Below are positions 1 to 64,000 of a stretch of 64,000 nt of DNA, piece after piece (positions within the stretch are counted from its first letter, which is position 1; each line of letters begins with the position of its first letter). A model generated the notes under the pieces. The model had not been told where the DNA came from and ran no database searches. It saw nothing but the letters and a program-made list of their open reading frames with translations. Origin of the DNA: Lagierella massiliensis (GTDB lineage: Bacteria > Bacillota > Clostridia > Tissierellales > Peptoniphilaceae); NCBI GenBank assembly GCA_030532135.1, contig JAUNLT010000001.1, positions 34,591-98,590 of the forward strand. Direction: 5' to 3'. A program made the position numbers and the translations under genes.

Positions 1-1
1 G

Positions 2-1681
2 TATTCAGATGGTCTTCACCAAGCCATTGAAGCTAAAGAGGGAGTACAGGTACAGTCAGAATCAAAGACTCTTGCTACAATTACATTCCAAAATTACTTT
101 AGAATGTATAATAAACTTTCTGGTATGACTGGTACCGCTAAGACTGAAGAAGATGAATTTTCAGAAATATACAATATGGACGTTGTGGAAATCCCTACAA
201 ATAAGCCTGTAATAAGAGAAGATAATCATGATAGGGTTTATGTTAATACTGATGCAAAATACAAAGCTATTGTAGAAGAAGTAAAGAAAGTTCATAAAAC
301 GGGCCAACCCATACTTGTGGGTACTGCCTCAATAGAAGTTTCTGAAATAATCTCTAAAATGTTAAAAAGAGAAAAAATTCCTCATGAAGTATTAAACGCT
401 AAACACCATGAAAGGGAAGCCGAGATTGTAGCACAGGCGGGTACCTTTGGAAAAGTTACCATTGCAACCAATATGGCAGGACGTGGTACGGATATAATCC
501 TTGGTGGAAATGCAGATTTTATGGCAAAACACGATATGAAAAAACAAGGTTATGCAGATTATGTAATCGAAGCTTTAGATTCCTTTGTAGAAAGTGACGA
601 TGAAGAGGTAAGAGCTGCTAAAAAGGTATATCACAACTTATATGAAAAATATAAAGAGGGTACCGATGAAAATGCAAAGAAAGTTCTAGACTGTGGAGGA
701 CTTTATATACTAGGTACTGAAAGACACGAGTCAAGACGAGTTGACAATCAGCTTAGAGGTCGTTCTGGAAGACAGGGAGACCCGGGAAGTTCAAGATTTT
801 TTGTGTCTCTTGAAGATAATCTTATGAGGCTATTTGGTGGAGAGACAATTCAAAAATTTGCCGAGCGAGGAGATTTCCCTGAAGATGAACCTTTAGAATT
901 TAAACCGGTAACAAAAGCCATTGAAAGAGCACAGAAAAAGGTAGAGGTAAATAACTTTGGAATTCGTAAACACGTTTTACAATATGACGATGTTATGAAT
1001 GTTCAAAGAAAGATAATTTATGGAGAGAGGGAAAGAGTTCTTCAAGGCGAGAATATGAAGGACTATATCCTAGAGATGCTACATGAGGTAATAAATTTAG
1101 CTGTTGACAATTTCACTCAAGGTGGAGATAGTCCTGAATCTTGGGATATGGAAGGTTTGATTTTATATCTTAAGTCGGCGTTTATGCCAGAGGGATATCT
1201 AGAGTTTTCAGAGATTAGCTCATGGAAAAGAACAGATTTAAAGAAATATTTAATTGAAACAGCCACTAAAGCCTACAACGACAAAGAAGCTGAAATGGGT
1301 TCAGAAAGATTTAGAGAGATTGAAAGAGTAATTCTTTTAATGGTGGTAGATAGAAAGTGGATGGACCATATTGATGCTATGGATCAACTTCGTCAAGGTA
1401 TTGGTCTAAGATCCTACGGACAACAAGACCCTGTAAGAGCCTATAATGAAGAGGGATTTGATATGTTTGAAGAGATGAATCACTCTATAAAAGAAGATAC
1501 TTTAAAAGGGCTATTTAATGTTAGACCAGTGGAAGAAGTTGAAAGAAAGAAAGTGGCAAAAGAGACTAATACTTCTGAGGAACAGACTACCATTGTGAAG
1601 GGTAAAAAAATAGGAAGAAATGATCCATGCCCATGTGGAAGTGGTAAAAAATACAAGAAGTGTTGTGGAAGAGATTTATAA
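2..1681 (+). CDS. secA: Protein translocase subunit SecA, 3' part (5' end outside window)
   Basis: ATPase motor that drives preproteins through SecYEG. The frame is open from base 2 with no start, so the N-terminal part (first nucleotide-binding half and most of the preprotein cross-linking region) lies off the left edge. The visible part begins with [14 protein letters not shown] and TFQNYFRMY, then the second helicase half with [11 protein letters not shown] and [11 protein letters not shown], the helical scaffold and wing regions, and a C-terminal zinc-binding tail [14 protein letters not shown] that typically binds SecB or lipids. About 560 residues are seen of the usual 800-900. prfB follows after 4 bases, the classic Firmicutes secA-prfB order. 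Identity is certain; only the missing 5' end is unseen. Confidence 0.97.
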
Positions 1682-1685
1682 TTTT

Positions 1686-2796
1686 ATGGATATTTATATA
1701 ATTAATGAAGAAATAAAATCATTAAATAGTGATCTTGAAGAAGTCGGAGACTCTCTTTGACCTACCTAAAATGAGATTAAACCTAAAAGATTTGGAATCT
1801 AGCACTTTGGAAGAAGGTTTTTGGGACGATAGTGATAAAGCTCAAAATACTTTCTCCCAAATAAAATCCTTGAAGGAGAGTATTTTAGAATACGATCAAT
1901 TAAGTGAAGAGGTAGAGGACTTAGAAACCTTAGTTGAGCTTGTCAAGGAAGAAGAGGCTTTAGAGTATGAATCTGAAATAGAACAAAAATTGAAAAGATT
2001 GAAAAAGAAAATGAATAAAGTTAAATTAAAAACCATGCTCGATGGTGAGTATGACAAGAACAATGCTATCTTTTCAATTAATTCTGGGGCAGGGGGAACT
2101 GAAGCTCAAGACTGGACAGAGATGTTACTTAGAATGTACAGTCGCTGGATAGACCAGAAAGGATACTCCTATTCTATTCTAGACTACAATCGTGATACGG
2201 AAGGCGGAATTAAGTCTGTCACTTTAAGTGTTAAGGGAGTTTATGCTTATGGATATTTAAAGTCTGAAAAGGGTGTTCACAGACTGGTTAGAATTTCTCC
2301 GTTTGACTCTAATAAAAAAAGGCATACATCCTTTGCTTCCGTTGATGTATATCCCGAGATTAATGACAATGACGAAATCGAAATTGATCCAAATGACTTG
2401 AGAATTGACACTTATCGAGCGAGTGGTGCAGGTGGACAGCACGTTAACACCACCGACTCGGCTGTTAGAATTACCCATATTCCTACGGGGGTAATGGTGC
2501 AATGTCAATCAGAAAGAAGTCAGATATATAATAGAGAGACTGCCATGAATATGTTAAAGGCAAGACTTATAGCTATTAAAGAAGAAGAAAATCGAGAGAA
2601 GATTGAAGATATCCAAGGTCAGTACAATAAAATAGCGTGGGGTTCTCAAATAAGATCCTATGTATTTCATCCATATAGTATGGCGAAAGACCATAGAACG
2701 GGATATGAGACGGGAAATGTTCAAGCTGTAATGGATGGAGAAATTGATGATTTTATTGATGAGTTTTTGAAGGCTAAAGCGATAAAAAAGGACTAG
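1686..2796 (+). CDS. prfB: Peptide chain release factor 2 (programmed +1 frameshift)
   Basis: Terminates translation at UGA and UAA. The coding sequence is join(1686..1757,1759..2796). ATG at 1686 opens a 24-codon frame ending in CTT TGA C at 1755-1761; slipping +1 on CTT continues with GAC in the long frame, giving about 369 residues. A Shine-Dalgarno-like GGAG at 1746-1749 sits just upstream as the usual stimulator. The long frame carries GAGGTEAQDW, the UGA-recognition tripeptide SPF (in RISPFDSNKKRH) and the catalytic GGQ loop (GAGGQHVNTTDSAV). The low RF2 autoregulatory circuit is known for this family. Annotation from 1729 or later would miss the true N-terminus. Confidence 0.96.
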
Positions 2797-2817
2797 AGCA
2801 CTTAGGTGCTCTTTTTT
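2795..2817 (+). terminator. Rho-independent terminator after prfB
   Basis: Arms AGAGCAC and GTGCTCT around a TTAG loop, followed by a T run. It overlaps the prfB stop codon and ends the secA-prfB unit just before the tex ribosome binding site. Confidence 0.85.
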
Positions 2818-2829
2818 ATGAGGTGAAAC

Positions 2830-4929
2830 TTGAATATAGATTTGAAAATAGCAAAAGAGCTAAAAATAACAGAAGAACAGGTGAAAAGTACTGTAAATTT
2901 AATAGATGAAGGAAATACAATTCCTTTTATTGCAAGATATAGAAAAGAAGTTACAGGAAATTTAAATGACGAACAGCTTAGAGAACTAGAAGAGTTATTA
3001 AAGTATCTAAGGTCATTGGAAGATAGAAAAAGCGATGTGATAAGACTTATAGATGAGCAGGGAAAACTGACACCAGAACTAAAAAAAGACATTGAAAATG
3101 CAGAGCTTTTAAAAGAAGTGGAAGATTTATATTTGCCGTATAAACAAAAAAAGAGAACGAGAGCTACTAAAGCAAGAGAAAAAGGGCTTGAACCTTTAGC
3201 AAATTTAATGTTAGATGAGAATGGAACGAAAGAGGAATTTGAAAAACTTTCCAATTCTCTTATTGATGAAGAAAAAGACGTTAAAAGTGCAGAAGATGCC
3301 ATAAAAGGCGCTATGGATATAATAGCAGAAAAAATTTCAGAATCCATTGAGTTTAGAGACCTTCTTAGAAAATCAGCAAAAGAATCTGGTGGAATAATAT
3401 CAAGTCAAAGTGGTGAAGATGAAAATAAGACCTATGAAATGTATTATGACTTTCTCGAGAGAATAAGACATTTAAAATCACATAGAATTCTTGCAATGTT
3501 TAGAGGAGAAAAAGAGGGAGTTTTAAAACTTAAATTTGATTTCAACGATGAGAGAAATATTGCTGAAATTTTGAGTCATTATGAATATTTAAAATCAAAG
3601 AATTATTATGATTTTGTAAAAGAAGCAATAATTGATGGATATAAAAGACTTTTACTTCCCTCTATTGAAACAGAAGTCAAAAGTGAATTAAAGGAAAAAG
3701 CAGATAGAGAATCCATAAAAGTATTTGGTAAAAATTTAAGGCCGTATTTAATGCAACCGCCAATTAAAGACTCGGTGGTAATAGGACTTGACCCTGGTTA
3801 TAGAACCGGTTGTAAGGTTGCAGTTATTTCAAGTCATGGTAAAGTTCTCGATTACACAGCGATTTATCCAACTAAGCCAAAAGAAGATGTAGAAGGCTCA
3901 AAGAAGGTGTTAAGAGATTTTATAGAAAAATATAAAGTTAACTTGATTGCCATAGGCAATGGGACAGCTTCTAGAGAAACTGAAAATTTAGTTTCCGAAC
4001 TAATTCAAGAATTGAAGAAAGAAGATCTATACTATACTATTGTTAACGAAGCAGGTGCGTCAATTTACTCTGCGTCTAAGTTGGGACAGGAAGAATTTCC
4101 AGACCTTGATGTAACAATTAGAGGTGCTATTTCCATTGCCAAGAGAATACAAGATCCTTTGGCAGAGCTTGTGAAGATTGAACCGGAACACTTAGGAGTG
4201 GGACAGTACCAACATGATGTTAACCAAAAAGAACTTAAGATTGCTCTTGAAAATGTGGTAGAAGATTGTGTAAATACAGTTGGAGTTAATGTAAATACAG
4301 CATCAGCTTCCCTTTTAAATTATGTATCAGGAATAGGAAAGTCTGTTGCAAAGAATATTGTTCAGTATAAAGAAGAAAATGGACCTTTTAAGAATAGGGA
4401 AGAATTAAACAAGGTTAAAGGTTTTGGACCTAAGGCGTTTACCCAATGTGCAGGATTTTTAAGAATTCCAGAATCAAATAATATATTAGACAACACTGCA
4501 GTTCACCCTGAGAGCTACCATATAGCAAAAGAACTTTTAAATAGAGATCTTAAAAAAATACAGGTTTCCAAGGTTTCAAAAGAACTCAATATAGGTATTC
4601 CTACATTGGTAGATATTATAAAAGAGTTAAAAAAGCCAGGAAGAGATCCGAGAGATGAAATGCCAAAACCCATATTGAGATCCGATGTGCTATCAATTGA
4701 CGACTTAGAAGAGGGAATGATACTTAAAGGTACTGTAAGAAATGTAGTAGACTTTGGTTGCTTTGTAGATATTGGAATTAAAAATGATGGACTTGTGCAT
4801 ATTTCACAGTTGTCTAATAAATACATTAAACACCCTTCAGATATGGTTGAAGTTTCGGATATTGTGGAAGTAAAAATTATAAGCATAGATAGAGAAACCG
4901 GTAGAGTTGGATTAAGTATGAAAATTTAG
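2830..4929 (+). CDS. tex: Tex family S1 RNA-binding protein
   Basis: Conserved nucleic-acid-binding factor of the Tex/YhgF family, implicated in transcription and RNA metabolism. TTG start chosen because GAGGTG lies 8-10 bases upstream. Seen in 699 residues: the N-terminal helical region (IPFIARYRKEVTG near residue 33), a YqgF/RNase H-like domain beginning around residue 315 (VIGLDPGYRTGCKVAV), helix-hairpin-helix segments around 495-550 (YVSGIGKSVAKNIV, KGFGPKAFTQCAGF), and a C-terminal S1 domain (GTVRNVVDFGCFVDIG). Length is normal for the family. It follows the prfB terminator and is closed by its own hairpin at 4996. Confidence 0.95.
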   Translation: MNIDLKIAKELKITEEQVKSTVNLIDEGNTIPFIARYRKEVTGNLNDEQLRELEELLKYLRSLEDRKSDVIRLIDEQGKLTPELKKDIENAELLKEVEDLYLPYKQKKRTRATKAREKGLEPLANLMLDENGTKEEFEKLSNSLIDEEKDVKSAEDAIKGAMDIIAEKISESIEFRDLLRKSAKESGGIISSQSGEDENKTYEMYYDFLERIRHLKSHRILAMFRGEKEGVLKLKFDFNDERNIAEILSHYEYLKSKNYYDFVKEAIIDGYKRLLLPSIETEVKSELKEKADRESIKVFGKNLRPYLMQPPIKDSVVIGLDPGYRTGCKVAVISSHGKVLDYTAIYPTKPKEDVEGSKKVLRDFIEKYKVNLIAIGNGTASRETENLVSELIQELKKEDLYYTIVNEAGASIYSASKLGQEEFPDLDVTIRGAISIAKRIQDPLAELVKIEPEHLGVGQYQHDVNQKELKIALENVVEDCVNTVGVNVNTASASLLNYVSGIGKSVAKNIVQYKEENGPFKNREELNKVKGFGPKAFTQCAGFLRIPESNNILDNTAVHPESYHIAKELLNRDLKKIQVSKVSKELNIGIPTLVDIIKELKKPGRDPRDEMPKPILRSDVLSIDDLEEGMILKGTVRNVVDFGCFVDIGIKNDGLVHISQLSNKYIKHPSDMVEVSDIVEVKIISIDRETGRVGLSMKI

Positions 4930-4995
4930 TTAATGACGTTTTTAAACATCTACTAAATTGACGAAAATTTTTTAATATAATTTTATATAAAGACG

Positions 4996-5033
4996 GGACT
5001 AAGAAACTTGTAATTGCTATTAGTCCTGTTTTT
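4996..5033 (+). terminator. Probable terminator after tex
   Basis: Arms GGACTAA (4996-5002) and TTAGTCC (5020-5026) with a 17-base loop, then TGTTTTT. The rest of the 4930-5284 gap holds AT-rich sequence and the promoter at 5225; no further gene is seen. Confidence 0.65.
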
Positions 5034-5224
5034 CTATACTTAGTTTTATCCAAAATTCATTGAGTAGACTTAAGGTCTAAAGTATTAAATGATAGAAAAA
5101 ATTGAAGATATAATAAGGTGTAAAACAAAATTATAGAATAAGTCTAGAATATGTATTAAATACGTAAATTAATGTAAAGACAGACAAGGCTTTGATTTAT
5201 ATAATTTATAAAATTTGAGATTTA

Positions 5225-5253
5225 TTGACCTTTATCATTTTATTCTATATAAT
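5225..5253 (+). promoter_or_regulatory. Sigma-A promoter for the transporter/DUF169 pair
   Basis: TTGACC at 5225-5230, a 17-base spacer, and TATAAT at 5248-5253. The start codon at 5285 has AGGAGGT at 5274-5280. Confidence 0.8.
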
Positions 5254-5284
5254 CAAGCTGGAATAAAATAAATAGGAGGTACAA

Positions 5285-6220
5285 ATGACAAAGAATATTC
5301 CACTACCCATAGTTGGACTAATCCTCGGTCTATTTGCCCTGGGAAACTTATTGCAATCGTATTCTGAAAAACTACGACTTTATATAGGAGTAGTTGGAGG
5401 GGTCTTATTAATACTCTTCCTAGTACGATTATTTTCTAATGTGAACGTTTTTAAAGAAGAGATGAAAAATCCTGTAATGGCCTCTGTTTTTGGAACTTTT
5501 TCCATGGCCATAATATTACTTGCAGGATACCTAAAGCCCTTTATAGGCAGTGCATCAAAATTTGTATTCTATTTAGGAATTTGTATCCATATTGTTATAA
5601 TTATTTACTTTACGATGAAATTTATCCTAAATTATGATGTAAAAAAAGTATTTGCTTCCTACTACATAGTATATGTGGGAATTGTGGTGGGGTCAGTAGT
5701 TGCTCCTGCATTTGAAGCACAAAAGCTCGGACGCATCTTCTTCTGGTTTGGACTTATAACCTTTGTAATACTTTTTATTAAAGTAAATCAAAGATACTTA
5801 AAAATTGGTCACCCGGATAAACCGCTAGCACCTTTGTTTTGTATAACATGTGCACCTGCATCACTTTTACTTGCTGGATATACGCAATCTTTTGATAAAA
5901 AGAGTCTTCCAATGGTATTTACCTTAATGTTGGTAGCTCAACTTATTTACATCTATATACTTATTAAACTACCTGTATATCTTAAAGAAACTAAATTTTT
6001 TCCGTCCTATTCTGCTTTTACATTTCCATTTGTAATAAGTGCAATAGGAATTAAAATGGCTACCGGGTTTTTAGTAAATTCAGGCAATATAGACAAGGTT
6101 TCCTTCTTAAAACCCGTATTACCGAAACTTGTTTTAGTTGAAACTATAATTGCAGTTATTTTAGTAACCTACACTTTAATAAGATATATAGGACATATGA
6201 TAAACACCAAAGCTAATTAA
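5285..6220 (+). CDS. TDT-family (TehA/SLAC1-like) membrane transporter
   Basis: 311-residue integral membrane protein with about ten hydrophobic segments and very few charges in them. The pattern (IPLPIVGLILGLFALGN at the start; FCITCAPASLLLAGY around residue 195) fits the tellurite-resistance/dicarboxylate transporter family, whose members move dicarboxylates, sulfite or other anions. Substrate cannot be read from sequence. ATG at 5285 follows a perfect AGGAGGT. It has a consensus promoter and is followed 15 bases later by a DUF169 gene, so the two are almost surely co-transcribed. Confidence 0.8.
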   Translation: MTKNIPLPIVGLILGLFALGNLLQSYSEKLRLYIGVVGGVLLILFLVRLFSNVNVFKEEMKNPVMASVFGTFSMAIILLAGYLKPFIGSASKFVFYLGICIHIVIIIYFTMKFILNYDVKKVFASYYIVYVGIVVGSVVAPAFEAQKLGRIFFWFGLITFVILFIKVNQRYLKIGHPDKPLAPLFCITCAPASLLLAGYTQSFDKKSLPMVFTLMLVAQLIYIYILIKLPVYLKETKFFPSYSAFTFPFVISAIGIKMATGFLVNSGNIDKVSFLKPVLPKLVLVETIIAVILVTYTLIRYIGHMINTKAN

Positions 6221-6235
6221 ATTGAGGAGGATTTT

Positions 6236-7033
6236 ATGAATTACAAGGACAGTGTTAGTACGATTATTACCTACTTAGGACTTGAAAGAAAGCCGGTGGG
6301 AGTGAAGTTTTTCTTTACAAAAGAAGATTATGATAAATGTGATATCCCAGAAAGAGAAAGAAAGGTTACCTACTGTAACTCTGTAAATCTTGCTTCCCGA
6401 GGACAAGCTATGAAACTTAGAAAAGAACATCAAGGGTGTTTTAACGGATCGGTTGCCCTAGGATTTAATCCTGCACCACCTAAAATGGCAAATGGAGAAG
6501 CGAGGGTGGGACTTGGAATTTACAAAAATGTAGAAACCTCAAAATCAGTTTCAGATACAATGCAGTTTATGAAAAAACAGCCTTACGGACTTGTGGTAAT
6601 GCCCTTAGATATGTATCAAGAAGATCCAGATACGGTAATAGTGGTAGGAAAGTCATACAATATTATGCGACTTATCCAAGGCTATTCATATCACCATGGT
6701 TACAGTCCCAATATGCAAACCGTAGGACTACAAGCCATATGCCACGACCTTACAACTTATCCATACAACTCGGGAGATATTAACATAACATTCCTATGTC
6801 CCGGAACAAGACTTGTAGCAAACTGGCAACAGGATGAAATTGGAATAGGAATGGCTTCAAAACACTGGTTTAACATAGTAGAAGGGGTCGTAAAAACCAC
6901 CAATCCATTTGAAAGAGACAATAATAAGAGAGTTATTTCAGAAAGAATGAAAGAAAAAAATATGGATACATCAAATATCGAATTTGGTAAAAATTATGAT
7001 GAAGGGGGATATTCAGGAGGAATTGTAGAATAA
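6236..7033 (+). CDS. DUF169 family protein
   Basis: 265 residues, soluble, no signal peptide. Opening region (YLGLERKPVGVKFFFTKEDY), the CNSVNLASRGQAMKLRKEH stretch with a conserved Cys, and GCFNGSVALGF are typical of DUF169 proteins, a widespread family in anaerobes with no settled function. Cysteines at CNS, HQGC, AICHD and FLCPGT could bind metal or act in redox chemistry (inference). Ribosome binding site GAGGAGG precedes ATG 6236. Co-transcribed with the membrane transporter upstream and terminated by the palindrome at 7048. Confidence 0.8.
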   Translation: MNYKDSVSTIITYLGLERKPVGVKFFFTKEDYDKCDIPERERKVTYCNSVNLASRGQAMKLRKEHQGCFNGSVALGFNPAPPKMANGEARVGLGIYKNVETSKSVSDTMQFMKKQPYGLVVMPLDMYQEDPDTVIVVGKSYNIMRLIQGYSYHHGYSPNMQTVGLQAICHDLTTYPYNSGDINITFLCPGTRLVANWQQDEIGIGMASKHWFNIVEGVVKTTNPFERDNNKRVISERMKEKNMDTSNIEFGKNYDEGGYSGGIVE

Positions 7034-7047
7034 AAAACACTTGTAAG

Positions 7048-7093
7048 ACTCATTGAATTAGTTTTTAAAAAACTAATTTAATGAGTTTTTTAT
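7048..7093 (+). terminator. Long hairpin terminator after the DUF169 gene
   Basis: Nearly perfect 19-20 bp inverted repeat (7048-7066 against 7067-7086, one G-U) followed by a run of six T. The remainder of the gap to 7396 is AT-rich with only promoter-like sequence. Confidence 0.85.
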
Positions 7094-7303
7094 TGAATTT
7101 GAAACTTTGTATATAGAGACTAAAAAATTCTACCAAGAAATAGAGAACGCAAGAGAATAAAATAAAGATAAAAAAGAAGAAGGGCTCTATTTGTCGTAGT
7201 GACGCTCCGAAATAAATTTTATAAAACTAAAGATTTGGACTATGTAAGTTGACATTTAAAAATTAAAATCTCATAACTAAACTAGAGTTAATTTTAGCAA
7301 TTG

Positions 7304-7331
7304 TTGCAACTTTTCAACGATTACTTATAAC
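7304..7331 (+). promoter_or_regulatory. Possible promoter of the 2-hydroxyacid dehydrogenase gene
   Basis: TTGCAA (7304-7309), 16-base spacer, TATAAC (7326-7331). The -35 lies inside a palindromic GTTGCAAC. A second TTGACA at 7249 has only a poor -10. Which is used is uncertain. Confidence 0.45.
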
Positions 7332-7396
7332 GTGTTTTAATAAGTGAAAATTATAGTAACATATAGTATAGAGTAGTAAGTACAAAGGAGGAATTT

Positions 7397-8350
7397 ATGA
7401 AAATTACAGTTTTAGAACCTCTTGCGGTAAAAGAGGATATTTTAAGAAATATTTTTAAAGACCTTACTGACAAGGGACATGAACTTGAAATTTTTGACAG
7501 TATTTCAAAGGATGAAGAAGAACAAATTAAAAGAACTTCAGATACTGATATATTGGTGATTGCAAACTCTCCTCTAAGGGAAAAGGCAATTAGGTCTATG
7601 AAGAAATTGAAGATGATTTCTGTTGCATTTACAGGCTTTGACCACGTCGATATGGACGTTTGTAAAGAAAAAGGGATTGTGGTGTCCAATGCATCGGGAT
7701 ATGCCAATACTTCTGTCGCAGAGCTTTCGGTGGGTTTTGCCATAGAGTTATTTAGAAATATTAAACAAATGGATAAAAAAACTAGAGAGTTTGAAACTAA
7801 AGCGGGATTTAGATTTAGACAGATTAAGGACAAAAACGTAGGAATTATAGGAACGGGAGCAATAGGTATTGAAACTGCAAAACTTTTTAGGGCATTTGGT
7901 GCAAATATTTTAGCTTATTCAAATAGAAAAAAAGAAGAGATATTAAAAATAGAAGGAAGGTATCTAAGACTTGAAGAACTCTTGAAGGCATCAGATATTG
8001 TTACAGTACACCTTCCTTTTAATGAAAGTACGAAGAGGCTTATTGGAAAAAAGGAATTTGAACTAATGAAAAAAGATGCTATTTTTATAAATTGTGCAAG
8101 GGGTCAAGTTGTAGATAATGAGGCATTAAAAGATGCTTTAAATAAGGGTGAAATAGCAGGAGCGGGAATTGATGTATTTGATAAGGAACCTCCTCTTGAT
8201 GAAAAAGATCCATTACTTGAGGCTAAAAACTGCATAGTTTCACCTCATATTGGCTACTTTACAGAAGAGGCTATGATTAGTAGAGCAGAAATTACGAAAA
8301 AAAACATTGAATCCTATTTAGACAAAAAACCGATTAATGTGGTTTCTTAG
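7397..8350 (+). CDS. NAD-dependent D-2-hydroxyacid dehydrogenase
   Basis: 317-residue member of the D-isomer 2-hydroxyacid dehydrogenase family (phosphoglycerate, glycerate and hydroxypyruvate reductases). Rossmann motif GIIGTGAIGIETAK starts near residue 150. The catalytic triad is visible: Arg in NCARGQVVD, Glu in DVFDKEPPL, and His in SPHIGYFT. It lacks a C-terminal ACT domain, so it is not a full-length SerA. Start ATG 7397 follows AAAGGAGG. Monocistronic by spacing. The exact substrate is not resolvable. Confidence 0.88.
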   Translation: MKITVLEPLAVKEDILRNIFKDLTDKGHELEIFDSISKDEEEQIKRTSDTDILVIANSPLREKAIRSMKKLKMISVAFTGFDHVDMDVCKEKGIVVSNASGYANTSVAELSVGFAIELFRNIKQMDKKTREFETKAGFRFRQIKDKNVGIIGTGAIGIETAKLFRAFGANILAYSNRKKEEILKIEGRYLRLEELLKASDIVTVHLPFNESTKRLIGKKEFELMKKDAIFINCARGQVVDNEALKDALNKGEIAGAGIDVFDKEPPLDEKDPLLEAKNCIVSPHIGYFTEEAMISRAEITKKNIESYLDKKPINVVS

Positions 8351-8388
8351 TTAGAAAAATTTACTAAATATAGAATAGAAAACTGAAA

Positions 8389-8428
8389 TTACTAGATATA
8401 TTTATCTAATTTTAAATATATCTAGTAA
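8389..8428. repeat. Perfect 15-bp inverted repeat upstream of the ABC cluster
   Basis: Arms 8389-8403 and 8414-8428 (TTACTAGATATATTT type) with a 10-base loop and no T run after it. It may be a terminator for the dehydrogenase or an operator for the cluster starting at 8461. Confidence 0.55.
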
Positions 8429-8460
8429 ATAACTAGTTAGAATTGTAAAGAGGGTGAATT

Positions 8461-9117
8461 ATGTTAAATAAAAAGAAGACAATTACGCTACTTATAATCT
8501 TTATTTTGATTATTATAGCGGGGGGTTATATTTTCACAGGTGGTGGAGTATTACTCTCAAAAGTTAAAGTGGAAGGGAAAACTTTAAGATTAAGAGAAAA
8601 TGATGGTGTTTTTGGGTTTACCAGTGGTGAAAAATATGAAGTGGGTGACATTATAGAAAGTAGGTACTTAAATGTAACATTAGATAATGTAGAAATCGCT
8701 GACAGTTTAGGAAATTTATTAATCATAGATAAAGAAGATCAAGACTTACTTGAAAAAGATAGAGTTAAAGAAGGGGATAAGCTAATAAGGCTTGACTTTA
8801 CAATTGAAAACAAGGGAGATTTTGAAGAAGAGATAAATTGGTATTCTAGTTTAAAATCACAGAATTTTTCAAGTTATGCTACTTTTACATCGGAAATAAA
8901 TGAAGAAGACAAGATTCACAACCCTTTTTTGGTAAAGATTAAACCAGGAGAAGTTAAGAAAAACTCCATTGGTTTTTTAGTTACAGACGATGAACTTAAA
9001 AACCAAATAGAAAATGTATTAAGTTATAGGATAATTCTACCTTTAAGAGAAAAGAGTAAAGATGATGAGGTAGATCAAGTAGAATATTTTTATTTTAACC
9101 CTAAAAGTGAAAAGTAA
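8461..9117 (+). CDS. Membrane-anchored extracellular protein, DUF4352-like
   Basis: 218 residues. An N-terminal hydrophobic helix (about residues 7-28) after KKK would anchor or export it, followed by an external beta-rich domain. The segments VKEGDKLIRLDFTIENKGD and YEVGDIIESRYLNVTLDNVEI have the layout of DUF4352/Ig-like accessory domains that sit beside ABC exporters. There is no lipobox cysteine. RBS GAGGG precedes ATG 8461. First gene of a tightly spaced six-gene cluster; the fourth gene has the same architecture. Function is not known; a role as an accessory or immunity subunit is inference. Confidence 0.6.
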   Translation: MLNKKKTITLLIIFILIIIAGGYIFTGGGVLLSKVKVEGKTLRLRENDGVFGFTSGEKYEVGDIIESRYLNVTLDNVEIADSLGNLLIIDKEDQDLLEKDRVKEGDKLIRLDFTIENKGDFEEEINWYSSLKSQNFSSYATFTSEINEEDKIHNPFLVKIKPGEVKKNSIGFLVTDDELKNQIENVLSYRIILPLREKSKDDEVDQVEYFYFNPKSEK

Positions 9118-9140
9118 AATAGGAAAGAAAGACTTATAAA

Positions 9141-9911
9141 ATGAAACAACTATCGGTGAATATATTAAAAAACAAATGGAAGCAATTTTTGCCTTTATTT
9201 TTTTTAGCTTTAATAACTGTAATTAAATTATCTTCTATTAGTGGTGGAAATCTTAAGGACTATTTCTTTTATTTTTATGAGGGAATGGATATGTTTGAAC
9301 CTGGAGGTTCCCAAGTTTTTGAACTTCCATATCTATGGTTTTTACTTCATTCCTATATACTTTTTTTAGTGGGACGAGATTTAGGCGATGAACTTGATAT
9401 TTTGGAGACTAAACTCTTGTTTGAAAAAGGAAGGGTTAAGTTTCGGTTTATAAAATTTTTTACAATACTTTTTAAAGCCATACTTTCTATAGTTATTTTT
9501 TTACTGTCAATTGTATTATTTAAGGAGACGGTCGGACGTTTTGTTCCTGCTTTTGAAGGGGTAGAGTACTTTAACCAAGGAAATTTTCCCATGGAACTAT
9601 ACAATGATGAAGTATTGTATGAAACAATGGTTAAATCCGTTTTAGGGATTTTGATTTTTTCTGTTATTTTACAGCTAATTTCATATTTTATAGATGAGAG
9701 AATTAGTTTTATTATGGTGAATTTAATTATGATATCGGGACTTTTTTTAGGCAAGTCCACTTTATTAATTAATGGGATGATGATTAGAAGATATAGTTAT
9801 TCAGCTAATATACTGTATTACATAGTGGTGTTATCTATTTTAATTGTAACTACGATTATGTTATTTAAAGCAAAAGAAAAAAATAAAGATTACTTAGGAG
9901 TTTTTAGATGA
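9141..9911 (+). CDS. ABC transporter membrane subunit
   Basis: 256 residues with about six hydrophobic segments. No ABC signature of its own. It begins with a short positively charged stretch and a first membrane span (FLPLFFLALITVIKL). Its stop overlaps the start of the ATPase gene by four bases (ATGA), which marks it as the permease partner. It resembles ABC-2-type membrane subunits used by bacteriocin-immunity and antibiotic-resistance exporters, but I do not recognise a specific family. Confidence 0.6.
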   Translation: MKQLSVNILKNKWKQFLPLFFLALITVIKLSSISGGNLKDYFFYFYEGMDMFEPGGSQVFELPYLWFLLHSYILFLVGRDLGDELDILETKLLFEKGRVKFRFIKFFTILFKAILSIVIFLLSIVLFKETVGRFVPAFEGVEYFNQGNFPMELYNDEVLYETMVKSVLGILIFSVILQLISYFIDERISFIMVNLIMISGLFLGKSTLLINGMMIRRYSYSANILYYIVVLSILIVTTIMLFKAKEKNKDYLGVFR

Positions 9912-10534
9912 TTAAAATTAAAGATGTAACTAAAAATTTTGGCGAAAACAAAGTGCTAGATCATATAAATTTAGAGTTTTTTCCAGGTAAAATATATGGT
10001 ATACAAGGGAAAAACGGTTCGGGAAAGACCATGCTTATGAGATCTATTGCAGGTTTATTATCTTTGACAGAGGGAGAAGTTGAAGTGTTTGGTGAAGTTA
10101 TAGGAAAAGAAAGGGATTTTCCTGAAAGTTTAGGTCTACTCATCGAACATCCAGGGTTACTGTTAGAACTGTCGGGTTTTGAAAATATAAAGACGGTTAT
10201 GAGTATAAAAAATTTGGTTTCCGATGAAGATATAAAAAGGGGGATGTCTAATTTTGATTTGAATCCAAACTCAAGTCTAAAAGTTAGAAAATATTCCCTT
10301 GGAATGAAGCAAAAAATAGGAATTCTAATGGCGATACTGGAAAAACCTAAATTGATAATATTGGATGAACCTACTAATGGTTTGGACGAAGCCTCTAAGG
10401 AAATATTTAAAGAGATGATTTTTAGGTTAAAAGATGATGAAAGAATAATTATTGTAGCCTCCCATGATAGAGAAGATTTGGAATCTATCAGTGATGAAAT
10501 TATAAAAATGGAGCTGGGGAGGACTGTAATTTGA
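9908..10534 (+). CDS. ABC transporter ATP-binding protein
   Basis: 208 residues, the only ATPase of the cluster. Walker A GKNGSGKT near residue 37, signature KYSLGMKQKIGI (SLGMKQ instead of LSGGQ, usual in ABC-2 type exporters), Walker B LIILDEPTNGLD, H-loop ASHDRED. ATGA overlap with the upstream permease and TTGA overlap with the downstream gene show translational coupling. It would energise the three membrane proteins of the cluster. Substrate unknown. Confidence 0.9.
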   Translation: MIKIKDVTKNFGENKVLDHINLEFFPGKIYGIQGKNGSGKTMLMRSIAGLLSLTEGEVEVFGEVIGKERDFPESLGLLIEHPGLLLELSGFENIKTVMSIKNLVSDEDIKRGMSNFDLNPNSSLKVRKYSLGMKQKIGILMAILEKPKLIILDEPTNGLDEASKEIFKEMIFRLKDDERIIIVASHDREDLESISDEIIKMELGRTVI

Positions 10535-11079
10535 GAAGAAAAGGCGTAAAAGGAGCCATAATCGTAGTGTTTTTTTTATTTTTAGCATATGTAATTATAG
10601 GTACATATAGAATAAATAAAAAATACCCCGACTATATCGAAGAAAATTTTAAAATTGGAGATAAATTTGCCTTTGGTGAAAATGACAATATCTTGATTAA
10701 AATGACGGATATAAGATTTGAAGACTATCCACAGGATTTAAAAGACAATAAAGACTTTGAAAAGATGCTTATTATAGATTTTCAGATTGAAAATAGATCA
10801 GATAAAGATCTGGGATTTACGCCATTGATTTTTTCTTTGAGAAATGAAGATAATTATATTAATGGTGTAAATTATGAGGCGTTGAAAATATACAATGAAC
10901 TTGAAGAACTATCCAAGATAGAAGGTCAAAATTTTATAGCTAATAGTAGGATAAGAATATCACTTCCATATAGCACAAATTACCTTGAGAGTAAAAAGCT
11001 TAAAAAAGAAGAACTTAAAGACTACTATATAGTTGTTTCCCAGTATCCTAAATTTCAAAAGATTTATTTAAGGAGGTAG
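10531..11079 (+). CDS. Membrane-anchored accessory protein, DUF4352-like (second copy)
   Basis: 182 residues. TTG start overlaps the ATPase stop (TTGA), with GGGGAGG upstream. Charged RRKGVK then one membrane helix (residues about 8-26), then an external domain with DFEKMLIIDFQIENRSDKD that matches the LIRLDFTIENKGD strand pattern in the first gene of the cluster. It is therefore probably a diverged paralogue of that protein. No catalytic motifs. Likely an extracytoplasmic partner of the exporter (inference). Confidence 0.6.
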   Translation: MRRKGVKGAIIVVFFLFLAYVIIGTYRINKKYPDYIEENFKIGDKFAFGENDNILIKMTDIRFEDYPQDLKDNKDFEKMLIIDFQIENRSDKDLGFTPLIFSLRNEDNYINGVNYEALKIYNELEELSKIEGQNFIANSRIRISLPYSTNYLESKKLKKEELKDYYIVVSQYPKFQKIYLRR

Positions 11080-11080
11080 C

Positions 11081-11917
11081 GTGGATATTTTTAAAATAGA
11101 GTTAAGGAGAGCCTTTAAAAACAAGAAATTTTTAATAGCGTTGGCAATTGGATTATTATTGGCAGGATATAATTTTATAACTAATATGGGATTAACAGAT
11201 TTCTATAAATTTAGTGTGGAATATGAAAAATATCATATGCTAACTCCGGGAGGACTGTTCACTAATAATATTTTAAGTTCTCCATTGGAACTGGATAGAA
11301 CACTATTCTTTTATTCAGTTGTAATACTTGGAGCGTTGCCTTTTGCAGATTCCTATGTTGAGGATAAGGTTATGGGATTTAATAAAAACATACTAAGTCG
11401 TGCAAGTAGAAAAAAATATTATACTGCTAAGTGGCTAAGTGTATTTATTTCGGGGTTTGCCATATGTGTATTAATTGCTGTTTTTAATTTTATGTTAAAT
11501 ATGACGATTATTCCAATGCTTCATCCAATTATAGAGGGGTTGGGAAATAGTTACGGTCAAGATTCGTCAAGATTTTTAGTTAAAATTTTTGTAAGTCATC
11601 CAATACTACATTTTATACTATTTTCCATATTGTTAGGTATGTATGTGGGAGTTCTTTCAACATTTGGCTTATTGACATCAATATTTAGTGAGAACAGGTT
11701 TGTAGCAATACTTATGCCGTTTCTTTTAACTCAAGTTATGGGAATCATACAAAGTGTATTTAGAATTTCCAGGTTTTACTTGCCAAATGATATAAATACG
11801 GGAAATGGTCAAATAGATCTAAAAATTGCAATAGCACAAATTATAATTATGGGGATGGTTTCATTCGTATTGTATGTTGTTGTGGAAAATAAGAGGAGTC
11901 ATAAAATTGGAATTTAA
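11081..11917 (+). CDS. ABC transporter membrane subunit
   Basis: 278 residues with a short cytoplasmic N-terminus (MDIFKIELRRAFKNKKF, typical of ABC-2 permeases) and about six membrane spans. GTG start with AGGAGG overlapping the previous gene's stop. It ends inside the next gene. Together with the neighbours it forms a probable heteromeric permease served by the single ATPase. Confidence 0.65.
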   Translation: MDIFKIELRRAFKNKKFLIALAIGLLLAGYNFITNMGLTDFYKFSVEYEKYHMLTPGGLFTNNILSSPLELDRTLFFYSVVILGALPFADSYVEDKVMGFNKNILSRASRKKYYTAKWLSVFISGFAICVLIAVFNFMLNMTIIPMLHPIIEGLGNSYGQDSSRFLVKIFVSHPILHFILFSILLGMYVGVLSTFGLLTSIFSENRFVAILMPFLLTQVMGIIQSVFRISRFYLPNDINTGNGQIDLKIAIAQIIIMGMVSFVLYVVVENKRSHKIGI

Positions 11918-12680
11918 ATTAAAGATGAAATATTTTCTTATAAGTTGTATTGTATTATTTGTTGTCATGTTGTACTCTGCATTTACAACTTATAATAGTA
12001 AGATACTGTTTTTTTCCACCGGCCCAAACCATCACAGTATTATGGATCTTGTAAATTGGTTGTATTATAAAACAGATAATTTAACATTTCTAATACTTTT
12101 TCCGATTTTTTTAGAAGAGGTATTAGAGAGAAGAGAACTTTACATGGAGTCACTAGTTATAAGGCATAGAAGTTTTAAAGATTTGTATAAAAGAGAAATG
12201 AGAAATCATCTAATTAAAACTTTTGTATATATGATTGTTTCTGTTCTCGCTATTTTAATATCCATAAAACTAATGGGAGAGTCTCCAAATTTAATTAACT
12301 GGAATGTAAAAGAATCTTTTTTTGAATGTAGTGAGGGGTTTACAAGCAATAGTCAAATAGTGACGGTGGTACTTTTTTTTACAGGAATAACTATAGTTAA
12401 TTTCCTTGTGGGATTTATAACAAAAGTAGATTATTTTTACAACAGAAGTTTTTATAGGGGATTTTTATTTTGCTTTATCATGTTTGTTCTGGACGTATAT
12501 GATGTAAATATTTTTAAAGCTTTGATTTTTCCTGTCGTAGGATTTAGTGAGAAGGTGGCGTTGGCAATATTAAGTCAATTAGTTACAGTGTCACTTATTG
12601 TAATTTTTTCAAAAAATTATGAATCAAAAGGTAAAAAAAGATATTTAAACAATATAATGAGATTAAAGGGCATAGATTAA
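11907..12680 (+). CDS. ABC transporter membrane subunit
   Basis: 257 residues with about six hydrophobic segments. I place the start at TTG 11907 rather than at an upstream in-frame ATG at 11874, because AGGAG at 11894-11898 is at the right distance and the overlap with the previous gene shrinks to 11 bases. N-terminal MEFKLKMKYFLISCIVLF is a typical permease entry. Last gene of the cluster, followed by a strong terminator. Confidence 0.6.
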   Translation: MEFKLKMKYFLISCIVLFVVMLYSAFTTYNSKILFFSTGPNHHSIMDLVNWLYYKTDNLTFLILFPIFLEEVLERRELYMESLVIRHRSFKDLYKREMRNHLIKTFVYMIVSVLAILISIKLMGESPNLINWNVKESFFECSEGFTSNSQIVTVVLFFTGITIVNFLVGFITKVDYFYNRSFYRGFLFCFIMFVLDVYDVNIFKALIFPVVGFSEKVALAILSQLVTVSLIVIFSKNYESKGKKRYLNNIMRLKGID

Positions 12681-12731
12681 AATTTAAAAGAGAATATGAT
12701 GACAAAGTGATAAATGAATTTGCATATTATT

Positions 12732-12759
12732 AAAAACACTCAGAGTCGAGTGTTTTTTT
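12732..12759 (+). terminator. Terminator of the ABC cluster
   Basis: AAAAACACTC and GAGTGTTTTT arms around AGAGTC, with a T run. The gap from here to 13109 contains no gene; it holds the prx promoter and an operator-like repeat. Confidence 0.88.
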
Positions 12760-13027
12760 GCTGCATAGAAACCTTACTTAAGTTAAGGTTACAATGGTAT
12801 TTAATATAAAGATAAATAAATAATAATAAACATACATTTAATTATTTTTTTGTTTTTTTGAAAATCTAATTTAAAAAATAATTTAATAGAAATATTTTAT
12901 ATTAAAATATATGAAAACCATGTAAAACTAACATATATAAACATTGATTAGAAAGGAAAGAATAAAAACAAGGATTAATACCTAATGCAAATAGATTAAA
13001 AAGATTAAAAATATAAACGAAAGGATA

Positions 13028-13055
13028 TTGAAATGATTACAAAATCATGTATAAT
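13028..13055 (+). promoter_or_regulatory. Promoter of the selenoprotein peroxiredoxin gene
   Basis: TTGAAA (13028-13033), 16-base spacer, TATAAT (13050-13055). It is followed at 13061-13076 by the inverted repeat TAGGAA-ATGA-TTCCTA, which would cover the transcription start and is a candidate repressor operator. Confidence 0.65.
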
Positions 13056-13109
13056 AAAAATAGGAAATGATTCCTAATATTAATTAAACTATTAAAAGGA
13101 GATTTAAAT

Positions 13110-13712
13110 ATGATTGAAGTAACTAAACAGGCACCTTTGTTCTCTGCGCCTGCTTATATGGATGGAGATGTTAAAGATTTTAATTTAGAAGACTTTAGAG
13201 GAAAGTGGACTCTACTTGTATTTTATCCTGGAGATTTCACTTTTGTCTGAGCGTCAGAAGTAGCAGCAGTTGCTGCCATGAATCCTGTATTTGAAAAACT
13301 TAATGTTCAAGTAGCGGTTGTATCTGTGGACTCGCCTTATGTCCATAAAGCTTGGGCAGATCAAGAACTTTTACCTATGCTTGATGGGAAAAAAGTTCCA
13401 TTCCCAATGGTTTCAGATCAAAATGGAGCAGTTTCAAGAGCGTATGGTGTGTATAGTGAAGATGCTTCTGTTTCTATGAGGGGAAGATTTATCATAGATC
13501 CGGAAGGAAATGTTCAATCTTTTGAAGTTATGGCTCCTTCTGTGGGAAGAAACTTTAAGGAAACAATAAGAGCTATTCAAGCACTACAACATGTTCACGA
13601 AAATACTTGTGATGCAACTCCTGCAGGATGGCAACCTGGAAAGGCAGTTCTTAAACCAAGTATTGAGCTGTCAGGAAATGTTCATAAGGAATATGATCCA
13701 TCTAAATATTAA
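13110..13712 (+). CDS. prxU: Selenocysteine-containing peroxiredoxin (UGA at codon 47)
   Basis: Thioredoxin-fold peroxidase that reduces hydroperoxides. The 201-codon frame from ATG 13110 (RBS AAAGGAG) is interrupted only by TGA at 13248-13250, exactly where the peroxidatic cysteine belongs: YPGDFTFV-U-ASE, against the usual DFTFVCPTE. Coding resumes without shift through VAVVSVDSPYVHKAW and RGRFIIDPEGNV to the C-terminus, which has a likely resolving Cys at about residue 167 (ENTCDATPAG). A bSECIS-like hairpin starts 12 bases after the TGA. Sec at 47 matches the placement known for PrxU of Eubacterium acidaminophilum. Standard gene callers would report only the 144-residue 3' piece. A pseudogene is unlikely given the intact rest. 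The selenium machinery is outside the window apart from mnmH. Confidence 0.93.
13263..13276 (+). promoter_or_regulatory. bSECIS-like hairpin downstream of the Sec UGA
   Basis: GCAGC (13263-13267) pairs with GCTGC (13272-13276), with apical loop AGTT. The loop begins 17 bases after the UGA and has G in its second position. This fits the known bacterial SECIS consensus of a small loop with an early G lying 16-37 bases from UGA. Confidence 0.75.
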
Positions 13713-13719
13713 TCATTTT

Positions 13720-13751
13720 GACCCTATTATTGTATATAGGGTCTTTTTTTT
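13720..13751 (+). terminator. Terminator after prxU
   Basis: GACCCTAT and ATAGGGTC arms around an 8-base loop, followed by eight or more T. It makes prxU monocistronic. Confidence 0.9.
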
Positions 13752-13848
13752 ATTAATTTTTTATTACAAAGTTTATTTCTCTAAAATGGGTATATTATTT
13801 ATTGGAAGTATATTTTATTTTGTTAGCCAATATAATAGGAGGTTTACT

Positions 13849-14616
13849 ATGGCATTTTCTATGAAAGATAAAAATGTAATTATAACTGGTGGAAATAAAG
13901 GTATAGGAGCAGGCATTACAAAGGTTTTTCTAGAAGAAGGAGCCAATGTAATTTTTACAGGTAGAAATGAAGAAGACGGTAAAGGTTTTGAAAAGGAACT
14001 AATAGACAAAGGGTATAACGCAAAGTTTTTTAAAGCGGATGTAACAGTTGAACAAGATGCGAAAAATCTTTTTGAGTATGCGGATAAAGAATTTTCAAGT
14101 ATTGATATTATTTTATTGAACGCAGGATATTATCCTGAAATGTCAATTGATGAAATGTCTGCAGAAGACTGGGATAATGTTATTGATATAAATCTTAAAG
14201 GAGTTTTCTTAAATACCAAAGAAGGAATAAAGTACTTGAAAGACGGTGGACGAATAGTAATAACCTCTTCCATAACAGGTAATAGGGTTGGTAATTCTAA
14301 GTTAGCCCATTATGCTGCAGCAAAGGCGGGGATTAACGGATTTATTAGATCAATTGCCTTAGAGCTAGCGAAGAAAAATATTACAATTAACGGAGTTGAA
14401 CCGGGAAATATTATGACGCCGGGTATGGAAAATGTACTTGGAGAGAGATATATTAAAAATCAAGAAGAAATTATCCCTATGGGATATTTGGGAGAGCCTG
14501 AAGATATTGCTTATGCTATAATGTTCTTAGCTTCGGATGAGGCAAAGTACATTACAGGCCAGACTATAGTAGTAGATGGAGGACAAATTCTTCCAGAGTC
14601 GCCTTTAGAGATGTAA
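13849..14616 (+). CDS. Short-chain dehydrogenase/reductase (UcpA-like)
   Basis: 255 residues. NAD(P)-binding TGGNKGIGAG, the NAG motif (LLNAGYY), catalytic Ser in ITSSITG, and the YxxxK pair in HYAAAKAG are all present, with C-terminal ITGQTIVVDGGQ. The start is ATG 13849 behind AGGAGG; the open frame extends back to 13591 inside prxU, but that part has no ribosome binding site. The sequence most resembles the UcpA/3-ketoacyl reductase-like SDRs; substrate unknown. It sits between the peroxiredoxin and the Hcp regulator, so a redox-stress role is possible (inference). Confidence 0.88.
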   Translation: MAFSMKDKNVIITGGNKGIGAGITKVFLEEGANVIFTGRNEEDGKGFEKELIDKGYNAKFFKADVTVEQDAKNLFEYADKEFSSIDIILLNAGYYPEMSIDEMSAEDWDNVIDINLKGVFLNTKEGIKYLKDGGRIVITSSITGNRVGNSKLAHYAAAKAGINGFIRSIALELAKKNITINGVEPGNIMTPGMENVLGERYIKNQEEIIPMGYLGEPEDIAYAIMFLASDEAKYITGQTIVVDGGQILPESPLEM

Positions 14617-14623
14617 AAATATC

Positions 14624-14655
14624 ATCCACCGGATAGTAAATCCGGTGGATTTTTA
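14624..14655 (+). terminator. Hairpin between the SDR and Crp/Fnr regulator genes
   Basis: ATCCACCGGA and TCCGGTGGAT arms (10 bp) with a 7-base loop and TTTT. Only 20 bases separate it from the regulator start, leaving little room for a separate promoter, so read-through may feed the regulator. Confidence 0.8.
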
Positions 14656-14675
14656 AATTGTAGAGGAGATATACA

Positions 14676-15329
14676 ATGGCAAAAATGTCACAATTATTTA
14701 ATGACATGTCTAAAACAGAAATTGATAATTTTATTGTTAAAAATAAAGGCTTTAGAAAAAAATTCTTAAAAGGTGAAGAAATTTTTTCCCAAGGAACAAA
14801 ACCACAATATCTCTTTATATTAGAAGAAGGTTCTGTGGTTATTGAAAATATATCTAAAAGTGGACGACGTTCCATTGTAAACAGGTTTAGTGAAGAGGGA
14901 ACGGTTTTTGGAGAGGTATATCTCTATCTTCCTAAAAGGGATTATGACTATAGTTGTATAGCGGATATTGATACCATAATATTAAAAATTCCAAAAAAAG
15001 CATTTACAATGAAAGACGAAAGTTTTCAAAACTCTCGTGTAATTAACAATATGATGTTAATTTTGTCCCAAAAGGCACTTTATTTGAATCAGAAACTTTT
15101 AATACAGTCGGGTAAAACCCTTAGAGAAAAGTTATCTCGATTTTTTGTAAATAGTGCTAGAGAGTCTTCTTTAGATTTAGAATTTAATAGGGAAGAACTT
15201 GCTGATTTTTTTGGAGTTAGTCGACCTTCTATATCAAGGGAGATTATGAGTATGAAAAGAGACGGTCTAATTGAACTAAAAGGGAATAAAATTTTAATTA
15301 ATAGGGAAAAATTAGAAAAAGTTTTATAG
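14676..15329 (+). CDS. Crp/Fnr family transcriptional regulator (HcpR-like by context)
   Basis: 217 residues: N-terminal cyclic-nucleotide-binding-like barrel (residues about 20-115), dimer helix, and C-terminal winged helix with EELADFFGVSRPSISREIMSM as helix-turn-helix. Only one cysteine, so no FNR-type iron-sulfur cluster. It lies directly upstream of hcp, separated by a perfect palindrome of Crp/Fnr type. By analogy with HcpR regulators, it likely senses nitric oxide or a related signal and activates hcp; this is inference from family and context. RBS GAGGAG precedes ATG 14676. Confidence 0.85.
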   Translation: MAKMSQLFNDMSKTEIDNFIVKNKGFRKKFLKGEEIFSQGTKPQYLFILEEGSVVIENISKSGRRSIVNRFSEEGTVFGEVYLYLPKRDYDYSCIADIDTIILKIPKKAFTMKDESFQNSRVINNMMLILSQKALYLNQKLLIQSGKTLREKLSRFFVNSARESSLDLEFNREELADFFGVSRPSISREIMSMKRDGLIELKGNKILINREKLEKVL

Positions 15330-15345
15330 TGTAACAATTGTTACA
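15330..15345. promoter_or_regulatory. Palindromic Crp/Fnr-type operator upstream of hcp
   Basis: Perfect 16-bp palindrome TGTAACAATTGTTACA immediately after the regulator gene. With the -10-like TATAAA at 15365-15370, its centre falls near -40 to the expected transcription start, the usual class II activator position. Confidence 0.75.
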
Positions 15346-15397
15346 GAAAGTGGCATTTGTAGAGTATAAAATATAGGTATCTTAAGGGGGTAAGAAA

Positions 15398-17026
15398 ATG
15401 AATAATATGTTTTGTTATCAATGTCAGGAAACTTTTGGCAATGAAGGTTGTGTAAAGTCGGGAATTTGTGGTAAAAAACCTGAAGTTGCAAATAAACAAG
15501 ATTTACTTATTTGGGTTACTAAGGGACTTTCCCATGTAACTACAAGACTTCGTAAAGAAGAAACTAAAATAGCTCAAAGTGTAAACTCTTTAGTATTAAA
15601 CAATCTGTTTACAACTATTACTAATGCCAACTTCGATGAAGATGCAATAGATGAAAGAATAGAAAAGACTATTTTAACTACTCAAGAACTAAAGAAAGAG
15701 TTAAAAGATCAGTCTAATCTATCTGAAGCTTCAAACTATAAAGAATTAGATAGGACAAAGTGGGTTGAAACTGCAAAAGAAGTTGGGGTTTTAAGCACTG
15801 AAAATGAAGATATTAGATCTTTAAGAGAACTTACTATATATGGATTAAAGGGATTGGCTGCATATTTAAAACACGCAGAGGTACTTGGAGAAACTGACGA
15901 AGAGATAGATGCTTTTATGCAAAGAGCTTTGTCTGATACTTTAACTGAAATGTCAGTTGAAGAATTGATTGATTTAGTTATGGAAACAGGTAACTTTGGT
16001 GTAAAGGGAATGGCTCTACTGGATAAGGCAAACACTTCAAACTACGGAAATCCTGAAATCACAAAGGTAAATATAGGAGTTAGAAATAATCCAGCTATTT
16101 TAATTTCTGGGCATGACTTAAAGGATATGGAAATGCTCTTAAAGCAGACAGAAGGCACAGGAGTAGACGTTTATACTCATAGCGAAATGTTGCCTGCAAA
16201 TTATTATCCTAAATTTAAAAAGTATGAACATTTTGTTGGAAATTATGGTTCTTCATGGTGGAACCAAAGAGAAGAGTTTAAGTCTTTTAATGGACCAGTT
16301 CTTTTCACTACAAACTGTATAGTGCCACCTCTTGCAGAGTATAAAGATAGAATTTATACTACAGGAGCAGCTGGTTTTTCAGGTTGCAAGCACATTCCTG
16401 GAGAAGTGGGAGAAGAAAAAGATTTTAGTGAAATTATAGAACATGCAAAAAAACTAAATTCACCTGAAGAGATAGAAAAGGGAGAAATTGTCGGAGGATT
16501 TGCCCATAACCAAGTAATGGAACTTGAAGATAAGGTTATCGAGGCTGTTAAATCTGGTAAAATTAAGAAATTTATCGTTATGGCAGGATGTGACGGTAGA
16601 CAAAAAGGTAGAAATTACTATACGGAATTTGCTAAAGCTCTTCCAAAAGATACTGTGATCCTTACAGCAGGTTGTGCTAAATACAGATATAATAAACTTA
16701 ATTTAGGAGATATTGACGGTATACCTAGAGTGCTTGATGCTGGTCAATGTAATGACTCTTACTCTCTTGCAGTAATAGCATTAAGACTTAAAGAAGCTTT
16801 CGGTCTTGAAGATATAAACGAATTACCTATAGTCTACAATATTGCATGGTATGAACAAAAGGCTGTAATAGTTCTTCTTTCACTACTTGCACTAGGGGTT
16901 AAAAACATACATTTAGGACCTACACTACCTGCATTTTTATCTGAAAATGTAACAAAGGTTCTTGTGGACAGTTTTAACTTATCCTCCATAGGCACTATAG
17001 AAGACGATATGGCTGTAATGATTTAA
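15398..17026 (+). CDS. hcp: Hybrid cluster protein / hydroxylamine reductase
   Basis: 542-residue cytoplasmic iron-sulfur enzyme that reduces hydroxylamine in vitro and nitric oxide in vivo and protects against nitrosative stress. Cys6, Cys9, Cys18 and Cys24 form the C-x2-C-x8-C-x5-C ligand set of the cubane cluster. Hybrid-cluster ligands are visible in [22 protein letters not shown] and [12 protein letters not shown]. Length matches class I Hcp. RBS GGGGG at 15386. Preceded by the Crp/Fnr operator and followed by the DUF1858/hemerythrin pair, making a nitrosative-stress locus. Confidence 0.97.
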
Positions 17027-17082
17027 TATAATTGTAAATGGTGATATAATACTATTGAATCACTGGTAAAGGAGGCAAAAAA

Positions 17083-17286
17083 ATGGATAAAGTAATCGAT
17101 AAAGATATGTTAATTGGTCAACTTGTTGCTCAATTTCCAGAAACAGCACCGGTACTTATGGGAATCGGTATGCACTGTTTAGGATGCCCTGCATCTCAGT
17201 CAGAGTCAATTGCAGAAGCTGCTATGGTTCATGGCGTTGACGCAGATGCGCTTGTTGAAGCTCTAAATGATGCAGTTGAGAAGTAA
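17083..17286 (+). CDS. DUF1858 domain protein (ScdA N-domain-like)
   Basis: 67-residue protein consisting of a single DUF1858 domain with the CLGC motif (HCLGCPASQSESIAEAA). The fold is related to the N-terminal domain of ScdA/YtfE proteins that repair nitric-oxide-damaged iron centres. Strong RBS AAAGGAGG before ATG 17083. It is followed by a hemerythrin gene one base later, so the two together mimic a two-domain ScdA/RIC protein. Function as a redox or iron-handling partner is inference. Confidence 0.82.
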   Translation: MDKVIDKDMLIGQLVAQFPETAPVLMGIGMHCLGCPASQSESIAEAAMVHGVDADALVEALNDAVEK

Positions 17287-17287
17287 T

Positions 17288-17836
17288 ATGGAAATGAATA
17301 GCATCAAAATTTTAGTTAAAGAGCACGAAGAAATTTCTAAACTTCTAAATAGGCTGGAAGAAGAGTGTGCAAAAATTCTTAAAGGCTCCACTATAGATTA
17401 TGAGTTTTTTGAAGCTTCCATTGAGTTTATAAGAAGTTACGCAGACAAGGTACACCATATGAAAGAAGAGGATATACTATTTAAACATATGACTTCAAAT
17501 CTAGGTGTTCCTGCACAAAAACTTATAAATCATGGAATGTTAGTAGAACATCAATTAGGAAGACATTATATAACAGAACTGGAAAAGCATTTAAATAATT
17601 ATAAAGAGTTTTCAGATATAAAGGATAGGGTGCAAATAATTGCCTATACCATGTCCTATGTAAATATTTTAAGAATGCATATAGAAAAAGAAAATTCAGT
17701 TGTATATCCATTTGGTGAGAAAAATCTACCTGAAGAGGTAAAAGATATAGTAGAAAGAGAGTCAAAAGATAGACTTGAAGAAGATAAAAAAGTTCTTGAA
17801 AGGAAAGAAGAGCTTTTAAAGATTATCTTTAAATAA
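17288..17836 (+). CDS. Hemerythrin-like HHE domain protein
   Basis: 182 residues, four-helix bundle with a probable di-iron site. Candidate ligands are visible in order: His13 (KEHEE), His56/57 with Glu60/61 (HHMKEED), His82 and His88 (NHGMLVEH), and His131 with Glu135 (MHIEKEN). I start at ATG 17288, two bases after the DUF1858 stop; an in-frame ATG at 17267 would overlap that gene. Likely binds oxygen or nitric oxide, or donates iron for cluster repair like RIC proteins (inference from neighbours hcp and DUF1858). Confidence 0.87.
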   Translation: MEMNSIKILVKEHEEISKLLNRLEEECAKILKGSTIDYEFFEASIEFIRSYADKVHHMKEEDILFKHMTSNLGVPAQKLINHGMLVEHQLGRHYITELEKHLNNYKEFSDIKDRVQIIAYTMSYVNILRMHIEKENSVVYPFGEKNLPEEVKDIVERESKDRLEEDKKVLERKEELLKIIFK

Positions 17837-17841
17837 TTTTA

Positions 17842-17868
17842 AGACTGTGTATTACACAGTCTTTTTTT
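17842..17868 (+). terminator. Terminator of the hcp locus
   Basis: AGACTGTG and CACAGTCT arms with a five-base loop and a T run. Confidence 0.88.
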
Positions 17869-18032
17869 ATATTACAAAAAACTTCTAAAATCAAAGAAAG
17901 CTTTGTAATTAAAATACATGAATGAAAAAGACACAGTTATTTAAACTGTATCTTTTTACTGGAGGCAAATAAAAAATTTTTTCAATTATATATTACCACA
18001 CTTTTAAAGTTTTGCAAACCTTTTCTTTGCAA

Positions 18033-18061
18033 TAAAAAAAGAGTTAGGATAACCTAACTCA
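18033..18061 (-). terminator. Terminator of the M42 peptidase gene
   Basis: On the minus strand, GAGTTAGG and CCTAACTC arms around four bases, followed by TTTTTTT. A separate imperfect hairpin at about 17926-17958 between the convergent genes may also act as a terminator. Confidence 0.85.
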
Positions 18062-18066
18062 AATAT

Positions 18067-19101
18067 TTACATTTTATCTTCAATGTATTTTATACAAAGG
18101 TCTATACTTGCTTGAATACCGTCAATATGAGTTCTCTCCATTGCGTGGGAAGCGTCAACTCCTGGACCTATCAATGCAACTCTAAGGTCGGCGCCTGCAC
18201 GTAAAGCTGCAGACCCATCAGATCCGTAGTAAGGATATATATCAAGTCTATACTCAATCTCATTGTCCTTAGCTATTCGAACGAATCTCTTCTTTAGCTC
18301 TAAGTCATAAGGTCCTGAAGAATCCTTTGGACAAATTGTGCAAGCCTGTTCAGAAGAGGTTTGTCCAATTCCAGGTGCAGCCATATCAACTACAATAAAT
18401 TCGTCAGTATTTTCAGGAATTCCAGTACTTGCCCCATGACCGATTTCTTCATAATTAGATATGAAAAAGTTCATTGTGTGTTTAGGTTTAATATTGTTTT
18501 CAACAAAGTATTTAGCAACCTCGTACAAAATGAATACACAAGCCTTATCATCTAGATGTCTAGATTTAACAAATCCTGAATTTGTAATCTCGGTTCTAGA
18601 GTCAAGATAAATAAAATCACCTACATTAATACCAAGTGCTTCGGTTTCTTCTCTAGAGTTTGTAAGTTCATCGATTCTTATTTCCATTGTATCAGCGTTT
18701 CTATCGGCAGAGGAAGCGTCCTTATAAACGTGTACAGAGGCGTGTTCGTGCAGACAAGTACCAGTGTACTCTTTTCCGTCAATTGTGGAAATAGTTACAT
18801 ATTCTCCCTCAACTGCAGGATAACCGTAACCTCCAATTAAAGTGGTTTTTAATCTACCGTTGTCTTTGATTTCCTTAACCATAAGACCTAGAGTATCCAC
18901 ATGAGCTGCAAAAGTTGACTGATTTTCATCAGTTTCACCTCTTAATGTTGCAATCATTGCTCTTTTATTAGTAAATGAAATTTCAAGACCTAAATCTTCA
19001 AATTTTTTTCTTACAATTTCCATAACCTTTTCAGTATCTCCACTAGGTGATGGGGTATTTAAAATTTCTTCTAAAAAGTCTAAATCTTTAATCTTATTCA
19101 T
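18067..19101 (-). CDS. M42 family metallopeptidase
   Basis: 344-residue glutamyl-aminopeptidase/endoglucanase-type metallopeptidase, a cytoplasmic peptide-trimming enzyme that forms large cages. Metal and catalytic residues visible: AAHVDTLG (His), the HLDDKAC aspartate, SNYEEIGHG (catalytic Glu pair), and the C-terminal DASHAMERTH histidine. ATG 19101 is preceded by GGAGGG; the TTG four codons upstream overlaps that ribosome binding site and is not the start. Fits a peptide-fermenting lifestyle. Monocistronic. Confidence 0.9.
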   Translation of the reverse strand: MNKIKDLDFLEEILNTPSPSGDTEKVMEIVRKKFEDLGLEISFTNKRAMIATLRGETDENQSTFAAHVDTLGLMVKEIKDNGRLKTTLIGGYGYPAVEGEYVTISTIDGKEYTGTCLHEHASVHVYKDASSADRNADTMEIRIDELTNSREETEALGINVGDFIYLDSRTEITNSGFVKSRHLDDKACVFILYEVAKYFVENNIKPKHTMNFFISNYEEIGHGASTGIPENTDEFIVVDMAAPGIGQTSSEQACTICPKDSSGPYDLELKKRFVRIAKDNEIEYRLDIYPYYGSDGSAALRAGADLRVALIGPGVDASHAMERTHIDGIQASIDLCIKYIEDKM

Positions 19102-19167
19102 TTTTCCCTCCAAATTATTCTCTAATATTTATATTATACCCTATTTTAAATAGATTATTATAAAATA

Positions 19168-19195
19168 AGAAACCGTTAGCTAGCTAACGGTTTCT
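19168..19195 (-). terminator. Palindromic terminator after the short YitT gene
   Basis: 26-bp near-perfect palindrome (GAAACCGTTAGC mirrored) followed on the minus strand by TTATTTTA. It lies in the gap between two minus-strand genes. Confidence 0.65.
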
Positions 19196-19210
19196 ACTTG
19201 CTCGTATATA

Positions 19211-19891
19211 TTAAATTTTTTCTGTAAGCTGTCTATTGGACATAAAGTCCTGTTGTTCAGTTTCTTCTTTTTTATGTTTTAATTTATATTCCTGTTTTAC
19301 AGATTTTTGAGTAAGTCCTACAAAAGCTTGCATAAAAAGCAATGAAATTATGGAATAGATACCAGTTTTTAAGTCAAATGTAAAAAATCCCGCAAGAATA
19401 ATAGAACCGTCAATTATTAAAACGGATATATTAAGAGGTATCTTAGTGTAATTGGTAAGGGATTGTTCAAGGATAGCAGTTCCTCCAGTTGAACTTCCTG
19501 CTCTAAATACAAAACCAAGTCCAAGACCTGCCATAATACCTGCGAGTATTGCCGCCATAAGCTTGTTTCCGGTAAAAACTGGTAAAACTTTAGTAACTTT
19601 TACCAGTGCAGGAAGTAAAAATGAACAGTATATTGTGTTAACTGTATATTTCTTTCCAAGTAACAATAAACTAAGTGCCATTAATGGAAAAGTGCTCCAA
19701 AAAATTGTACTTTCAGCAGTGAATCCGAAAAAATGTTTAAATATAACGGCTACCCCGGTTACTCCTCCAGACACTAGATTATATGGCACATAGAACATAT
19801 TTACACTAATTGCAAATAACAGTGTTCCAATGGACATCAATATAAAATTTTTAATAAAATGTTCAAAATCATTTTTTTCTCTAAATCTCAT
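19211..19891 (-). CDS. YitT family membrane protein lacking DUF2179
   Basis: 226 residues with about five membrane spans and the YitT landmarks PYNLVSGGVTGVAVI and FRAGSSTGGTAIL. After the last span it has only a charged tail (KLKHKKEETEQQD) instead of the C-terminal DUF2179 domain that the second YitT in this window (21266) still has. Function of the family is unsettled. RBS GGAGG precedes the start. On the same strand as and downstream of dinB. Confidence 0.85.
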   Translation of the reverse strand: MRFREKNDFEHFIKNFILMSIGTLLFAISVNMFYVPYNLVSGGVTGVAVIFKHFFGFTAESTIFWSTFPLMALSLLLLGKKYTVNTIYCSFLLPALVKVTKVLPVFTGNKLMAAILAGIMAGLGLGFVFRAGSSTGGTAILEQSLTNYTKIPLNISVLIIDGSIILAGFFTFDLKTGIYSIISLLFMQAFVGLTQKSVKQEYKLKHKKEETEQQDFMSNRQLTEKI

Positions 19892-20059
19892 TTCAACCTC
19901 CCAAACGCAGGATTTATTCTACAAACATTGTAACATAATTGACAAAAAAAGTGAAACTTTTAAAAACTTTGTTAATTCATCATATAATATTAAATTGCTT
20001 AAATAAATACTTAAAAATATATCAAATTGACAGAATAAAGCACAAGAACATATTCTAAG

Positions 20060-21124
20060 TCAATCTTTAGAGTAATTCCAAAGAGTGATTTGATTAAAGT
20101 CGTCTTTAACCAAATTAGATGAAGTTAAACCTATAAGTCGAATAGGTCTTTGAAAATCGACAAAGGACTGTAAATAACAGCTTTTTAAATATATTTCACG
20201 ATAATCACTAGTTGGATTTTCAAAGGTTATAGATCTTGTTATAGTCTCAAAGTTGTTAAATTTAATTTTAAGTGTAATAGTATGACCTAAAAGATTTTTT
20301 GATTTTAAGTCTAGGGAAAGTTCTTTTGAAAACTTTTTCAAATAGGATCTTAATAGAGTTTGATCATCTATGTCCTTTGGGAAAGTTCTTTCAACACCGA
20401 GGGATTTTCTAACCCTATTTGTCTCTACAGCTCTATTGTCAACACCTCTAATTCTCTGGTAGATGACTTCTCCTTGCTTTCCAAATTGATTTTTAAGAAA
20501 TTGGGGAGATAATTTTAAAAGTTCCTGGACTTTATAAATTCCAAACCCATTTAATTTCTCTTTTGTCTTTTGTCCAACACCTGCGATTTTTTCAACGGGT
20601 AAACCCTCTAAAATACCTGGGATCATTTCTTTTCTTATTATGAATACACCACAGGGTTTGTTCCAGTCGGAGGCGAGTTTAGATAAAAACTTATTATAGC
20701 TTATACCAATAGATAGTGTAAGACCAGTATTTTTAGCAACGTTTTTTTGTATGTGATAGGCAAGTTTAATAGGATCACAGTTCAAGTGACTAATATCAAG
20801 ACAAGCTTCATCAATAGACATTTTTTCTATTTTTTGAGAGTATTTTCTCATGATATTAAATACTTCATTACTTTTTTCTCTATACCGATCATGACGTACA
20901 GGAACGACTATGACTTGAGGACAAAGTTTTTTGGCAATAAAAATAGGCATGGCAGAATGAAGTCCATACTTTCTAGCTTCATAATTTGCAGTAGTAACTA
21001 TTCCCCTTTCACTTTTTCCTCCTACTACCATAGGCTTTCCCTTTAATTTAGGATTGTCCAATTCTTCAACCGAGGCAAAAAAAGCGTCTAGATCTATATG
21101 TAAAAAATTTAAGTCGTCTTTCAT
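20060..21124 (-). CDS. dinB: DNA polymerase IV
   Basis: 354-residue Y-family translesion polymerase. Catalytic carboxylates in HIDLDAFFASVEE near the N-terminus and SIDEACLDIS around residue 103; helix-hairpin-helix thumb KIAGVGQKTKEKL; little-finger domain with SLGVERTFPKDI. No obvious C-terminal clamp-binding extension beyond LWNYSKD. RBS AAGGTG before ATG 21124. Divergent from the second YitT gene across 141 bases. Confidence 0.95.
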   Translation of the reverse strand: MKDDLNFLHIDLDAFFASVEELDNPKLKGKPMVVGGKSERGIVTTANYEARKYGLHSAMPIFIAKKLCPQVIVVPVRHDRYREKSNEVFNIMRKYSQKIEKMSIDEACLDISHLNCDPIKLAYHIQKNVAKNTGLTLSIGISYNKFLSKLASDWNKPCGVFIIRKEMIPGILEGLPVEKIAGVGQKTKEKLNGFGIYKVQELLKLSPQFLKNQFGKQGEVIYQRIRGVDNRAVETNRVRKSLGVERTFPKDIDDQTLLRSYLKKFSKELSLDLKSKNLLGHTITLKIKFNNFETITRSITFENPTSDYREIYLKSCYLQSFVDFQRPIRLIGLTSSNLVKDDFNQITLWNYSKD

Positions 21125-21265
21125 CTTATCACCTTATTCATTATATCAAAATCACAAGGGTCTAAACATGATTATTTAACGATTTTTACTTATACCTTTA
21201 AAAAAATTGCTAAATAAGTTATTATATATTTAGTAAATACTAAGGAGGTTTCTTCACACATCCAA

Positions 21266-22162
21266 ATGGATAAGAATTCAGATTTATTTAAAAATAAGGT
21301 TTCAGAATATCTTGGAACCAAGAAAGAGTGTGCAATCACTTTTTCTGCAACCATAATTGGTGACTTTATTTGTGCTTTTGCAATGACATACTTCTTTCAA
21401 CAAAAGGGATTTTTAAGTGGAGGAGTAGGGGGAATTGGACTTTTGTTAAGGTTCATGTACGAGATTCCAACGGGGGTAACGGTATTTGTCTTAAACATTC
21501 CCCTAGTGGTGTTAGGTTACTTCTTAATAAATAAAAAGTTTACTACATATGCCATGCTATCTGCTTTCGTCTTATCAGGAGCATTACTATTTTTCGACAA
21601 ATTTGAAAATCCTTTTATTTTAGACGATAGTTTTTTAGTGGCTGTAATAGGCGGTGCAGTAAATGGAATAGGAATGGGAATACTCTTTAAAAATGGTAGT
21701 TCCCAAGGTGGGCTTGACATAGTTGCAGCAATATTTAAGCAGAGATATAACGTAAACATTGGAAATGCGCTATTTGGTATGAACATTATTATAATAATGA
21801 TAGGATCCTATGTTTTTTCACTAGATAGGGGTCTTTACACCGTAGTGGCAATGGCGGTGGCATATAACTTACTAGATAAAATTCAAATGGGCTTAGGTGA
21901 GAGAAAACAGATTATGATAATTTCCACTAAGTACGATGAAATTAAAAGACAGATTATACAAAAAGTTAATCGAGGAGTTACCTTCTTAGACGGTAGTGGA
22001 GGATATAAAAATACAAATTATAAAGTAATATATACAGTTGTCGGTAGAAGACAGTTGGCTCAAATAAAAAGAATTGTTGCAGAGGCAGATGGAAATGCTT
22101 TTATGGCGGTTACAGATGCTTATGAAGTAAGAGGTAAAGGATTTAGTACTTCTGAATTATAG
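21266..22162 (+). CDS. YitT family membrane protein with DUF2179 domain
   Basis: 298 residues: about five to six membrane spans with SGGVGGIGLLLRF and KNGSSQGGLDIVA, then a soluble C-terminal DUF2179 domain (QIMIISTKYDEIKRQI, GVTFLDGSGGYKN, DAYEVRGKGFS). This is the complete family architecture. The best Shine-Dalgarno (AAGGAGG at 21242-21248) is 17 bases before ATG 21266, unusually far; no closer start codon exists in frame. Function not known. Confidence 0.88.
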   Translation: MDKNSDLFKNKVSEYLGTKKECAITFSATIIGDFICAFAMTYFFQQKGFLSGGVGGIGLLLRFMYEIPTGVTVFVLNIPLVVLGYFLINKKFTTYAMLSAFVLSGALLFFDKFENPFILDDSFLVAVIGGAVNGIGMGILFKNGSSQGGLDIVAAIFKQRYNVNIGNALFGMNIIIIMIGSYVFSLDRGLYTVVAMAVAYNLLDKIQMGLGERKQIMIISTKYDEIKRQIIQKVNRGVTFLDGSGGYKNTNYKVIYTVVGRRQLAQIKRIVAEADGNAFMAVTDAYEVRGKGFSTSEL

Positions 22163-22170
22163 AGATACTT

Positions 22171-22206
22171 AAAAAGGTAGTGTGGGTTAACCCACACTAC
22201 CTTTTT
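22171..22206. terminator. Bidirectional terminator between yitT and the lysozyme gene
   Basis: 36-bp perfect palindrome with A5 on the left and T5 on the right, serving both convergent genes. The lysozyme stop codon lies inside its edge. Confidence 0.93.
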
Positions 22207-23137
22207 AGTTAAAATCTTTTTTTAATTGATTTAATACTTCTAGATCACTACCACCATAGAACTTTGACAAGTAAGAACTATGGTTTTTTCTTTTTCCACC
22301 AAGACCAATTATTTCAAACCCTCTAAAAGGAAAATAATCAAAATATCCTGACATGGTTTCAACAATATAAAAATCTTTCTTTAGTAAATTTCTAAGAAAG
22401 AAAACGGACTTGTCTACAATTACATTAGGCACTTTAGAAATTAAAATAATATTTCTTTTATTTAAGTTTGGATTTAAATTTGCTTTATATGGCATATTTA
22501 GATTTTTATTCCTTATAATTTTTGGATAATCTTTATAAGCTACATTCATATCTAAACCTTTCCCCGCCTTTCCTATACCTGCATAATTTCCCATATTAGT
22601 ATATTGCCACATACCTGTTTTTGAATTTACATAGGAAGAAACTCTGTTTTTATTATGTGTCCAATGAGCTACCCAGAAATCAAAGTCATTTAAACACTTA
22701 CCCTTGTATCTGTGATTTAATAAGAACTTATTACGAAACCAAGATCCCATAGAATATAATCCTACATAATAGCCTTTTTCTTCTATTGTAATTAGAAATT
22801 CCAAAGCTATTTCGGTAATTTCTATGGGGGAGAGCTTTTCTTGAGAAGGATCTTCCAAATCTAAATAAAGGGGATATTCAAAGTATTTGTCTTTTACATT
22901 ATTTAAAAAGAGTTTCGCTTCATTTAAAGATTCATTTTTATTTTTTGCATAAAGATACCAATAAGAACCGACTGGAATCCCTGCTTTTTTAGCTTCCTTA
23001 TAACTAGATTCGAATGAGGGATCTAAATTAGTTTTGCCACTACCAGACCTTAAAATTACAAAATCTAAACCGTAAGCTTTTGCCTTTTTAAAATTTGAAA
23101 CAGAGTTCCACATGGATAAATCAACACCAATTTTCAT
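22205..23137 (-). CDS. GH25 family lysozyme with extra C-terminal domain
   Basis: 310 residues. The catalytic GH25 barrel covers about 1-205: GVDLSMWNSV, FVILRSGSGKTNLDP, GSYWYLYA, the acidic pair in YLDLEDP, and WQYTNMG near the end. It hydrolyses the muramic acid-glucosamine bond. The remaining about 100 residues (NIILISKVPNVIVDKSV, GFEIIGLGGK) have a strand-helix rhythm ending in a GG motif, reminiscent of a degenerate cell-wall-binding repeat 2; this is weak. No signal peptide is visible although the substrate is extracellular. RBS GGAGGTG. Confidence 0.85.
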   Translation of the reverse strand: MKIGVDLSMWNSVSNFKKAKAYGLDFVILRSGSGKTNLDPSFESSYKEAKKAGIPVGSYWYLYAKNKNESLNEAKLFLNNVKDKYFEYPLYLDLEDPSQEKLSPIEITEIALEFLITIEEKGYYVGLYSMGSWFRNKFLLNHRYKGKCLNDFDFWVAHWTHNKNRVSSYVNSKTGMWQYTNMGNYAGIGKAGKGLDMNVAYKDYPKIIRNKNLNMPYKANLNPNLNKRNIILISKVPNVIVDKSVFFLRNLLKKDFYIVETMSGYFDYFPFRGFEIIGLGGKRKNHSSYLSKFYGGSDLEVLNQLKKDFN

Positions 23138-23248
23138 ATATTTTCACCTCCAATAATAGATGAATTTAAAAGCATATAATTACCATTATAAAAACTATAT
23201 TTTTATGTTATAATTGTTTAGTGGTAAAGCTCACTTATCTATTTATGT

Positions 23249-23285
23249 AACGATAAACTTAATTTACAGGGGAAAGTTTATCGTT
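23249..23285. repeat. 12-bp inverted repeat in the lysozyme-marR gap
   Basis: AACGATAAACTT (23249-23260) and its exact complement at 23274-23285, 13-base loop, no T run. The 23138-23609 gap otherwise shows only AT-rich sequence, the possible promoter listed separately, and a second spaced inverted repeat AGTATAGT (23490) / ACTATACT (23555). Confidence 0.55.
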
Positions 23286-23467
23286 AAATAATTTATAAAT
23301 ATATAAATTAAAATTCGGTTTTAATTAAGAAGATTATTTATTTTTATTTATTATTTAATCAAACATAATAAAAATAATGGCATTGAAGAGAATTAAGAAA
23401 AAATTCAGCTTAATTAGTTAAGATTTTAATAGACAAATAATAGATATTATTTTGTTTAAGCGTTTAG

Positions 23468-23497
23468 TTGGTGGGTATATATCATTAATAGTATAGT
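23468..23497 (+). promoter_or_regulatory. Possible promoter of the marR-ftsH operon
   Basis: TTGGTG (23468-23473), 18-base spacer, TATAGT (23492-23497). The -10 is inside one arm of the 8-bp repeat AGTATAGT/ACTATACT, which could be an autoregulatory MarR site. Weak consensus; leader of about 105 bases. Confidence 0.4.
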
Positions 23498-23609
23498 GTA
23501 AAATAAATTTTAGAGTTAAGATATATAATAACTTTAAATACTTATTAAAAAAATACTATACTTCATCTTTAGAATACATTAAAAATATTAAAGAAGGAAA
23601 GGTGATTAT

Positions 23610-24053
23610 ATGGATTGGACAGAATATGGAACTGAAACTGCACAGTTAGTTAGAGAAGCAGCCAGAAAGATAGATTCTATACTTCTACCTATTGCTGCAG
23701 CCAATGGATTGACCAACATGAAGCTTAAAGTTTTGTTAGAAGTTGAGAGACTTGGAAACGCAACTATAGGTGAATTGGGAGCATCTCTTGGTGTAGCAGG
23801 TGGAAATATTTCAAATATGTGTAAGGGACTTGAAAAAGAGGGCCTTTTAAAAAGAGCTAGATCTTTGGAAGATGAAAGAGTTGTACACGTTGCAATAACT
23901 GAAAAAGGTCAAGAGATAATAAATCAGATAAAAGAAGAAATGAATAGTAAACTTCGAGATAAATTAGGTTCTATGAGTGAAGATGAATATAAACAACTTG
24001 TGGACATATTAAAAGAGTTAAACGATTGTTTAGATTTGCTTTCTAAGAATTAG
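23610..24053 (+). CDS. MarR family transcriptional regulator
   Basis: 147 residues, winged-helix dimer. Central region TIGELGASLGVAGGNISNMCKGLEKEG is the helix-turn-helix, followed by the wing RSLEDERVVHVAITEKGQE. RBS GGTG before ATG 23610. It is followed 16 bases later by ftsH, so it may control a membrane protease in response to a small ligand or to stress (inference). Ligand unknown. Confidence 0.88.
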   Translation: MDWTEYGTETAQLVREAARKIDSILLPIAAANGLTNMKLKVLLEVERLGNATIGELGASLGVAGGNISNMCKGLEKEGLLKRARSLEDERVVHVAITEKGQEIINQIKEEMNSKLRDKLGSMSEDEYKQLVDILKELNDCLDLLSKN

Positions 24054-24069
24054 ATTGGAAGGTGATTAA

Positions 24070-25983
24070 ATGAAAAAGGGGAATTCAAAATTTCCTAAAG
24101 ACTTTAGACCTAATTCAATAACTATGATCCTTATAGGTCTAATAGTTTGGAGTCTAATATTTTCTTCCATTCTTCCTATGTTCTCCCGTGGATCGGTAAC
24201 AGAGGTAACATATGACAAATTCTGGACTATGTTGGAAGAAGGTAAAGTAAGCTATGTGGAATTAAATGATCCGCTGGAGTTTACTGCTAAAGACAAGGAT
24301 GGAACTGAGAAGAGATACAGAACGCCTTACACAAATTTTGGTTATGACAAAGATCTTATTCCAAAAATGAAAGAAGTGGGAGGGGTTTCTTGGAAATCAC
24401 AAAGTTCTAATATATTTACAAGGGTTATAGTTCCTTATATACTACAGATTTTGGTATTTTTTGGAATTATAATGCTATTCTCTAGGTTCTTAACAAAAAA
24501 AATGGGTGGCAATTCCATGAGCTTTGGGAAGAGCAATGCCAAAATTTATGTTCAGTCAAAACCTGGCAAGAGGTTTGATGATGTTGCAGGTCAAGACGAG
24601 GCTAAAGAAGAACTTTTAGAGATTGTAGATTTTCTTCACGATCCAAAAAAATACACAGAGATTGGAGCTGTACTACCTAAAGGGGTATTACTTGTGGGAC
24701 CTCCAGGAACTGGAAAGACATTACTTGCTCAAGCTGTTGCAGGAGAAGCTAATGTTCCATTCTTCTCCATGTCGGGTTCTGAATTTGTAGAACTATTTGT
24801 AGGTATGGGGGCTTCTAAAGTTAGAGATCTCTTTAAACAAGCTAAGGAAAAAGCACCTTGTATCGTATTTATAGACGAGATAGATGCTATTGGTAAAAAA
24901 AGAGACACCCACGGCATAAGTGGTAATGATGAAAGGGAACAAACCCTTAATCAGTTGTTAAATGAAATGGACGGTTTTGAAGGAAATACTGGGGTTGTAA
25001 TTCTAGCAGCCACAAATAGACCTGAAATTCTCGATCCTGCACTAACAAGACCGGGACGTTTCGATAGAAGAGTTCCTGTTGAATTACCGGATCTTTCAGG
25101 ACGTGAAGCTATATTAAAAGTACATGCAAGAAAGATAAAAACAGAAACAGATGTGGATTACAGACAAGTTGCACTTATGACAGCGGGAGCGTCTGGAGCG
25201 CAATTGGCAAATATTATAAATGAATCTGCACTACTTGCAGTAAAACATGGTAAGTCCAGAGTTTCTCAAATTGAGTTAACCGAGTCGGTTGAAGTGGTTA
25301 TAGCAGGTCAACAAAAGAAGGGTATGGTAATATCTCCGAGGGAAAAAGAGATGATAGCATATCACGAAGTGGGACATGCACTTGTTGCAGCAACTCAGAG
25401 TCACCAGGCTCCTGTAACAAAAATTACGATTATACCAAGAACTTCTGGAGCTCTTGGCTACACTATGCAGGTTGAGCAAGAAGAGAAATTCCTTATGAGT
25501 AAGGAAGATATATTTAATGAAATCGTAACGTTAACAGGGGGCCGTTCTGCAGAAGAGGTTGTCTTTAAGACAAAGACTACAGGAGCTGCAAATGACATTG
25601 AGAGAGCGACAAATCTTGCTCGGGCAATGATCACTCAATACGGTATGACTGATGAGTTTGGAATGGTTGCTCTAGATACTAGAAATAATAAGTATTTAGA
25701 TGGAGGAACATCTAGTAATGCTTCCCCTGAAAAGGCGGCTCAAGTTGACAATATGATTGAAAAAATTATAAAGGAAGCCCAAGCTCAAGCTATTTCAATA
25801 TTAGAAGGAAACATAGACAAGCTTCACGAAATCTCTAAGTACTTGTTAAAGAAAGAAACTATTACAGGTGATGAGTTTATGGAGATATTAAAAAGGAAAG
25901 AAGAATCTGAAGAAGTTGAAAATAAAGAAAATACTGAAATTTCAGAAAAAAATTTAAATGACGATATTGAAATAGATAAGTAG
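24070..25983 (+). CDS. ftsH: ATP-dependent zinc metalloprotease FtsH
   Basis: 637-residue membrane AAA+ protease that degrades misassembled membrane proteins and regulators. Two N-terminal membrane helices (residues about 20-38 and 115-135) flank an external domain; AAA module with Walker A GPPGTGKT near 210, Walker B IVFIDEIDAIGKKR, second region of homology NRPEILDPALTRPGRFDR; zinc site HEVGH near 431 (usually HEAGH). C-terminal acidic tail. Normal length. Instead of the common tilS-hpt-ftsH setting, it is in an operon with a MarR regulator, so it may be a second or specially regulated copy. Confidence 0.96.
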   Translation: MKKGNSKFPKDFRPNSITMILIGLIVWSLIFSSILPMFSRGSVTEVTYDKFWTMLEEGKVSYVELNDPLEFTAKDKDGTEKRYRTPYTNFGYDKDLIPKMKEVGGVSWKSQSSNIFTRVIVPYILQILVFFGIIMLFSRFLTKKMGGNSMSFGKSNAKIYVQSKPGKRFDDVAGQDEAKEELLEIVDFLHDPKKYTEIGAVLPKGVLLVGPPGTGKTLLAQAVAGEANVPFFSMSGSEFVELFVGMGASKVRDLFKQAKEKAPCIVFIDEIDAIGKKRDTHGISGNDEREQTLNQLLNEMDGFEGNTGVVILAATNRPEILDPALTRPGRFDRRVPVELPDLSGREAILKVHARKIKTETDVDYRQVALMTAGASGAQLANIINESALLAVKHGKSRVSQIELTESVEVVIAGQQKKGMVISPREKEMIAYHEVGHALVAATQSHQAPVTKITIIPRTSGALGYTMQVEQEEKFLMSKEDIFNEIVTLTGGRSAEEVVFKTKTTGAANDIERATNLARAMITQYGMTDEFGMVALDTRNNKYLDGGTSSNASPEKAAQVDNMIEKIIKEAQAQAISILEGNIDKLHEISKYLLKKETITGDEFMEILKRKEESEEVENKENTEISEKNLNDDIEIDK

Positions 25984-25990
25984 ATAAAAT

Positions 25991-26024
25991 AAGACAGCTA
26001 TCTTTTAGGTAGCTGTCTTAAAAT
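25991..26024 (+). terminator. Terminator after ftsH
   Basis: AAGACAGCTATC and GTAGCTGTCTT arms around TTTTAG, followed by AAAATTT; the U tract is weak. Confidence 0.7.
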
Positions 26025-26126
26025 TTAAAATTTTCTTTAATCAAAAGATATTTAAACTATACTACTCTCTTGAAAGTTTTTTAGGTCTATGAAGTTTAAT
26101 CTTTTTATACTTTTTCATGTAATTTG

Positions 26127-26147
26127 TTTTGATATAAATTATCAAAA
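26127..26147. promoter_or_regulatory. Operator-like inverted repeat over the thioesterase promoter
   Basis: TTTTGATA (26127-26134), TAAAT, TATCAAAA (26140-26147). It overlaps a -10-like TATAAA at 26133-26138. The core resembles the streptococcal FabT-type TTTGATTATCAAA box with a longer spacer, which would suit a thioesterase gene (inference). Confidence 0.45.
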
Positions 26148-26173
26148 GTGATATCATTAAAAATGGTGATTTT

Positions 26174-26545
26174 ATGTCTTATAGTGAAACTTACGAAATA
26201 AAAATAACTAAAGAAATGTTAAATTATTATGACTTTTTGCATGGTGGAGAAGGTTATAAAATAATGGATGCAACTGCAGGTTATGTTTCAAAACACCATG
26301 TAGGTGGGGAAACAGTAACGGTTGCTTGCAATGATGTGGTCTATAAAAATAGTGCATATTTAGGAGAGCATATCATATCCACTGGAAAAGTTTTAAAGAT
26401 TGGAAATACGTCTATAACCGTTGAAGTGACAAATCTAGTTAAAGAAAGAAATGTAATTTCAAGTCGGGGAATTTTTACCATGGTATCTGTAGATGAAAAT
26501 TTCCGACCAAAAAAGATAGAAAAAGATAAATTAATTTACAATTAA
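26174..26545 (+). CDS. Hotdog-fold acyl-CoA thioesterase
   Basis: 123 residues with the 4HBT layout of cytosolic acyl-CoA thioesterases: FLHGGEGYKIMDATAG (the LHGG helix), HHVGGETVTVACNDV, and the strand TVEVTNLVKERNVISSRGIFTMVSV. It hydrolyses acyl-CoA in the cytoplasm; chain length not predictable. ATG 26174 with GGTG upstream. Followed 14 bases later by an ABC exporter, likely one operon. Confidence 0.87.
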   Translation: MSYSETYEIKITKEMLNYYDFLHGGEGYKIMDATAGYVSKHHVGGETVTVACNDVVYKNSAYLGEHIISTGKVLKIGNTSITVEVTNLVKERNVISSRGIFTMVSVDENFRPKKIEKDKLIYN

Positions 26546-26559
26546 AAAGAGGTGATAAT

Positions 26560-28362
26560 TTGGAAAGAAAAAGTAGAATTCATACAAATAGAGAACTAAT
26601 TAGTATGTTTTCACCATACTTTAAACCCTATAAGAGCACGTTGTTTTTTGACTTATTCTGTGCATCTCTAACTACTATAAGTGAAATAGTACTTCCAATG
26701 ATATTAAGGTTTATGACAAATACTGCCCTTGAAGATGTTTCAAAGTTGAGTTTGGGAATAGTTGTTAGATTGGGATTTATGTTTTTGATAATTAAGACTG
26801 TGGAAGTCTTTGCAGGCTACTATATGCAAAGAACTGGGCATATTATGGGGGCAAAAATCGAAACCGATATGAGAAAGGATTTATTTGACCACCTACACAA
26901 GTTGTCGGATTCTTACTTTAATGATGCTAAAATAGGTCAAATAATGGCAAGAATTACAAATGACCTTTTTGATGTAACTGAGTTTGCACACCATTGTCCA
27001 GAAGAGTATTTTATAGGTTCAATAAAAATAATTATTTCTTTTATTATTTTAATCAGAATAAATATTCCTCTTACATTGGTTATATACGCAATGATTCCAA
27101 TAATGATATTTGCAACAACTGCATTTAGAAAGAGGATGAGAAAAGCCTTTAAAGCCCAAAGAAATCACATAGGTGAAATAAATTCTCAAGTTGAAGACAG
27201 TTTGTTGGGAGTTAAAGTAGTTAAGTCGTTTACGAACGAAGAAGAGGAAACAAGGAAGTTTGACAAGGGAAATAAAGAGTTTTTAAATATTAAAAAAGAA
27301 TCCTATAAGCAAATGGCAGGATTTTTTGCAGTTACTAGAGTATTTGACGGATTAATGTATTTAACAGTTCTTATTCTCGGTGGATATTTAATGATTAGGG
27401 GACAAATTGATCCGGGAGATTTAGTTGCTTATGTATTATTTGTAACTACATTATTAAATACAGTTAGAAGAATTATTGAATTTACAGAACAATTCCAAAG
27501 GGGAATGACAGGTATAGAAAGATTCTCTGAGCTTATGGACACTGACATCGAAATATTCGATGAAGATGATGCTGTTGAATTAAAGGATGTAAAAGGAGAT
27601 ATTGTAATAAACGGAGTAAGTTTTAAATATCACGATAATGAAGAGTACATTCTTAAAGATTTAAATATGAAAATAAAACAAAATTCAAATGTGGCGTTGG
27701 TAGGACCATCAGGTGGAGGAAAGACCACAATCTGTAATCTAATTCCTAGATTTTACGATGTAAATGAGGGATGTATTACAATTGATGGGGAAAATATTAA
27801 GAAATTCACATTAAAGAGCTTAAGAAAAAACATAGGTATGGTTCAGCAGGATGTGTATTTATTTTCAGGAACTGTATTTGACAATATAGCTTATGGAAAT
27901 CCGGGAAGTTCTAAAGAAAGTGTAGTAGAAGCGGCTAAACTTGCAGGGGCATATGACTTTATAATGGATCTTCCACAAGGGTTTGACACATATGTAGGAG
28001 AAAGAGGAGTTAAATTGTCGGGAGGACAAAAACAGAGAATTTCAATTGCTAGAGTATTTTTAAAGAATCCTCCAATCCTTATATTAGATGAAGCAACTTC
28101 TGCCCTTGACAATAAGAGTGAAAAAATAATACAAAATTCACTAGAGAAATTATCCAAAGGAAGAACAACTCTAACAATTGCCCATAGACTTACAACTGTT
28201 CAAAATGCAGATAATATAATTGTCTTGACAGAAGAAGGAATTGTAGAACAGGGAAATCATAAGGAGTTAATGGAAAAAAGAGGATACTATTACAATCTCT
28301 ATACACAGGGAGGGTCATCCCTAAATACAATGGATTTGGAAGCGTTAAATAATCCAGCATAA
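26560..28362 (+). CDS. ABC transporter, fused permease and ATPase
   Basis: 600-residue half-transporter of the MsbA/multidrug type. Six membrane spans in the first 310 residues (YMQRTGHIMGAKIETDMRKDL coupling region), then the nucleotide-binding domain with Walker A GPSGGGKTT near 382, signature LSGGQKQRISIAR near 486, Walker B ILILDEATSALD and H-loop AHRLTT. TTG start at 26560 behind GAGGTG. It functions as a dimer; since no partner half-transporter is adjacent, a homodimer is likely. Substrate (lipid, peptide or drug) not known. Confidence 0.92.
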   Translation: MERKSRIHTNRELISMFSPYFKPYKSTLFFDLFCASLTTISEIVLPMILRFMTNTALEDVSKLSLGIVVRLGFMFLIIKTVEVFAGYYMQRTGHIMGAKIETDMRKDLFDHLHKLSDSYFNDAKIGQIMARITNDLFDVTEFAHHCPEEYFIGSIKIIISFIILIRINIPLTLVIYAMIPIMIFATTAFRKRMRKAFKAQRNHIGEINSQVEDSLLGVKVVKSFTNEEEETRKFDKGNKEFLNIKKESYKQMAGFFAVTRVFDGLMYLTVLILGGYLMIRGQIDPGDLVAYVLFVTTLLNTVRRIIEFTEQFQRGMTGIERFSELMDTDIEIFDEDDAVELKDVKGDIVINGVSFKYHDNEEYILKDLNMKIKQNSNVALVGPSGGGKTTICNLIPRFYDVNEGCITIDGENIKKFTLKSLRKNIGMVQQDVYLFSGTVFDNIAYGNPGSSKESVVEAAKLAGAYDFIMDLPQGFDTYVGERGVKLSGGQKQRISIARVFLKNPPILILDEATSALDNKSEKIIQNSLEKLSKGRTTLTIAHRLTTVQNADNIIVLTEEGIVEQGNHKELMEKRGYYYNLYTQGGSSLNTMDLEALNNPA

Positions 28363-28407
28363 AACAAATGTAAGGAGATTTTAATTAGAAATTTAATTTC
28401 CAAAAAT

Positions 28408-28447
28408 TTAATCGGCATGAAGGTATTAACCTTTATGCCGATTTTTA
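28408..28447 (+). terminator. Terminator after the ABC exporter
   Basis: AATCGGCATGAAGG and CCTTTATGCCGATT arms with a short loop and a T run. Confidence 0.88.
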
Positions 28448-28572
28448 AATATAAAGTTTTCATAAAAAGTCTAAATAAATTCAAGTGTTTAATTTCTTAA
28501 GTTTAAGGCTTGTATTTTACTGGTTTTCTATGTGAATTTTATATTGAAATAAAAATATTAAAAAAACATTGA

Positions 28573-28617
28573 TACCAAAAAGCTATGAGTTTTAATTCTC
28601 ATAGCTTTTTTTGGTAA
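28573..28617. terminator. Second, orphan hairpin terminator in the 28363-28938 gap
   Basis: Long palindrome (TACCAAAAAGCTATGAG mirrored, 8-base loop) with a T run of seven. No gene lies between it and the terminator at 28408. The rest of the gap is AT-rich with an imperfect CCTTTAAATT hairpin at 28724-28754 and the promoter at 28863. Confidence 0.75.
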
Positions 28618-28862
28618 AAATAGAGAACTCTAAAGCTATAAAATTTAGAAAAGAAAATAAAAAAACAAAATGAATAATTTTTGGATATTTGATTATATTT
28701 CAATTAACGAATTTGTATTTATACCTTTAAATTTAGGGTTTAACCAATTTAAGGACTTTAGGTATATGAATATATATGCGAATAATAAACACAAAAACCT
28801 GCATTTATTAAAAAAATAAGGATAAATATTAAATAAATAATTTAAAAATTTACATTTAGGTA

Positions 28863-28891
28863 TTGTAATTATTTGAAATTTAGTGTAGAAT
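28863..28891 (+). promoter_or_regulatory. Promoter of the Na+ symporter gene
   Basis: TTGTAA (28863-28868), 17-base spacer, TAGAAT (28886-28891); AAAGGAGG precedes the start at 28939. Confidence 0.65.
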
Positions 28892-28938
28892 ATGCAAAAA
28901 TACTTTAATTTTCCAAAAGTAAAGAAAAGGAGGAAATT

Positions 28939-30297
28939 ATGGAAAAAAGAAAAGGCTTTAGTTCATCCATAGGGATGATAATGGCGACGGCTGGTTCAGC
29001 TGTAGGAGTAGGTAATATATGGAGATTTCCATATATTCTTGGTGAATATGGAGGAGCAGCTTTTCTAATTGTCTACTTGCTAATGGTTTTAGTGATAGGT
29101 ATTCCTCTAATGGTTACGGAAATGGCCATAGGTAGAAGAGGAGGAGAAGATGCAGCAAAGAGCTTTAAAAAGATTGCTCCAGGAAAAAAATGGTACTTGT
29201 CAGGTTTATTAGGAATTATAGCTGCATTTATTATTCTTGGATACTACACTGTTGTTGCAGGTTGGACTTTAAAATACATAGTAAACTCTTTAACTAATGT
29301 GTTTAATAGTTCTATAACTCCTGAAATGACAACAACACTATTTACTGATTTTGTAGGGTCTGGAGTGGAACCTATAATATATACATTTGTGTTTATGGCA
29401 GCTACAATGTTTATAGTTTATAAGGGAATTGAAGCAGGGATTGAAAAAGCATCTAAAATATTACTTCCTATACTGGTTGTAATTTTAGTGGTGCTTGCAA
29501 TAAGATCTCTTACTTTACCAGGGGCTTATAAAGGAGTTGAGTTCTTATACAAGCCAGACTTTAGAGCTTTATTTGAAAAGAAAGATGCTATTTTAGTGGC
29601 TATGGGTCATGCTTTTTATTCTTTAAGTCTTGGAATGGGAATAATAGTAACATTTGGATCCTATATGTCTAAAGAAGATGACTTAGCAAAAACTGCGTTG
29701 AAGATATCTATTATGGATACATTGGTTGCTTTACTAGCAGGGTTTGTAATATTTCCAGCAGTGTTCTCCTTTGGACTTGAGCCATCTCAAGGAGCAGGAC
29801 TTGTATTTATATCTTTACCAAATGTATTTGGAAATATGCCAGGGGGTAGAATATTTGCAACTTTGTTCTTTGTATTATTAGCTTTTGCAGCTTTGACATC
29901 TACAATATCTTTGCTTGAAGCGGTTGTATCACATTTAATAGATAGTAGGGGTATGAAAAGATCTCATGCAACACTTTTATCGGGATTTTTCATATGTATA
30001 ATATGTATATTTTCAAGTCTATCTATGGGAGAACACTTAGGAAACTTTACTATATTCGGAAAGAATTTCTTTGATTTTCTAGACTATATAACAGCGAATA
30101 TATTCTTACTTGTAGCAGCTTTTATAGAAGTTATCTTTATAGGGTGGTTTTATAAAAAAGAAGAATTTATGGACGAAATCACAAGATCGGGAGCAAATAA
30201 AACTGCTTTATCAAGTTTTGTATACTTTTCAGTTAAATATATAAGTCCTATAGTAATATTGATTTTATTTATTGCAAACAATGGATTGTTAAAATAA
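28939..30297 (+). CDS. Sodium-dependent transporter, neurotransmitter symporter family
   Basis: 452 residues with eleven to twelve membrane spans. The NSS signature in helix 1 is clear: ATAGSAVGVGNIWRFPYI, followed by GGAAFLIVYLLMVLVIGIPL and the MAIGRRGG loop. Bacterial members such as MhsT and TnaT import amino acids, especially hydrophobic ones, with sodium. That suits an amino-acid-fermenting anaerobe; the substrate is not resolvable. Own promoter and bidirectional terminator. Confidence 0.94.
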   Translation: MEKRKGFSSSIGMIMATAGSAVGVGNIWRFPYILGEYGGAAFLIVYLLMVLVIGIPLMVTEMAIGRRGGEDAAKSFKKIAPGKKWYLSGLLGIIAAFIILGYYTVVAGWTLKYIVNSLTNVFNSSITPEMTTTLFTDFVGSGVEPIIYTFVFMAATMFIVYKGIEAGIEKASKILLPILVVILVVLAIRSLTLPGAYKGVEFLYKPDFRALFEKKDAILVAMGHAFYSLSLGMGIIVTFGSYMSKEDDLAKTALKISIMDTLVALLAGFVIFPAVFSFGLEPSQGAGLVFISLPNVFGNMPGGRIFATLFFVLLAFAALTSTISLLEAVVSHLIDSRGMKRSHATLLSGFFICIICIFSSLSMGEHLGNFTIFGKNFFDFLDYITANIFLLVAAFIEVIFIGWFYKKEEFMDEITRSGANKTALSSFVYFSVKYISPIVILILFIANNGLLK

Positions 30298-30298
30298 A

Positions 30299-30336
30299 AG
30301 AAAGGCAACTATCATAAAATTGATAGCTGCCTTTTA
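30299..30336. terminator. Bidirectional terminator between convergent genes
   Basis: AAAAGGCAACTATCA and TGATAGCTGCCTTTT arms (one G-U) with a 6-base loop, serving the symporter on plus and the DMT permease on minus. Confidence 0.88.
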
Positions 30337-30341
30337 TATTT

Positions 30342-31202
30342 TTATCTTGCTTTTCTTGCTTTCTTATATTGATAATAAGATGAACTAAATATTAAGAGGA
30401 TTCCCAATAGAGAAAATGGACTTATTATTTCTCCAAATAGGACAAATCCTAAAATGGACGTAAATACTACTGTTGAGTAGTTAAAGATACTAACTTCTGA
30501 AGCTTCTCCTATTCTATAAGATTGTGTTAAGAATATTTGTCCAAGACCTGCGAAAATTCCTATTCCCAACAAAAGAACCAATTCCCTTGGAGTTGGAATT
30601 ATAAAGTTTTTCCACATTAAAGGAATTGAGACTAAAAACGAAAATAGTGAAAAGTAAAAAATTATCGTATTAGGTTTTTCATACTTATTTAAATGTGCAA
30701 GAACCGTATAAGCACCACCGGCGAATAGTGCTGAAAGCATTCCAACAAGTGCTGGAGTAAAGTCCATATTAAAAGAAGGTCTAACTACAAACATGGTTCC
30801 TATAAAGCAGAGAACTAAATTTATCACCTTTGATTTTGTAAGTTTTTCCTTTAAAAAAACCACTGCAAATATTATTACAAATATCGGTGAAGATTTTTGA
30901 AGTATGGTAGCATCTGCAGAGTCTAAGTGGTTAATAGCAAAGAAGTAGGTCACTACTCCTATATATCCTAATAGTGAACGACCAATTAATAAGTGTTGGT
31001 TTTTTTTGTGACCAAGTAACTTATCTCCACTCTTAATGCAAAGATAGCCACATATAAAAAGCGTTATAAGATTTCTAAAAAACACCTGTTCAAATAATGG
31101 GATTCGCCCACCTGTAAGTTTAACTAAAATCTGCATTAAGGCAAACCAAACGCAGGATAGGACCATATAAACAATACCTTTTTGTCTATTCTCAAGTTCC
31201 AA
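30342..31202 (-). CDS. DMT superfamily permease (EamA type)
   Basis: 286 residues, ten predicted membrane spans in two EamA halves (MVLSCVWFALMQILVKL first; FAGGAYTVLAHLNKY opening the second; FLTQSYRIGEASEVSIFNYS near the end). Such proteins export amino acids, metabolites or drugs. TTG start at 31202 follows GGAGG located at the end of the upstream DUF1294 gene, so the two are co-transcribed. Substrate unknown. Confidence 0.87.
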   Translation of the reverse strand: MELENRQKGIVYMVLSCVWFALMQILVKLTGGRIPLFEQVFFRNLITLFICGYLCIKSGDKLLGHKKNQHLLIGRSLLGYIGVVTYFFAINHLDSADATILQKSSPIFVIIFAVVFLKEKLTKSKVINLVLCFIGTMFVVRPSFNMDFTPALVGMLSALFAGGAYTVLAHLNKYEKPNTIIFYFSLFSFLVSIPLMWKNFIIPTPRELVLLLGIGIFAGLGQIFLTQSYRIGEASEVSIFNYSTVVFTSILGFVLFGEIISPFSLLGILLIFSSSYYQYKKARKAR

Positions 31203-31207
31203 ATTAT

Positions 31208-31480
31208 TTACCTCCTATTGTAAATGAAATATAGTAATCCAGAGTAAATCAAAAAAGACAAAGTTATTATGATTTTAAAGTAAACCTTTTTTGTCTTATG
31301 GTGAAAATAGTTCATTCCAAAAAAAGAACCTATAAAACCACCAACAAGGGATAGGCTTAATAAGAAGGATTCGCTTATTCGGTATTTGTCTTTTCTTGCA
31401 AAAGACTTATCTAGACCATAGGCAAAAAAAGAAAAGATATTAATCAAAATAAAATATATAATAACAATTTTTAAAATCAT
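31208..31480 (-). CDS. DUF1294 family small membrane protein
   Basis: 90 residues with three to four membrane spans. The family landmark is FAYGLDKSFARKDKYRISE followed by LSLVGGFIGSFFGMNYFHHKTKK. No function is established for DUF1294. Upstream gene of a two-gene minus-strand unit with the DMT permease (5 bases apart). Confidence 0.85.
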   Translation of the reverse strand: MILKIVIIYFILINIFSFFAYGLDKSFARKDKYRISESFLLSLSLVGGFIGSFFGMNYFHHKTKKVYFKIIITLSFLIYSGLLYFIYNRR

Positions 31481-31551
31481 TGCCTAATTTCTCCTTTGAT
31501 TCATTAAGTGTTATTATAACAGATAGAGTTAAATATTAAAACGAGGGAAAA

Positions 31552-32109
31552 ATGAATAGTATTAAAATATGCCCATGGGCTTTAAAGTCGGAGGATTTAA
31601 GAAAATATCACGATGAAGAATGGGGAAGAATTTCAAGAGATGATAACTACCTTTTTGAAATGCTTATCTTGGAATCTTCTCAAGCAGGATTAAGTTGGGA
31701 TATAATTTTAAAAAAGAGAGAGGGTTATAGAAAAGCCTATAAGGGATTTGATGTGAAAAAAGTAGCTGATTTTACAATAGTAGACTATAATAAATTAGTT
31801 GAGAATAAATCTATTATAAGGAATAAGAGAAAGATAAAATCTTCCATTGAAAATGCTAAAATTTTCTTAAAAGTCCAAGAAGAGTTTGGATCTTTCTATA
31901 ATTATATTTGGAGCTTTACAGATGGAGTGCAAATAGTTTCCCATTATAATACTGAGGATGAAGTTCCTTCGAAAAGTGAGCTTTCTAAGAAAATTTCAAT
32001 GGATATGAAAAAAAGAGGATTTAAATTTGTAGGTCCTACAATTATTTATTCTTATCTCCAATCCATAGGAGTAATAAACGATCACATAGAAGGATGTGCT
32101 TTAAAATGA
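31552..32109 (+). CDS. tag: DNA-3-methyladenine glycosylase I
   Basis: 185 residues. Excises 3-methyladenine from alkylated DNA. Zinc ligands of Tag are in place: Cys near the N-terminus (ICPW), His in YHDEEWG, and the C-terminal His and Cys in NDHIEGC. ESSQAGLSWDIILKKREGYRKAY is the diagnostic central motif. Stop overlaps the start of the phosphodiesterase gene (ATGA). RBS GAGGG. Confidence 0.94.
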   Translation: MNSIKICPWALKSEDLRKYHDEEWGRISRDDNYLFEMLILESSQAGLSWDIILKKREGYRKAYKGFDVKKVADFTIVDYNKLVENKSIIRNKRKIKSSIENAKIFLKVQEEFGSFYNYIWSFTDGVQIVSHYNTEDEVPSKSELSKKISMDMKKRGFKFVGPTIIYSYLQSIGVINDHIEGCALK

Positions 32110-32870
32110 CTTTTGTCTATGCCCACAGAGGAAGTAGGTGTAATAGGCCTGAAAATACTTTAATTTCATTTAAAGAGGCGGTTAAAGTAAAAGCTGATGG
32201 TATTGAACTTGATGTAAGACAGACTAAGGACAAAAAGATTGTTGTAATTCACGACAGTGAAATAAGTAGAACTACTACCGGCAATGGATTAGTGAAGAAT
32301 TTAACCCTACAAGAAATTAAATCACTTGACGCTGGGGTTAAACAGTTTGAAGAATTTAAAGGAGAAAAAGTTCCTACTTTAAAAGAGGTATTGGATTTAT
32401 TAGATCAAGAAGAGTTTACTGGAGTTTTAAACATCGAGATAAAATCAGAAACGGTATTTCATCATGGACTAGAGAAGAGAACTGCAAATGTAGTTTTAGA
32501 AAAACCACACAAATTTCAAATAGTTTATTCATCATTTGATATAAGGTCATTAAGGTTGATTCAAAGATATGATAAAGACAATGAGAGATATTTGTTATTA
32601 AAAGATGAAGGTAATAGTCGTTCTAAGATTTTAAAAGTACAAAGAGATAATAATTTACAAGGAATTCATTCGACTCTAGGAAAGAACATTAGAGATCGAG
32701 ACTTTATGAAAAGTTTAAAGAAAAAGACCAGACTTTGGACAATTAATAAGGAAGAAGACATTAGGTATTGTTTTGAAAATAGGATAGATTCAATTATAAC
32801 TGACTATCCTGAAAGAGCAATTCAGATAAGAAAAGAATACAATATGAAAAAAGACAAAAAGGAGAATTAA
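32106..32870 (+). CDS. Glycerophosphodiester phosphodiesterase
   Basis: 254-residue cytoplasmic GDPD enzyme that releases glycerol-3-phosphate from deacylated phospholipids. AHRGSRCNRPENTLISF carries the catalytic His-Arg and Glu-Asn; IELDVRQTKDKKIVVIHD supplies metal-binding Glu/Asp and the second catalytic His. No signal peptide. I start at ATG 32106, which overlaps the tag stop by four bases; an in-frame ATG at 32094 gives four extra residues. Followed seven bases later by the helicase gene. Confidence 0.92.
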   Translation: MTFVYAHRGSRCNRPENTLISFKEAVKVKADGIELDVRQTKDKKIVVIHDSEISRTTTGNGLVKNLTLQEIKSLDAGVKQFEEFKGEKVPTLKEVLDLLDQEEFTGVLNIEIKSETVFHHGLEKRTANVVLEKPHKFQIVYSSFDIRSLRLIQRYDKDNERYLLLKDEGNSRSKILKVQRDNNLQGIHSTLGKNIRDRDFMKSLKKKTRLWTINKEEDIRYCFENRIDSIITDYPERAIQIRKEYNMKKDKKEN

Positions 32871-32877
32871 AATTTAT

Positions 32878-34518
32878 ATGATAGAGACAAACGATATGAA
32901 CTTGTCACAAGAGGTAATGAGAGCTGTATCAGATATGGGGTTTGAAGAGTTTACTCCTATACAAAAAAGCTCCATACCGCTATTGTTAGAAGGGGCAGAT
33001 GTAATTGGACAGGCTCAGACGGGTACTGGAAAGACTGCGGCTTTTGGAATTCCAATTATAGAAAAGATAAATGAAAATTCAAATAAAGTGCAGGCGTTAG
33101 TCTTATGTCCTACAAGAGAACTTTGTATACAGGTTTCTGAGGAAATATCCAATTTGGCAAAGTACAAGAAAAATATCAAAGTTATGCCAATATATGGGGG
33201 ACAGCCCATTGAAAGACAACTGCGAGGACTAAAATCTGGAGTTCAAATAGTGATAGGTACTCCAGGTAGGGTTATGGACCATATGAGAAGAGGGTCGCTA
33301 AAGCTTAACAATCTTAATTTTTTTGTTTTGGACGAAGCTGACGAAATGTTCGATATGGGATTTAGAGATGATATTGAACTTATTTTACAAGATGTGCCTG
33401 AAGAAAGACAGTCGCTATTTTTTTCAGCAACCATGGCAAAAGAAATAATGGATTTTACCAAAAAATATCAAAACAACCCAGAAATAGTAAAAGTAGTTAA
33501 TAAAGAACTTACTGTTCCAAAAGTAAAACAGGTGTATATTGAGCTTAGAAACGATATAAAGACAGAGATTCTTTCAAGACTTTTGGATAGAGATAACCCA
33601 AAACTTACGGTGGTTTTTTGTAATACAAAGAAAAAAGTAGATGAACTTACTGCAGAGTTACAGTCAAGGGGATATTTTGCAGATGGACTTCATGGAGATT
33701 TAAAACAAAACCAAAGAGATAAGGTAATGGAAAAGTTTAGAAGTTCCACCATAGACATATTGGTTGCAACAGATGTTGCTGCAAGAGGGATAGACGTTGA
33801 CGATGTAGATTTGGTTGTAAACTATGATATGCCACAAGATAACGAATACTATGTTCATAGAATAGGAAGAACTGCAAGAGCGGGAAGGTTTGGTACGGCG
33901 ATTTCCTTTGTAACGGGAAAAGACTATGGAAGTCTAAGGGAAATAGAAAAATATGCGAAGACAAAAATAGAAAAAATTGCAATTCCTACAATTAAGGATA
34001 TGGAGAAAAATAGAACTTCAAAATTGATGGGTAAAATTAGACATATCTTAGATAACGAGAATTTAGAAAAAGAAATTAAATTTCTTTCTATGCTAGAAGA
34101 AGAAAAATACCTTCCTAATCATATTGGTGCGGCGGTTTTGAGAATGTTTTTAAATGAGCAGAAAGCCTTTAAATACAAGGAAATAGATTCGGTTGACAAT
34201 AATAAGAGACCTAAGTTCGGAAGAGTAAAAAAAGATAGAAATAGAAACCAAAGACAAAGACAAAACAATAGCAATAAAAGTAGTACAAGGCTATTTATTA
34301 GCATTGGAAAGAAAAGGGGAGTCTCTCAAAAACACATATTGGCAGCGTTGTGTAATGAAGGTAAAATTTCATCAAAGGATGTTGGTCAAATAGATATTTT
34401 TAATGATTTTTCATTTGCAAATGTAAATTCTAAAATTGCAAGTAAAGTTGTAAAAAACCTCAACAATAAACACATAAGAGGTGCTAGAGTTTCAGTTGAA
34501 AGGGCAAGAGACAAATAG
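32878..34518 (+). CDS. DEAD-box RNA helicase with C-terminal RNA-binding domain
   Basis: 546 residues. Q motif FEEFTPIQKSSIP, Walker A AQTGTGKT, PTRELCIQ, DEAD box VLDEADEMF, SAT in FFSATMA, and the C-terminal helicase motif HRIGRTARAG. A basic linker (RKNRNQRQRQNN type) leads to a DbpA-like RRM (LFISIGKKRGVSQKHILAAL), which in DbpA/YxiN and DeaD proteins binds structured RNA. Likely ribosome assembly or cold-adapted RNA remodelling; cshA/deaD/dbpA assignment is ambiguous. Confidence 0.94.
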   Translation: MIETNDMNLSQEVMRAVSDMGFEEFTPIQKSSIPLLLEGADVIGQAQTGTGKTAAFGIPIIEKINENSNKVQALVLCPTRELCIQVSEEISNLAKYKKNIKVMPIYGGQPIERQLRGLKSGVQIVIGTPGRVMDHMRRGSLKLNNLNFFVLDEADEMFDMGFRDDIELILQDVPEERQSLFFSATMAKEIMDFTKKYQNNPEIVKVVNKELTVPKVKQVYIELRNDIKTEILSRLLDRDNPKLTVVFCNTKKKVDELTAELQSRGYFADGLHGDLKQNQRDKVMEKFRSSTIDILVATDVAARGIDVDDVDLVVNYDMPQDNEYYVHRIGRTARAGRFGTAISFVTGKDYGSLREIEKYAKTKIEKIAIPTIKDMEKNRTSKLMGKIRHILDNENLEKEIKFLSMLEEEKYLPNHIGAAVLRMFLNEQKAFKYKEIDSVDNNKRPKFGRVKKDRNRNQRQRQNNSNKSSTRLFISIGKKRGVSQKHILAALCNEGKISSKDVGQIDIFNDFSFANVNSKIASKVVKNLNNKHIRGARVSVERARDK

Positions 34519-34526
34519 GGTGTTTT

Positions 34527-35237
34527 ATGAAAATAAGACTCGATAAATTAATTGGAAATATGGGGTTTGCATCGAGGACAGAAATAAAAAAATCTTCAAA
34601 AAAAGGTGCGATAAAAGTTAATGGAGTAGAAGAGAAAGACTCTTCTAGGATTGTAGATACTGAAAAGGACAAAGTGTCATATAATGGAGTTTCCGTAATT
34701 TATAAAAAATATATCTACCTTTTAATGAATAAACCCAAAGGGGTGATTTCAGCAACGGAAGATCTATATGATGAAACTGTAGTAGATTTACTTATGGATG
34801 AAGATAAAGTATTTAACCCTGCACCTGTTGGAAGATTAGACAAAGACAGTACGGGATTACTTCTTTTAACAAATGACGGAGACCTTAATCACAAACTAAC
34901 CTCTCCAAAATATGAAGTTCCAAAGACGTATTTTGTGACTTTAAGTAAAAAAATAGAAGAAGAAAAATATAGAAAAGTCTTTAATAAGGGAATAAAGCTT
35001 ATGCCTGAAGACATAAAAACAAAACCTGCAAAATTAGAAGTTGTAGATGACACCCACTGCTATATAACAATAATGGAAGGCAAATTTCACCAAGTAAAGA
35101 GGATGTTTCAAAAAGTAGGGAACGAAGTTTTAGAACTGAAGAGAGTTAAAATGGGTTTACTGGAATTACCAAAAGACTTAAAGCCGGGAGAATATAAAGA
35201 GATAAATAGAATGGAAATAAAACTCGAAGATAAATAA
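34527..35237 (+). CDS. RsuA-family rRNA pseudouridine synthase
   Basis: 236 residues: N-terminal S4 RNA-binding domain (RLDKLIGNMGFASRTEIKK), then the synthase core with catalytic Asp in GRLDKDSTGLLLLTNDG and the KFHQVKRMF motif. RsuA modifies 16S position 516; RluB/E/F modify 23S. The lone S4-plus-core layout and length favour RsuA, but exact target is not certain. Eight bases after the helicase gene, so probably co-transcribed. Confidence 0.92.
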   Translation: MKIRLDKLIGNMGFASRTEIKKSSKKGAIKVNGVEEKDSSRIVDTEKDKVSYNGVSVIYKKYIYLLMNKPKGVISATEDLYDETVVDLLMDEDKVFNPAPVGRLDKDSTGLLLLTNDGDLNHKLTSPKYEVPKTYFVTLSKKIEEEKYRKVFNKGIKLMPEDIKTKPAKLEVVDDTHCYITIMEGKFHQVKRMFQKVGNEVLELKRVKMGLLELPKDLKPGEYKEINRMEIKLEDK

Positions 35238-35288
35238 AATAATATTTTAAATATAGAAAATAGTAGATTAAAATTAAATACAATATAA

Positions 35289-35328
35289 CTACCCTCTTAG
35301 CTGGATAAATCAGAAAAGAGGGTTTTTA
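35289..35328 (+). terminator. Terminator after the pseudouridine synthase gene
   Basis: CCCTCTT and AAGAGGG arms with a long loop, then TTTTT. The gap to 35581 also holds a small AAAAGAAG/CTTCTTTT hairpin (about 35510-35537) and the promoter at 35534. Confidence 0.7.
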
Positions 35329-35533
35329 TTATAAAAACAAAAAAATTACTAATACTTAACCTTACAAAGTAAAAATAGTACATTAAAAAACTGGATAAAT
35401 GAAAAAATTAGAAATAATCTACATAATAAAAACATATCTTATAAAACTTAGAAAAGAAAACCCTCAATAAAAACGTATATAAAACTAACTCAAATAGTCA
35501 CCACTATATTAAAAGAAGATAAGTAAAGCTTCT

Positions 35534-35562
35534 TTTACAATTTTTTCTAAACAAGTTATAAT
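35534..35562 (+). promoter_or_regulatory. Promoter of the hemZ-like gene
   Basis: TTTACA (35534-35539), 17-base spacer, TATAAT (35557-35562). Confidence 0.7.
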
Positions 35563-35581
35563 GTAAAAAAGGTGTGAGAAT

Positions 35582-37015
35582 ATGAAGATAAAACTATCAA
35601 GCGAAAATTATAGAATTGTAGTATATGAAATGATTTCTGTTTTTTTAGATCCAAGTGAAATTGAGTTTACCCATGAAAATTTTAAAACAGGACTTATAAT
35701 AAATTTAGAAAATGGTATAGAAATTATTTATTTAGAAGATAATTTAATTAAATATCATAAGATAGTAAATAGAAAAGATATAAAAGTTGATGAAAATTTT
35801 AGTTTTAACATGGGGATTAAGTTCGAAATAGCTAAATTTTTTACAAATATTTTTAACAAGTCTAATCCATGGGGTGTGCTAACAGGAATTAGACCGGTAA
35901 AAGTTTCTAGAAAGCTATTGAATAAGTATAGATATGACGAAGCTTTGAAGTATTTAACCGAGAAATTACTTCTAAATTCTAACAAGGCAAAGCTAATATT
36001 GGACATATCGAATGTACAAAGTAATATTATAAAATCAACAGTTAAAGATGATTATAGTGTATATATAAATATACCTTTTTGTACTGGGAGATGTTCTTAT
36101 TGCTCCTTTTCAACTTTAGTCATTTCAAAAAATAGAGATAAGGTAAATCCCTATATAGATGCTTTACTTTATGAAATGAAGACGTTAAAAAAACACTTTA
36201 AGAAAAACCCTATTTCTATTTATATTGGAGGAGGAACTCCAACGGCTTTAGATGAAAGTGATTTAGAAAGACTTTTATCTGGAATTGAAGAAATTTACGA
36301 CTTAAATAGTTTTCAAGAATTTACTGTAGAGGCGGGAAGGGAAGATTCTTTAAGTAGTGAAAAATTAAAAATTTTAAAAAAATTTAACGTTACTAGAATT
36401 TCCTTAAATCCACAGAGTTTTAGAAGTGAAACTTTAGAAAAAATTGGTAGAAATCAAAATAATGATAATTTAATAAAGAAGTATTATGAAGCAAGAACAA
36501 TTGGTTTTAACAGTATAAATATGGATTTAATAATTGGACTTCCCGATGAGACTTTATCAGACTTTAATATTACTTTAAATAAAATTAAAGAACTTCAGCC
36601 AGATAATTTGACTATTCACACTTTAGCAATTAAAAAGGGATCTAAGCTTATGCAAGATAAAAGGGATATGTTAGAGGAAAATAAGCAAGCAAATTTAATG
36701 ATGAATAGGGCAGTTGAATTTTCCAAAGAGAACGGTTATATTCCTTACTACTTATACAGGCAGAAGAGAATTTTGGGAAATTTAGAAAATATTGGATTTT
36801 CAAAATCAAATAAAATTTGTAAATACAATATCTATATGATGGAAGAAGCTCAAAATATTCTGGGGATAGGTATGGGATCAGGATCTAAATTTTTAAAAGA
36901 AAATGACCTAATCTTAAATCATAGAAATTTTATGAATATGAGAGACTATTTAGAAAAAATTGAAGATATTATAGGAGAAAAGGAGAAGTTAATTGAAAAA
37001 AGAAGCCGAAATTGA
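35582..37015 (+). CDS. hemZ: Radical SAM coproporphyrinogen dehydrogenase, HemZ family
   Basis: 477 residues. Radical SAM Cx3Cx2C in NIPFCTGRCSYCSF near residue 165, then YIGGGTPTAL and NMDLIIGLPDET, all typical of HemN/HemW/HemZ proteins. The long N-terminal domain (GVLTGIRPVKVSRKL) before the radical SAM core is the HemZ hallmark. HemZ is annotated as oxygen-independent coproporphyrinogen III oxidase, but no other heme genes are nearby, so a heme-chaperone or other role cannot be excluded. Overlaps the next gene by 23 bases. Confidence 0.85.
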   Translation: MKIKLSSENYRIVVYEMISVFLDPSEIEFTHENFKTGLIINLENGIEIIYLEDNLIKYHKIVNRKDIKVDENFSFNMGIKFEIAKFFTNIFNKSNPWGVLTGIRPVKVSRKLLNKYRYDEALKYLTEKLLLNSNKAKLILDISNVQSNIIKSTVKDDYSVYINIPFCTGRCSYCSFSTLVISKNRDKVNPYIDALLYEMKTLKKHFKKNPISIYIGGGTPTALDESDLERLLSGIEEIYDLNSFQEFTVEAGREDSLSSEKLKILKKFNVTRISLNPQSFRSETLEKIGRNQNNDNLIKKYYEARTIGFNSINMDLIIGLPDETLSDFNITLNKIKELQPDNLTIHTLAIKKGSKLMQDKRDMLEENKQANLMMNRAVEFSKENGYIPYYLYRQKRILGNLENIGFSKSNKICKYNIYMMEEAQNILGIGMGSGSKFLKENDLILNHRNFMNMRDYLEKIEDIIGEKEKLIEKRSRN

Positions 37016-37418
37016 AAAAATATTAGAATATCCCATTGAACAAGTATGGGAAATATTTACAAATAGAGAAGATTACTCTTGGAGAAATGAAGTTATAGAC
37101 TTTGTAAAGACTTCAGAAAAGACCTTTAAAGAAACAAATAGCAATAATTTAACTACAGAGTATAAGATATTGACTTTAAAACCCATGGAGTTTTTTGAAA
37201 TTGAGATGAAGAATAAAATAATTGAAGGAGTTTTTAGTATAGTTTTTATAAAGCTTGGGGAAAGAAGTACAAAGGTTAGATTGAAACAAGTAAATAGTTA
37301 CAAAAACAAACTGGTATATTTAGCTAATTCTTTCTTTCTAAACCTGGAAAAAGTGTTAAATCTATACATTTTTCAAGTGGAAAATGAACTTAAAAAGAGA
37401 AATATTACAATAAAGTAA
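36993..37418 (+). CDS. SRPBCC-fold protein
   Basis: 141 residues with a START/polyketide-cyclase-like layout: opening VEQVWEIFTNREDYSWRNEV-type segment, curved sheet, and long C-terminal helix. Such small proteins bind hydrophobic ligands; no specific function is evident. TTG start at 36993 with AGGAG upstream, translationally coupled inside the end of hemZ. Confidence 0.75.
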   Translation: MKKEAEIEKILEYPIEQVWEIFTNREDYSWRNEVIDFVKTSEKTFKETNSNNLTTEYKILTLKPMEFFEIEMKNKIIEGVFSIVFIKLGERSTKVRLKQVNSYKNKLVYLANSFFLNLEKVLNLYIFQVENELKKRNITIK

Positions 37419-37436
37419 CAAAAACTGAAAGAATTT

Positions 37437-37464
37437 TGTAATAATTCTGTTACCCTTTTGTAAC
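37437..37464 (+). promoter_or_regulatory. Three WalR-type half-sites in tandem
   Basis: TGTAAT (37437), TGTTAC (37448) and TGTAAC (37459), each exactly 11 bases apart. This fits the established WalR (YycF) consensus TGTWAH-N5-TGTWAH of Firmicutes. They lie 198 bases upstream of the 3D-protein start. Confidence 0.7.
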
Positions 37465-37561
37465 CTTTAATATTAAACAACAAAAGTTACAAAAAATATT
37501 ACAATTTTGTCATAAAATAAATTAAAATTAGTAAAAAACGTGTAAAAATACTACTTATTAA

Positions 37562-37609
37562 TGTAAGACTCGTGTAAATATTGACATGTTTAACCCCTTG
37601 GTCTAAAAT
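37562..37609 (+). promoter_or_regulatory. WalR-like box and sigma-A promoter of the 3D-domain gene
   Basis: TGTAAG-N5-TGTAAA at 37562-37578 sits two bases upstream of TTGACA (37581-37586), followed by a 17-base spacer and TAAAAT (37604-37609). The box is where an activator would contact polymerase; its first half deviates at the last base. Confidence 0.75.
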
Positions 37610-37624
37610 TATCACGTAACAAAA

Positions 37625-37641
37625 GTTACAAAATAGTTACA
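37625..37641 (-). promoter_or_regulatory. WalR-type box on the opposite strand, just after the start site
   Basis: GTTACA-N5-GTTACA on plus equals TGTAAC-N5-TGTAAC on minus, an exact consensus match. It lies between the promoter and the GAGGAG ribosome binding site. Confidence 0.6.
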
Positions 37642-37661
37642 AAAGATTGAGGAGTGTTATT

Positions 37662-39218
37662 TTGAAAATTAAAACTAAAATTGCTTCAGGTTTATTGGCG
37701 GCTGCAATAGTAGTTAGTCCGATGACTAAAGTGTTTGCAAATTCTAATTTCAATTTAATAAGTGTAAATTCAAGCGAATTATCAGAAGTATCTAGAATGA
37801 TCGCAAACAGTGCCGAAGCTTTAGAAAATGTGTATATACTAAATTCAAATAAAATAATTGACGGAATTTCCGGAGGTGTACTTGCTGGAGAAAATAATGG
37901 AGCTATCGTCTTATTAGAAGATGGAAAGCTTTCAAATAAGTCAATGGAAATAATAAAAAGAGCTAAAAATGTATATGCAATAGGTGGAGATAATACAATA
38001 CCTGAAGAGGCTTTAAAAGGTATCGAAAACCTAAGGGGCAGAATAAGTGGATTTAGTAGATTTGATACTGCTGCAAAGATTGCAGAAGAAGTTGGCGAAG
38101 GAAGAGATATTATAATTGCCGATGGAGAGGCATTACCAGATTCCCTTTCAGCGACAGCATTTGCAATAAAAAAAGATATGAATATATTGCTTACAAATGG
38201 AGATAATGTTCCAGAAGCCACAGAAAAGTATTTAAAAGAAAATAAAGATGCTGAAATCTTCTTTGTAGGAGGAAAAAGTTCTGTACCACATATAGTTAAA
38301 GAAAAAGTATATGATATAGCAAATAAAGATAAGTCTATGATAGAAAAAAATACTATCTATGGACAAAATAGATATGAAACTTCATTTGAAATTTTAAATA
38401 GATATGGAGAAGTTGACGATATAGTTATTGCGAATGGCAGAAATTATCCAGATGCAATCCTTGCTACTGTACTTAGTGCAAATGTTGAGGCGCCTATGTT
38501 ACTGGTAAATCCCATAGATGTGCAAGAAAAAATTAAAGACTTAAATGTAAACAACGTATATTCAGTATCTACAAATAATATTTCAAACTCATATTTAAAA
38601 GTATTCGTAGAGACTATACTTAATCAAAGTGCTGTAGATATGCCTATTAAAAACTTAGAAGGTAATGTTATAGACAAGATTGAAAAAGAAGTTTTAAGAA
38701 CTGGTTGGGTAAAATCTACACTAAATGTTAGACAACAGCCGGGAACAAGTTCTAGAGTGCTAGGAACATTAGCAAAGGGAGATAAAATTTCTGGATATGT
38801 TGTAGGTGATTGGTTGAGAATTTCTTACAAGGGTGTTACAGCTTATGTTTCAAATAGCTATATATCTGACACTGAAATAAAGAAAGACGAACCTAAAAAA
38901 GAAGTTTCTACAAGTGATAAAGGATTTAGCTACAGTAAAGTAATGACAGTTAAAGCAACGGCTTATTCAATGCATGAACCGGGACTATCATGGAGAACCG
39001 CATCAGGAATTGACCTAAGAAAGAATCCAAAGGTTATTGCGGTAGATAGAAATGTGATTCCACTAGGAACTAAAGTATATGTTGAAGGTTATGGTTATGC
39101 TATAGCAGGAGACACAGGTGGAGCTATAAAAGGAAATAAAATAGACGTTCATATGAATTCAGTAAAAGAATGTTATAACTGGGGCGTAAGAACAGTAAAA
39201 CTTTATATTTTAAATTAG
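37662..39218 (+). CDS. Secreted cell-wall protein: CWB2 repeats, SH3b and 3D domain
   Basis: 518 residues. Signal peptide 1-27 (MKIKTKIASGLLAAAIVV, cleavage after VFA). About residues 30-320 form three cell-wall-binding-repeat-2 modules (NVYAIGGDNTIPEEALKG, EIFFVGGKSSVP, DDIVIANGRNYPDAI). Then a bacterial SH3 domain (STLNVRQQPGTSSRVLGTLAKG) and a C-terminal 3D domain with its aspartates in AGDTGGAIKGNKIDVHM. 3D proteins such as YocH act as muralytic or wall-remodelling enzymes. TTG start at 37662 chosen by GAGGAG at 37648-37653; an earlier TTG is inside that site. The WalR-like promoter boxes fit a wall-homeostasis role. Confidence 0.93.
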   Translation: MKIKTKIASGLLAAAIVVSPMTKVFANSNFNLISVNSSELSEVSRMIANSAEALENVYILNSNKIIDGISGGVLAGENNGAIVLLEDGKLSNKSMEIIKRAKNVYAIGGDNTIPEEALKGIENLRGRISGFSRFDTAAKIAEEVGEGRDIIIADGEALPDSLSATAFAIKKDMNILLTNGDNVPEATEKYLKENKDAEIFFVGGKSSVPHIVKEKVYDIANKDKSMIEKNTIYGQNRYETSFEILNRYGEVDDIVIANGRNYPDAILATVLSANVEAPMLLVNPIDVQEKIKDLNVNNVYSVSTNNISNSYLKVFVETILNQSAVDMPIKNLEGNVIDKIEKEVLRTGWVKSTLNVRQQPGTSSRVLGTLAKGDKISGYVVGDWLRISYKGVTAYVSNSYISDTEIKKDEPKKEVSTSDKGFSYSKVMTVKATAYSMHEPGLSWRTASGIDLRKNPKVIAVDRNVIPLGTKVYVEGYGYAIAGDTGGAIKGNKIDVHMNSVKECYNWGVRTVKLYILN

Positions 39219-39222
39219 TTTT

Positions 39223-39249
39223 AAGTCGGAGAATACTCCGACTTTTTTT
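39223..39249 (+). terminator. Terminator after the 3D-domain gene
   Basis: AGTCGGAG and CTCCGACT arms, loop AATA, T run of seven or more. Confidence 0.92.
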
Positions 39250-39316
39250 ATAGTTTTATTTACTTAAATGTAGATTTTTTTATGTATGATTTTAACACTT
39301 TGACGATTTTAGACAA

Positions 39317-39340
39317 TAAAAAAGAAGGTCTAACCTTCTA
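39317..39340 (-). terminator. Terminator of the lipoprotein gene pair
   Basis: On minus: AGAAGGT-TAG-ACCTTCT followed by TTTTT, directly after the 39343 stop. Confidence 0.85.
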
Positions 39341-39342
39341 TT

Positions 39343-39927
39343 TTACTTAAGCCCTATATCGGTTTCCACATTGTAATATATATCCCATACCTTATCGCTA
39401 TCACAACGTAAGAGCCCTCTAAATATATACTTTTCATTGTCGCTTTGACTTAATGACCAATACTTAAAACGTAAATTCTTTTCGTTGGGATACCTCTTTT
39501 CAAAATCTTTTATAGATTGTTCAAAAATTTTATCCATATTATTAAGAATTTCTTTTGTTAACGGAGCTTGATTTGGAGATATTCTTAAAGTTTTTCCATA
39601 AACTTCTTTTCCGTTTACAAAATGGGATGATTTACCATTTTCTGATTTATGTTCCAAATCCATTATATGATCTTGATTATCTTCGTTATAACTATATTTT
39701 ATCGAATCTAAAGAAAGGGTGTATTCTAAAGTAAAAGTTTTAACTGCCGTATTTAAATAGTCGTTCATCTCTATAATAGTAGGATAGGAATAATCCTTTT
39801 GCTCATCTTGGTTTAAATCGGATAAATCTTGTGGTTTAAATTGGTTAGAACCTTCAATATTCAAATTTTTTTGGTTACAGCTGGTAAACAAAATAAGAGA
39901 AAGGATTAAAAATAAAAACTTCTTCAT
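39343..39927 (-). CDS. Putative lipoprotein
   Basis: 194 residues. Signal peptide MKKFLFLILSLILFTSC with lipobox Cys17, so lipid-anchored outside the membrane. No known domain recognised. The mature part shares a pattern with the neighbouring upstream lipoprotein: a DSIKYSYNE strand, then a helix (LNNMDKIFEQSIKDFEKRYP), then strands around KYWSLSQSDNEKYIFRG, so the two may be paralogues. Start set at ATG 39927 behind GAGGTG; the ATG four codons earlier overlaps that site. Confidence 0.75.
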   Translation of the reverse strand: MKKFLFLILSLILFTSCNQKNLNIEGSNQFKPQDLSDLNQDEQKDYSYPTIIEMNDYLNTAVKTFTLEYTLSLDSIKYSYNEDNQDHIMDLEHKSENGKSSHFVNGKEVYGKTLRISPNQAPLTKEILNNMDKIFEQSIKDFEKRYPNEKNLRFKYWSLSQSDNEKYIFRGLLRCDSDKVWDIYYNVETDIGLK

Positions 39928-39997
39928 ATAACACCTCATATGTAAGGAAGGCGAAATTTCTTTCGCCTAAAAAATAGTTAATTCAAAATTTAATAAA

Positions 39998-40624
39998 TTA
40001 AAAGTCCTCAACTACATTGTATTTGTACTCTTTAGAATTATTTCCTAAGACTACCTCTACATCAAAAGTCAACACCTGGTCATCGTATTCTAATTCCCAT
40101 TCTTTAGCTAACATATTATTAGCGTTAAACTCCTTGGCAAAGTCATCTAGAGACCTATTAATCATATCGGAAATTTTATCTAGATATTCATCGTCAATAG
40201 CCTTATCTAAATCGTCTTCATCTTCAGAATTAAATTTATAGTCGCCGACCTTAGCGTCTAACTTAAGTTGATTTTTGCTATTTCCCTCTATACCGGTTAC
40301 TTCGTACTGGTACTTTTCGTCAAATTCATAGGATATACTTACTATTTGACTGTTTGGGAACTGTTCCCTAAACATTGATAGGGCATCGTTATAGCTGTAT
40401 TGTTCTTCGTGCTGTTTAGCAGCGTCATTAGGTTCTTCTATAGTTTCAGTTGCCTCTTGTGTCTCTGTAGCTTGAGACTGGGTAGATTCAGTGGTTTCTG
40501 TTTTCTCTTCAGTAGACACTGTAGCTTTAGAAGTGCTTGGTTCTTCTACGGTATTGTCAACTTGATTACAGCCCACAAGAAATAGAGAAGAGAGCAAAAG
40601 TCCACTTAAAATATATTTTTTCAT
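39998..40624 (-). CDS. Putative lipoprotein with PepSY-like domain
   Basis: 208 residues. Lipobox LFLVGC at residues 14-19, then a Thr/Glu/Ser-rich linker (about 25-70), typical for spanning the wall. The C-terminal part (YNDALSMFREQFPNSQIVSI, DYKFNSEDEDDLD) has the PepSY-like helix-strand pattern linked to protease inhibition or sensing. RBS GGAAGGTG. Forms a unit with the next lipoprotein; a hairpin AGGCGAAA-TTTC-TTTCGCCT lies in the gap between them (39953-39972). Confidence 0.8.
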   Translation of the reverse strand: MKKYILSGLLLSSLFLVGCNQVDNTVEEPSTSKATVSTEEKTETTESTQSQATETQEATETIEEPNDAAKQHEEQYSYNDALSMFREQFPNSQIVSISYEFDEKYQYEVTGIEGNSKNQLKLDAKVGDYKFNSEDEDDLDKAIDDEYLDKISDMINRSLDDFAKEFNANNMLAKEWELEYDDQVLTFDVEVVLGNNSKEYKYNVVEDF

Positions 40625-40653
40625 ATAATCACCTTCCGTAAAGTTTAATCAGA

Positions 40654-40893
40654 TTACAATAAATTGGTCTTTAAAAACTCTATAATAGCACTTGACTCAT
40701 ACATGGGTTGACCGTCCACAAATAGACAAGGAACTTGTACTTTGCCACCGATTTCGGCAAGTCTTTTTTCTCCTTCTTTATCAGTGGAAATATTTATTAA
40801 TTCAATCTTATCCCCCAATTTATATTTATTAATGAATCTTGTTACCTTTAAGCAATAAGGACAAAATCTCATGTAAAATAATTCTAACTTCAT
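40654..40893 (-). CDS. Glutaredoxin family protein
   Basis: 79 residues, thioredoxin fold with active-site CPYC near residue 11 (MRFCPYCLKV), cis-Pro in KVQVPCLFVDG, and the C-terminal SSAIIEFL helix common to glutaredoxin/GST-N domains. A small thiol reductant; partner unknown. RBS AGGAGG before ATG 40893. Divergent from murE, and followed by the lipoprotein genes on the same strand. Confidence 0.9.
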   Translation of the reverse strand: MKLELFYMRFCPYCLKVTRFINKYKLGDKIELINISTDKEGEKRLAEIGGKVQVPCLFVDGQPMYESSAIIEFLKTNLL

Positions 40894-41001
40894 ATTTACC
40901 TCCTATTTTCCGTCATGATATTTAATACCCTCTATTAACAAAACTAAACATTATAATAAAAGAAGGTGGATTTATAATAATTTTTAATATTTATTAAAAT
41001 A

Positions 41002-41031
41002 TTGTACTTTTAGAGAAAAGTCTCTTAAAAT
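41002..41031 (+). promoter_or_regulatory. Possible murE promoter
   Basis: TTGTAC (41002-41007), 18-base spacer containing AGAGA-AAAG-TCTCT, and TAAAAT (41026-41031). Confidence 0.5.
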
Positions 41032-41053
41032 AGAAAGAAGGTAAGGAAGTGAA

Positions 41054-42523
41054 ATGGTCATGAAGATAAATACTTTATTAAAAAAATTGACATATATAGA
41101 AGTAACGGGGAGTGTTGAAAAGTCCTTTTATCATATTACTCTAGACTCGAGACAAGCCAATGAAAAGTCTATATTTGTCGCTATAAGAGGATTTAAAACA
41201 GATGGACATAAATTTATTGAAAAAGCAATTGACAACGGGTGTAAGATAGTAGTTCATACAGACTCTGTTAAAAAAATTGAAGGAGTAACATATATTAAAG
41301 TTTTAGACTCTAGAATTGCCCTTGCAGAAATTTCAAATATTTTTTATGACAACCCGTCAAAGGATATGAAAGTCGTTGCAGTTACTGGAACTAATGGCAA
41401 GACTACCACAACTTTTATATTGGAACACATTTTAAGAAAAAACAATAGAAGAGTTGCATCCCTTGGTACTGTGGGGCTTAAAACCGAAGAGGGAATAAAT
41501 TACTTAGGAAAAACCACGCCGGAATCAAAAGACCTACAAGAGATTTTTAGTGATTTAAAGAAAAAATCATATGAAGCCATGGTAATGGAAGTATCGTCAC
41601 ACGCCCTCGAGTTAAAAAGAGTTCATGGGGTCCAATTCGATTATGCGGCCTTCACAAATTTAACCTATGAACATATGGAATTACATGGCACGATGGAAAA
41701 CTATTATCAGGCAAAAAAGAAACTTTTTTTAATGACAAACAAACAAAATTTTATAAATATAGATGACGAATATGGAAAGAGATTATATAAAGAGTTAAAA
41801 GAAGACTTTATTCCTGCAATATCCTATGGAATGAACGGGGAAAGTGAAATAAATGGCAAAATCTTGAGCATGGACCTTAATAGTTCCACATTTCTATATG
41901 AAGAGGAAGGGATAAGTGAAGAACTAAAAATTCCTATTGCAGGAGAGTATAATATATATAACGCAATATGTGCTGTTGCAATTGCCGTAAGAATGGGTGT
42001 AAATATAAAAGACATAAAAAATTCTCTAAAAACCTTTAAAAAGCCGGAAGGTAGATATGAAGTTGTGGATAATGACAAAGGGCTTAATTTAATTATTGAC
42101 TTTGCACACACTAGCGATGGCATGGAAAGTATAATAAAGTCTGCAAAAAAGAATTTCCAGAAGAATACCATTGTCGTGTTTGGAGTCACTGGTGCAAGAA
42201 CTCCTCAAATGCAAGAGGAGATAGGAAGAGTTGTAGGAGAGGTTTCAGATTATTCTATTATAACCATGGATGATGAAGTTGATATGCCCATAGGTGAAAT
42301 TTCAAAGAACATTATAAAGGGAATGAAAAAATCAAATGGCAAATTTGAATATATTGAAAATAGAGAAAAGGCAATAGAAAAGGCAATAGAAATTGCAACA
42401 AAAGACGATGTGGTTTTGTTTTTAGGAAAAGGCAATGAAAAATTCTTTAAAAAGCTAGATGGAACTAAAACGGAATACGATGAAAGAAAAGCTGTCGAAA
42501 AAGCACTTTTAAATAAAAAGTAA
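41054..42523 (+). CDS. murE: UDP-N-acetylmuramyl-tripeptide synthetase (MurE)
   Basis: 489-residue cytoplasmic Mur ligase that adds the third residue of the peptidoglycan stem peptide. N-terminal UDP-binding domain with HITLDSRQ and GFKTDGHKF; ATP loop VTGTNGKTTT; KTTPESKDLQ and MEVSSHALELKR in the centre; C-terminal domain with GVTGARTPQ. Where meso-DAP enzymes carry DNPR this protein reads TMDDEVDMP (DDEV), so it probably does not use DAP; lysine or ornithine is plausible. RBS GAAGG; starts at ATG 41054 or at the second Met. Confidence 0.93.
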   Translation: MVMKINTLLKKLTYIEVTGSVEKSFYHITLDSRQANEKSIFVAIRGFKTDGHKFIEKAIDNGCKIVVHTDSVKKIEGVTYIKVLDSRIALAEISNIFYDNPSKDMKVVAVTGTNGKTTTTFILEHILRKNNRRVASLGTVGLKTEEGINYLGKTTPESKDLQEIFSDLKKKSYEAMVMEVSSHALELKRVHGVQFDYAAFTNLTYEHMELHGTMENYYQAKKKLFLMTNKQNFINIDDEYGKRLYKELKEDFIPAISYGMNGESEINGKILSMDLNSSTFLYEEEGISEELKIPIAGEYNIYNAICAVAIAVRMGVNIKDIKNSLKTFKKPEGRYEVVDNDKGLNLIIDFAHTSDGMESIIKSAKKNFQKNTIVVFGVTGARTPQMQEEIGRVVGEVSDYSIITMDDEVDMPIGEISKNIIKGMKKSNGKFEYIENREKAIEKAIEIATKDDVVLFLGKGNEKFFKKLDGTKTEYDERKAVEKALLNKK

Positions 42524-42546
42524 AAAGCTCGACAGGCTTTTTTTAT
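42522..42546 (+). terminator. Terminator after murE
   Basis: AAAAAGC and GCTTTTT arms around a 7-base loop, running into a T-rich stretch. It abuts the terminator of the SRP RNA on the opposite strand. Confidence 0.7.
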
Positions 42547-42553
42547 TTTAAAA

Positions 42554-42580
42554 TAAAAAAAGAATCGTAAACACGATCCT
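42554..42580 (-). terminator. Terminator of the tRNA-Ser/SRP RNA transcript
   Basis: On minus: AGGATCGT-GTTT-ACGATTCT (8 bp, one G-U) followed by a run of seven T. Confidence 0.85.
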
Positions 42581-42590
42581 AAAACATATG

Positions 42591-42853
42591 TAGCACACCC
42601 GGCTTTGACTAATTACACCTTAACGTTACAAATGTAGTTAGCTCGAAGTAGGTGACCTTACGGCACATAGAAAAGACTACTTATGGCTGCTTCGTTCCCG
42701 ACCTGACCAGGTTCATAGGTTCCTATTGCGTAAGACCCGCTTGTCAACACCACTTGCATTTGGCTGACTTAATTTGTAAAAAGCCGGGGCCGGGAATTCG
42801 ACCCTGCTGTAGCGATTGCAGGTTCAGGGCATCGCTAGTTCCCCGTCTAGTGC
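42591..42853 (-). ncRNA. ffs: Signal recognition particle RNA, large type
   Basis: The conserved domain IV is at about 42679-42712 on minus: ACCTGGTCAGGTCGGG followed by AACGAAGCAGCC. A 5' Alu-like domain (GGGGAACTAGCGATGCCC, then GCAGGGTCGAATTCCC) and long-range pairing CCCGGCTTT (about 42781) with AAAGCCGGG (about 42600) mark the long Clostridia/Bacillus form. It works with Ffh in co-translational targeting. Boundaries are approximate: the 5' end follows the tRNA CCA by about one base and the 3' end precedes the terminator. Confidence 0.92.
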
Positions 42854-42854
42854 G

Positions 42855-42945
42855 TGGCGGAGAATGAGGGATTTGAACCCTCGAGACGCTCATCACGCCT
42901 ACACGATTTCCAATCGTGCTCCTTCAGCCGCTCGGACAATTCTCC
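42855..42945 (-). tRNA. tRNA-Ser (GGA)
   Basis: Acceptor arms GGAGAAT and ATTCTCC, discriminator G and an encoded CCA at 42855-42857. The anticodon stem CACGA/TCGTG has loop TTGGAAA with anticodon GGA, reading UCC and UCU. A long variable arm (class II) and T-loop GGTTCAAATCC are present. Directly precedes the SRP RNA on one transcript. Confidence 0.97.
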
Positions 42946-42959
42946 AAGTACAGATGTTA

Positions 42960-42988
42960 ATTATAGCTTATTATGATAATATTGTCAA
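42960..42988 (-). promoter_or_regulatory. Consensus promoter of the tRNA-Ser/SRP RNA unit
   Basis: On minus: TTGACA (42983-42988), exactly 17 bases, TATAAT (42960-42965). A full consensus match suits a highly expressed stable RNA. Confidence 0.92.
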
Positions 42989-43020
42989 TTACAAATTAAA
43001 TCTAAATTAACTTTCACAAG

Positions 43021-44052
43021 CTAATTAGCATCTGTTTTTAATTCTTCATAAAGCTTTATTAGTTCTCTAGCAGATTTTTCTTCATCTTCATTTAAAATGG
43101 TTTTGTCAAAAATTCTCTTTTTATATTTAATATCATAGTATCTTTCACAGAGAAGTTTTGCAGGCTCAATTAAGTTTCCAAGATCAATTTGTATATTTAA
43201 ATAATTTATATTTTCTTTGGAAATATAACCTTCTAACCTTTTGACAGATTCCATAAGTTCGTTTCTATATTCGGGTTTACCATATTCTTCAACAAGATTA
43301 GAAACTCTGTGATCCATAGAAGAGTCAATGCGTATGCTATAGGCATTTCTTAAATTTTGCGATAGGGTTTTAGGTAAATTTATTGAACCAATTTTAGAAG
43401 ATTCACCCTCCATAAACACATATTTACCTTGATATTTTGAAAGTTCTTCAAATAGGAGAGATTCAAACATCTTTTGAGAAGGTTGACTTTCTAGTCCCAC
43501 GTGACCAAGTAAAGAACCCCTGTGATTTGCCAAACCTTCAAGGTCTATTACAGGATAGCCCTTTTCAGATAAAATATTTAAAATTTTGGTTTTACCACAA
43601 CCGGTGTTACCTGCAAGCACAACGGGAGTTATGGAATGTATCAATGAATCTAAATTTTCTCTAATATACTTTCTATAACCCTTATAACCGTCTTTTAACC
43701 GGTAAACTTTTATGTCTAAAGAGTTTAGCAAAGACCAAATGGACTTACTTCTATATCCTCCCCGGTCGCAGTATAAAATTACATTTCTATACTCTCGACT
43801 ATATTCCAAAATTTCATCAAATAGGTAGGGAAGCCTATTAGAGACAAATTTTACACCTTTACTCTTAGCCATCTTTGTGGAACTTCTAACATACTCTTTA
43901 CCAATAACCGCTCTTTCTTCGTCACTTAGAAGATATAAATTAGTTGACCCGGGAATTCTTTGGGTATTATATTCTAAAGGAGATCTCAAGTCGATATAGA
44001 TACTATTCTTTAAAGAAAGGCTCTCCTCGTAGCTAATATTCCAGTTCGTAAT
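43021..44052 (-). CDS. mnmH: tRNA 2-selenouridine synthase, AUU start predicted
   Basis: Rhodanese-P-loop protein (SelU/YbbB) that replaces sulfur with selenium at the wobble uridine of some tRNAs using selenophosphate. With the start proposed here it has 343 residues: rhodanese domain from YIDLRSPLEYNTQRIPG to ILYCDRGGYRSKS, with catalytic Cys near 95, and P-loop GNTGCGKT near 148-155. The longest frame with a normal start begins at TTG 43989, inside the first rhodanese strand and without a ribosome binding site. In-frame ATT at 44052 has AAGGAGG just upstream and restores a full domain. A stop codon precedes it, so no other start exists. Confidence 0.9.
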   Translation of the reverse strand: MTNWNISYEESLSLKNSIYIDLRSPLEYNTQRIPGSTNLYLLSDEERAVIGKEYVRSSTKMAKSKGVKFVSNRLPYLFDEILEYSREYRNVILYCDRGGYRSKSIWSLLNSLDIKVYRLKDGYKGYRKYIRENLDSLIHSITPVVLAGNTGCGKTKILNILSEKGYPVIDLEGLANHRGSLLGHVGLESQPSQKMFESLLFEELSKYQGKYVFMEGESSKIGSINLPKTLSQNLRNAYSIRIDSSMDHRVSNLVEEYGKPEYRNELMESVKRLEGYISKENINYLNIQIDLGNLIEPAKLLCERYYDIKYKKRIFDKTILNEDEEKSARELIKLYEELKTDAN

Positions 44053-44071
44053 ACCACCTCCTTATGTGGTA
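44052..44071 (-). promoter_or_regulatory. Hairpin presenting the mnmH ribosome binding site
   Basis: On minus: TACCAC-ATAAGGAG-GTGGTA. A 6-bp stem with the Shine-Dalgarno in its 8-base loop; the last paired base is the A of the proposed ATT start codon. Confidence 0.6.
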
Positions 44072-44120
44072 AGATAATATTATAAAGCTAATTTACAAAT
44101 TTGTACAGATAGGTGATTAT

Positions 44121-44822
44121 ATGAGTTATGTTGAAATGATAGATAGTGTTAAGACCTACCAAGTAGGGACAAATAAAATATATGCAAATAACAAAGTTAC
44201 TTTCTCCATAGAAAAAGGGGAACTTGCAGTAATAGTTGGGCCTAGTGGTGCTGGGAAGTCCACTGTTTTAAACATACTTGGAGGAATGGACACAAATGAT
44301 TCGGGAAAAGTCATAATAGATGGGAAAGACATCTCCCAATTTAACGAAAGACAGTTAACGAAGTATAGAAGAAATGATGTGGGATTTGTATTTCAATTTT
44401 ATAACCTGATACCGAATCTTACTACAAAAGAAAATGTAGAGCTTGCCTCCCAAATAGTTAGCGATGCAAAAGATGCGGTTGAAGTTTTGAAACAAGTTGG
44501 ACTTGAACACAGAATAGACAATTTTCCTGCACAGCTTTCCGGGGGAGAACAACAAAGAGTTGCAATAGCTAGGGCGCTTGCAAAAAAACCTAAACTTCTC
44601 CTATGTGACGAGCCTACGGGAGCCTTGGACTATCATACGGGTAAGGCCGTTTTAAAATTACTGCAGAAAACTTGTGAAGAGACAGGAACTACAGTTATCT
44701 TAATTACACATAATCAAGCTATAACACCCATTGCAAACAGAGTAATAGAGATAAATGATGCAAAAGTTAGGAATACGATTATAAACGATAAACCAAGATC
44801 CATTGACGAAATAGAGTGGTAG
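44121..44822 (+). CDS. ABC transporter ATPase, MacB/LolD type
   Basis: 233 residues. Walker [10 protein letters not shown] near residue 39, signature [15 protein letters not shown], Walker [13 protein letters not shown]-loop ITHNQAI: the pattern of ATPases that serve FtsX-like mechanotransmission permeases. The permease gene follows with a single base between stop and start. RBS AGGTG before ATG 44121. Divergent from mnmH across 68 bases. Confidence 0.93.
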
Positions 44823-44823
44823 T

Positions 44824-47800
44824 ATGAAAGCTATAAATAAAGATATTTTAAAAGAAGTTAACAAGTCCAAAGGTAGGTTTTTTTCCATATTAATAATGGT
44901 TGCCATAGGAGTGCTAGTATTTTTAGGACTTAAAGTTACAGGCCCTGTTATGACAAAGCGAGGAGAAGATTTCTTAAAAGACACCAACGCTTCTGACATT
45001 ACAGTTAAATCAACCCTAGGAATGGATGAAAAAGATTTAAAGTTAATAAGCTCAAATGAAAATGTAAAAGACTATGAAAAAGTCTATAGTAAAGATTTTT
45101 TCATAGGAGAGAGTGTTATCACAATTAATTCCATAAATGAAAAAATTTCAACCCTTCAATTGGTAGAGGGAGAATTTCCAAAGAACAATAAAGAAATTGT
45201 TTTAAATATTTCTGGAAAAGACAAGTATAAAATAGGAGATTTTATCAAGGTTTCAAAAGAAGAATTAAATCCCTATGGAATTGAAGAGGAAAATGGTGAA
45301 TATGCCCTCAAGAATTACAACTTTAAAGTAACGGGATTTGTAAAAAGTCCAAGCTATGTGGACAATATAGAACTTGGGACTACAAACTTAGGCTCGGGAA
45401 TTGTGGAAGAAATAGGTTTTGTACAAAAGGAAAATTTCAATGTTGAAGAGTTTTCGAAACTTCACCTATTGTTAAATTATGATGGGCTAAGGCAATTTGA
45501 TAATGAAGAATATATAAAAGTTCTTAAGACATCTTCAGATGACTTGGAAAACTTATTAACAAAAAGGCGAATAGACGTTTTTAATCAACAGAAAGAAGAT
45601 ATTATAAACAAGATTAAAGACGGGGAAAAAGAAATTGAGGATGCAAATAAAAAAATAGAAGACGGAAAAAAACAGATTCAAGATGCCAAGTTAAAGGTTC
45701 AAGAAGGCTATAAAACATATGAGACACAAAAAGAGAAGTACGAAAAAGCCTTAGTTGAAAATAAAAAAGAATTGGAAGATGCTAGAAAAAAGCTTTTATC
45801 TAAAAAGCCAGAGCTTGAAAAAAATAGACAAATAATTAAAAGTTCGGAAAAGAAACTTCAAGAAGCAAAAGCTCAACTAGATAAGGGGAAACAAGAGCTA
45901 GACTTGGCAAAAGCACAATACGAAGAGAATGTTCTAAAATTGCAACAGGGTTTTAAAGATTTAGAAAGTAGTAAAGAAGAGCTTAACAAAGGTCTTGAAA
46001 ATATAAACACTACAATTGTAAAAATAGAAGAAGGGCGTAAACAACTACCAGAACTAGAAAAACAGCTAGCTGTATTGAAAGAAAACAAACCCTCTTTAGA
46101 GACGGGAATTTCAAATTTAAATGAACAGATTAAAAATATAAATATAGAAATTCAAAATCTACACAAACTCTTAGAAGAAAACCCGGAAGACACTACGATA
46201 AATGAGAAGATAGATAATTTAATTGTGGCAAGAGATGATCTTTCAACACAATTAGCTCCTCTTGAAAAAAAACTTCAAAGTTTAAACCAAGGAATTACAA
46301 ATTTAGAAACTGCAATTTCTGAAATAAAAAAGGGAATTGCAATGAAAGAAGAACTTTTGCAAAAAAGAGAACAAATAAATTTGGGCCTTGAGCAAATTGA
46401 GGTGGAGAGAAAAAAACTTGAAGAGGGGAAAATAAAACTAGAAGAGGGAAAAACTCTACTTGAAGAAAAGACGGCCCAGTGGGAAAAGGGAAAAGCACAA
46501 TACGACAAGAACTTGGAAGAATTTAAAATTGGTAAGAAAAAGTTTGAAAAGGGAGAAAGGGAATTCAATTCCTCAAAAAAGATAATAGATGACAACTTTG
46601 CCCTATATGAAAAAGGTAAAGCTGAAGGAAAGGCTCAACTTGAAGAGGGGCTTAAAAAGCTTCAGGATTCAGAAAAAGAAATTGCAAAAAACGAAGCGGA
46701 GCTATTAACCAAAGAGGCAAAGGCTAAAAAAGAAATAGATAAGGCACAGGGAAAATTAGATGATGCAAGAAGATTTTTAAAAGTCTTAATGGAACCTGAG
46801 TACAAAGTTGTAAGTAGGGAAAATGATAGAGTTTTGTATAACTTTTTTGATGAAGCTTCAAGACTTGACATTATAAGTAATATATTTCCAGTGTTTTTCT
46901 TTTTTATAGCAATATTAGTATCCCTTACCACTATGACGAGAATGGTGGAGGAACAGAGAATTCAAATAGGAACCCTCAAGGCGTTAGGATATGGGAATAA
47001 AGAGATAATTAAAAAGTACTTTATTTACGGAGGACTTGCATCGGTTATAGGTTCTGTAATAGGAATAATAATAGGACATAAACTAATTTCACCTATTATA
47101 TTTTCTGCTTATGTTTCCCACTATATATTTGAAGTAGGAAATATACCCTATAACTTTAAATATTCCATATTATCCTTGGCAATAGGTGTTCTTTGCACTA
47201 CCTTTGCAGGAGTTCTTGCAACAAGAAATTCACTAAAAGAAAATTCCGCCTCACTTCTTAGACCAAAACCACCTAAAGGTGGGGTTAGAATATTACTAGA
47301 AAGAGTTAGGTTTATATGGAAAAGACTTTCATTTATGCAGAAAGTTACAATGAGAAATCTTTTTAGATATAAACGTAGAATGCTTATGACCATCATAGGA
47401 ATATCCGGTTGTACGGGACTTATATTTATGGGAATAGGAATTAGGGACTCATTATCATCTCTTATAGATAAACAATATGGTGAAATTATGAAATATGACA
47501 CCATTGCAATTTACAATAAAGACTTAAGTCCAAACGCGTTTAAAGAGTATAAAGAGCTTTTAGACGATGACAAGACCATTGAAAATTCAAAGTCCTTATA
47601 TATTGATAGTGTTACATTTGATTCCAATAGAGGACCTGATAACGAAGCAAGCCTAATGGTATTTGAAAATGCAACAGATCTAAAAGACTTTATCGTATTA
47701 AGAGATAGAAAAACAAAAAATATCATTAATCTAAAAAAAGACTCTGTAGTAATAAATGAAAAACTTGCCACTCTAAACAATTTAAAAGTAGGAGACACAT

Positions 47801-48474
47801 TAGAGATAAAGACGGGGGATAACAACCACTACAAAATTAAGGTTGGAGGTATAAACGAACTATACGCAGGCCATAATATATTCATGCCTAGAGACTACTA
47901 TGAAAAGATATTTGACAAAGAATTTAAAACCAATGGAGATATAATAATCTTCAATAACGCTGAAGATAAAAGTACCGACGATTTAATAAGACAAGTCAAC
48001 GATAACAAATCCATAGTATCGGTAATGAATGTAGACAATTATTCAGATATTTTTAGTGCTCTTATAGGCTCAATGGACGTGATGGTATTTGTGATAGTGT
48101 CCTTTGCTTGTATACTTGCGTTTGTAGTTTTATATAATTTAACCAATATAAATGTGTCGGAAAGGCTTAGAGAGCTGTCGACTATAAAAGTTTTAGGATT
48201 TTACGATAACGAAGTTACAGCCTATATCTACAGGGAAACCCTATTACTGACAATTATAGGAATATTCTTTGGATATTTGATAGGCTATCTAATGCACCTT
48301 ATAATAATTAAAAGACTTATACCAGACAATGCAATGCTTGATCCGGGACTAAGACTGACAAACTTTTTAATCTCAGGTTTAATTACAATAGGATTTGCGT
48401 TAGTGGTTATGATTGTAATCCATAGAAAACTCAAAAAAGTAGATATGGTAGAAGCGTTAAAAGCGGTAGAATAA
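44824..48474 (+). CDS. FtsX-like ABC permease with very long coiled-coil ectodomain
   Basis: 1216 residues. First membrane helix (residues about 17-37) and a MacB-type periplasmic-core-like domain up to about 255, then roughly 380 residues of highly charged heptad-rich coiled coil (IKDGEKEIEDANKKIEDGKK and many KLEEGK-like repeats to about 650), then an FtsX core of three helices (from about 680), and a second FtsX half at the C-terminus (ALIGSMDVMVFVIVSFACILA). Two FtsX modules make it a whole permease in one chain, working with the ATPase just upstream. It probably transmits ATP-driven movement to an outside partner; substrate or partner unknown. Confidence 0.9.
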   Translation: MKAINKDILKEVNKSKGRFFSILIMVAIGVLVFLGLKVTGPVMTKRGEDFLKDTNASDITVKSTLGMDEKDLKLISSNENVKDYEKVYSKDFFIGESVITINSINEKISTLQLVEGEFPKNNKEIVLNISGKDKYKIGDFIKVSKEELNPYGIEEENGEYALKNYNFKVTGFVKSPSYVDNIELGTTNLGSGIVEEIGFVQKENFNVEEFSKLHLLLNYDGLRQFDNEEYIKVLKTSSDDLENLLTKRRIDVFNQQKEDIINKIKDGEKEIEDANKKIEDGKKQIQDAKLKVQEGYKTYETQKEKYEKALVENKKELEDARKKLLSKKPELEKNRQIIKSSEKKLQEAKAQLDKGKQELDLAKAQYEENVLKLQQGFKDLESSKEELNKGLENINTTIVKIEEGRKQLPELEKQLAVLKENKPSLETGISNLNEQIKNINIEIQNLHKLLEENPEDTTINEKIDNLIVARDDLSTQLAPLEKKLQSLNQGITNLETAISEIKKGIAMKEELLQKREQINLGLEQIEVERKKLEEGKIKLEEGKTLLEEKTAQWEKGKAQYDKNLEEFKIGKKKFEKGEREFNSSKKIIDDNFALYEKGKAEGKAQLEEGLKKLQDSEKEIAKNEAELLTKEAKAKKEIDKAQGKLDDARRFLKVLMEPEYKVVSRENDRVLYNFFDEASRLDIISNIFPVFFFFIAILVSLTTMTRMVEEQRIQIGTLKALGYGNKEIIKKYFIYGGLASVIGSVIGIIIGHKLISPIIFSAYVSHYIFEVGNIPYNFKYSILSLAIGVLCTTFAGVLATRNSLKENSASLLRPKPPKGGVRILLERVRFIWKRLSFMQKVTMRNLFRYKRRMLMTIIGISGCTGLIFMGIGIRDSLSSLIDKQYGEIMKYDTIAIYNKDLSPNAFKEYKELLDDDKTIENSKSLYIDSVTFDSNRGPDNEASLMVFENATDLKDFIVLRDRKTKNIINLKKDSVVINEKLATLNNLKVGDTLEIKTGDNNHYKIKVGGINELYAGHNIFMPRDYYEKIFDKEFKTNGDIIIFNNAEDKSTDDLIRQVNDNKSIVSVMNVDNYSDIFSALIGSMDVMVFVIVSFACILAFVVLYNLTNINVSERLRELSTIKVLGFYDNEVTAYIYRETLLLTIIGIFFGYLIGYLMHLIIIKRLIPDNAMLDPGLRLTNFLISGLITIGFALVVMIVIHRKLKKVDMVEALKAVE

Positions 48475-48490
48475 AATTTGTATATTTATA

Positions 48491-48527
48491 AACACCCTCC
48501 TTGCAAAATAGGAAGGGTGTTTTTTTA
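48491..48527 (+). terminator. Terminator of the MacB-like operon
   Basis: AACACCCT-CC and GG-A-AGGGTGTT arms (one bulge) with a T run of seven. Confidence 0.88.
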
Positions 48528-48577
48528 TACTCTTTATAATAACTTCACTTTAGATTATACTTTAAATAGGAGGAGTT

Positions 48578-49807
48578 ATGGCTAAAATAGGAATTATTGG
48601 AGGGGGAGCCTCGGGAGTATTTGCATCTATCCTACTATCAGAAATGGGTCATGAAGTACATATTTTCGAGAGAAATGATAAACTTCTGAAAAAGATTTAT
48701 GCAACGGGAAATGGAAGATGTAACTTTACTAATAGAAATATAGGAATAGAAAATTATCATGGAGAAAACGAAAAGTTTGCCATGTCGGTTATAAAAAACT
48801 TTGGATATGACGAATGTGTGAGTTTTTTTAATAGGCTGGGAGTAAAAGAACTTGAACTTGAAGATGGGAAAATTTATCCCATGAGTTTGCAGTCACTTAC
48901 AATAGCAAAAGCTCTAATAGATGAAACCGTTAATAAAAACGTGCATATACATTTAAATTCATATATAAAAAAGATAGATTTTAAGAAAGGAATAAGGATT
49001 TTAAAATATGATAATCATGGATACAAATTAGATTATCTTATAGTGGCAACGGGGGGGCGTGCAATGCCAAAGTCTGGGTCCGATGGGAATGGATATAAGC
49101 TCTTAGAAGACTTGGGACATACGATAACACATACACACCCGGGAATTGTTCAACTTACTACTAAACAAGAACTCTACAAGGGCATTCAAGGAACTAAAGT
49201 TATGGGAGATGTGTACCTTGTAAAGAACGGGGAAAAGACTTTAAGACAAAGTTCGGACATACTATTTACAGACTATGGAATATCTGGACCTGGTATATTG
49301 CAAATATCGGGAAGGTGCATTAGCGAACTTCTAGACGATAAGAAAGTTTATGTATCTTTAGACTTAGTACCCCATATGAAAGAAGACGAACTTTTTGAAT
49401 TTTTAATATCATCCATTAGTCAAAACGGGTATAAGACGCCACAAAAAATATTAAATGGTATAATACATGACAATATTTCAAAATTAATAGTAAAAGATTT
49501 GAATATAGAAAAAGAATTTTCAAATGGACTTACTAAAGAGGAGATAAAATCCATTTGTAAAAAATGTAAAGACTTAAGACTTGAAATCACTGGTTATAAA
49601 TCAGAAAAAGACGGACAGGTAACTTGTGGAGGTGTAAACACCAAAGAAGTTTCACCGAAGAGCCTAAACTCAAAGATTTATGATAAACTTTATTTAATAG
49701 GAGAGATTTTAGACGTAGACGGTGATTGCGGTGGATACAATTTACATTGGGCATGGGCAAGTGCATACGCTTGCGCCCATTCAATAAATGAGGTGGAAAA
49801 TGTTTAA
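48578..49807 (+). CDS. HI0933/BaiN-like flavoprotein
   Basis: 409 residues. FAD-binding GIIGGGASGVFASILL at the N-terminus, the family signature ATGNGRCNFTNRN near residue 45, TGGRAMPKSGSDGNGY, and the C-terminal GEILDVDGDCGGYNLHWAWASAY that closes the flavin site. Members include an NAD(P)H oxidoreductase of unknown substrate and BaiN of bile-acid metabolism. RBS AGGAGG. Overlaps the next gene by eight bases. Confidence 0.9.
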   Translation: MAKIGIIGGGASGVFASILLSEMGHEVHIFERNDKLLKKIYATGNGRCNFTNRNIGIENYHGENEKFAMSVIKNFGYDECVSFFNRLGVKELELEDGKIYPMSLQSLTIAKALIDETVNKNVHIHLNSYIKKIDFKKGIRILKYDNHGYKLDYLIVATGGRAMPKSGSDGNGYKLLEDLGHTITHTHPGIVQLTTKQELYKGIQGTKVMGDVYLVKNGEKTLRQSSDILFTDYGISGPGILQISGRCISELLDDKKVYVSLDLVPHMKEDELFEFLISSISQNGYKTPQKILNGIIHDNISKLIVKDLNIEKEFSNGLTKEEIKSICKKCKDLRLEITGYKSEKDGQVTCGGVNTKEVSPKSLNSKIYDKLYLIGEILDVDGDCGGYNLHWAWASAYACAHSINEVENV

Positions 49808-51092
49808 GATGACAAGAAAGCTTCAAGAGCTTACAGATAGAGGAGAGGAACTGAAGATTGCACTTGTGGGAAGTGGAAAGATGGGAACGGGACTTGTTAA
49901 CCAAATTAGTAGAATAAAAGGTATGACCACATCTATTATAGTCGAAGAAAACCTAGAAAAGGCAAAACACGCATACCTTTCCTCGGGAGTGAAATCCGAA
50001 GATATAATAATAACAAATAAAAAATCCCAGGCAGAACTTGCCATGGAGAAGAATAAGTTTGTAATTACTGAAAATTATGAGCTTGCATATGAATTGGGAA
50101 AGATACAAGGAGTGGTAGATGCAACAGGGAATCCTCCCTTTGGAGCAAAACTTGCCCTTGAATCCATAGAACACTACAAGAACGTCATTATGTTAAATGT
50201 GGAATGTGATGCGGTAGTAGGACCAATACTATATGATAAGGCTAAGAAAAACAAAGTGATATATACTGGAACGGCAGGAGATGAACCAGGTGCTATTATG
50301 GAACTTGCAAACTTTGCTGTTGGAGCAGGGTTTAAACTACTCGCAGTGGGAAAAGGAAAGAACAATCCTTTAAATTACTACGCAACAGAAGACGAGCTAA
50401 GAGAAGAGGCACTTTCAAAAGGACTTTATCCAAAGATGCTTACAGCATTTGTAGATGGAACTAATACCATGATAGAATTAACCTCAATTGCTAACGCATT
50501 AGGGTTTACACCGGACATACCAGGCTGTCATGGAATAACCACAGATATTAAATCCATGAATAAACAGTTTTGTTTAAAGGAGCAAGGAGGAATTTTAAAC
50601 AATTATAGAATAGTAGACTTTTGTTTTGGAATAGCTCCAGGGGTTTTTGCAGTGGTAACCCATGACACAAAAGAAGTACATGACTTGATGGGATATTTGT
50701 CCATGGGGGAAGGTCCAAACTATATTTTATATAGGCCATACCACTTGACTAGTCTAGAAACACCCATAACTATTTACAATGCTATTGTAGAAAAAGATGC
50801 TACGATAGTTCCTGAAAAAGGACAAGTTTCAGATACTATTACACTTGCAAAAAGAGATTTAAAAAAGGGACAAACACTAGAGGGAATAGGTGGAAGAGAT
50901 GTATATGGTCAAATTATTAGCCATATTGACCAAAGAAAGAAAAATCTTTTACCAATAGGACTTATTACTAAAAAGACAAAACTCAAGGTAGATGTTAAAA
51001 AGGATCAGCCATTGACACATGATATGGTTGAATTAGAAGAAGATCAAACCATAATAAAACTTAGAAGAAAACAAGACGAACTAGGATTATAG
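49800..51092 (+). CDS. NAD(P)-dependent oxidoreductase with SAF domain
   Basis: 430 residues. N-terminal Rossmann motif ALVGSGKMGTGLVNQI, a homoserine-dehydrogenase-like middle (VDATGNPPFGAKLAL, GTAGDEPGAIMELANFA), and a C-terminal SAF domain (ITLAKRDLKKGQTLEG; KKDQPLTHDMVELEE). The exact reaction is not known for this family. I start at ATG 49800 after GAGGTGG, overlapping the flavoprotein stop; an ATG four codons earlier sits in the ribosome binding site. Tight spacing with the flavoprotein and fRMsr genes suggests one operon. Confidence 0.82.
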   Translation: MFKMTRKLQELTDRGEELKIALVGSGKMGTGLVNQISRIKGMTTSIIVEENLEKAKHAYLSSGVKSEDIIITNKKSQAELAMEKNKFVITENYELAYELGKIQGVVDATGNPPFGAKLALESIEHYKNVIMLNVECDAVVGPILYDKAKKNKVIYTGTAGDEPGAIMELANFAVGAGFKLLAVGKGKNNPLNYYATEDELREEALSKGLYPKMLTAFVDGTNTMIELTSIANALGFTPDIPGCHGITTDIKSMNKQFCLKEQGGILNNYRIVDFCFGIAPGVFAVVTHDTKEVHDLMGYLSMGEGPNYILYRPYHLTSLETPITIYNAIVEKDATIVPEKGQVSDTITLAKRDLKKGQTLEGIGGRDVYGQIISHIDQRKKNLLPIGLITKKTKLKVDVKKDQPLTHDMVELEEDQTIIKLRRKQDELGL

Positions 51093-51100
51093 GAGAAGTT

Positions 51101-51577
51101 ATGAAAAAATATGAAAAATTGTTAGAAAGTTTTTTAGATGAAATTGTAAAGTACAAGAGCTTTAATGAAAAACTTGAGTTTGTATCTAAAGTTCTATACA
51201 ATAATATGGACAATGTAATCTGGGCTGGATTTTACCTTATGGATAGAGAGGGAGATTTAGTGTTAGGACCTTATGAAGGGGAACCTGCATGTGTTAGAAT
51301 ACCTGTGGGAGAAGGGGTCTGTGGAACTTGTGCGCTTTTAATGGAAACTAAAAAAGTCTATGACGTTTCAAAGTTTCCTGGACATATTGTCTGTGACCAG
51401 TCGGCAAAGTCGGAATTAGTAGTACCCATAATTAAAAACGATGTATGTTATGGTGTAATAGACATAGACTCTGACGTTTTAAATAACTTTACAGTAGAAG
51501 ATCAAAACTTTGTTGAAGATATGAGAAATCTTATAGTAAATTCCATAGATTTTAAAGAGATAAATCTTGACAAATAA
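51101..51577 (+). CDS. msrC: Free methionine-(R)-sulfoxide reductase
   Basis: 158-residue GAF-fold enzyme that repairs free Met-R-sulfoxide. WAGFYLMDREGDLVLGPYEG is the GAF entry. All three functional cysteines are in place: GEPACVRI, GVCGTCALL and GHIVCDQSAKSELVVP. RBS AGGAG before ATG 51101, eight bases after the oxidoreductase gene. Adds to the oxidative-damage repair capacity of this segment. Confidence 0.93.
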   Translation: MKKYEKLLESFLDEIVKYKSFNEKLEFVSKVLYNNMDNVIWAGFYLMDREGDLVLGPYEGEPACVRIPVGEGVCGTCALLMETKKVYDVSKFPGHIVCDQSAKSELVVPIIKNDVCYGVIDIDSDVLNNFTVEDQNFVEDMRNLIVNSIDFKEINLDK

Positions 51578-51604
51578 AATCATTGATTATAGAATATAAA
51601 ACAT

Positions 51605-51817
51605 TAAAGACTGAAAAGACCGTTTTTTCATGAAAGTTATAGAGAGATTCGGCTAGGTGGAACGAATTACGGAAGTGAAAAAAAGATCATCTTGGAGTTG
51701 GATATTCGAAAGGTAGAATATCCCGTTGTACGCGTTAAGTATTAGAGTGGTGAAAGCAATTCACAATTTGGGTGGTACCGCGGAAATTTCGTCCCTAGTT
51801 TTACTAGGGGCTTTTTT
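51605..51817 (+). promoter_or_regulatory. T-box leader of ileS
   Basis: tRNA-responsive transcription attenuator. The T-box sequence GGGTGGTACCGCGG is at 51770-51783, the Stem I region begins near AGAGAGATTC, and consecutive ATC codons at 51686-51691 are candidate Ile specifiers. The terminator CCCTAGT-TTT-ACTAGGG plus T run is at 51793-51817. Uncharged tRNA-Ile would stabilise the antiterminator. Confidence 0.93.
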
Positions 51818-51860
51818 ATTGTACAAAACCCAAGTTTAATATAGATAGAGAGGGGAAAAC

Positions 51861-54800
51861 ATGGCAAAATTTAGAGATCTTTCTGAAAAGTCCGTAAGAG
51901 AGAGGGAAATAGATACGGCAAAGTACTGGAAAGAAATAGACTTATTACATGAAACTGTAAATCAAAGACCAAAAGACAAAAACTATATATTTTATGACGG
52001 ACCTCCCACAGCAAATGGAATGCCGGGGATTCACCATGTAATTTCAAGAACTTTGAAAGACATGAACTGTAGATATAAGACTATGAGAGGCTACAGAGTT
52101 AAGAAAAAAGCGGGATGGGACACCCACGGACTTCCTGTAGAAATCGAAGTAGAAAAGAAGTTAAACCTACACAATAAAAAAGAAATAGAAGAATATGGAG
52201 TAGAAGCATTTAATAAAGAGTGTAAAGCTTCCGTATTCAAATACGAAAAAGCTTGGAGAGAAATGTCCGAAAGAATGGCGTTTATGGCGGATATGGACAA
52301 TCCTTACATCACTTTGGATAACGACTACATTGAAACTGTATGGTGGCTGTTAGACAATATGTTTAAGAAGGGATTAGTTTATGAAGGAGCAAAAATCCTA
52401 CCTTATTGTCCAAGATGTGGAACGGGACTTGCTTCCCATGAAGTTGCACAGGGTTACAAGATGATAAAGACGGACACTGTAACCGTTGCATTTAAAAGAA
52501 AAGACCATGACGAATACTTTTTAGCGTGGACGACTACACCATGGACCTTGCCTTCCAACGTGGCACTTACAGTGGGACCGGAAATCGACTACATTCTTGC
52601 AGAGTGTAAAGGAAACAAATACTACGTTGCAAAAGCACTTGCCAATAAAGTTCTAGGAGAAGAATATGAAGTTATAAAAGAACTAAAAGGCAAAGATATG
52701 GAATATATGGAATATGAACAACTACTTCCATTTATAAAAACAGATAAAAAGGCATTTTTCGTAACGGTAGCAGATTATGTATCCATTGGGGATGGAACGG
52801 GAATTGTTCACTCGGCTCCAGCCTTTGGAGAAGACGACTATCAAACAGGAAGAAGATATGACCTTCCGTTAATAAATCCAGTTAATGAAGAAGGGAAATT
52901 TGAACAAACACCTTGGAAAGGTATGTTTGTTATGGATGCGGACCAAGAAATTATAAAATACCTAAGAGAAGAGAAAAAACTATTTAGAAAACAAAAAGTA
53001 GAACACAACTATCCACACTGTTGGAGATGCCAAACTCCTCTAATCTATTATTCTAAACCTTCATGGTATATTGAGGTTACAAAATTAAAAGAGAAATTTA
53101 TCGATGAAAACAACAAAGTTAATTGGTTCCCAGACTTTGTAGGAGAAAAGAGGTTTGGAAACTGGCTAGAGAACTTAAACGACTGGGCAATTTCTAGATC
53201 TAGATATTGGGGTACGCCTTTTAACGTGTGGAAATGTCCAAACGGACATACCACATCGGTGGGATCAAGAAAAGAACTTAAAGAAAGAGCTATAGAAGAT
53301 ATATCGGAAGATATAGAACTACACAGACCATATGTGGATGACGTTCACTTGCGTTGCGAAGAGTGTGGAGAGATAATGACAAGGGAAAAAGACGTTATAG
53401 ACGTTTGGTTTGACTCTGGTGCAATGCCATTTGCACAACGTCATTATCCATTTGAAAATAAAGATGTGTTTTTTGACGAGATGTTCCCGGCGGATTTTAT
53501 AAATGAGGGAATAGATCAAACAAGAGGTTGGTTTTATTCACTCCTTGCAATTTCAGTTTTAACAACTGGAAAAGCACCGTATAAAAACGTATTGGTAAAC
53601 GACTTGATACTAGATAAAGACGGTAAGAAAATGAGTAAGTCCAGAGGAAACACATTAGACCCGATAAAACTTTTTGACGAGTATGGGGCGGACGTGGTAA
53701 GGTTCTACTCACTATATGTGTCACCGCCATGGGTTCCAACTAGATTTGACGTGGACGGACTTAGAGAAGTGGAAAGTAAGTTTTTTAGATCCTTTAAAAA
53801 CACCTACAACTTCTTTAAACTATACGCCAATACAGACGATATAGATCCAAGAGAGTTTTATATAAAACATCAAGAAAGACCTGAAATTGATAGGTGGATA
53901 CTTTCAAGATACAACAACCTAATTAAACTATACAAAGAAAATATGGAAATATTTGAAGTTACAAAAGTAGTTAGAGAAATTTCAGACTTTGTAATAGAGG
54001 ATCTGTCCAATTGGTATATTAGAAGAAATAGAAGAAGATTTTGGAAGACGGAAGTAGATGACGATAAAAAATCCGTTTACAATACAACTTATGAGATTTT
54101 ACTGGGACTTACTAAAATCATAGCTCCATTTACACCTTTTATGGCAGAGGAAATGTATAGAAACCTAACGGGAGAAAAATCTGTTCATCTAGACTATATA
54201 CCAGAGGAAGAAGACTCTCTAATCGACCTAAAACTCGAAGAAAAGATGGATATAGTAAGACGATTGGTTACTCTAGGAAGAGCGTCTAGAGAAGAAGTTA
54301 ATATAAAAGTTAGACAACCACTAACTAAGATTGTAGTAGACGCCAAGTATAAAAATACTATAGAAGATTTAGTTCCACTAATTAGAGAAGAGCTAAATAT
54401 AAAAGAAGTTGAATTTAGAGAAGACCTTTCAGAGTTTATGAACTATGAACTAAAGCCTGACTTTAAAGTCGCAGGTAGAATACTTGGAAAGAAGATAAAA
54501 GACTTCCAAAAATTCCTGACAGAAGTAAATACAAAAGAATTTGTAAACAAATTAGAAGAAAAAGACCAAACTCTTAACTTACAAGGAGAAGACACAAAAA
54601 TTAAAAGAGAATATGTGGAAGTTAGAGTTTCGGCTAAAGAAGGGTTCGATGTAACCATGGACAATAACCTGTTTGTAATCCTTGACACTACGATTACAGA
54701 AGATCTTAAAAGAGAAGGTTATGCAAGAGAGTTTATATCTAAAGTTCAGCAGATGAGAAAGTCAAATGACTATGAAATTTTAGATAATATTATAATAGAG

Positions 54801-54959
54801 TATTGCCCAACCAAAGAAGTAGAAGAGTCAATAAAAGAATATGACGAATTTATAAAAGATGAAACTTTGGCGGTTGAAATCAAAGTTGTAAGAGAACTTT
54901 CAGAAGAGGAAGTAGACCTTAACGGAGAACCTATAAAGATAAAATTAAAAAAAGCATAG
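51861..54959 (+). CDS. ileS: Isoleucyl-tRNA synthetase, type 2
   Basis: 1032-residue class Ia synthetase. Catalytic motifs: DGPPTANGMPGIHH, where GIHH replaces the usual HIGH, and KMSKSRGN. Editing domain with TTTPWTLPSN; zinc-type CxxC pairs PYCPRCG and RCEECGE; anticodon-binding C-terminal part. The sequence style (ADMDNPYITLDNDYIETVWW, PYCPRCGTGLASHEVAQGY) is the eukaryote-like type 2 form, which as a class tolerates mupirocin (known for the class, inferred here). RBS GAGGGG before ATG 51861. Controlled by the T-box directly upstream. Confidence 0.96.
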   Translation: MAKFRDLSEKSVREREIDTAKYWKEIDLLHETVNQRPKDKNYIFYDGPPTANGMPGIHHVISRTLKDMNCRYKTMRGYRVKKKAGWDTHGLPVEIEVEKKLNLHNKKEIEEYGVEAFNKECKASVFKYEKAWREMSERMAFMADMDNPYITLDNDYIETVWWLLDNMFKKGLVYEGAKILPYCPRCGTGLASHEVAQGYKMIKTDTVTVAFKRKDHDEYFLAWTTTPWTLPSNVALTVGPEIDYILAECKGNKYYVAKALANKVLGEEYEVIKELKGKDMEYMEYEQLLPFIKTDKKAFFVTVADYVSIGDGTGIVHSAPAFGEDDYQTGRRYDLPLINPVNEEGKFEQTPWKGMFVMDADQEIIKYLREEKKLFRKQKVEHNYPHCWRCQTPLIYYSKPSWYIEVTKLKEKFIDENNKVNWFPDFVGEKRFGNWLENLNDWAISRSRYWGTPFNVWKCPNGHTTSVGSRKELKERAIEDISEDIELHRPYVDDVHLRCEECGEIMTREKDVIDVWFDSGAMPFAQRHYPFENKDVFFDEMFPADFINEGIDQTRGWFYSLLAISVLTTGKAPYKNVLVNDLILDKDGKKMSKSRGNTLDPIKLFDEYGADVVRFYSLYVSPPWVPTRFDVDGLREVESKFFRSFKNTYNFFKLYANTDDIDPREFYIKHQERPEIDRWILSRYNNLIKLYKENMEIFEVTKVVREISDFVIEDLSNWYIRRNRRRFWKTEVDDDKKSVYNTTYEILLGLTKIIAPFTPFMAEEMYRNLTGEKSVHLDYIPEEEDSLIDLKLEEKMDIVRRLVTLGRASREEVNIKVRQPLTKIVVDAKYKNTIEDLVPLIREELNIKEVEFREDLSEFMNYELKPDFKVAGRILGKKIKDFQKFLTEVNTKEFVNKLEEKDQTLNLQGEDTKIKREYVEVRVSAKEGFDVTMDNNLFVILDTTITEDLKREGYAREFISKVQQMRKSNDYEILDNIIIEYCPTKEVEESIKEYDEFIKDETLAVEIKVVRELSEEEVDLNGEPIKIKLKKA

Positions 54960-54965
54960 AATAAA

Positions 54966-55010
54966 AAAAGCCTCAAGTTATTAAGTTTATTTAATAACTT
55001 GAGGCTTAAA
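54966..55010. terminator. Bidirectional terminator after ileS
   Basis: AAGCCTCAAGTTATTA and TAATAACTTGAGGCTT arms with a short loop; A-rich on the left and AAATTATTT on the right. Shared with the convergent DUF503 gene, whose stop lies in its edge. Confidence 0.88.
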
Positions 55011-55290
55011 TTATTTCCTTATGGACATTTATAATACATCCGTCAAAAAATCTTAAAGAAATAAATTTATCAATGGACTCAAAATAATTGTCACCTAAAG
55101 AAGAGTCGGGGGATAAAAAACAAATAGAAAAACTTAAAATATCTAAATTATTTCGGTAATTGCTTTCCAATATAGAAATATTGAATTTCTTTTTTAAATC
55201 ATTAAAAAATCTAAGTCTTAAACTTCGTTTATCTTTAATGGAAAAGACATTTTGTAATTTAATATCGTAATTCAAAAAATATATATTCAT
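55006..55290 (-). CDS. DUF503 family protein
   Basis: 94 residues. The family signature SIKDKRSLRLRFFNDLKKKFNISILES is present, and the C-terminal half matches the small ferredoxin-like fold of these proteins, often found next to rbfA or infB. Function unsettled. Start set at ATG 55290 behind GGAGG; the in-frame TTG four codons earlier is inside that site. Stands alone here. Confidence 0.82.
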   Translation of the reverse strand: MNIYFLNYDIKLQNVFSIKDKRSLRLRFFNDLKKKFNISILESNYRNNLDILSFSICFLSPDSSLGDNYFESIDKFISLRFFDGCIINVHKEII

Positions 55291-55778
55291 AAATACCTCC
55301 AAAAAAATTATATCAAGTATTAAGGTTAAAAAACAAATTCATTAGAACTAAAAATATAAATAATTTATACTAATTCAATAAAATAATTTTATAATGTATA
55401 ACGTTGAAACTCTACCATTAAACCAAGGTACAATTAAACGAGTAAGATGTATTAATACAAAAAGACTGCATAAGTATACATAAGTAATTTAAAATTAAAA
55501 TTTTTAAAAAGAAAATAAATGAAGAAAACTGGAATTAAACTTAACAAAATCTAAAACAAAAACCATAAAATACAAAATAATAAATAAAACTTATGGTAAC
55601 TAGAGATAACTGTTATCAAAACCAAAAACCAATACAAATGTTGGTATTCCAACATTGGATAACTATAATTTACCTTTAGTAAAAAATGATCCGATAAAAT
55701 GATTTTCAACAAAATGTAAAAATGGTTATATAGTTAATGAACAACCAAAATTCGCATAGAAATTAAGCTATTATTATA

Positions 55779-55807
55779 TTGACAACAATACAGATAAGAA
55801 CTATAAT
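55779..55807 (+). promoter_or_regulatory. Consensus promoter in the long gap before the surface-protein gene
   Basis: TTGACA (55779-55784), 17-base spacer, TATAAT (55802-55807): a full consensus match. The next start codon is at 56263, so the transcript would have about 450 bases of leader or encode a separate small RNA. Confidence 0.7.
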
Positions 55808-55995
55808 CAAAAGTATATAGAAAATCATGAATAAAATATCTATTCATAAAAAAGAATGTTAATTAATGTTTACACAGAGAGAAATACTGAATTAAAAATA
55901 AATAAAATTTAGAAGGGAAAACTCATAAAATAAGCTTTGAAATTACTTAATTTATTTTTTTGTTTAAAACAGTCGACTATCTTAAATTTTTTTAG

Positions 55996-56050
55996 ATGAC
56001 AGTATATCCTACAATAACAGTAAGGATAAGTAAAATATAGGCTGTTTTTT
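55996..56050 (+). terminator. Terminator-like structure inside the leader
   Basis: Inner stem TATCCT/AGGATA and outer ACAG/CTGT followed by TTTTTT. It would end a transcript from 55779 after about 235 bases, unless read-through is allowed. Confidence 0.4.
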
Positions 56051-56262
56051 AAAAATAAGTTTCTCGTAAATATAAAATTAACAAGGAAAGATTATGGGAA
56101 CTTAAAATCAATAAAGAAAGGGTGCTGTAGAAATATAAAATAGAAATTTTTAAAGTATCTATTAATTAAAATCAAAGAAGGAGTCTGACTAGTGACTTAG
56201 ATTACCTTAAAAAGGTTGAAATCTAGAGACTAAGTAAAAAAATAATCAAAAGGAGGTAAAAA

Positions 56263-59200
56263 ATGGAGAAGAGACAAATAAGAATTTTGTCTTTGCTTTT
56301 AGCCTTAGTTATGGTTGTAGGCTCATTACCGTCTGTAACTTTTGCAGAAGAAACAAAAGCAGATTGGACAGCTACAGAAGAAGAGCTTGCCGGTATGGAT
56401 TTTTGGCGACTTGCAAAGACGAATAAAGTTTTGGTTGTAGCTAATGCAGAAGGTGTAAAAGTACCTACTATAAATTACATTGGGTCTTATATTAGAAACG
56501 ATGGAAGAACTGTACTTAGAATTTCTTACAGGAAGTTTCAAAACTTAGCTACAGATATATGGGAAAGGGCACATTTTAAATTTGAAGAGGGACTTTATGA
56601 TTTGATTGACTTTGATGACCCAGGTACAGGGATGTATAAGGGTCATTCCGACAGAGAATTTCACGACGATGATACTTACAAGGAAATAGTTCCATTTAAA
56701 AAGGTGTCCTATATTGATGCGGGAGCTTACAATATTAAAGAACAAAACTTGGCTACTAATGGAAATAATGCAGGAGCACATAATATAAACGAAATACCGA
56801 TTGATTTGGTTTTAGACGAGGGCAAAACAACTCAAGACATTGTAGGAGAACCTCATATCCAGATGAGATTAGTAGATAAGGAATATAAGAGGGTTTTTTC
56901 CCTTGCTGGAACAAAAGCGGATAAAGTGGATGGAACAGAAATTTACCCTTATAACTCTTATACTTTTATGACCTTTATACCTTCAGCAAATAATAGAGAC
57001 AGGGTAAATACAGAGTCAGACGTTTACAATGACCGCCATTTTTACGGTGCAAATGTGTTTGCAAAATACTATGAAGAAAAGGGCTATTTCGAGGTTATAT
57101 ACAAATTAGCAAAAAAAGTTTCAATTAATGATATTGGTGGTGAAAGATATGTCTTTAGACAAGTCTTTGAAAACAAATTTGCAGATTTACTTAAAAAAGA
57201 TAGCAATGGCGCTGTGGCAGAGATGTTTATTGGAGATCAACAGGGAGAAAAATGGGAAAACAATAAAAAAATATTTATCTCTAAAGATGATATAAACATT
57301 GGAAGTGAAGGTGGAGCTTTAAAACCTGGCTTTGCAGGAATTCAAGTTGGTACCAACTTACCTGAAAATAGTAACCTGCCTAAGATTGACGAAAACTTTG
57401 CAGGACTAAAGACTAAGTTAGTAATGCCCGAAAGACCAGAGGGGATGACAGACTCTGAATATAAGGATTTAAAGAATAAGTACAATCCTAACCAAATTTT
57501 ATTAAATGGTTCTACTTCAGAATTTAACAGCGGTCTTCCAACAGTGGTTAGATATTATGTGGATAGAGATAAGGTTAGAAAAGCGGGTCTTACTGCTGAT
57601 GACTTAGCTTCTTTTTACTTCTTCACAACTTTTATTGCCCAAGGATCAAAAGACGTGGCAAGGTATGAAGGAACTAATAACAGTGGAGAAGATTTAATAT
57701 TAAACCAAAATGACAAAATAGAAATTTTTTATCCCGATGGGAACACAATGTTTCCTGAACTACGATTAAATGAGTATTCATTAAAAATTGGTTCAGAACC
57801 ATATGATTTTGAACTTAGGTCTAATTTCTCACACGAAGGAGGCGGTGGCTCTAATCGTGGGAAAAAGTGGGCATATACGGTAACATCTCCAAATGGTTTA
57901 AAAATTCCACAAGGAGAAAAAATTGTATTTAGAACTGCTAAGTACACAAACTTGCCTTCAAAGGTAGAAATCACCATAAATGGTACAAAGTTAACCCTTA
58001 ATCCGGGAGAAAACGGTCCTCTTGTAAATAACCCTAGAAGGCTTGACTACATTTCAACCTACTCGGGAGGTTCTGCTAGCCAGACTTCGTTAACTCCCGA
58101 TGTTGACGAAATCTTTACAGATTCAACAGAAATGAAAGGTAGAACAAAGTATACAAACGCAGATATTAACCTTTATAACTCAAATAGTGAAAAAACTGTA
58201 TTTAAAGGTGATAAAGGAAATCCTATAAATGCAAATGTAAACGGAGATGAATGTGAAGCGTACAACTTTAGAATACTAAAAACAGACACACCTATACTTC
58301 AAAATCTAAAGAAAGACGATCCGTTGGTGCTTTCTAATACGGATGTAATGACATCGGCAGTAGAAAGTGAAACGGTAACAGAAAAAGTTCAAGCAAAAGT
58401 TAAGTTTGACTTAAACGGAGGAAAGTTACCGACAACTGTAAAATCCTTTGAAGGTTTTAAGTCTGAAAGCAGTGTTTTAACAGGTACAGAGTTTGCATAT
58501 TTAACTAATAGAGGAGATGAAATCCAACCGGTTACAAGAATTGTACCAATGAACGAAAAATTTTCCAATGAGGAAGGTTATAAACCTAATGGATTTAGTG
58601 GGGGAACTACAAAAGATCATAACGGTGGGGAACTTTCAGGGGAAGCTCTAGAGTTAAGACAGTTTTTAGGAAAAGAAGATTCAAAACCTACATTAGAGGG
58701 TAGAAAGTTCTTAGGATGGTCAACTAAACCTATTGACGGAAGTCTACAAGAGGTACTAACTAAGTGGAACAGCTTAGAAGTTGCGGATACAGTTGAAAAG
58801 ACCCATGATACAGAAAACAATTACAAGTTTACAGAAGAGTCACCTATTACTGAGGGACTGACAGTTTATGCAGTCTGGGGAGGACCGACCCTTGTACTTC
58901 ACTCTAATAACACGGCTGATCCTAAAGATGAAACTGTAGTTTATATACCTTACACTACATTAGATAGAGATTTTACAAACCAAGAGATTGACAATATTGA
59001 TGGAATTACAAGTGCGTCAATTACAAGCTTAAAATCAAATAATACTATTAAAAAGCTTCCTTTAGCACCTTACACAAGCACTTCAAATGATGGAGACGAG
59101 GCTTTAAAAGACTTTAAGAAAGAAAATTCTACATTTGTAGGCTGGACTCTTACTCCAAAGAGAGATGCAACCGATGTGTTTGTAGCAGGTCAAAACAACG

Positions 59201-61350
59201 AGAGAATCTCAGGAATTATTAATGGTGTAGTAAACGACAATGGCGTACCACACAAGATACCAAAGAACACAGAGTCTTCTAGATATCTTGAACAACAAAA
59301 CAAGATAGCCTATGTTCCTAACGGATTTAACTTCTCTGTAAATAAAGGGTTTGACACTCTAGTGGAAGAAGCTGGAGAGATTCACCTTTATGCAAACTAT
59401 AGAAATTACTTTGAGATAAAAGTGGATCCAAGATATAGAAATATAGAAAATCAAAACTTTGGAGCAACTGACGGCAATTACGGTCAATACGTGGACGATG
59501 TAGACGATGCTAAAAAACATCCTTTAACAATTGGTCTAATTTATAGGACGGCAGTTACAGATTATAACAAACCAACTGTTCTTCAAAATGCAACTTATAA
59601 TCCTATAACCACATCCATGGGAATTGCAGAAAATGAAATTCTTAAAACCTTTGACCCGGCAGGTACAGAGCAGTTTTTATCTTGGAACTTACCTGGTTAT
59701 GACAGATTTGGTAGAAGAAGATCCTATGTATCCATAGTAATTCCAGAAGGTAAAGAAGAAGAATATAAGACTTTTTCAGAAGAATCATGGGGCAATTTTG
59801 GTATTTCCATATATGCTCAAAGAAGTGGAGAATCAGGAGAAGTACAATGGGAAAAAGATGCTCCAAAAGATTTATTTAACGAAAGTGCGCCGAATGCCTA
59901 TGGGGAACAGCTTGCTAAAAGACAGGCTTTTAAAGTTGAAAGTGGAGAAAAACTAGACGCTTACACTTCAGCTACATTTAGAAGACCTTCTAAGGTTACA
60001 CTAGGTGGTTATGATGAAATTACAGGTTATACGATATTTAGTACAAACACACCTACACACCTTCCTACTCCAATAGTTAACAATATTATGGATACGGACA
60101 CAGGGTTTACGGTGGACGGGACAGCTTCTGAGCAGAATGCAGAAATTGAGAAAATTCACATCTCATACCCAGTGAGTAAAGAAGGCACGGACTTTACAAA
60201 TGCTACTGTAGTATTAACAAAACAAGTAGATGGTACTTTCAGTGGAGCCGTTGATGGAAATTCAATTGTTGCAAAGGTAGTTAATGGAAAACTTGAGTTT
60301 TCAAAAACACCAGCATTTAACTTTCAAGGACTTGACGATGGAATGGTATTTGTAACCTATGAAAACGCTCAACAAGTTAAGAGTGAAACGGGTAAGACTC
60401 AAATAAAAAAGAAACCAAATGCTAATAAAGTAAGTACAATTGAACAAAAACATAACACAGAAGATGGCAAATCAGTTATTGATATACAAATACCAATAGA
60501 ACCTGTAACTGGACAACCTCAACCAGGTACAGTTTACGAGGTGGAAAAATATAACGAAAGTACAAAAACTTGGGATAAAGTTGGAACTGGAACAATTCAG
60601 AAAGGACAGGGTCCTGGAGACTATGTACCGGTAACTCTAGACGGAGTAGAAAACAATGACCTTCTAAGAATTATTTCTAAGGAAGAAGGCAAGATAGATA
60701 CTTATTCTATAACAGAAGTTCCTGAAAATCCTCAAAGTATAAAAGGTGAAGGTTGGATAAAGATTGACCGTGTTGGACCTAAAGGAGAAATTAAAGCTAC
60801 GGATTCTAAGTTTAGAAGATTTATAAATATAGATGGCGATCTCACTGAGATACCAGAGGATGAAAAAGTTATTCTTGAGATAGACTATTCAGGTCAAGGA
60901 CAAGGGAACGAGAATAATGATAAAAAAGATTTTATAACTTTAGAAAAATCTATAGAGTATCTAAACACTGTTCCAAGATTAGATAATATGCCAAAAATGT
61001 GGATACTAGCAAAAGATAGATTTGGTAATCCTGGCGTAGTGGAAGTAGTATACACACGAACGTATCAAAATATAATTTCGGTGTTAGATGCAAAAATAAG
61101 AAGAAATAGTATTAATGTAACTTCTAATATTGCAGGTATCGAAGTGACAGCAATTGTATATAGGGGAGGAGCGGAAGTTGCTAGAGGAACTTCTTTAGTA
61201 ACTGATGCAAATAAATATGTAAGGTTGACTCTTAAAAATGGAGAGAACAAGGTAAGACTAAAGAAAAATGACAGAATCAGAGTAACGTCAATAGGAAATG
61301 TAGATGGAAAAACATATACATCAAATCCGTTTGACATAGTGGTAAAGTAA
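56263..61350 (+). CDS. Large secreted surface protein
   Basis: 1695 residues. Signal peptide 1-28 (RILSLLLALVMVVGSLPSV, cleavage after TFA). A long N-terminal region has no recognised domain. The central part has InlB B-repeat-like segments: KVKFDLNGGKLP and FLGWSTKPIDGSLQEV ending in LTVYAVWGG, then FVGWTLTPKRDATDVF and EIHLYANYRNYF. The C-terminal 85 residues look like a bacterial Ig-like module (RRNSINVTSNIAGIEVTAIVY). There is no LPXTG, SLH or CWB2 anchor at the C-terminus. RBS AAAGGAGG. Likely a host- or wall-contact protein (inference). The next gene encodes a second large surface protein. Confidence 0.88.
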   Translation: MEKRQIRILSLLLALVMVVGSLPSVTFAEETKADWTATEEELAGMDFWRLAKTNKVLVVANAEGVKVPTINYIGSYIRNDGRTVLRISYRKFQNLATDIWERAHFKFEEGLYDLIDFDDPGTGMYKGHSDREFHDDDTYKEIVPFKKVSYIDAGAYNIKEQNLATNGNNAGAHNINEIPIDLVLDEGKTTQDIVGEPHIQMRLVDKEYKRVFSLAGTKADKVDGTEIYPYNSYTFMTFIPSANNRDRVNTESDVYNDRHFYGANVFAKYYEEKGYFEVIYKLAKKVSINDIGGERYVFRQVFENKFADLLKKDSNGAVAEMFIGDQQGEKWENNKKIFISKDDINIGSEGGALKPGFAGIQVGTNLPENSNLPKIDENFAGLKTKLVMPERPEGMTDSEYKDLKNKYNPNQILLNGSTSEFNSGLPTVVRYYVDRDKVRKAGLTADDLASFYFFTTFIAQGSKDVARYEGTNNSGEDLILNQNDKIEIFYPDGNTMFPELRLNEYSLKIGSEPYDFELRSNFSHEGGGGSNRGKKWAYTVTSPNGLKIPQGEKIVFRTAKYTNLPSKVEITINGTKLTLNPGENGPLVNNPRRLDYISTYSGGSASQTSLTPDVDEIFTDSTEMKGRTKYTNADINLYNSNSEKTVFKGDKGNPINANVNGDECEAYNFRILKTDTPILQNLKKDDPLVLSNTDVMTSAVESETVTEKVQAKVKFDLNGGKLPTTVKSFEGFKSESSVLTGTEFAYLTNRGDEIQPVTRIVPMNEKFSNEEGYKPNGFSGGTTKDHNGGELSGEALELRQFLGKEDSKPTLEGRKFLGWSTKPIDGSLQEVLTKWNSLEVADTVEKTHDTENNYKFTEESPITEGLTVYAVWGGPTLVLHSNNTADPKDETVVYIPYTTLDRDFTNQEIDNIDGITSASITSLKSNNTIKKLPLAPYTSTSNDGDEALKDFKKENSTFVGWTLTPKRDATDVFVAGQNNERISGIINGVVNDNGVPHKIPKNTESSRYLEQQNKIAYVPNGFNFSVNKGFDTLVEEAGEIHLYANYRNYFEIKVDPRYRNIENQNFGATDGNYGQYVDDVDDAKKHPLTIGLIYRTAVTDYNKPTVLQNATYNPITTSMGIAENEILKTFDPAGTEQFLSWNLPGYDRFGRRRSYVSIVIPEGKEEEYKTFSEESWGNFGISIYAQRSGESGEVQWEKDAPKDLFNESAPNAYGEQLAKRQAFKVESGEKLDAYTSATFRRPSKVTLGGYDEITGYTIFSTNTPTHLPTPIVNNIMDTDTGFTVDGTASEQNAEIEKIHISYPVSKEGTDFTNATVVLTKQVDGTFSGAVDGNSIVAKVVNGKLEFSKTPAFNFQGLDDGMVFVTYENAQQVKSETGKTQIKKKPNANKVSTIEQKHNTEDGKSVIDIQIPIEPVTGQPQPGTVYEVEKYNESTKTWDKVGTGTIQKGQGPGDYVPVTLDGVENNDLLRIISKEEGKIDTYSITEVPENPQSIKGEGWIKIDRVGPKGEIKATDSKFRRFINIDGDLTEIPEDEKVILEIDYSGQGQGNENNDKKDFITLEKSIEYLNTVPRLDNMPKMWILAKDRFGNPGVVEVVYTRTYQNIISVLDAKIRRNSINVTSNIAGIEVTAIVYRGGAEVARGTSLVTDANKYVRLTLKNGENKVRLKKNDRIRVTSIGNVDGKTYTSNPFDIVVK

Positions 61351-61417
61351 AATTAATCAAATTAATAGTGCAAGGAGTATGAAAATATTTCTTGCCTATT
61401 TAAAGAAAGGAGACGGT

Positions 61418-64000
61418 ATGAAAAATTCCAGGGTATTAGCATTTTTGCTGACTTTTGTAATGATTTTTACAACCATTGACAGTTCAGTTTTTGCAACAGC
61501 TTTTAGATCTGTTAATAAAGATGATTCCGTAGAATTAGAAGGGGAAGTTGTAGGTCAGAAAAAAGTTTTTAATATTGACAAAGAACTTTTGGTAGATTCG
61601 GGTGACAAGAATACAAAATCAAATATGACTTATTTACGCAGGAGTTTTCTTGGCGGAGCATTATTTGAGGATGCAACTATCAAAAACACAAGTACTAGAA
61701 ATGCAGACAATACAACTATAGTTTTAAATACTAAAGGATTAAACGGTGGTGTATTTGATTGGTCTGTTTTTGAAGAAAATAAATTTGAAATTATATTTTC
61801 AAAAACGGTTAATGGTGCAGTTGTAGAAATAGATAGAATTATAGTTGATAAGAGTAGTGGAGGAACTATTACTAAATATATTGATTGGCCAGTAGGAACT
61901 GGAGCAGATACTGTTCAAATCTCCACAAGTTTTGATGGAAATTATGATGTAAGGGCAGAGTTTACTCGAGGAAATAGTTTCGGATCTGAAGGTAAGTTCA
62001 CTTTCAATTTAACAATAATAGAAATTCCAAATACTGAGTTAAAAGTTAAATATAAAGATATTTATGGAAATACATTATTAGAAAACAAACCTACTCCTGA
62101 GGCTAACGAAAGTCTTCCTAACATTAAATTGGGAGATGGAACATTTGAATTACCTACAGATGATAAATCTGCTAATCTGAGAAATTTAAATGATGCTGCA
62201 GAGGATTCTACGGGTTTTCCAGCTGTATTTGGTGATGATGCTGCAGATGCCATAGTCGATTTTGTAGAGACGGAGATACTTAATAGTTATACTACATTAC
62301 CGTTTACGGTTAATGGAAATATAGAAGGCGAATTTACATTGGGAACAGGTGACAATCAAAAGACTTACAAATATACAGTAAATCAAGAGTCAAAATCAGA
62401 TCCTACAGTTATCACTGTAACATATATGGCAGATATTGCAGTTCCAACGCCTAATATTGAAGGGGATGTTCCTGAGGCACCTCAAGGATATGCAAGGTTA
62501 ACATTTAATGCGGACGAAGTAGATTCAGATGGAATTAAAGGGCAGTTTAAAGCTTCAATTGGAGATTCTATAAAGAACAGATATGTAGATGTCAAAGATA
62601 ATTTAGAGTGGAATAATCCTAAAATCAATGATGCCTATAACAATATAGAAAAACCTGAACCTTTAAAAGAAGGAGTGGTAGATGTAGAAAAATTCTTTAA
62701 AAAATGGAATGAAACCCTTCCTTCTACAGGAACTGTTCAAACAAAGAATTTCAATGCAGTTTACGCTGATAAGGCGGTTATAATACCATATTTACCAACT
62801 GAACCTGAACCAACAGTAGACCCTGATGGGAACACCATCTCCGAGTCTTATATAACTGTAACTTTCCAAACAGAAGATGAAACTAAGGGTACAGTAAAAG
62901 TTGGAGATAAGTTAGGGGCAAAAGTATTTGCAAAAGTAAAACCTGGAACAGATTTATCTACATTAAAAGATCCAGAGAATAAAGACTTAATCGTAGCAGT
63001 AGCAAAAGAAAACTATGGATTTGTAAAATGGCAACCTGCACTAGGATTAGCACAAGCTGATAGTCCATATATAGCTAGTTTCCTTGAAAATGGTAGTGAG
63101 ATTAATGAAGGAGAAGATGACATTCCTAAAGGATGGTATACGGTAACTGTAAAACAAGACGATACTATCTTGGACAATACAGTTCCTACTAAATATTATG
63201 CAGTAGAAAGTAATAAAACATTAAAAGCAAACACATTGCCAGATCTAGCTAATAAGGAGAAAAATGGTTATAAAAATCCTTCTTGGTATAAGGATTCAGA
63301 TACTACAGCAACTTTAAATCCTGAAACAGTTGAAATAATTGCAGATACTACATTTACAGCATCTGCAACAAAGAAGACAGATAAAGAAACAGTAGAAGAA
63401 CTAGGTGGATTAGAGCCAGTAAACCTAGCAAAATTCAAAGGGGAAAGCATAGAAGCAGGCTTCTGGAAAGGTGGAGTTACACCAAAGACAACAGTTGCAG
63501 CAGACAAGGCAAAAGCACAAGCCCTATTAGACAAAGCAACAGTAACAGACAAGTCAGGAAGAACAACAACAACCGCTGGAGAATACGTAGGCACATTAAC
63601 AGTAAAATTTGCAGACGGAACAACAGTAGACGTAGCAAACCAAAAGCTATACGTATACGAAAACGGAGCAGACAAACCAGAAGAAGGAACTCCAGTACCA
63701 GTAAATTCAGTAGTAGTAACCTACAAAGCAGGAGAAGGAGTAACAACATTTGTTGCTAAAGAAGTTCTAGTTAAAAAAGGCACAAAAGAAGGAGACCTTC
63801 CATCAAAACCAAGCACAAGCTTAGTAGATGGATACAAAAACCTAGTATGGACAGCAAATCCTGAAATTGATGCAACAGCTGGAATTCAAAAAGATACAGT
63901 AGTAACAGCATCTGCAACAAAGAAGACAGACGCAGAAAAAGTAACAGAACTAGGTGGATTAGAGCCAGTAAACCTAGCAAAATTCAAAGGGGAAAGCATA
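61418..64000 (+). CDS. Large repeat-bearing surface protein, 5' part (runs off window)
   Basis: 861 codons are visible and the frame is open at the right edge. Signal peptide MKNSRVLAFLLTFVMIFTTI with cleavage after SVFA. The first about 640 residues are unique beta-rich sequence with a PTEPEPTVDPDG linker. From about residue 585 there are modules of the type YTVTVKQDDTILDN...TFTASATKK alternating with Rib/alpha-like domains (KATVTDKSGRTTTTAGEY, TLTVKFADGTTVDVANQK). One unit spans 549 bases: 63401-63451 recurs almost identically at 63950-64000. RBS AAGGAG before ATG 61418. Repeat proteins like this usually continue with many more copies and a sorting signal. Confidence 0.88.
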   Translation, partial: MKNSRVLAFLLTFVMIFTTIDSSVFATAFRSVNKDDSVELEGEVVGQKKVFNIDKELLVDSGDKNTKSNMTYLRRSFLGGALFEDATIKNTSTRNADNTTIVLNTKGLNGGVFDWSVFEENKFEIIFSKTVNGAVVEIDRIIVDKSSGGTITKYIDWPVGTGADTVQISTSFDGNYDVRAEFTRGNSFGSEGKFTFNLTIIEIPNTELKVKYKDIYGNTLLENKPTPEANESLPNIKLGDGTFELPTDDKSANLRNLNDAAEDSTGFPAVFGDDAADAIVDFVETEILNSYTTLPFTVNGNIEGEFTLGTGDNQKTYKYTVNQESKSDPTVITVTYMADIAVPTPNIEGDVPEAPQGYARLTFNADEVDSDGIKGQFKASIGDSIKNRYVDVKDNLEWNNPKINDAYNNIEKPEPLKEGVVDVEKFFKKWNETLPSTGTVQTKNFNAVYADKAVIIPYLPTEPEPTVDPDGNTISESYITVTFQTEDETKGTVKVGDKLGAKVFAKVKPGTDLSTLKDPENKDLIVAVAKENYGFVKWQPALGLAQADSPYIASFLENGSEINEGEDDIPKGWYTVTVKQDDTILDNTVPTKYYAVESNKTLKANTLPDLANKEKNGYKNPSWYKDSDTTATLNPETVEIIADTTFTASATKKTDKETVEELGGLEPVNLAKFKGESIEAGFWKGGVTPKTTVAADKAKAQALLDKATVTDKSGRTTTTAGEYVGTLTVKFADGTTVDVANQKLYVYENGADKPEEGTPVPVNSVVVTYKAGEGVTTFVAKEVLVKKGTKEGDLPSKPSTSLVDGYKNLVWTANPEIDATAGIQKDTVVTASATKKTDAEKVTELGGLEPVNLAKFKGESI
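63401..64000 (+). repeat. 549-bp in-frame tandem repeat in the surface-protein gene
   Basis: The stretch beginning CTAGGTGGATTAGAGCCAGT at 63401 recurs at 63950, 549 bases (183 codons) later, and is identical as far as the window shows. The preceding about 45 bases (GCATCTGCAACAAAGAAGAC at 63360 and 63909) are also shared. At least one full unit plus the start of a second is present. Confidence 0.9.

Follow-up and report, generated by a model that had tools for sequence, protein, structure and literature searches.

Selenocysteine (Sec) peroxiredoxins have reportedly been known since 2001, the year of the founding PrxU paper on Eubacterium acidaminophilum. That paper is cited in PMC13188914, PMC8533274 and PMC9312934, the first of which gives PxxxTxxU as the motif of Sec peroxiredoxins. 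PMC3091704 describes a seleno-peroxiredoxin of C. sticklandii, CLOST_2406, with Sec at residue 84 of 240, which bears out the original prediction in placing such enzymes among amino-acid-fermenting anaerobes. A PrxU is also reported to be up-regulated in Sulfobacillus (PMC7409299), and a table in a 2006 survey lists 12 Sec peroxiredoxins and five Cys-to-Sec events (PMC1794560). Surveys place 'Prx' under COG1225, and Sec peroxiredoxins other than PrxU may therefore be included in their counts.

The window, that is, the whole stretch of 64,000 nucleotides of Lagierella massiliensis DNA that was analysed, contains a frame designated prxU whose single stop before its end is a TGA at codon 47, the remainder reading as an intact peroxiredoxin (Table 1). 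The TGA stands in the context PGDFTFV-U, which is the motif PxxxTxxU. The read-through protein scores 279.4 bits against the NCBIfam PrxU model NF040737 over residues 1–198 (cut-off 270; 275.7 bits in the genome search), and a match to Pfam AhpC-TSA (residues 4–136, E 6.3e-37) extends across the TGA. In addition, a 1-cysPrx_C domain is found at residues 158–184 (30 bits, cut-off 21.1), and solved peroxiredoxins match the product at E values down to 9.7e-41. The AhpC equivalog model TIGR03137 gives 175.5 bits, which is below its cut-off of 272, and identity is at most 57% to other PrxU rows versus at most 42% to AhpC controls. The original prediction was of an otherwise intact 200-residue peroxiredoxin interrupted once, at codon 47, with Sec at the peroxidatic position of a PrxU; the frame, the Pfam match that spans the TGA, the NF040737 score and the codon usage of the family all agree with it.

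With high probability, prxU encodes a PrxU-type selenoperoxiredoxin that would incorporate Sec and act as a peroxidase, an estimate that leaves the resolving step aside. The in-frame UGA is very probably decoded as Sec at the active site, and the product is presumably functional. A mechanical ORF call yields a 144-residue ATG ORF (13278–13712) inside prxU, so a mechanical gene caller would shorten this selenoprotein to that fragment. The NCBI PrxU model could prevent such a mis-annotation.

Table 1. Features of the prxU locus (window coordinates).
Feature	Position	Strand	Evidence or remark
Shine-Dalgarno-like AAAAGGAG, 8 bases 5' of the prxU ATG	13094..13101	+	read from sequence
prxU, 200-residue peroxiredoxin, Sec at codon 47	13110..13712	+	ATG start; TAA stop 13710-13712; NF040737 and Pfam AhpC-TSA matches
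In-frame TGA read as selenocysteine 47, peroxidatic position of PxxxTxxU	13248..13250	+	TGA in 65/67 PrxU loci
Core of putative bacterial SECIS hairpin, GCAGC-AGUU-GCUGC, loop 13268-13271	13263..13276	+	family covariation; 17 nt from TGA to loop
Cys167, only cysteine codon of the prxU frame	13608..13610	+	three columns ahead of the resolving Cys of AhpC in the alignment
Thr170, in the AhpC resolving-Cys column	13617..13619	+	joint alignment of PrxU and AhpC rows
Terminator-like stem-loop with T run, 3' of prxU	13720..13753	+	1 found in 12700-13900 versus 0.3 (sd 0.7) expected

In the mechanism proposed, SelB bound to the hairpin would deliver Sec-tRNA-Sec at the UGA, as in established bacterial selenocysteine decoding, so that the full 200-residue enzyme would be made. 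The U47 selenolate, situated in the PxxxTxxU pocket, would reduce hydroperoxides and be converted to a selenenic acid, as expected from peroxiredoxin chemistry. The selenenic acid would then most likely be reduced by an external thiol, supplied by thioredoxin or another small redox protein. This resolving step is the uncertain part of the scheme.

The family was assembled with NF040737, which scored above cut-off in 66 genomes and, together with one Atribacterota contig (L045), provided 67 loci. Matches above cut-off were found in 14 of 61 sampled relatives, in 54 of 249 genomes of the order that were searched and in 14 of 391 genomes sampled across the class, two of which are already among the 54 of the order. 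The catalytic codon is TGA at 65 of the 67 loci and TGT at the other two. In 63 of these 66 genomes, selA scores above its cut-off; the three exceptions are G110, which has a TGT form, G061, which is 71% complete, and G499, a TGA form from a genome labelled 100% complete. A search of these three for tRNA-Sec returned none at E 1e-8, with 150 of the 330 candidates scored in G499. The TGA prxU of G499, whose hairpin has 5 of 6 pairs, counts against the Sec reading, given the missing selA match. In G047, the second genome with a TGT form, selA is present. When the 61 relatives were divided by selA, TGA-PrxU was present in 13 of the 42 that have it and in none of the 19 that lack it (Fisher P 0.004, relatedness ignored). 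In two genomes of one family (G310 and G406), prxU lies approximately 280–345 bases from selA.

When the family was placed on a tree, one Cys form (L090) was nested in a Sec clade with support of 100/99, a placement that reads as a probable Sec-to-Cys change. The window protein forms the longest end branch (1.2) and, because of this and its divergence, its exact place in the tree is unsure.

The original prediction pointed to selA, selB, selC and selD as the genes to be sought alongside a selenoprotein. In the genome's own draft assembly (1.23 Mb, 65% complete), selA (604.8 bits, cut-off 267.9), selB (363.4 bits, cut-off 242.25) and tRNA-Sec, that is selC (69.6 bits, gathering score 47; ARAGORN tRNA-SeC, anticodon UCA), are all present. 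These three adjoin one another on contig C16, and the Sec reading did not founder on their absence. A search of this incomplete assembly for selD gave no match above cut-off (best 30.8 bits against 125), which counts against the Sec reading, but both congeners have the gene, at 381.2 and 380.5 bits. Past selA, on the opposite strand, is a glycine-reductase operon with genes for GrdX, thioredoxin reductase, a GrdE/GrdG-like protein that scores below the cut-off of its model, selenoprotein A, selenoprotein B and both subunits of glycine reductase component C. Both grdA and grdB contain an in-frame TGA (CFV-U and U-GTC, respectively), which we take to be the known Sec positions of these selenoproteins.

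In the window, the putative SECIS hairpin forms all five core pairs and has the family's AGUU loop. Two registers are seen among the TGA loci. In the first, which is found at 52 of 64 loci with L105 as a 53rd, the loop is AGUU (AGUG in one) and lies 17 nt past the TGA; in the second, found at 12 of the 64, the hairpin is 6 nt further downstream. Taken in turn, the core pairs are formed in 47, 50, 51, 50 and 51 of the 51 distinct first-register sequences. Pair 17:26 brings together the third positions of codons 5 and 8. It is a standard pair in all 51, and its codon sets are TCA~GCT or GCA~GCT at 44 loci, TCT~GCA at three, TCG~GCC at two, GCT~GCA at one and a G-T wobble at one, plus L067. The co-changes at this pair (TCA~GCT, TCT~GCA, TCG~GCC and GCT~GCA) keep the amino acid, that is, they are synonymous and compensatory, and about five separate double changes can be read on the tree. 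When one side of the pair was permuted, full pairing appeared in 0 of 200000 trials (relatedness ignored). In addition, 50 of the 51 sequences share GTT at codon 7, whereas GTT accounts for 295 of 802 later Val codons. The L067 copy itself (genome G196) has an extra TAA four codons past the TGA, within the hairpin stem, and is either damaged or affected by a sequencing error.

Both TGT members have lost the hairpin: in the first register they retain 1 and 2 of the five core pairs, and in the second 3 of 6. Similarly, 14 of 15 AhpC controls have at most two of the five first-register pairs and the remaining one has four. The second register discriminates less, with 3–5 of 6 pairs in 11 of the 15 AhpC controls versus 5–6 in the 12 PrxU loci, and a hairpin in this position would therefore count as weaker evidence. 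The folding energy of the window hairpin is no better than that of dinucleotide shuffles (z 0.11) or synonymous recodings (P 0.56 and 0.72), and most of the 14 other TGA loci examined in this way were likewise not significant. This counts against the Sec reading, and the case for the hairpin is made by family covariation. The family offers natural test cases for the retention and loss of Sec: its hairpin occurs in two positions, and two Cys-codon members lack it, of which one comes from a genome without selA.

The TGA could have arisen from a Cys codon, either through a sequencing error or by a recent inactivating mutation, making prxU a plain Cys peroxiredoxin or a pseudogene. Both TGC and TGT are one base away and the assembly is a draft; however, the TGA recurs at 65 of the 67 family loci, the conserved hairpin that follows it is lost in the two TGT members, the selenocysteine gene set is complete but for selD, and the rest of the frame is open to its end. 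We regard this explanation as very improbable, and the danger raised in the original prediction, that homologues with Cys would expose the TGA as an error, did not materialise across the family. Less probable still is that this genome has reassigned TGA to one of the ordinary amino acids. Further genes with in-frame TGA do exist (grdA and grdB), but they belong to selenoprotein families and the codons are presumably at their Sec positions, and TGA serves as an ordinary stop in the window, where it ends 4 of 37 mechanical ORFs with 200 or more residues. Decoding as Sec is the reading that we retain.

The resolving step was addressed with a joint alignment of 65 PrxU and 15 AhpC rows, in which L067 and L098 were left out. 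The AhpC resolving column contains Cys in all 15 AhpC controls and in none of the 65 PrxU rows, where the residues are Thr (45), Met (8), Ala (6), Ile (3) and Leu (3). As the classical resolving Cys is absent from the aligned PrxU rows, an external thiol most likely reduces the selenenic acid. The own genome has one partial thioredoxin-family match, of 46 bits. No statement on the missing resolving Cys of PrxU was met in the literature passages that were searched, and we do not claim that the observation is unpublished.

Cysteines are found elsewhere in the family. One is located ten residues before Sec in 60 of 66 PrxU members and is absent in the window protein. Long forms (for example, L008–L014) have an N-terminal tail of 30–40 residues with a conserved-looking Cys, often in GCxRP, and short forms, including that of the window, have no such tail. 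Where 70 or more open codons precede Sec, which is the case for 47 members, 45 have a Cys between −95 and −60, a count that refers to the open frame and not to a proven start; in L016, the tail Cys falls upstream of the likely start.

A bolder reading for the window protein is a two-residue, Sec/Cys peroxiredoxin, which differs from the preferred explanation in the resolving step only. Here, C167 of one subunit would resolve the U47 selenenic acid of the other, giving a selenenylsulfide that is reduced by thioredoxin. C167, at +120 from Sec, is the sole Cys of the protein and is close to the AhpC resolving column, and the protein has neither the Cys at −10 nor the tail Cys of the long forms. 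In addition, an aligned Leishmania-type peroxidoxin has a shifted Cys (DAIPCGW), which we take to be its resolving residue. Against this, the window protein is alone among the 65 PrxU rows in having Cys in that column, which may be chance, and several other short forms have no Cys after Sec and must manage without one. The Sec/Cys arrangement is therefore possible, though on balance doubtful, and an external thiol is favoured as the reductant in PrxU. A history to match it is more speculative again: PrxU may have dropped the classical resolving Cys after selenium took the active site, with the lineage of the window regaining a displaced one as C167; the tail Cys of the long forms could serve likewise. 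The missing resolving Cys poses a question for the bench, namely the route by which the selenenic acid of PrxU is reduced and the role of C167 in the window protein.

The genes that flank the prxU site are collinear with the window in both congeners (G001 and G002), at 69% and 73–75% nucleotide identity, so the prxU contig is not foreign. The gap in the congeners that matches window positions 12682 to approximately 13830 holds a 526-residue opposite-strand ORF with ABC transporter domains instead of prxU, and neither congener gave a PrxU match above cut-off. It follows that, within the genus, prxU was acquired at this site, took the place of another gene there or disappeared from the others. 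The gene content of the site (12683–13828) differs between members of the genus, which marks it as a point of gene exchange. A mobile-element origin was considered and set aside, as weak A+T-rich repeats were the only framing ones in 12600–13900. The G+C content over prxU is 0.34–0.38 versus 0.21–0.35 in the other surrounding 500-base windows and is not telling. A good promoter match at 13028–13055 carries no weight, as the scan gave 7 sites versus 6.9 expected.

Several other features of the window were recorded. A scan that allowed one TGA per frame gave four further candidates, none of which was kept; by eye, two look like natural gene ends, which we take to be those of a DinB-like polymerase and a 3-methyladenine-glycosylase-like gene, and two look like antisense or end frames. 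As prxU itself was missed, this search was incomplete. Just downstream, positions 14676–17836 contain together a Crp/Fnr-type regulator, a hydroxylamine reductase (hybrid cluster protein) and a hemerythrin-domain protein, and this looks like a nitrosative-stress cluster. By ORF starts, the same three-gene order is also seen in the congener stretches, with the hemerythrin-like ORF listed in L104 only. A large bacterial SRP RNA is located at 42591–42945, directly beside tRNA-Ser, and a T-box leader at 51604–51799.

The window protein resembles PrxU (NF040737) in passing the curated cut-off, in having Sec at the peroxidatic position and a hairpin past the UGA, and in lacking the classical resolving Cys. 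It differs in being just over the cut-off, in its long end branch, in the absence of both the N-terminal tail and the Cys at −10, and in its unique Cys at +120. C. sticklandii CLOST_2406 is likewise a Sec peroxiredoxin of an amino-acid-fermenting clostridium with glycine reductase (PMC3091704); its Sec, at 84 of 240, probably makes it a long form, as judged by length alone, whereas that of the window protein is at 47 of 200. With AhpC and the typical 2-Cys peroxiredoxins, the protein shares the Pfam family and the PxxxTxx motif before the catalytic residue, but it has Sec for Cys, Thr170 in the resolving (VCP) column and a TIGR03137 score that fails the cut-off. PrxU is an already known and named family, and what is unusual in the window member is its divergence and C167.
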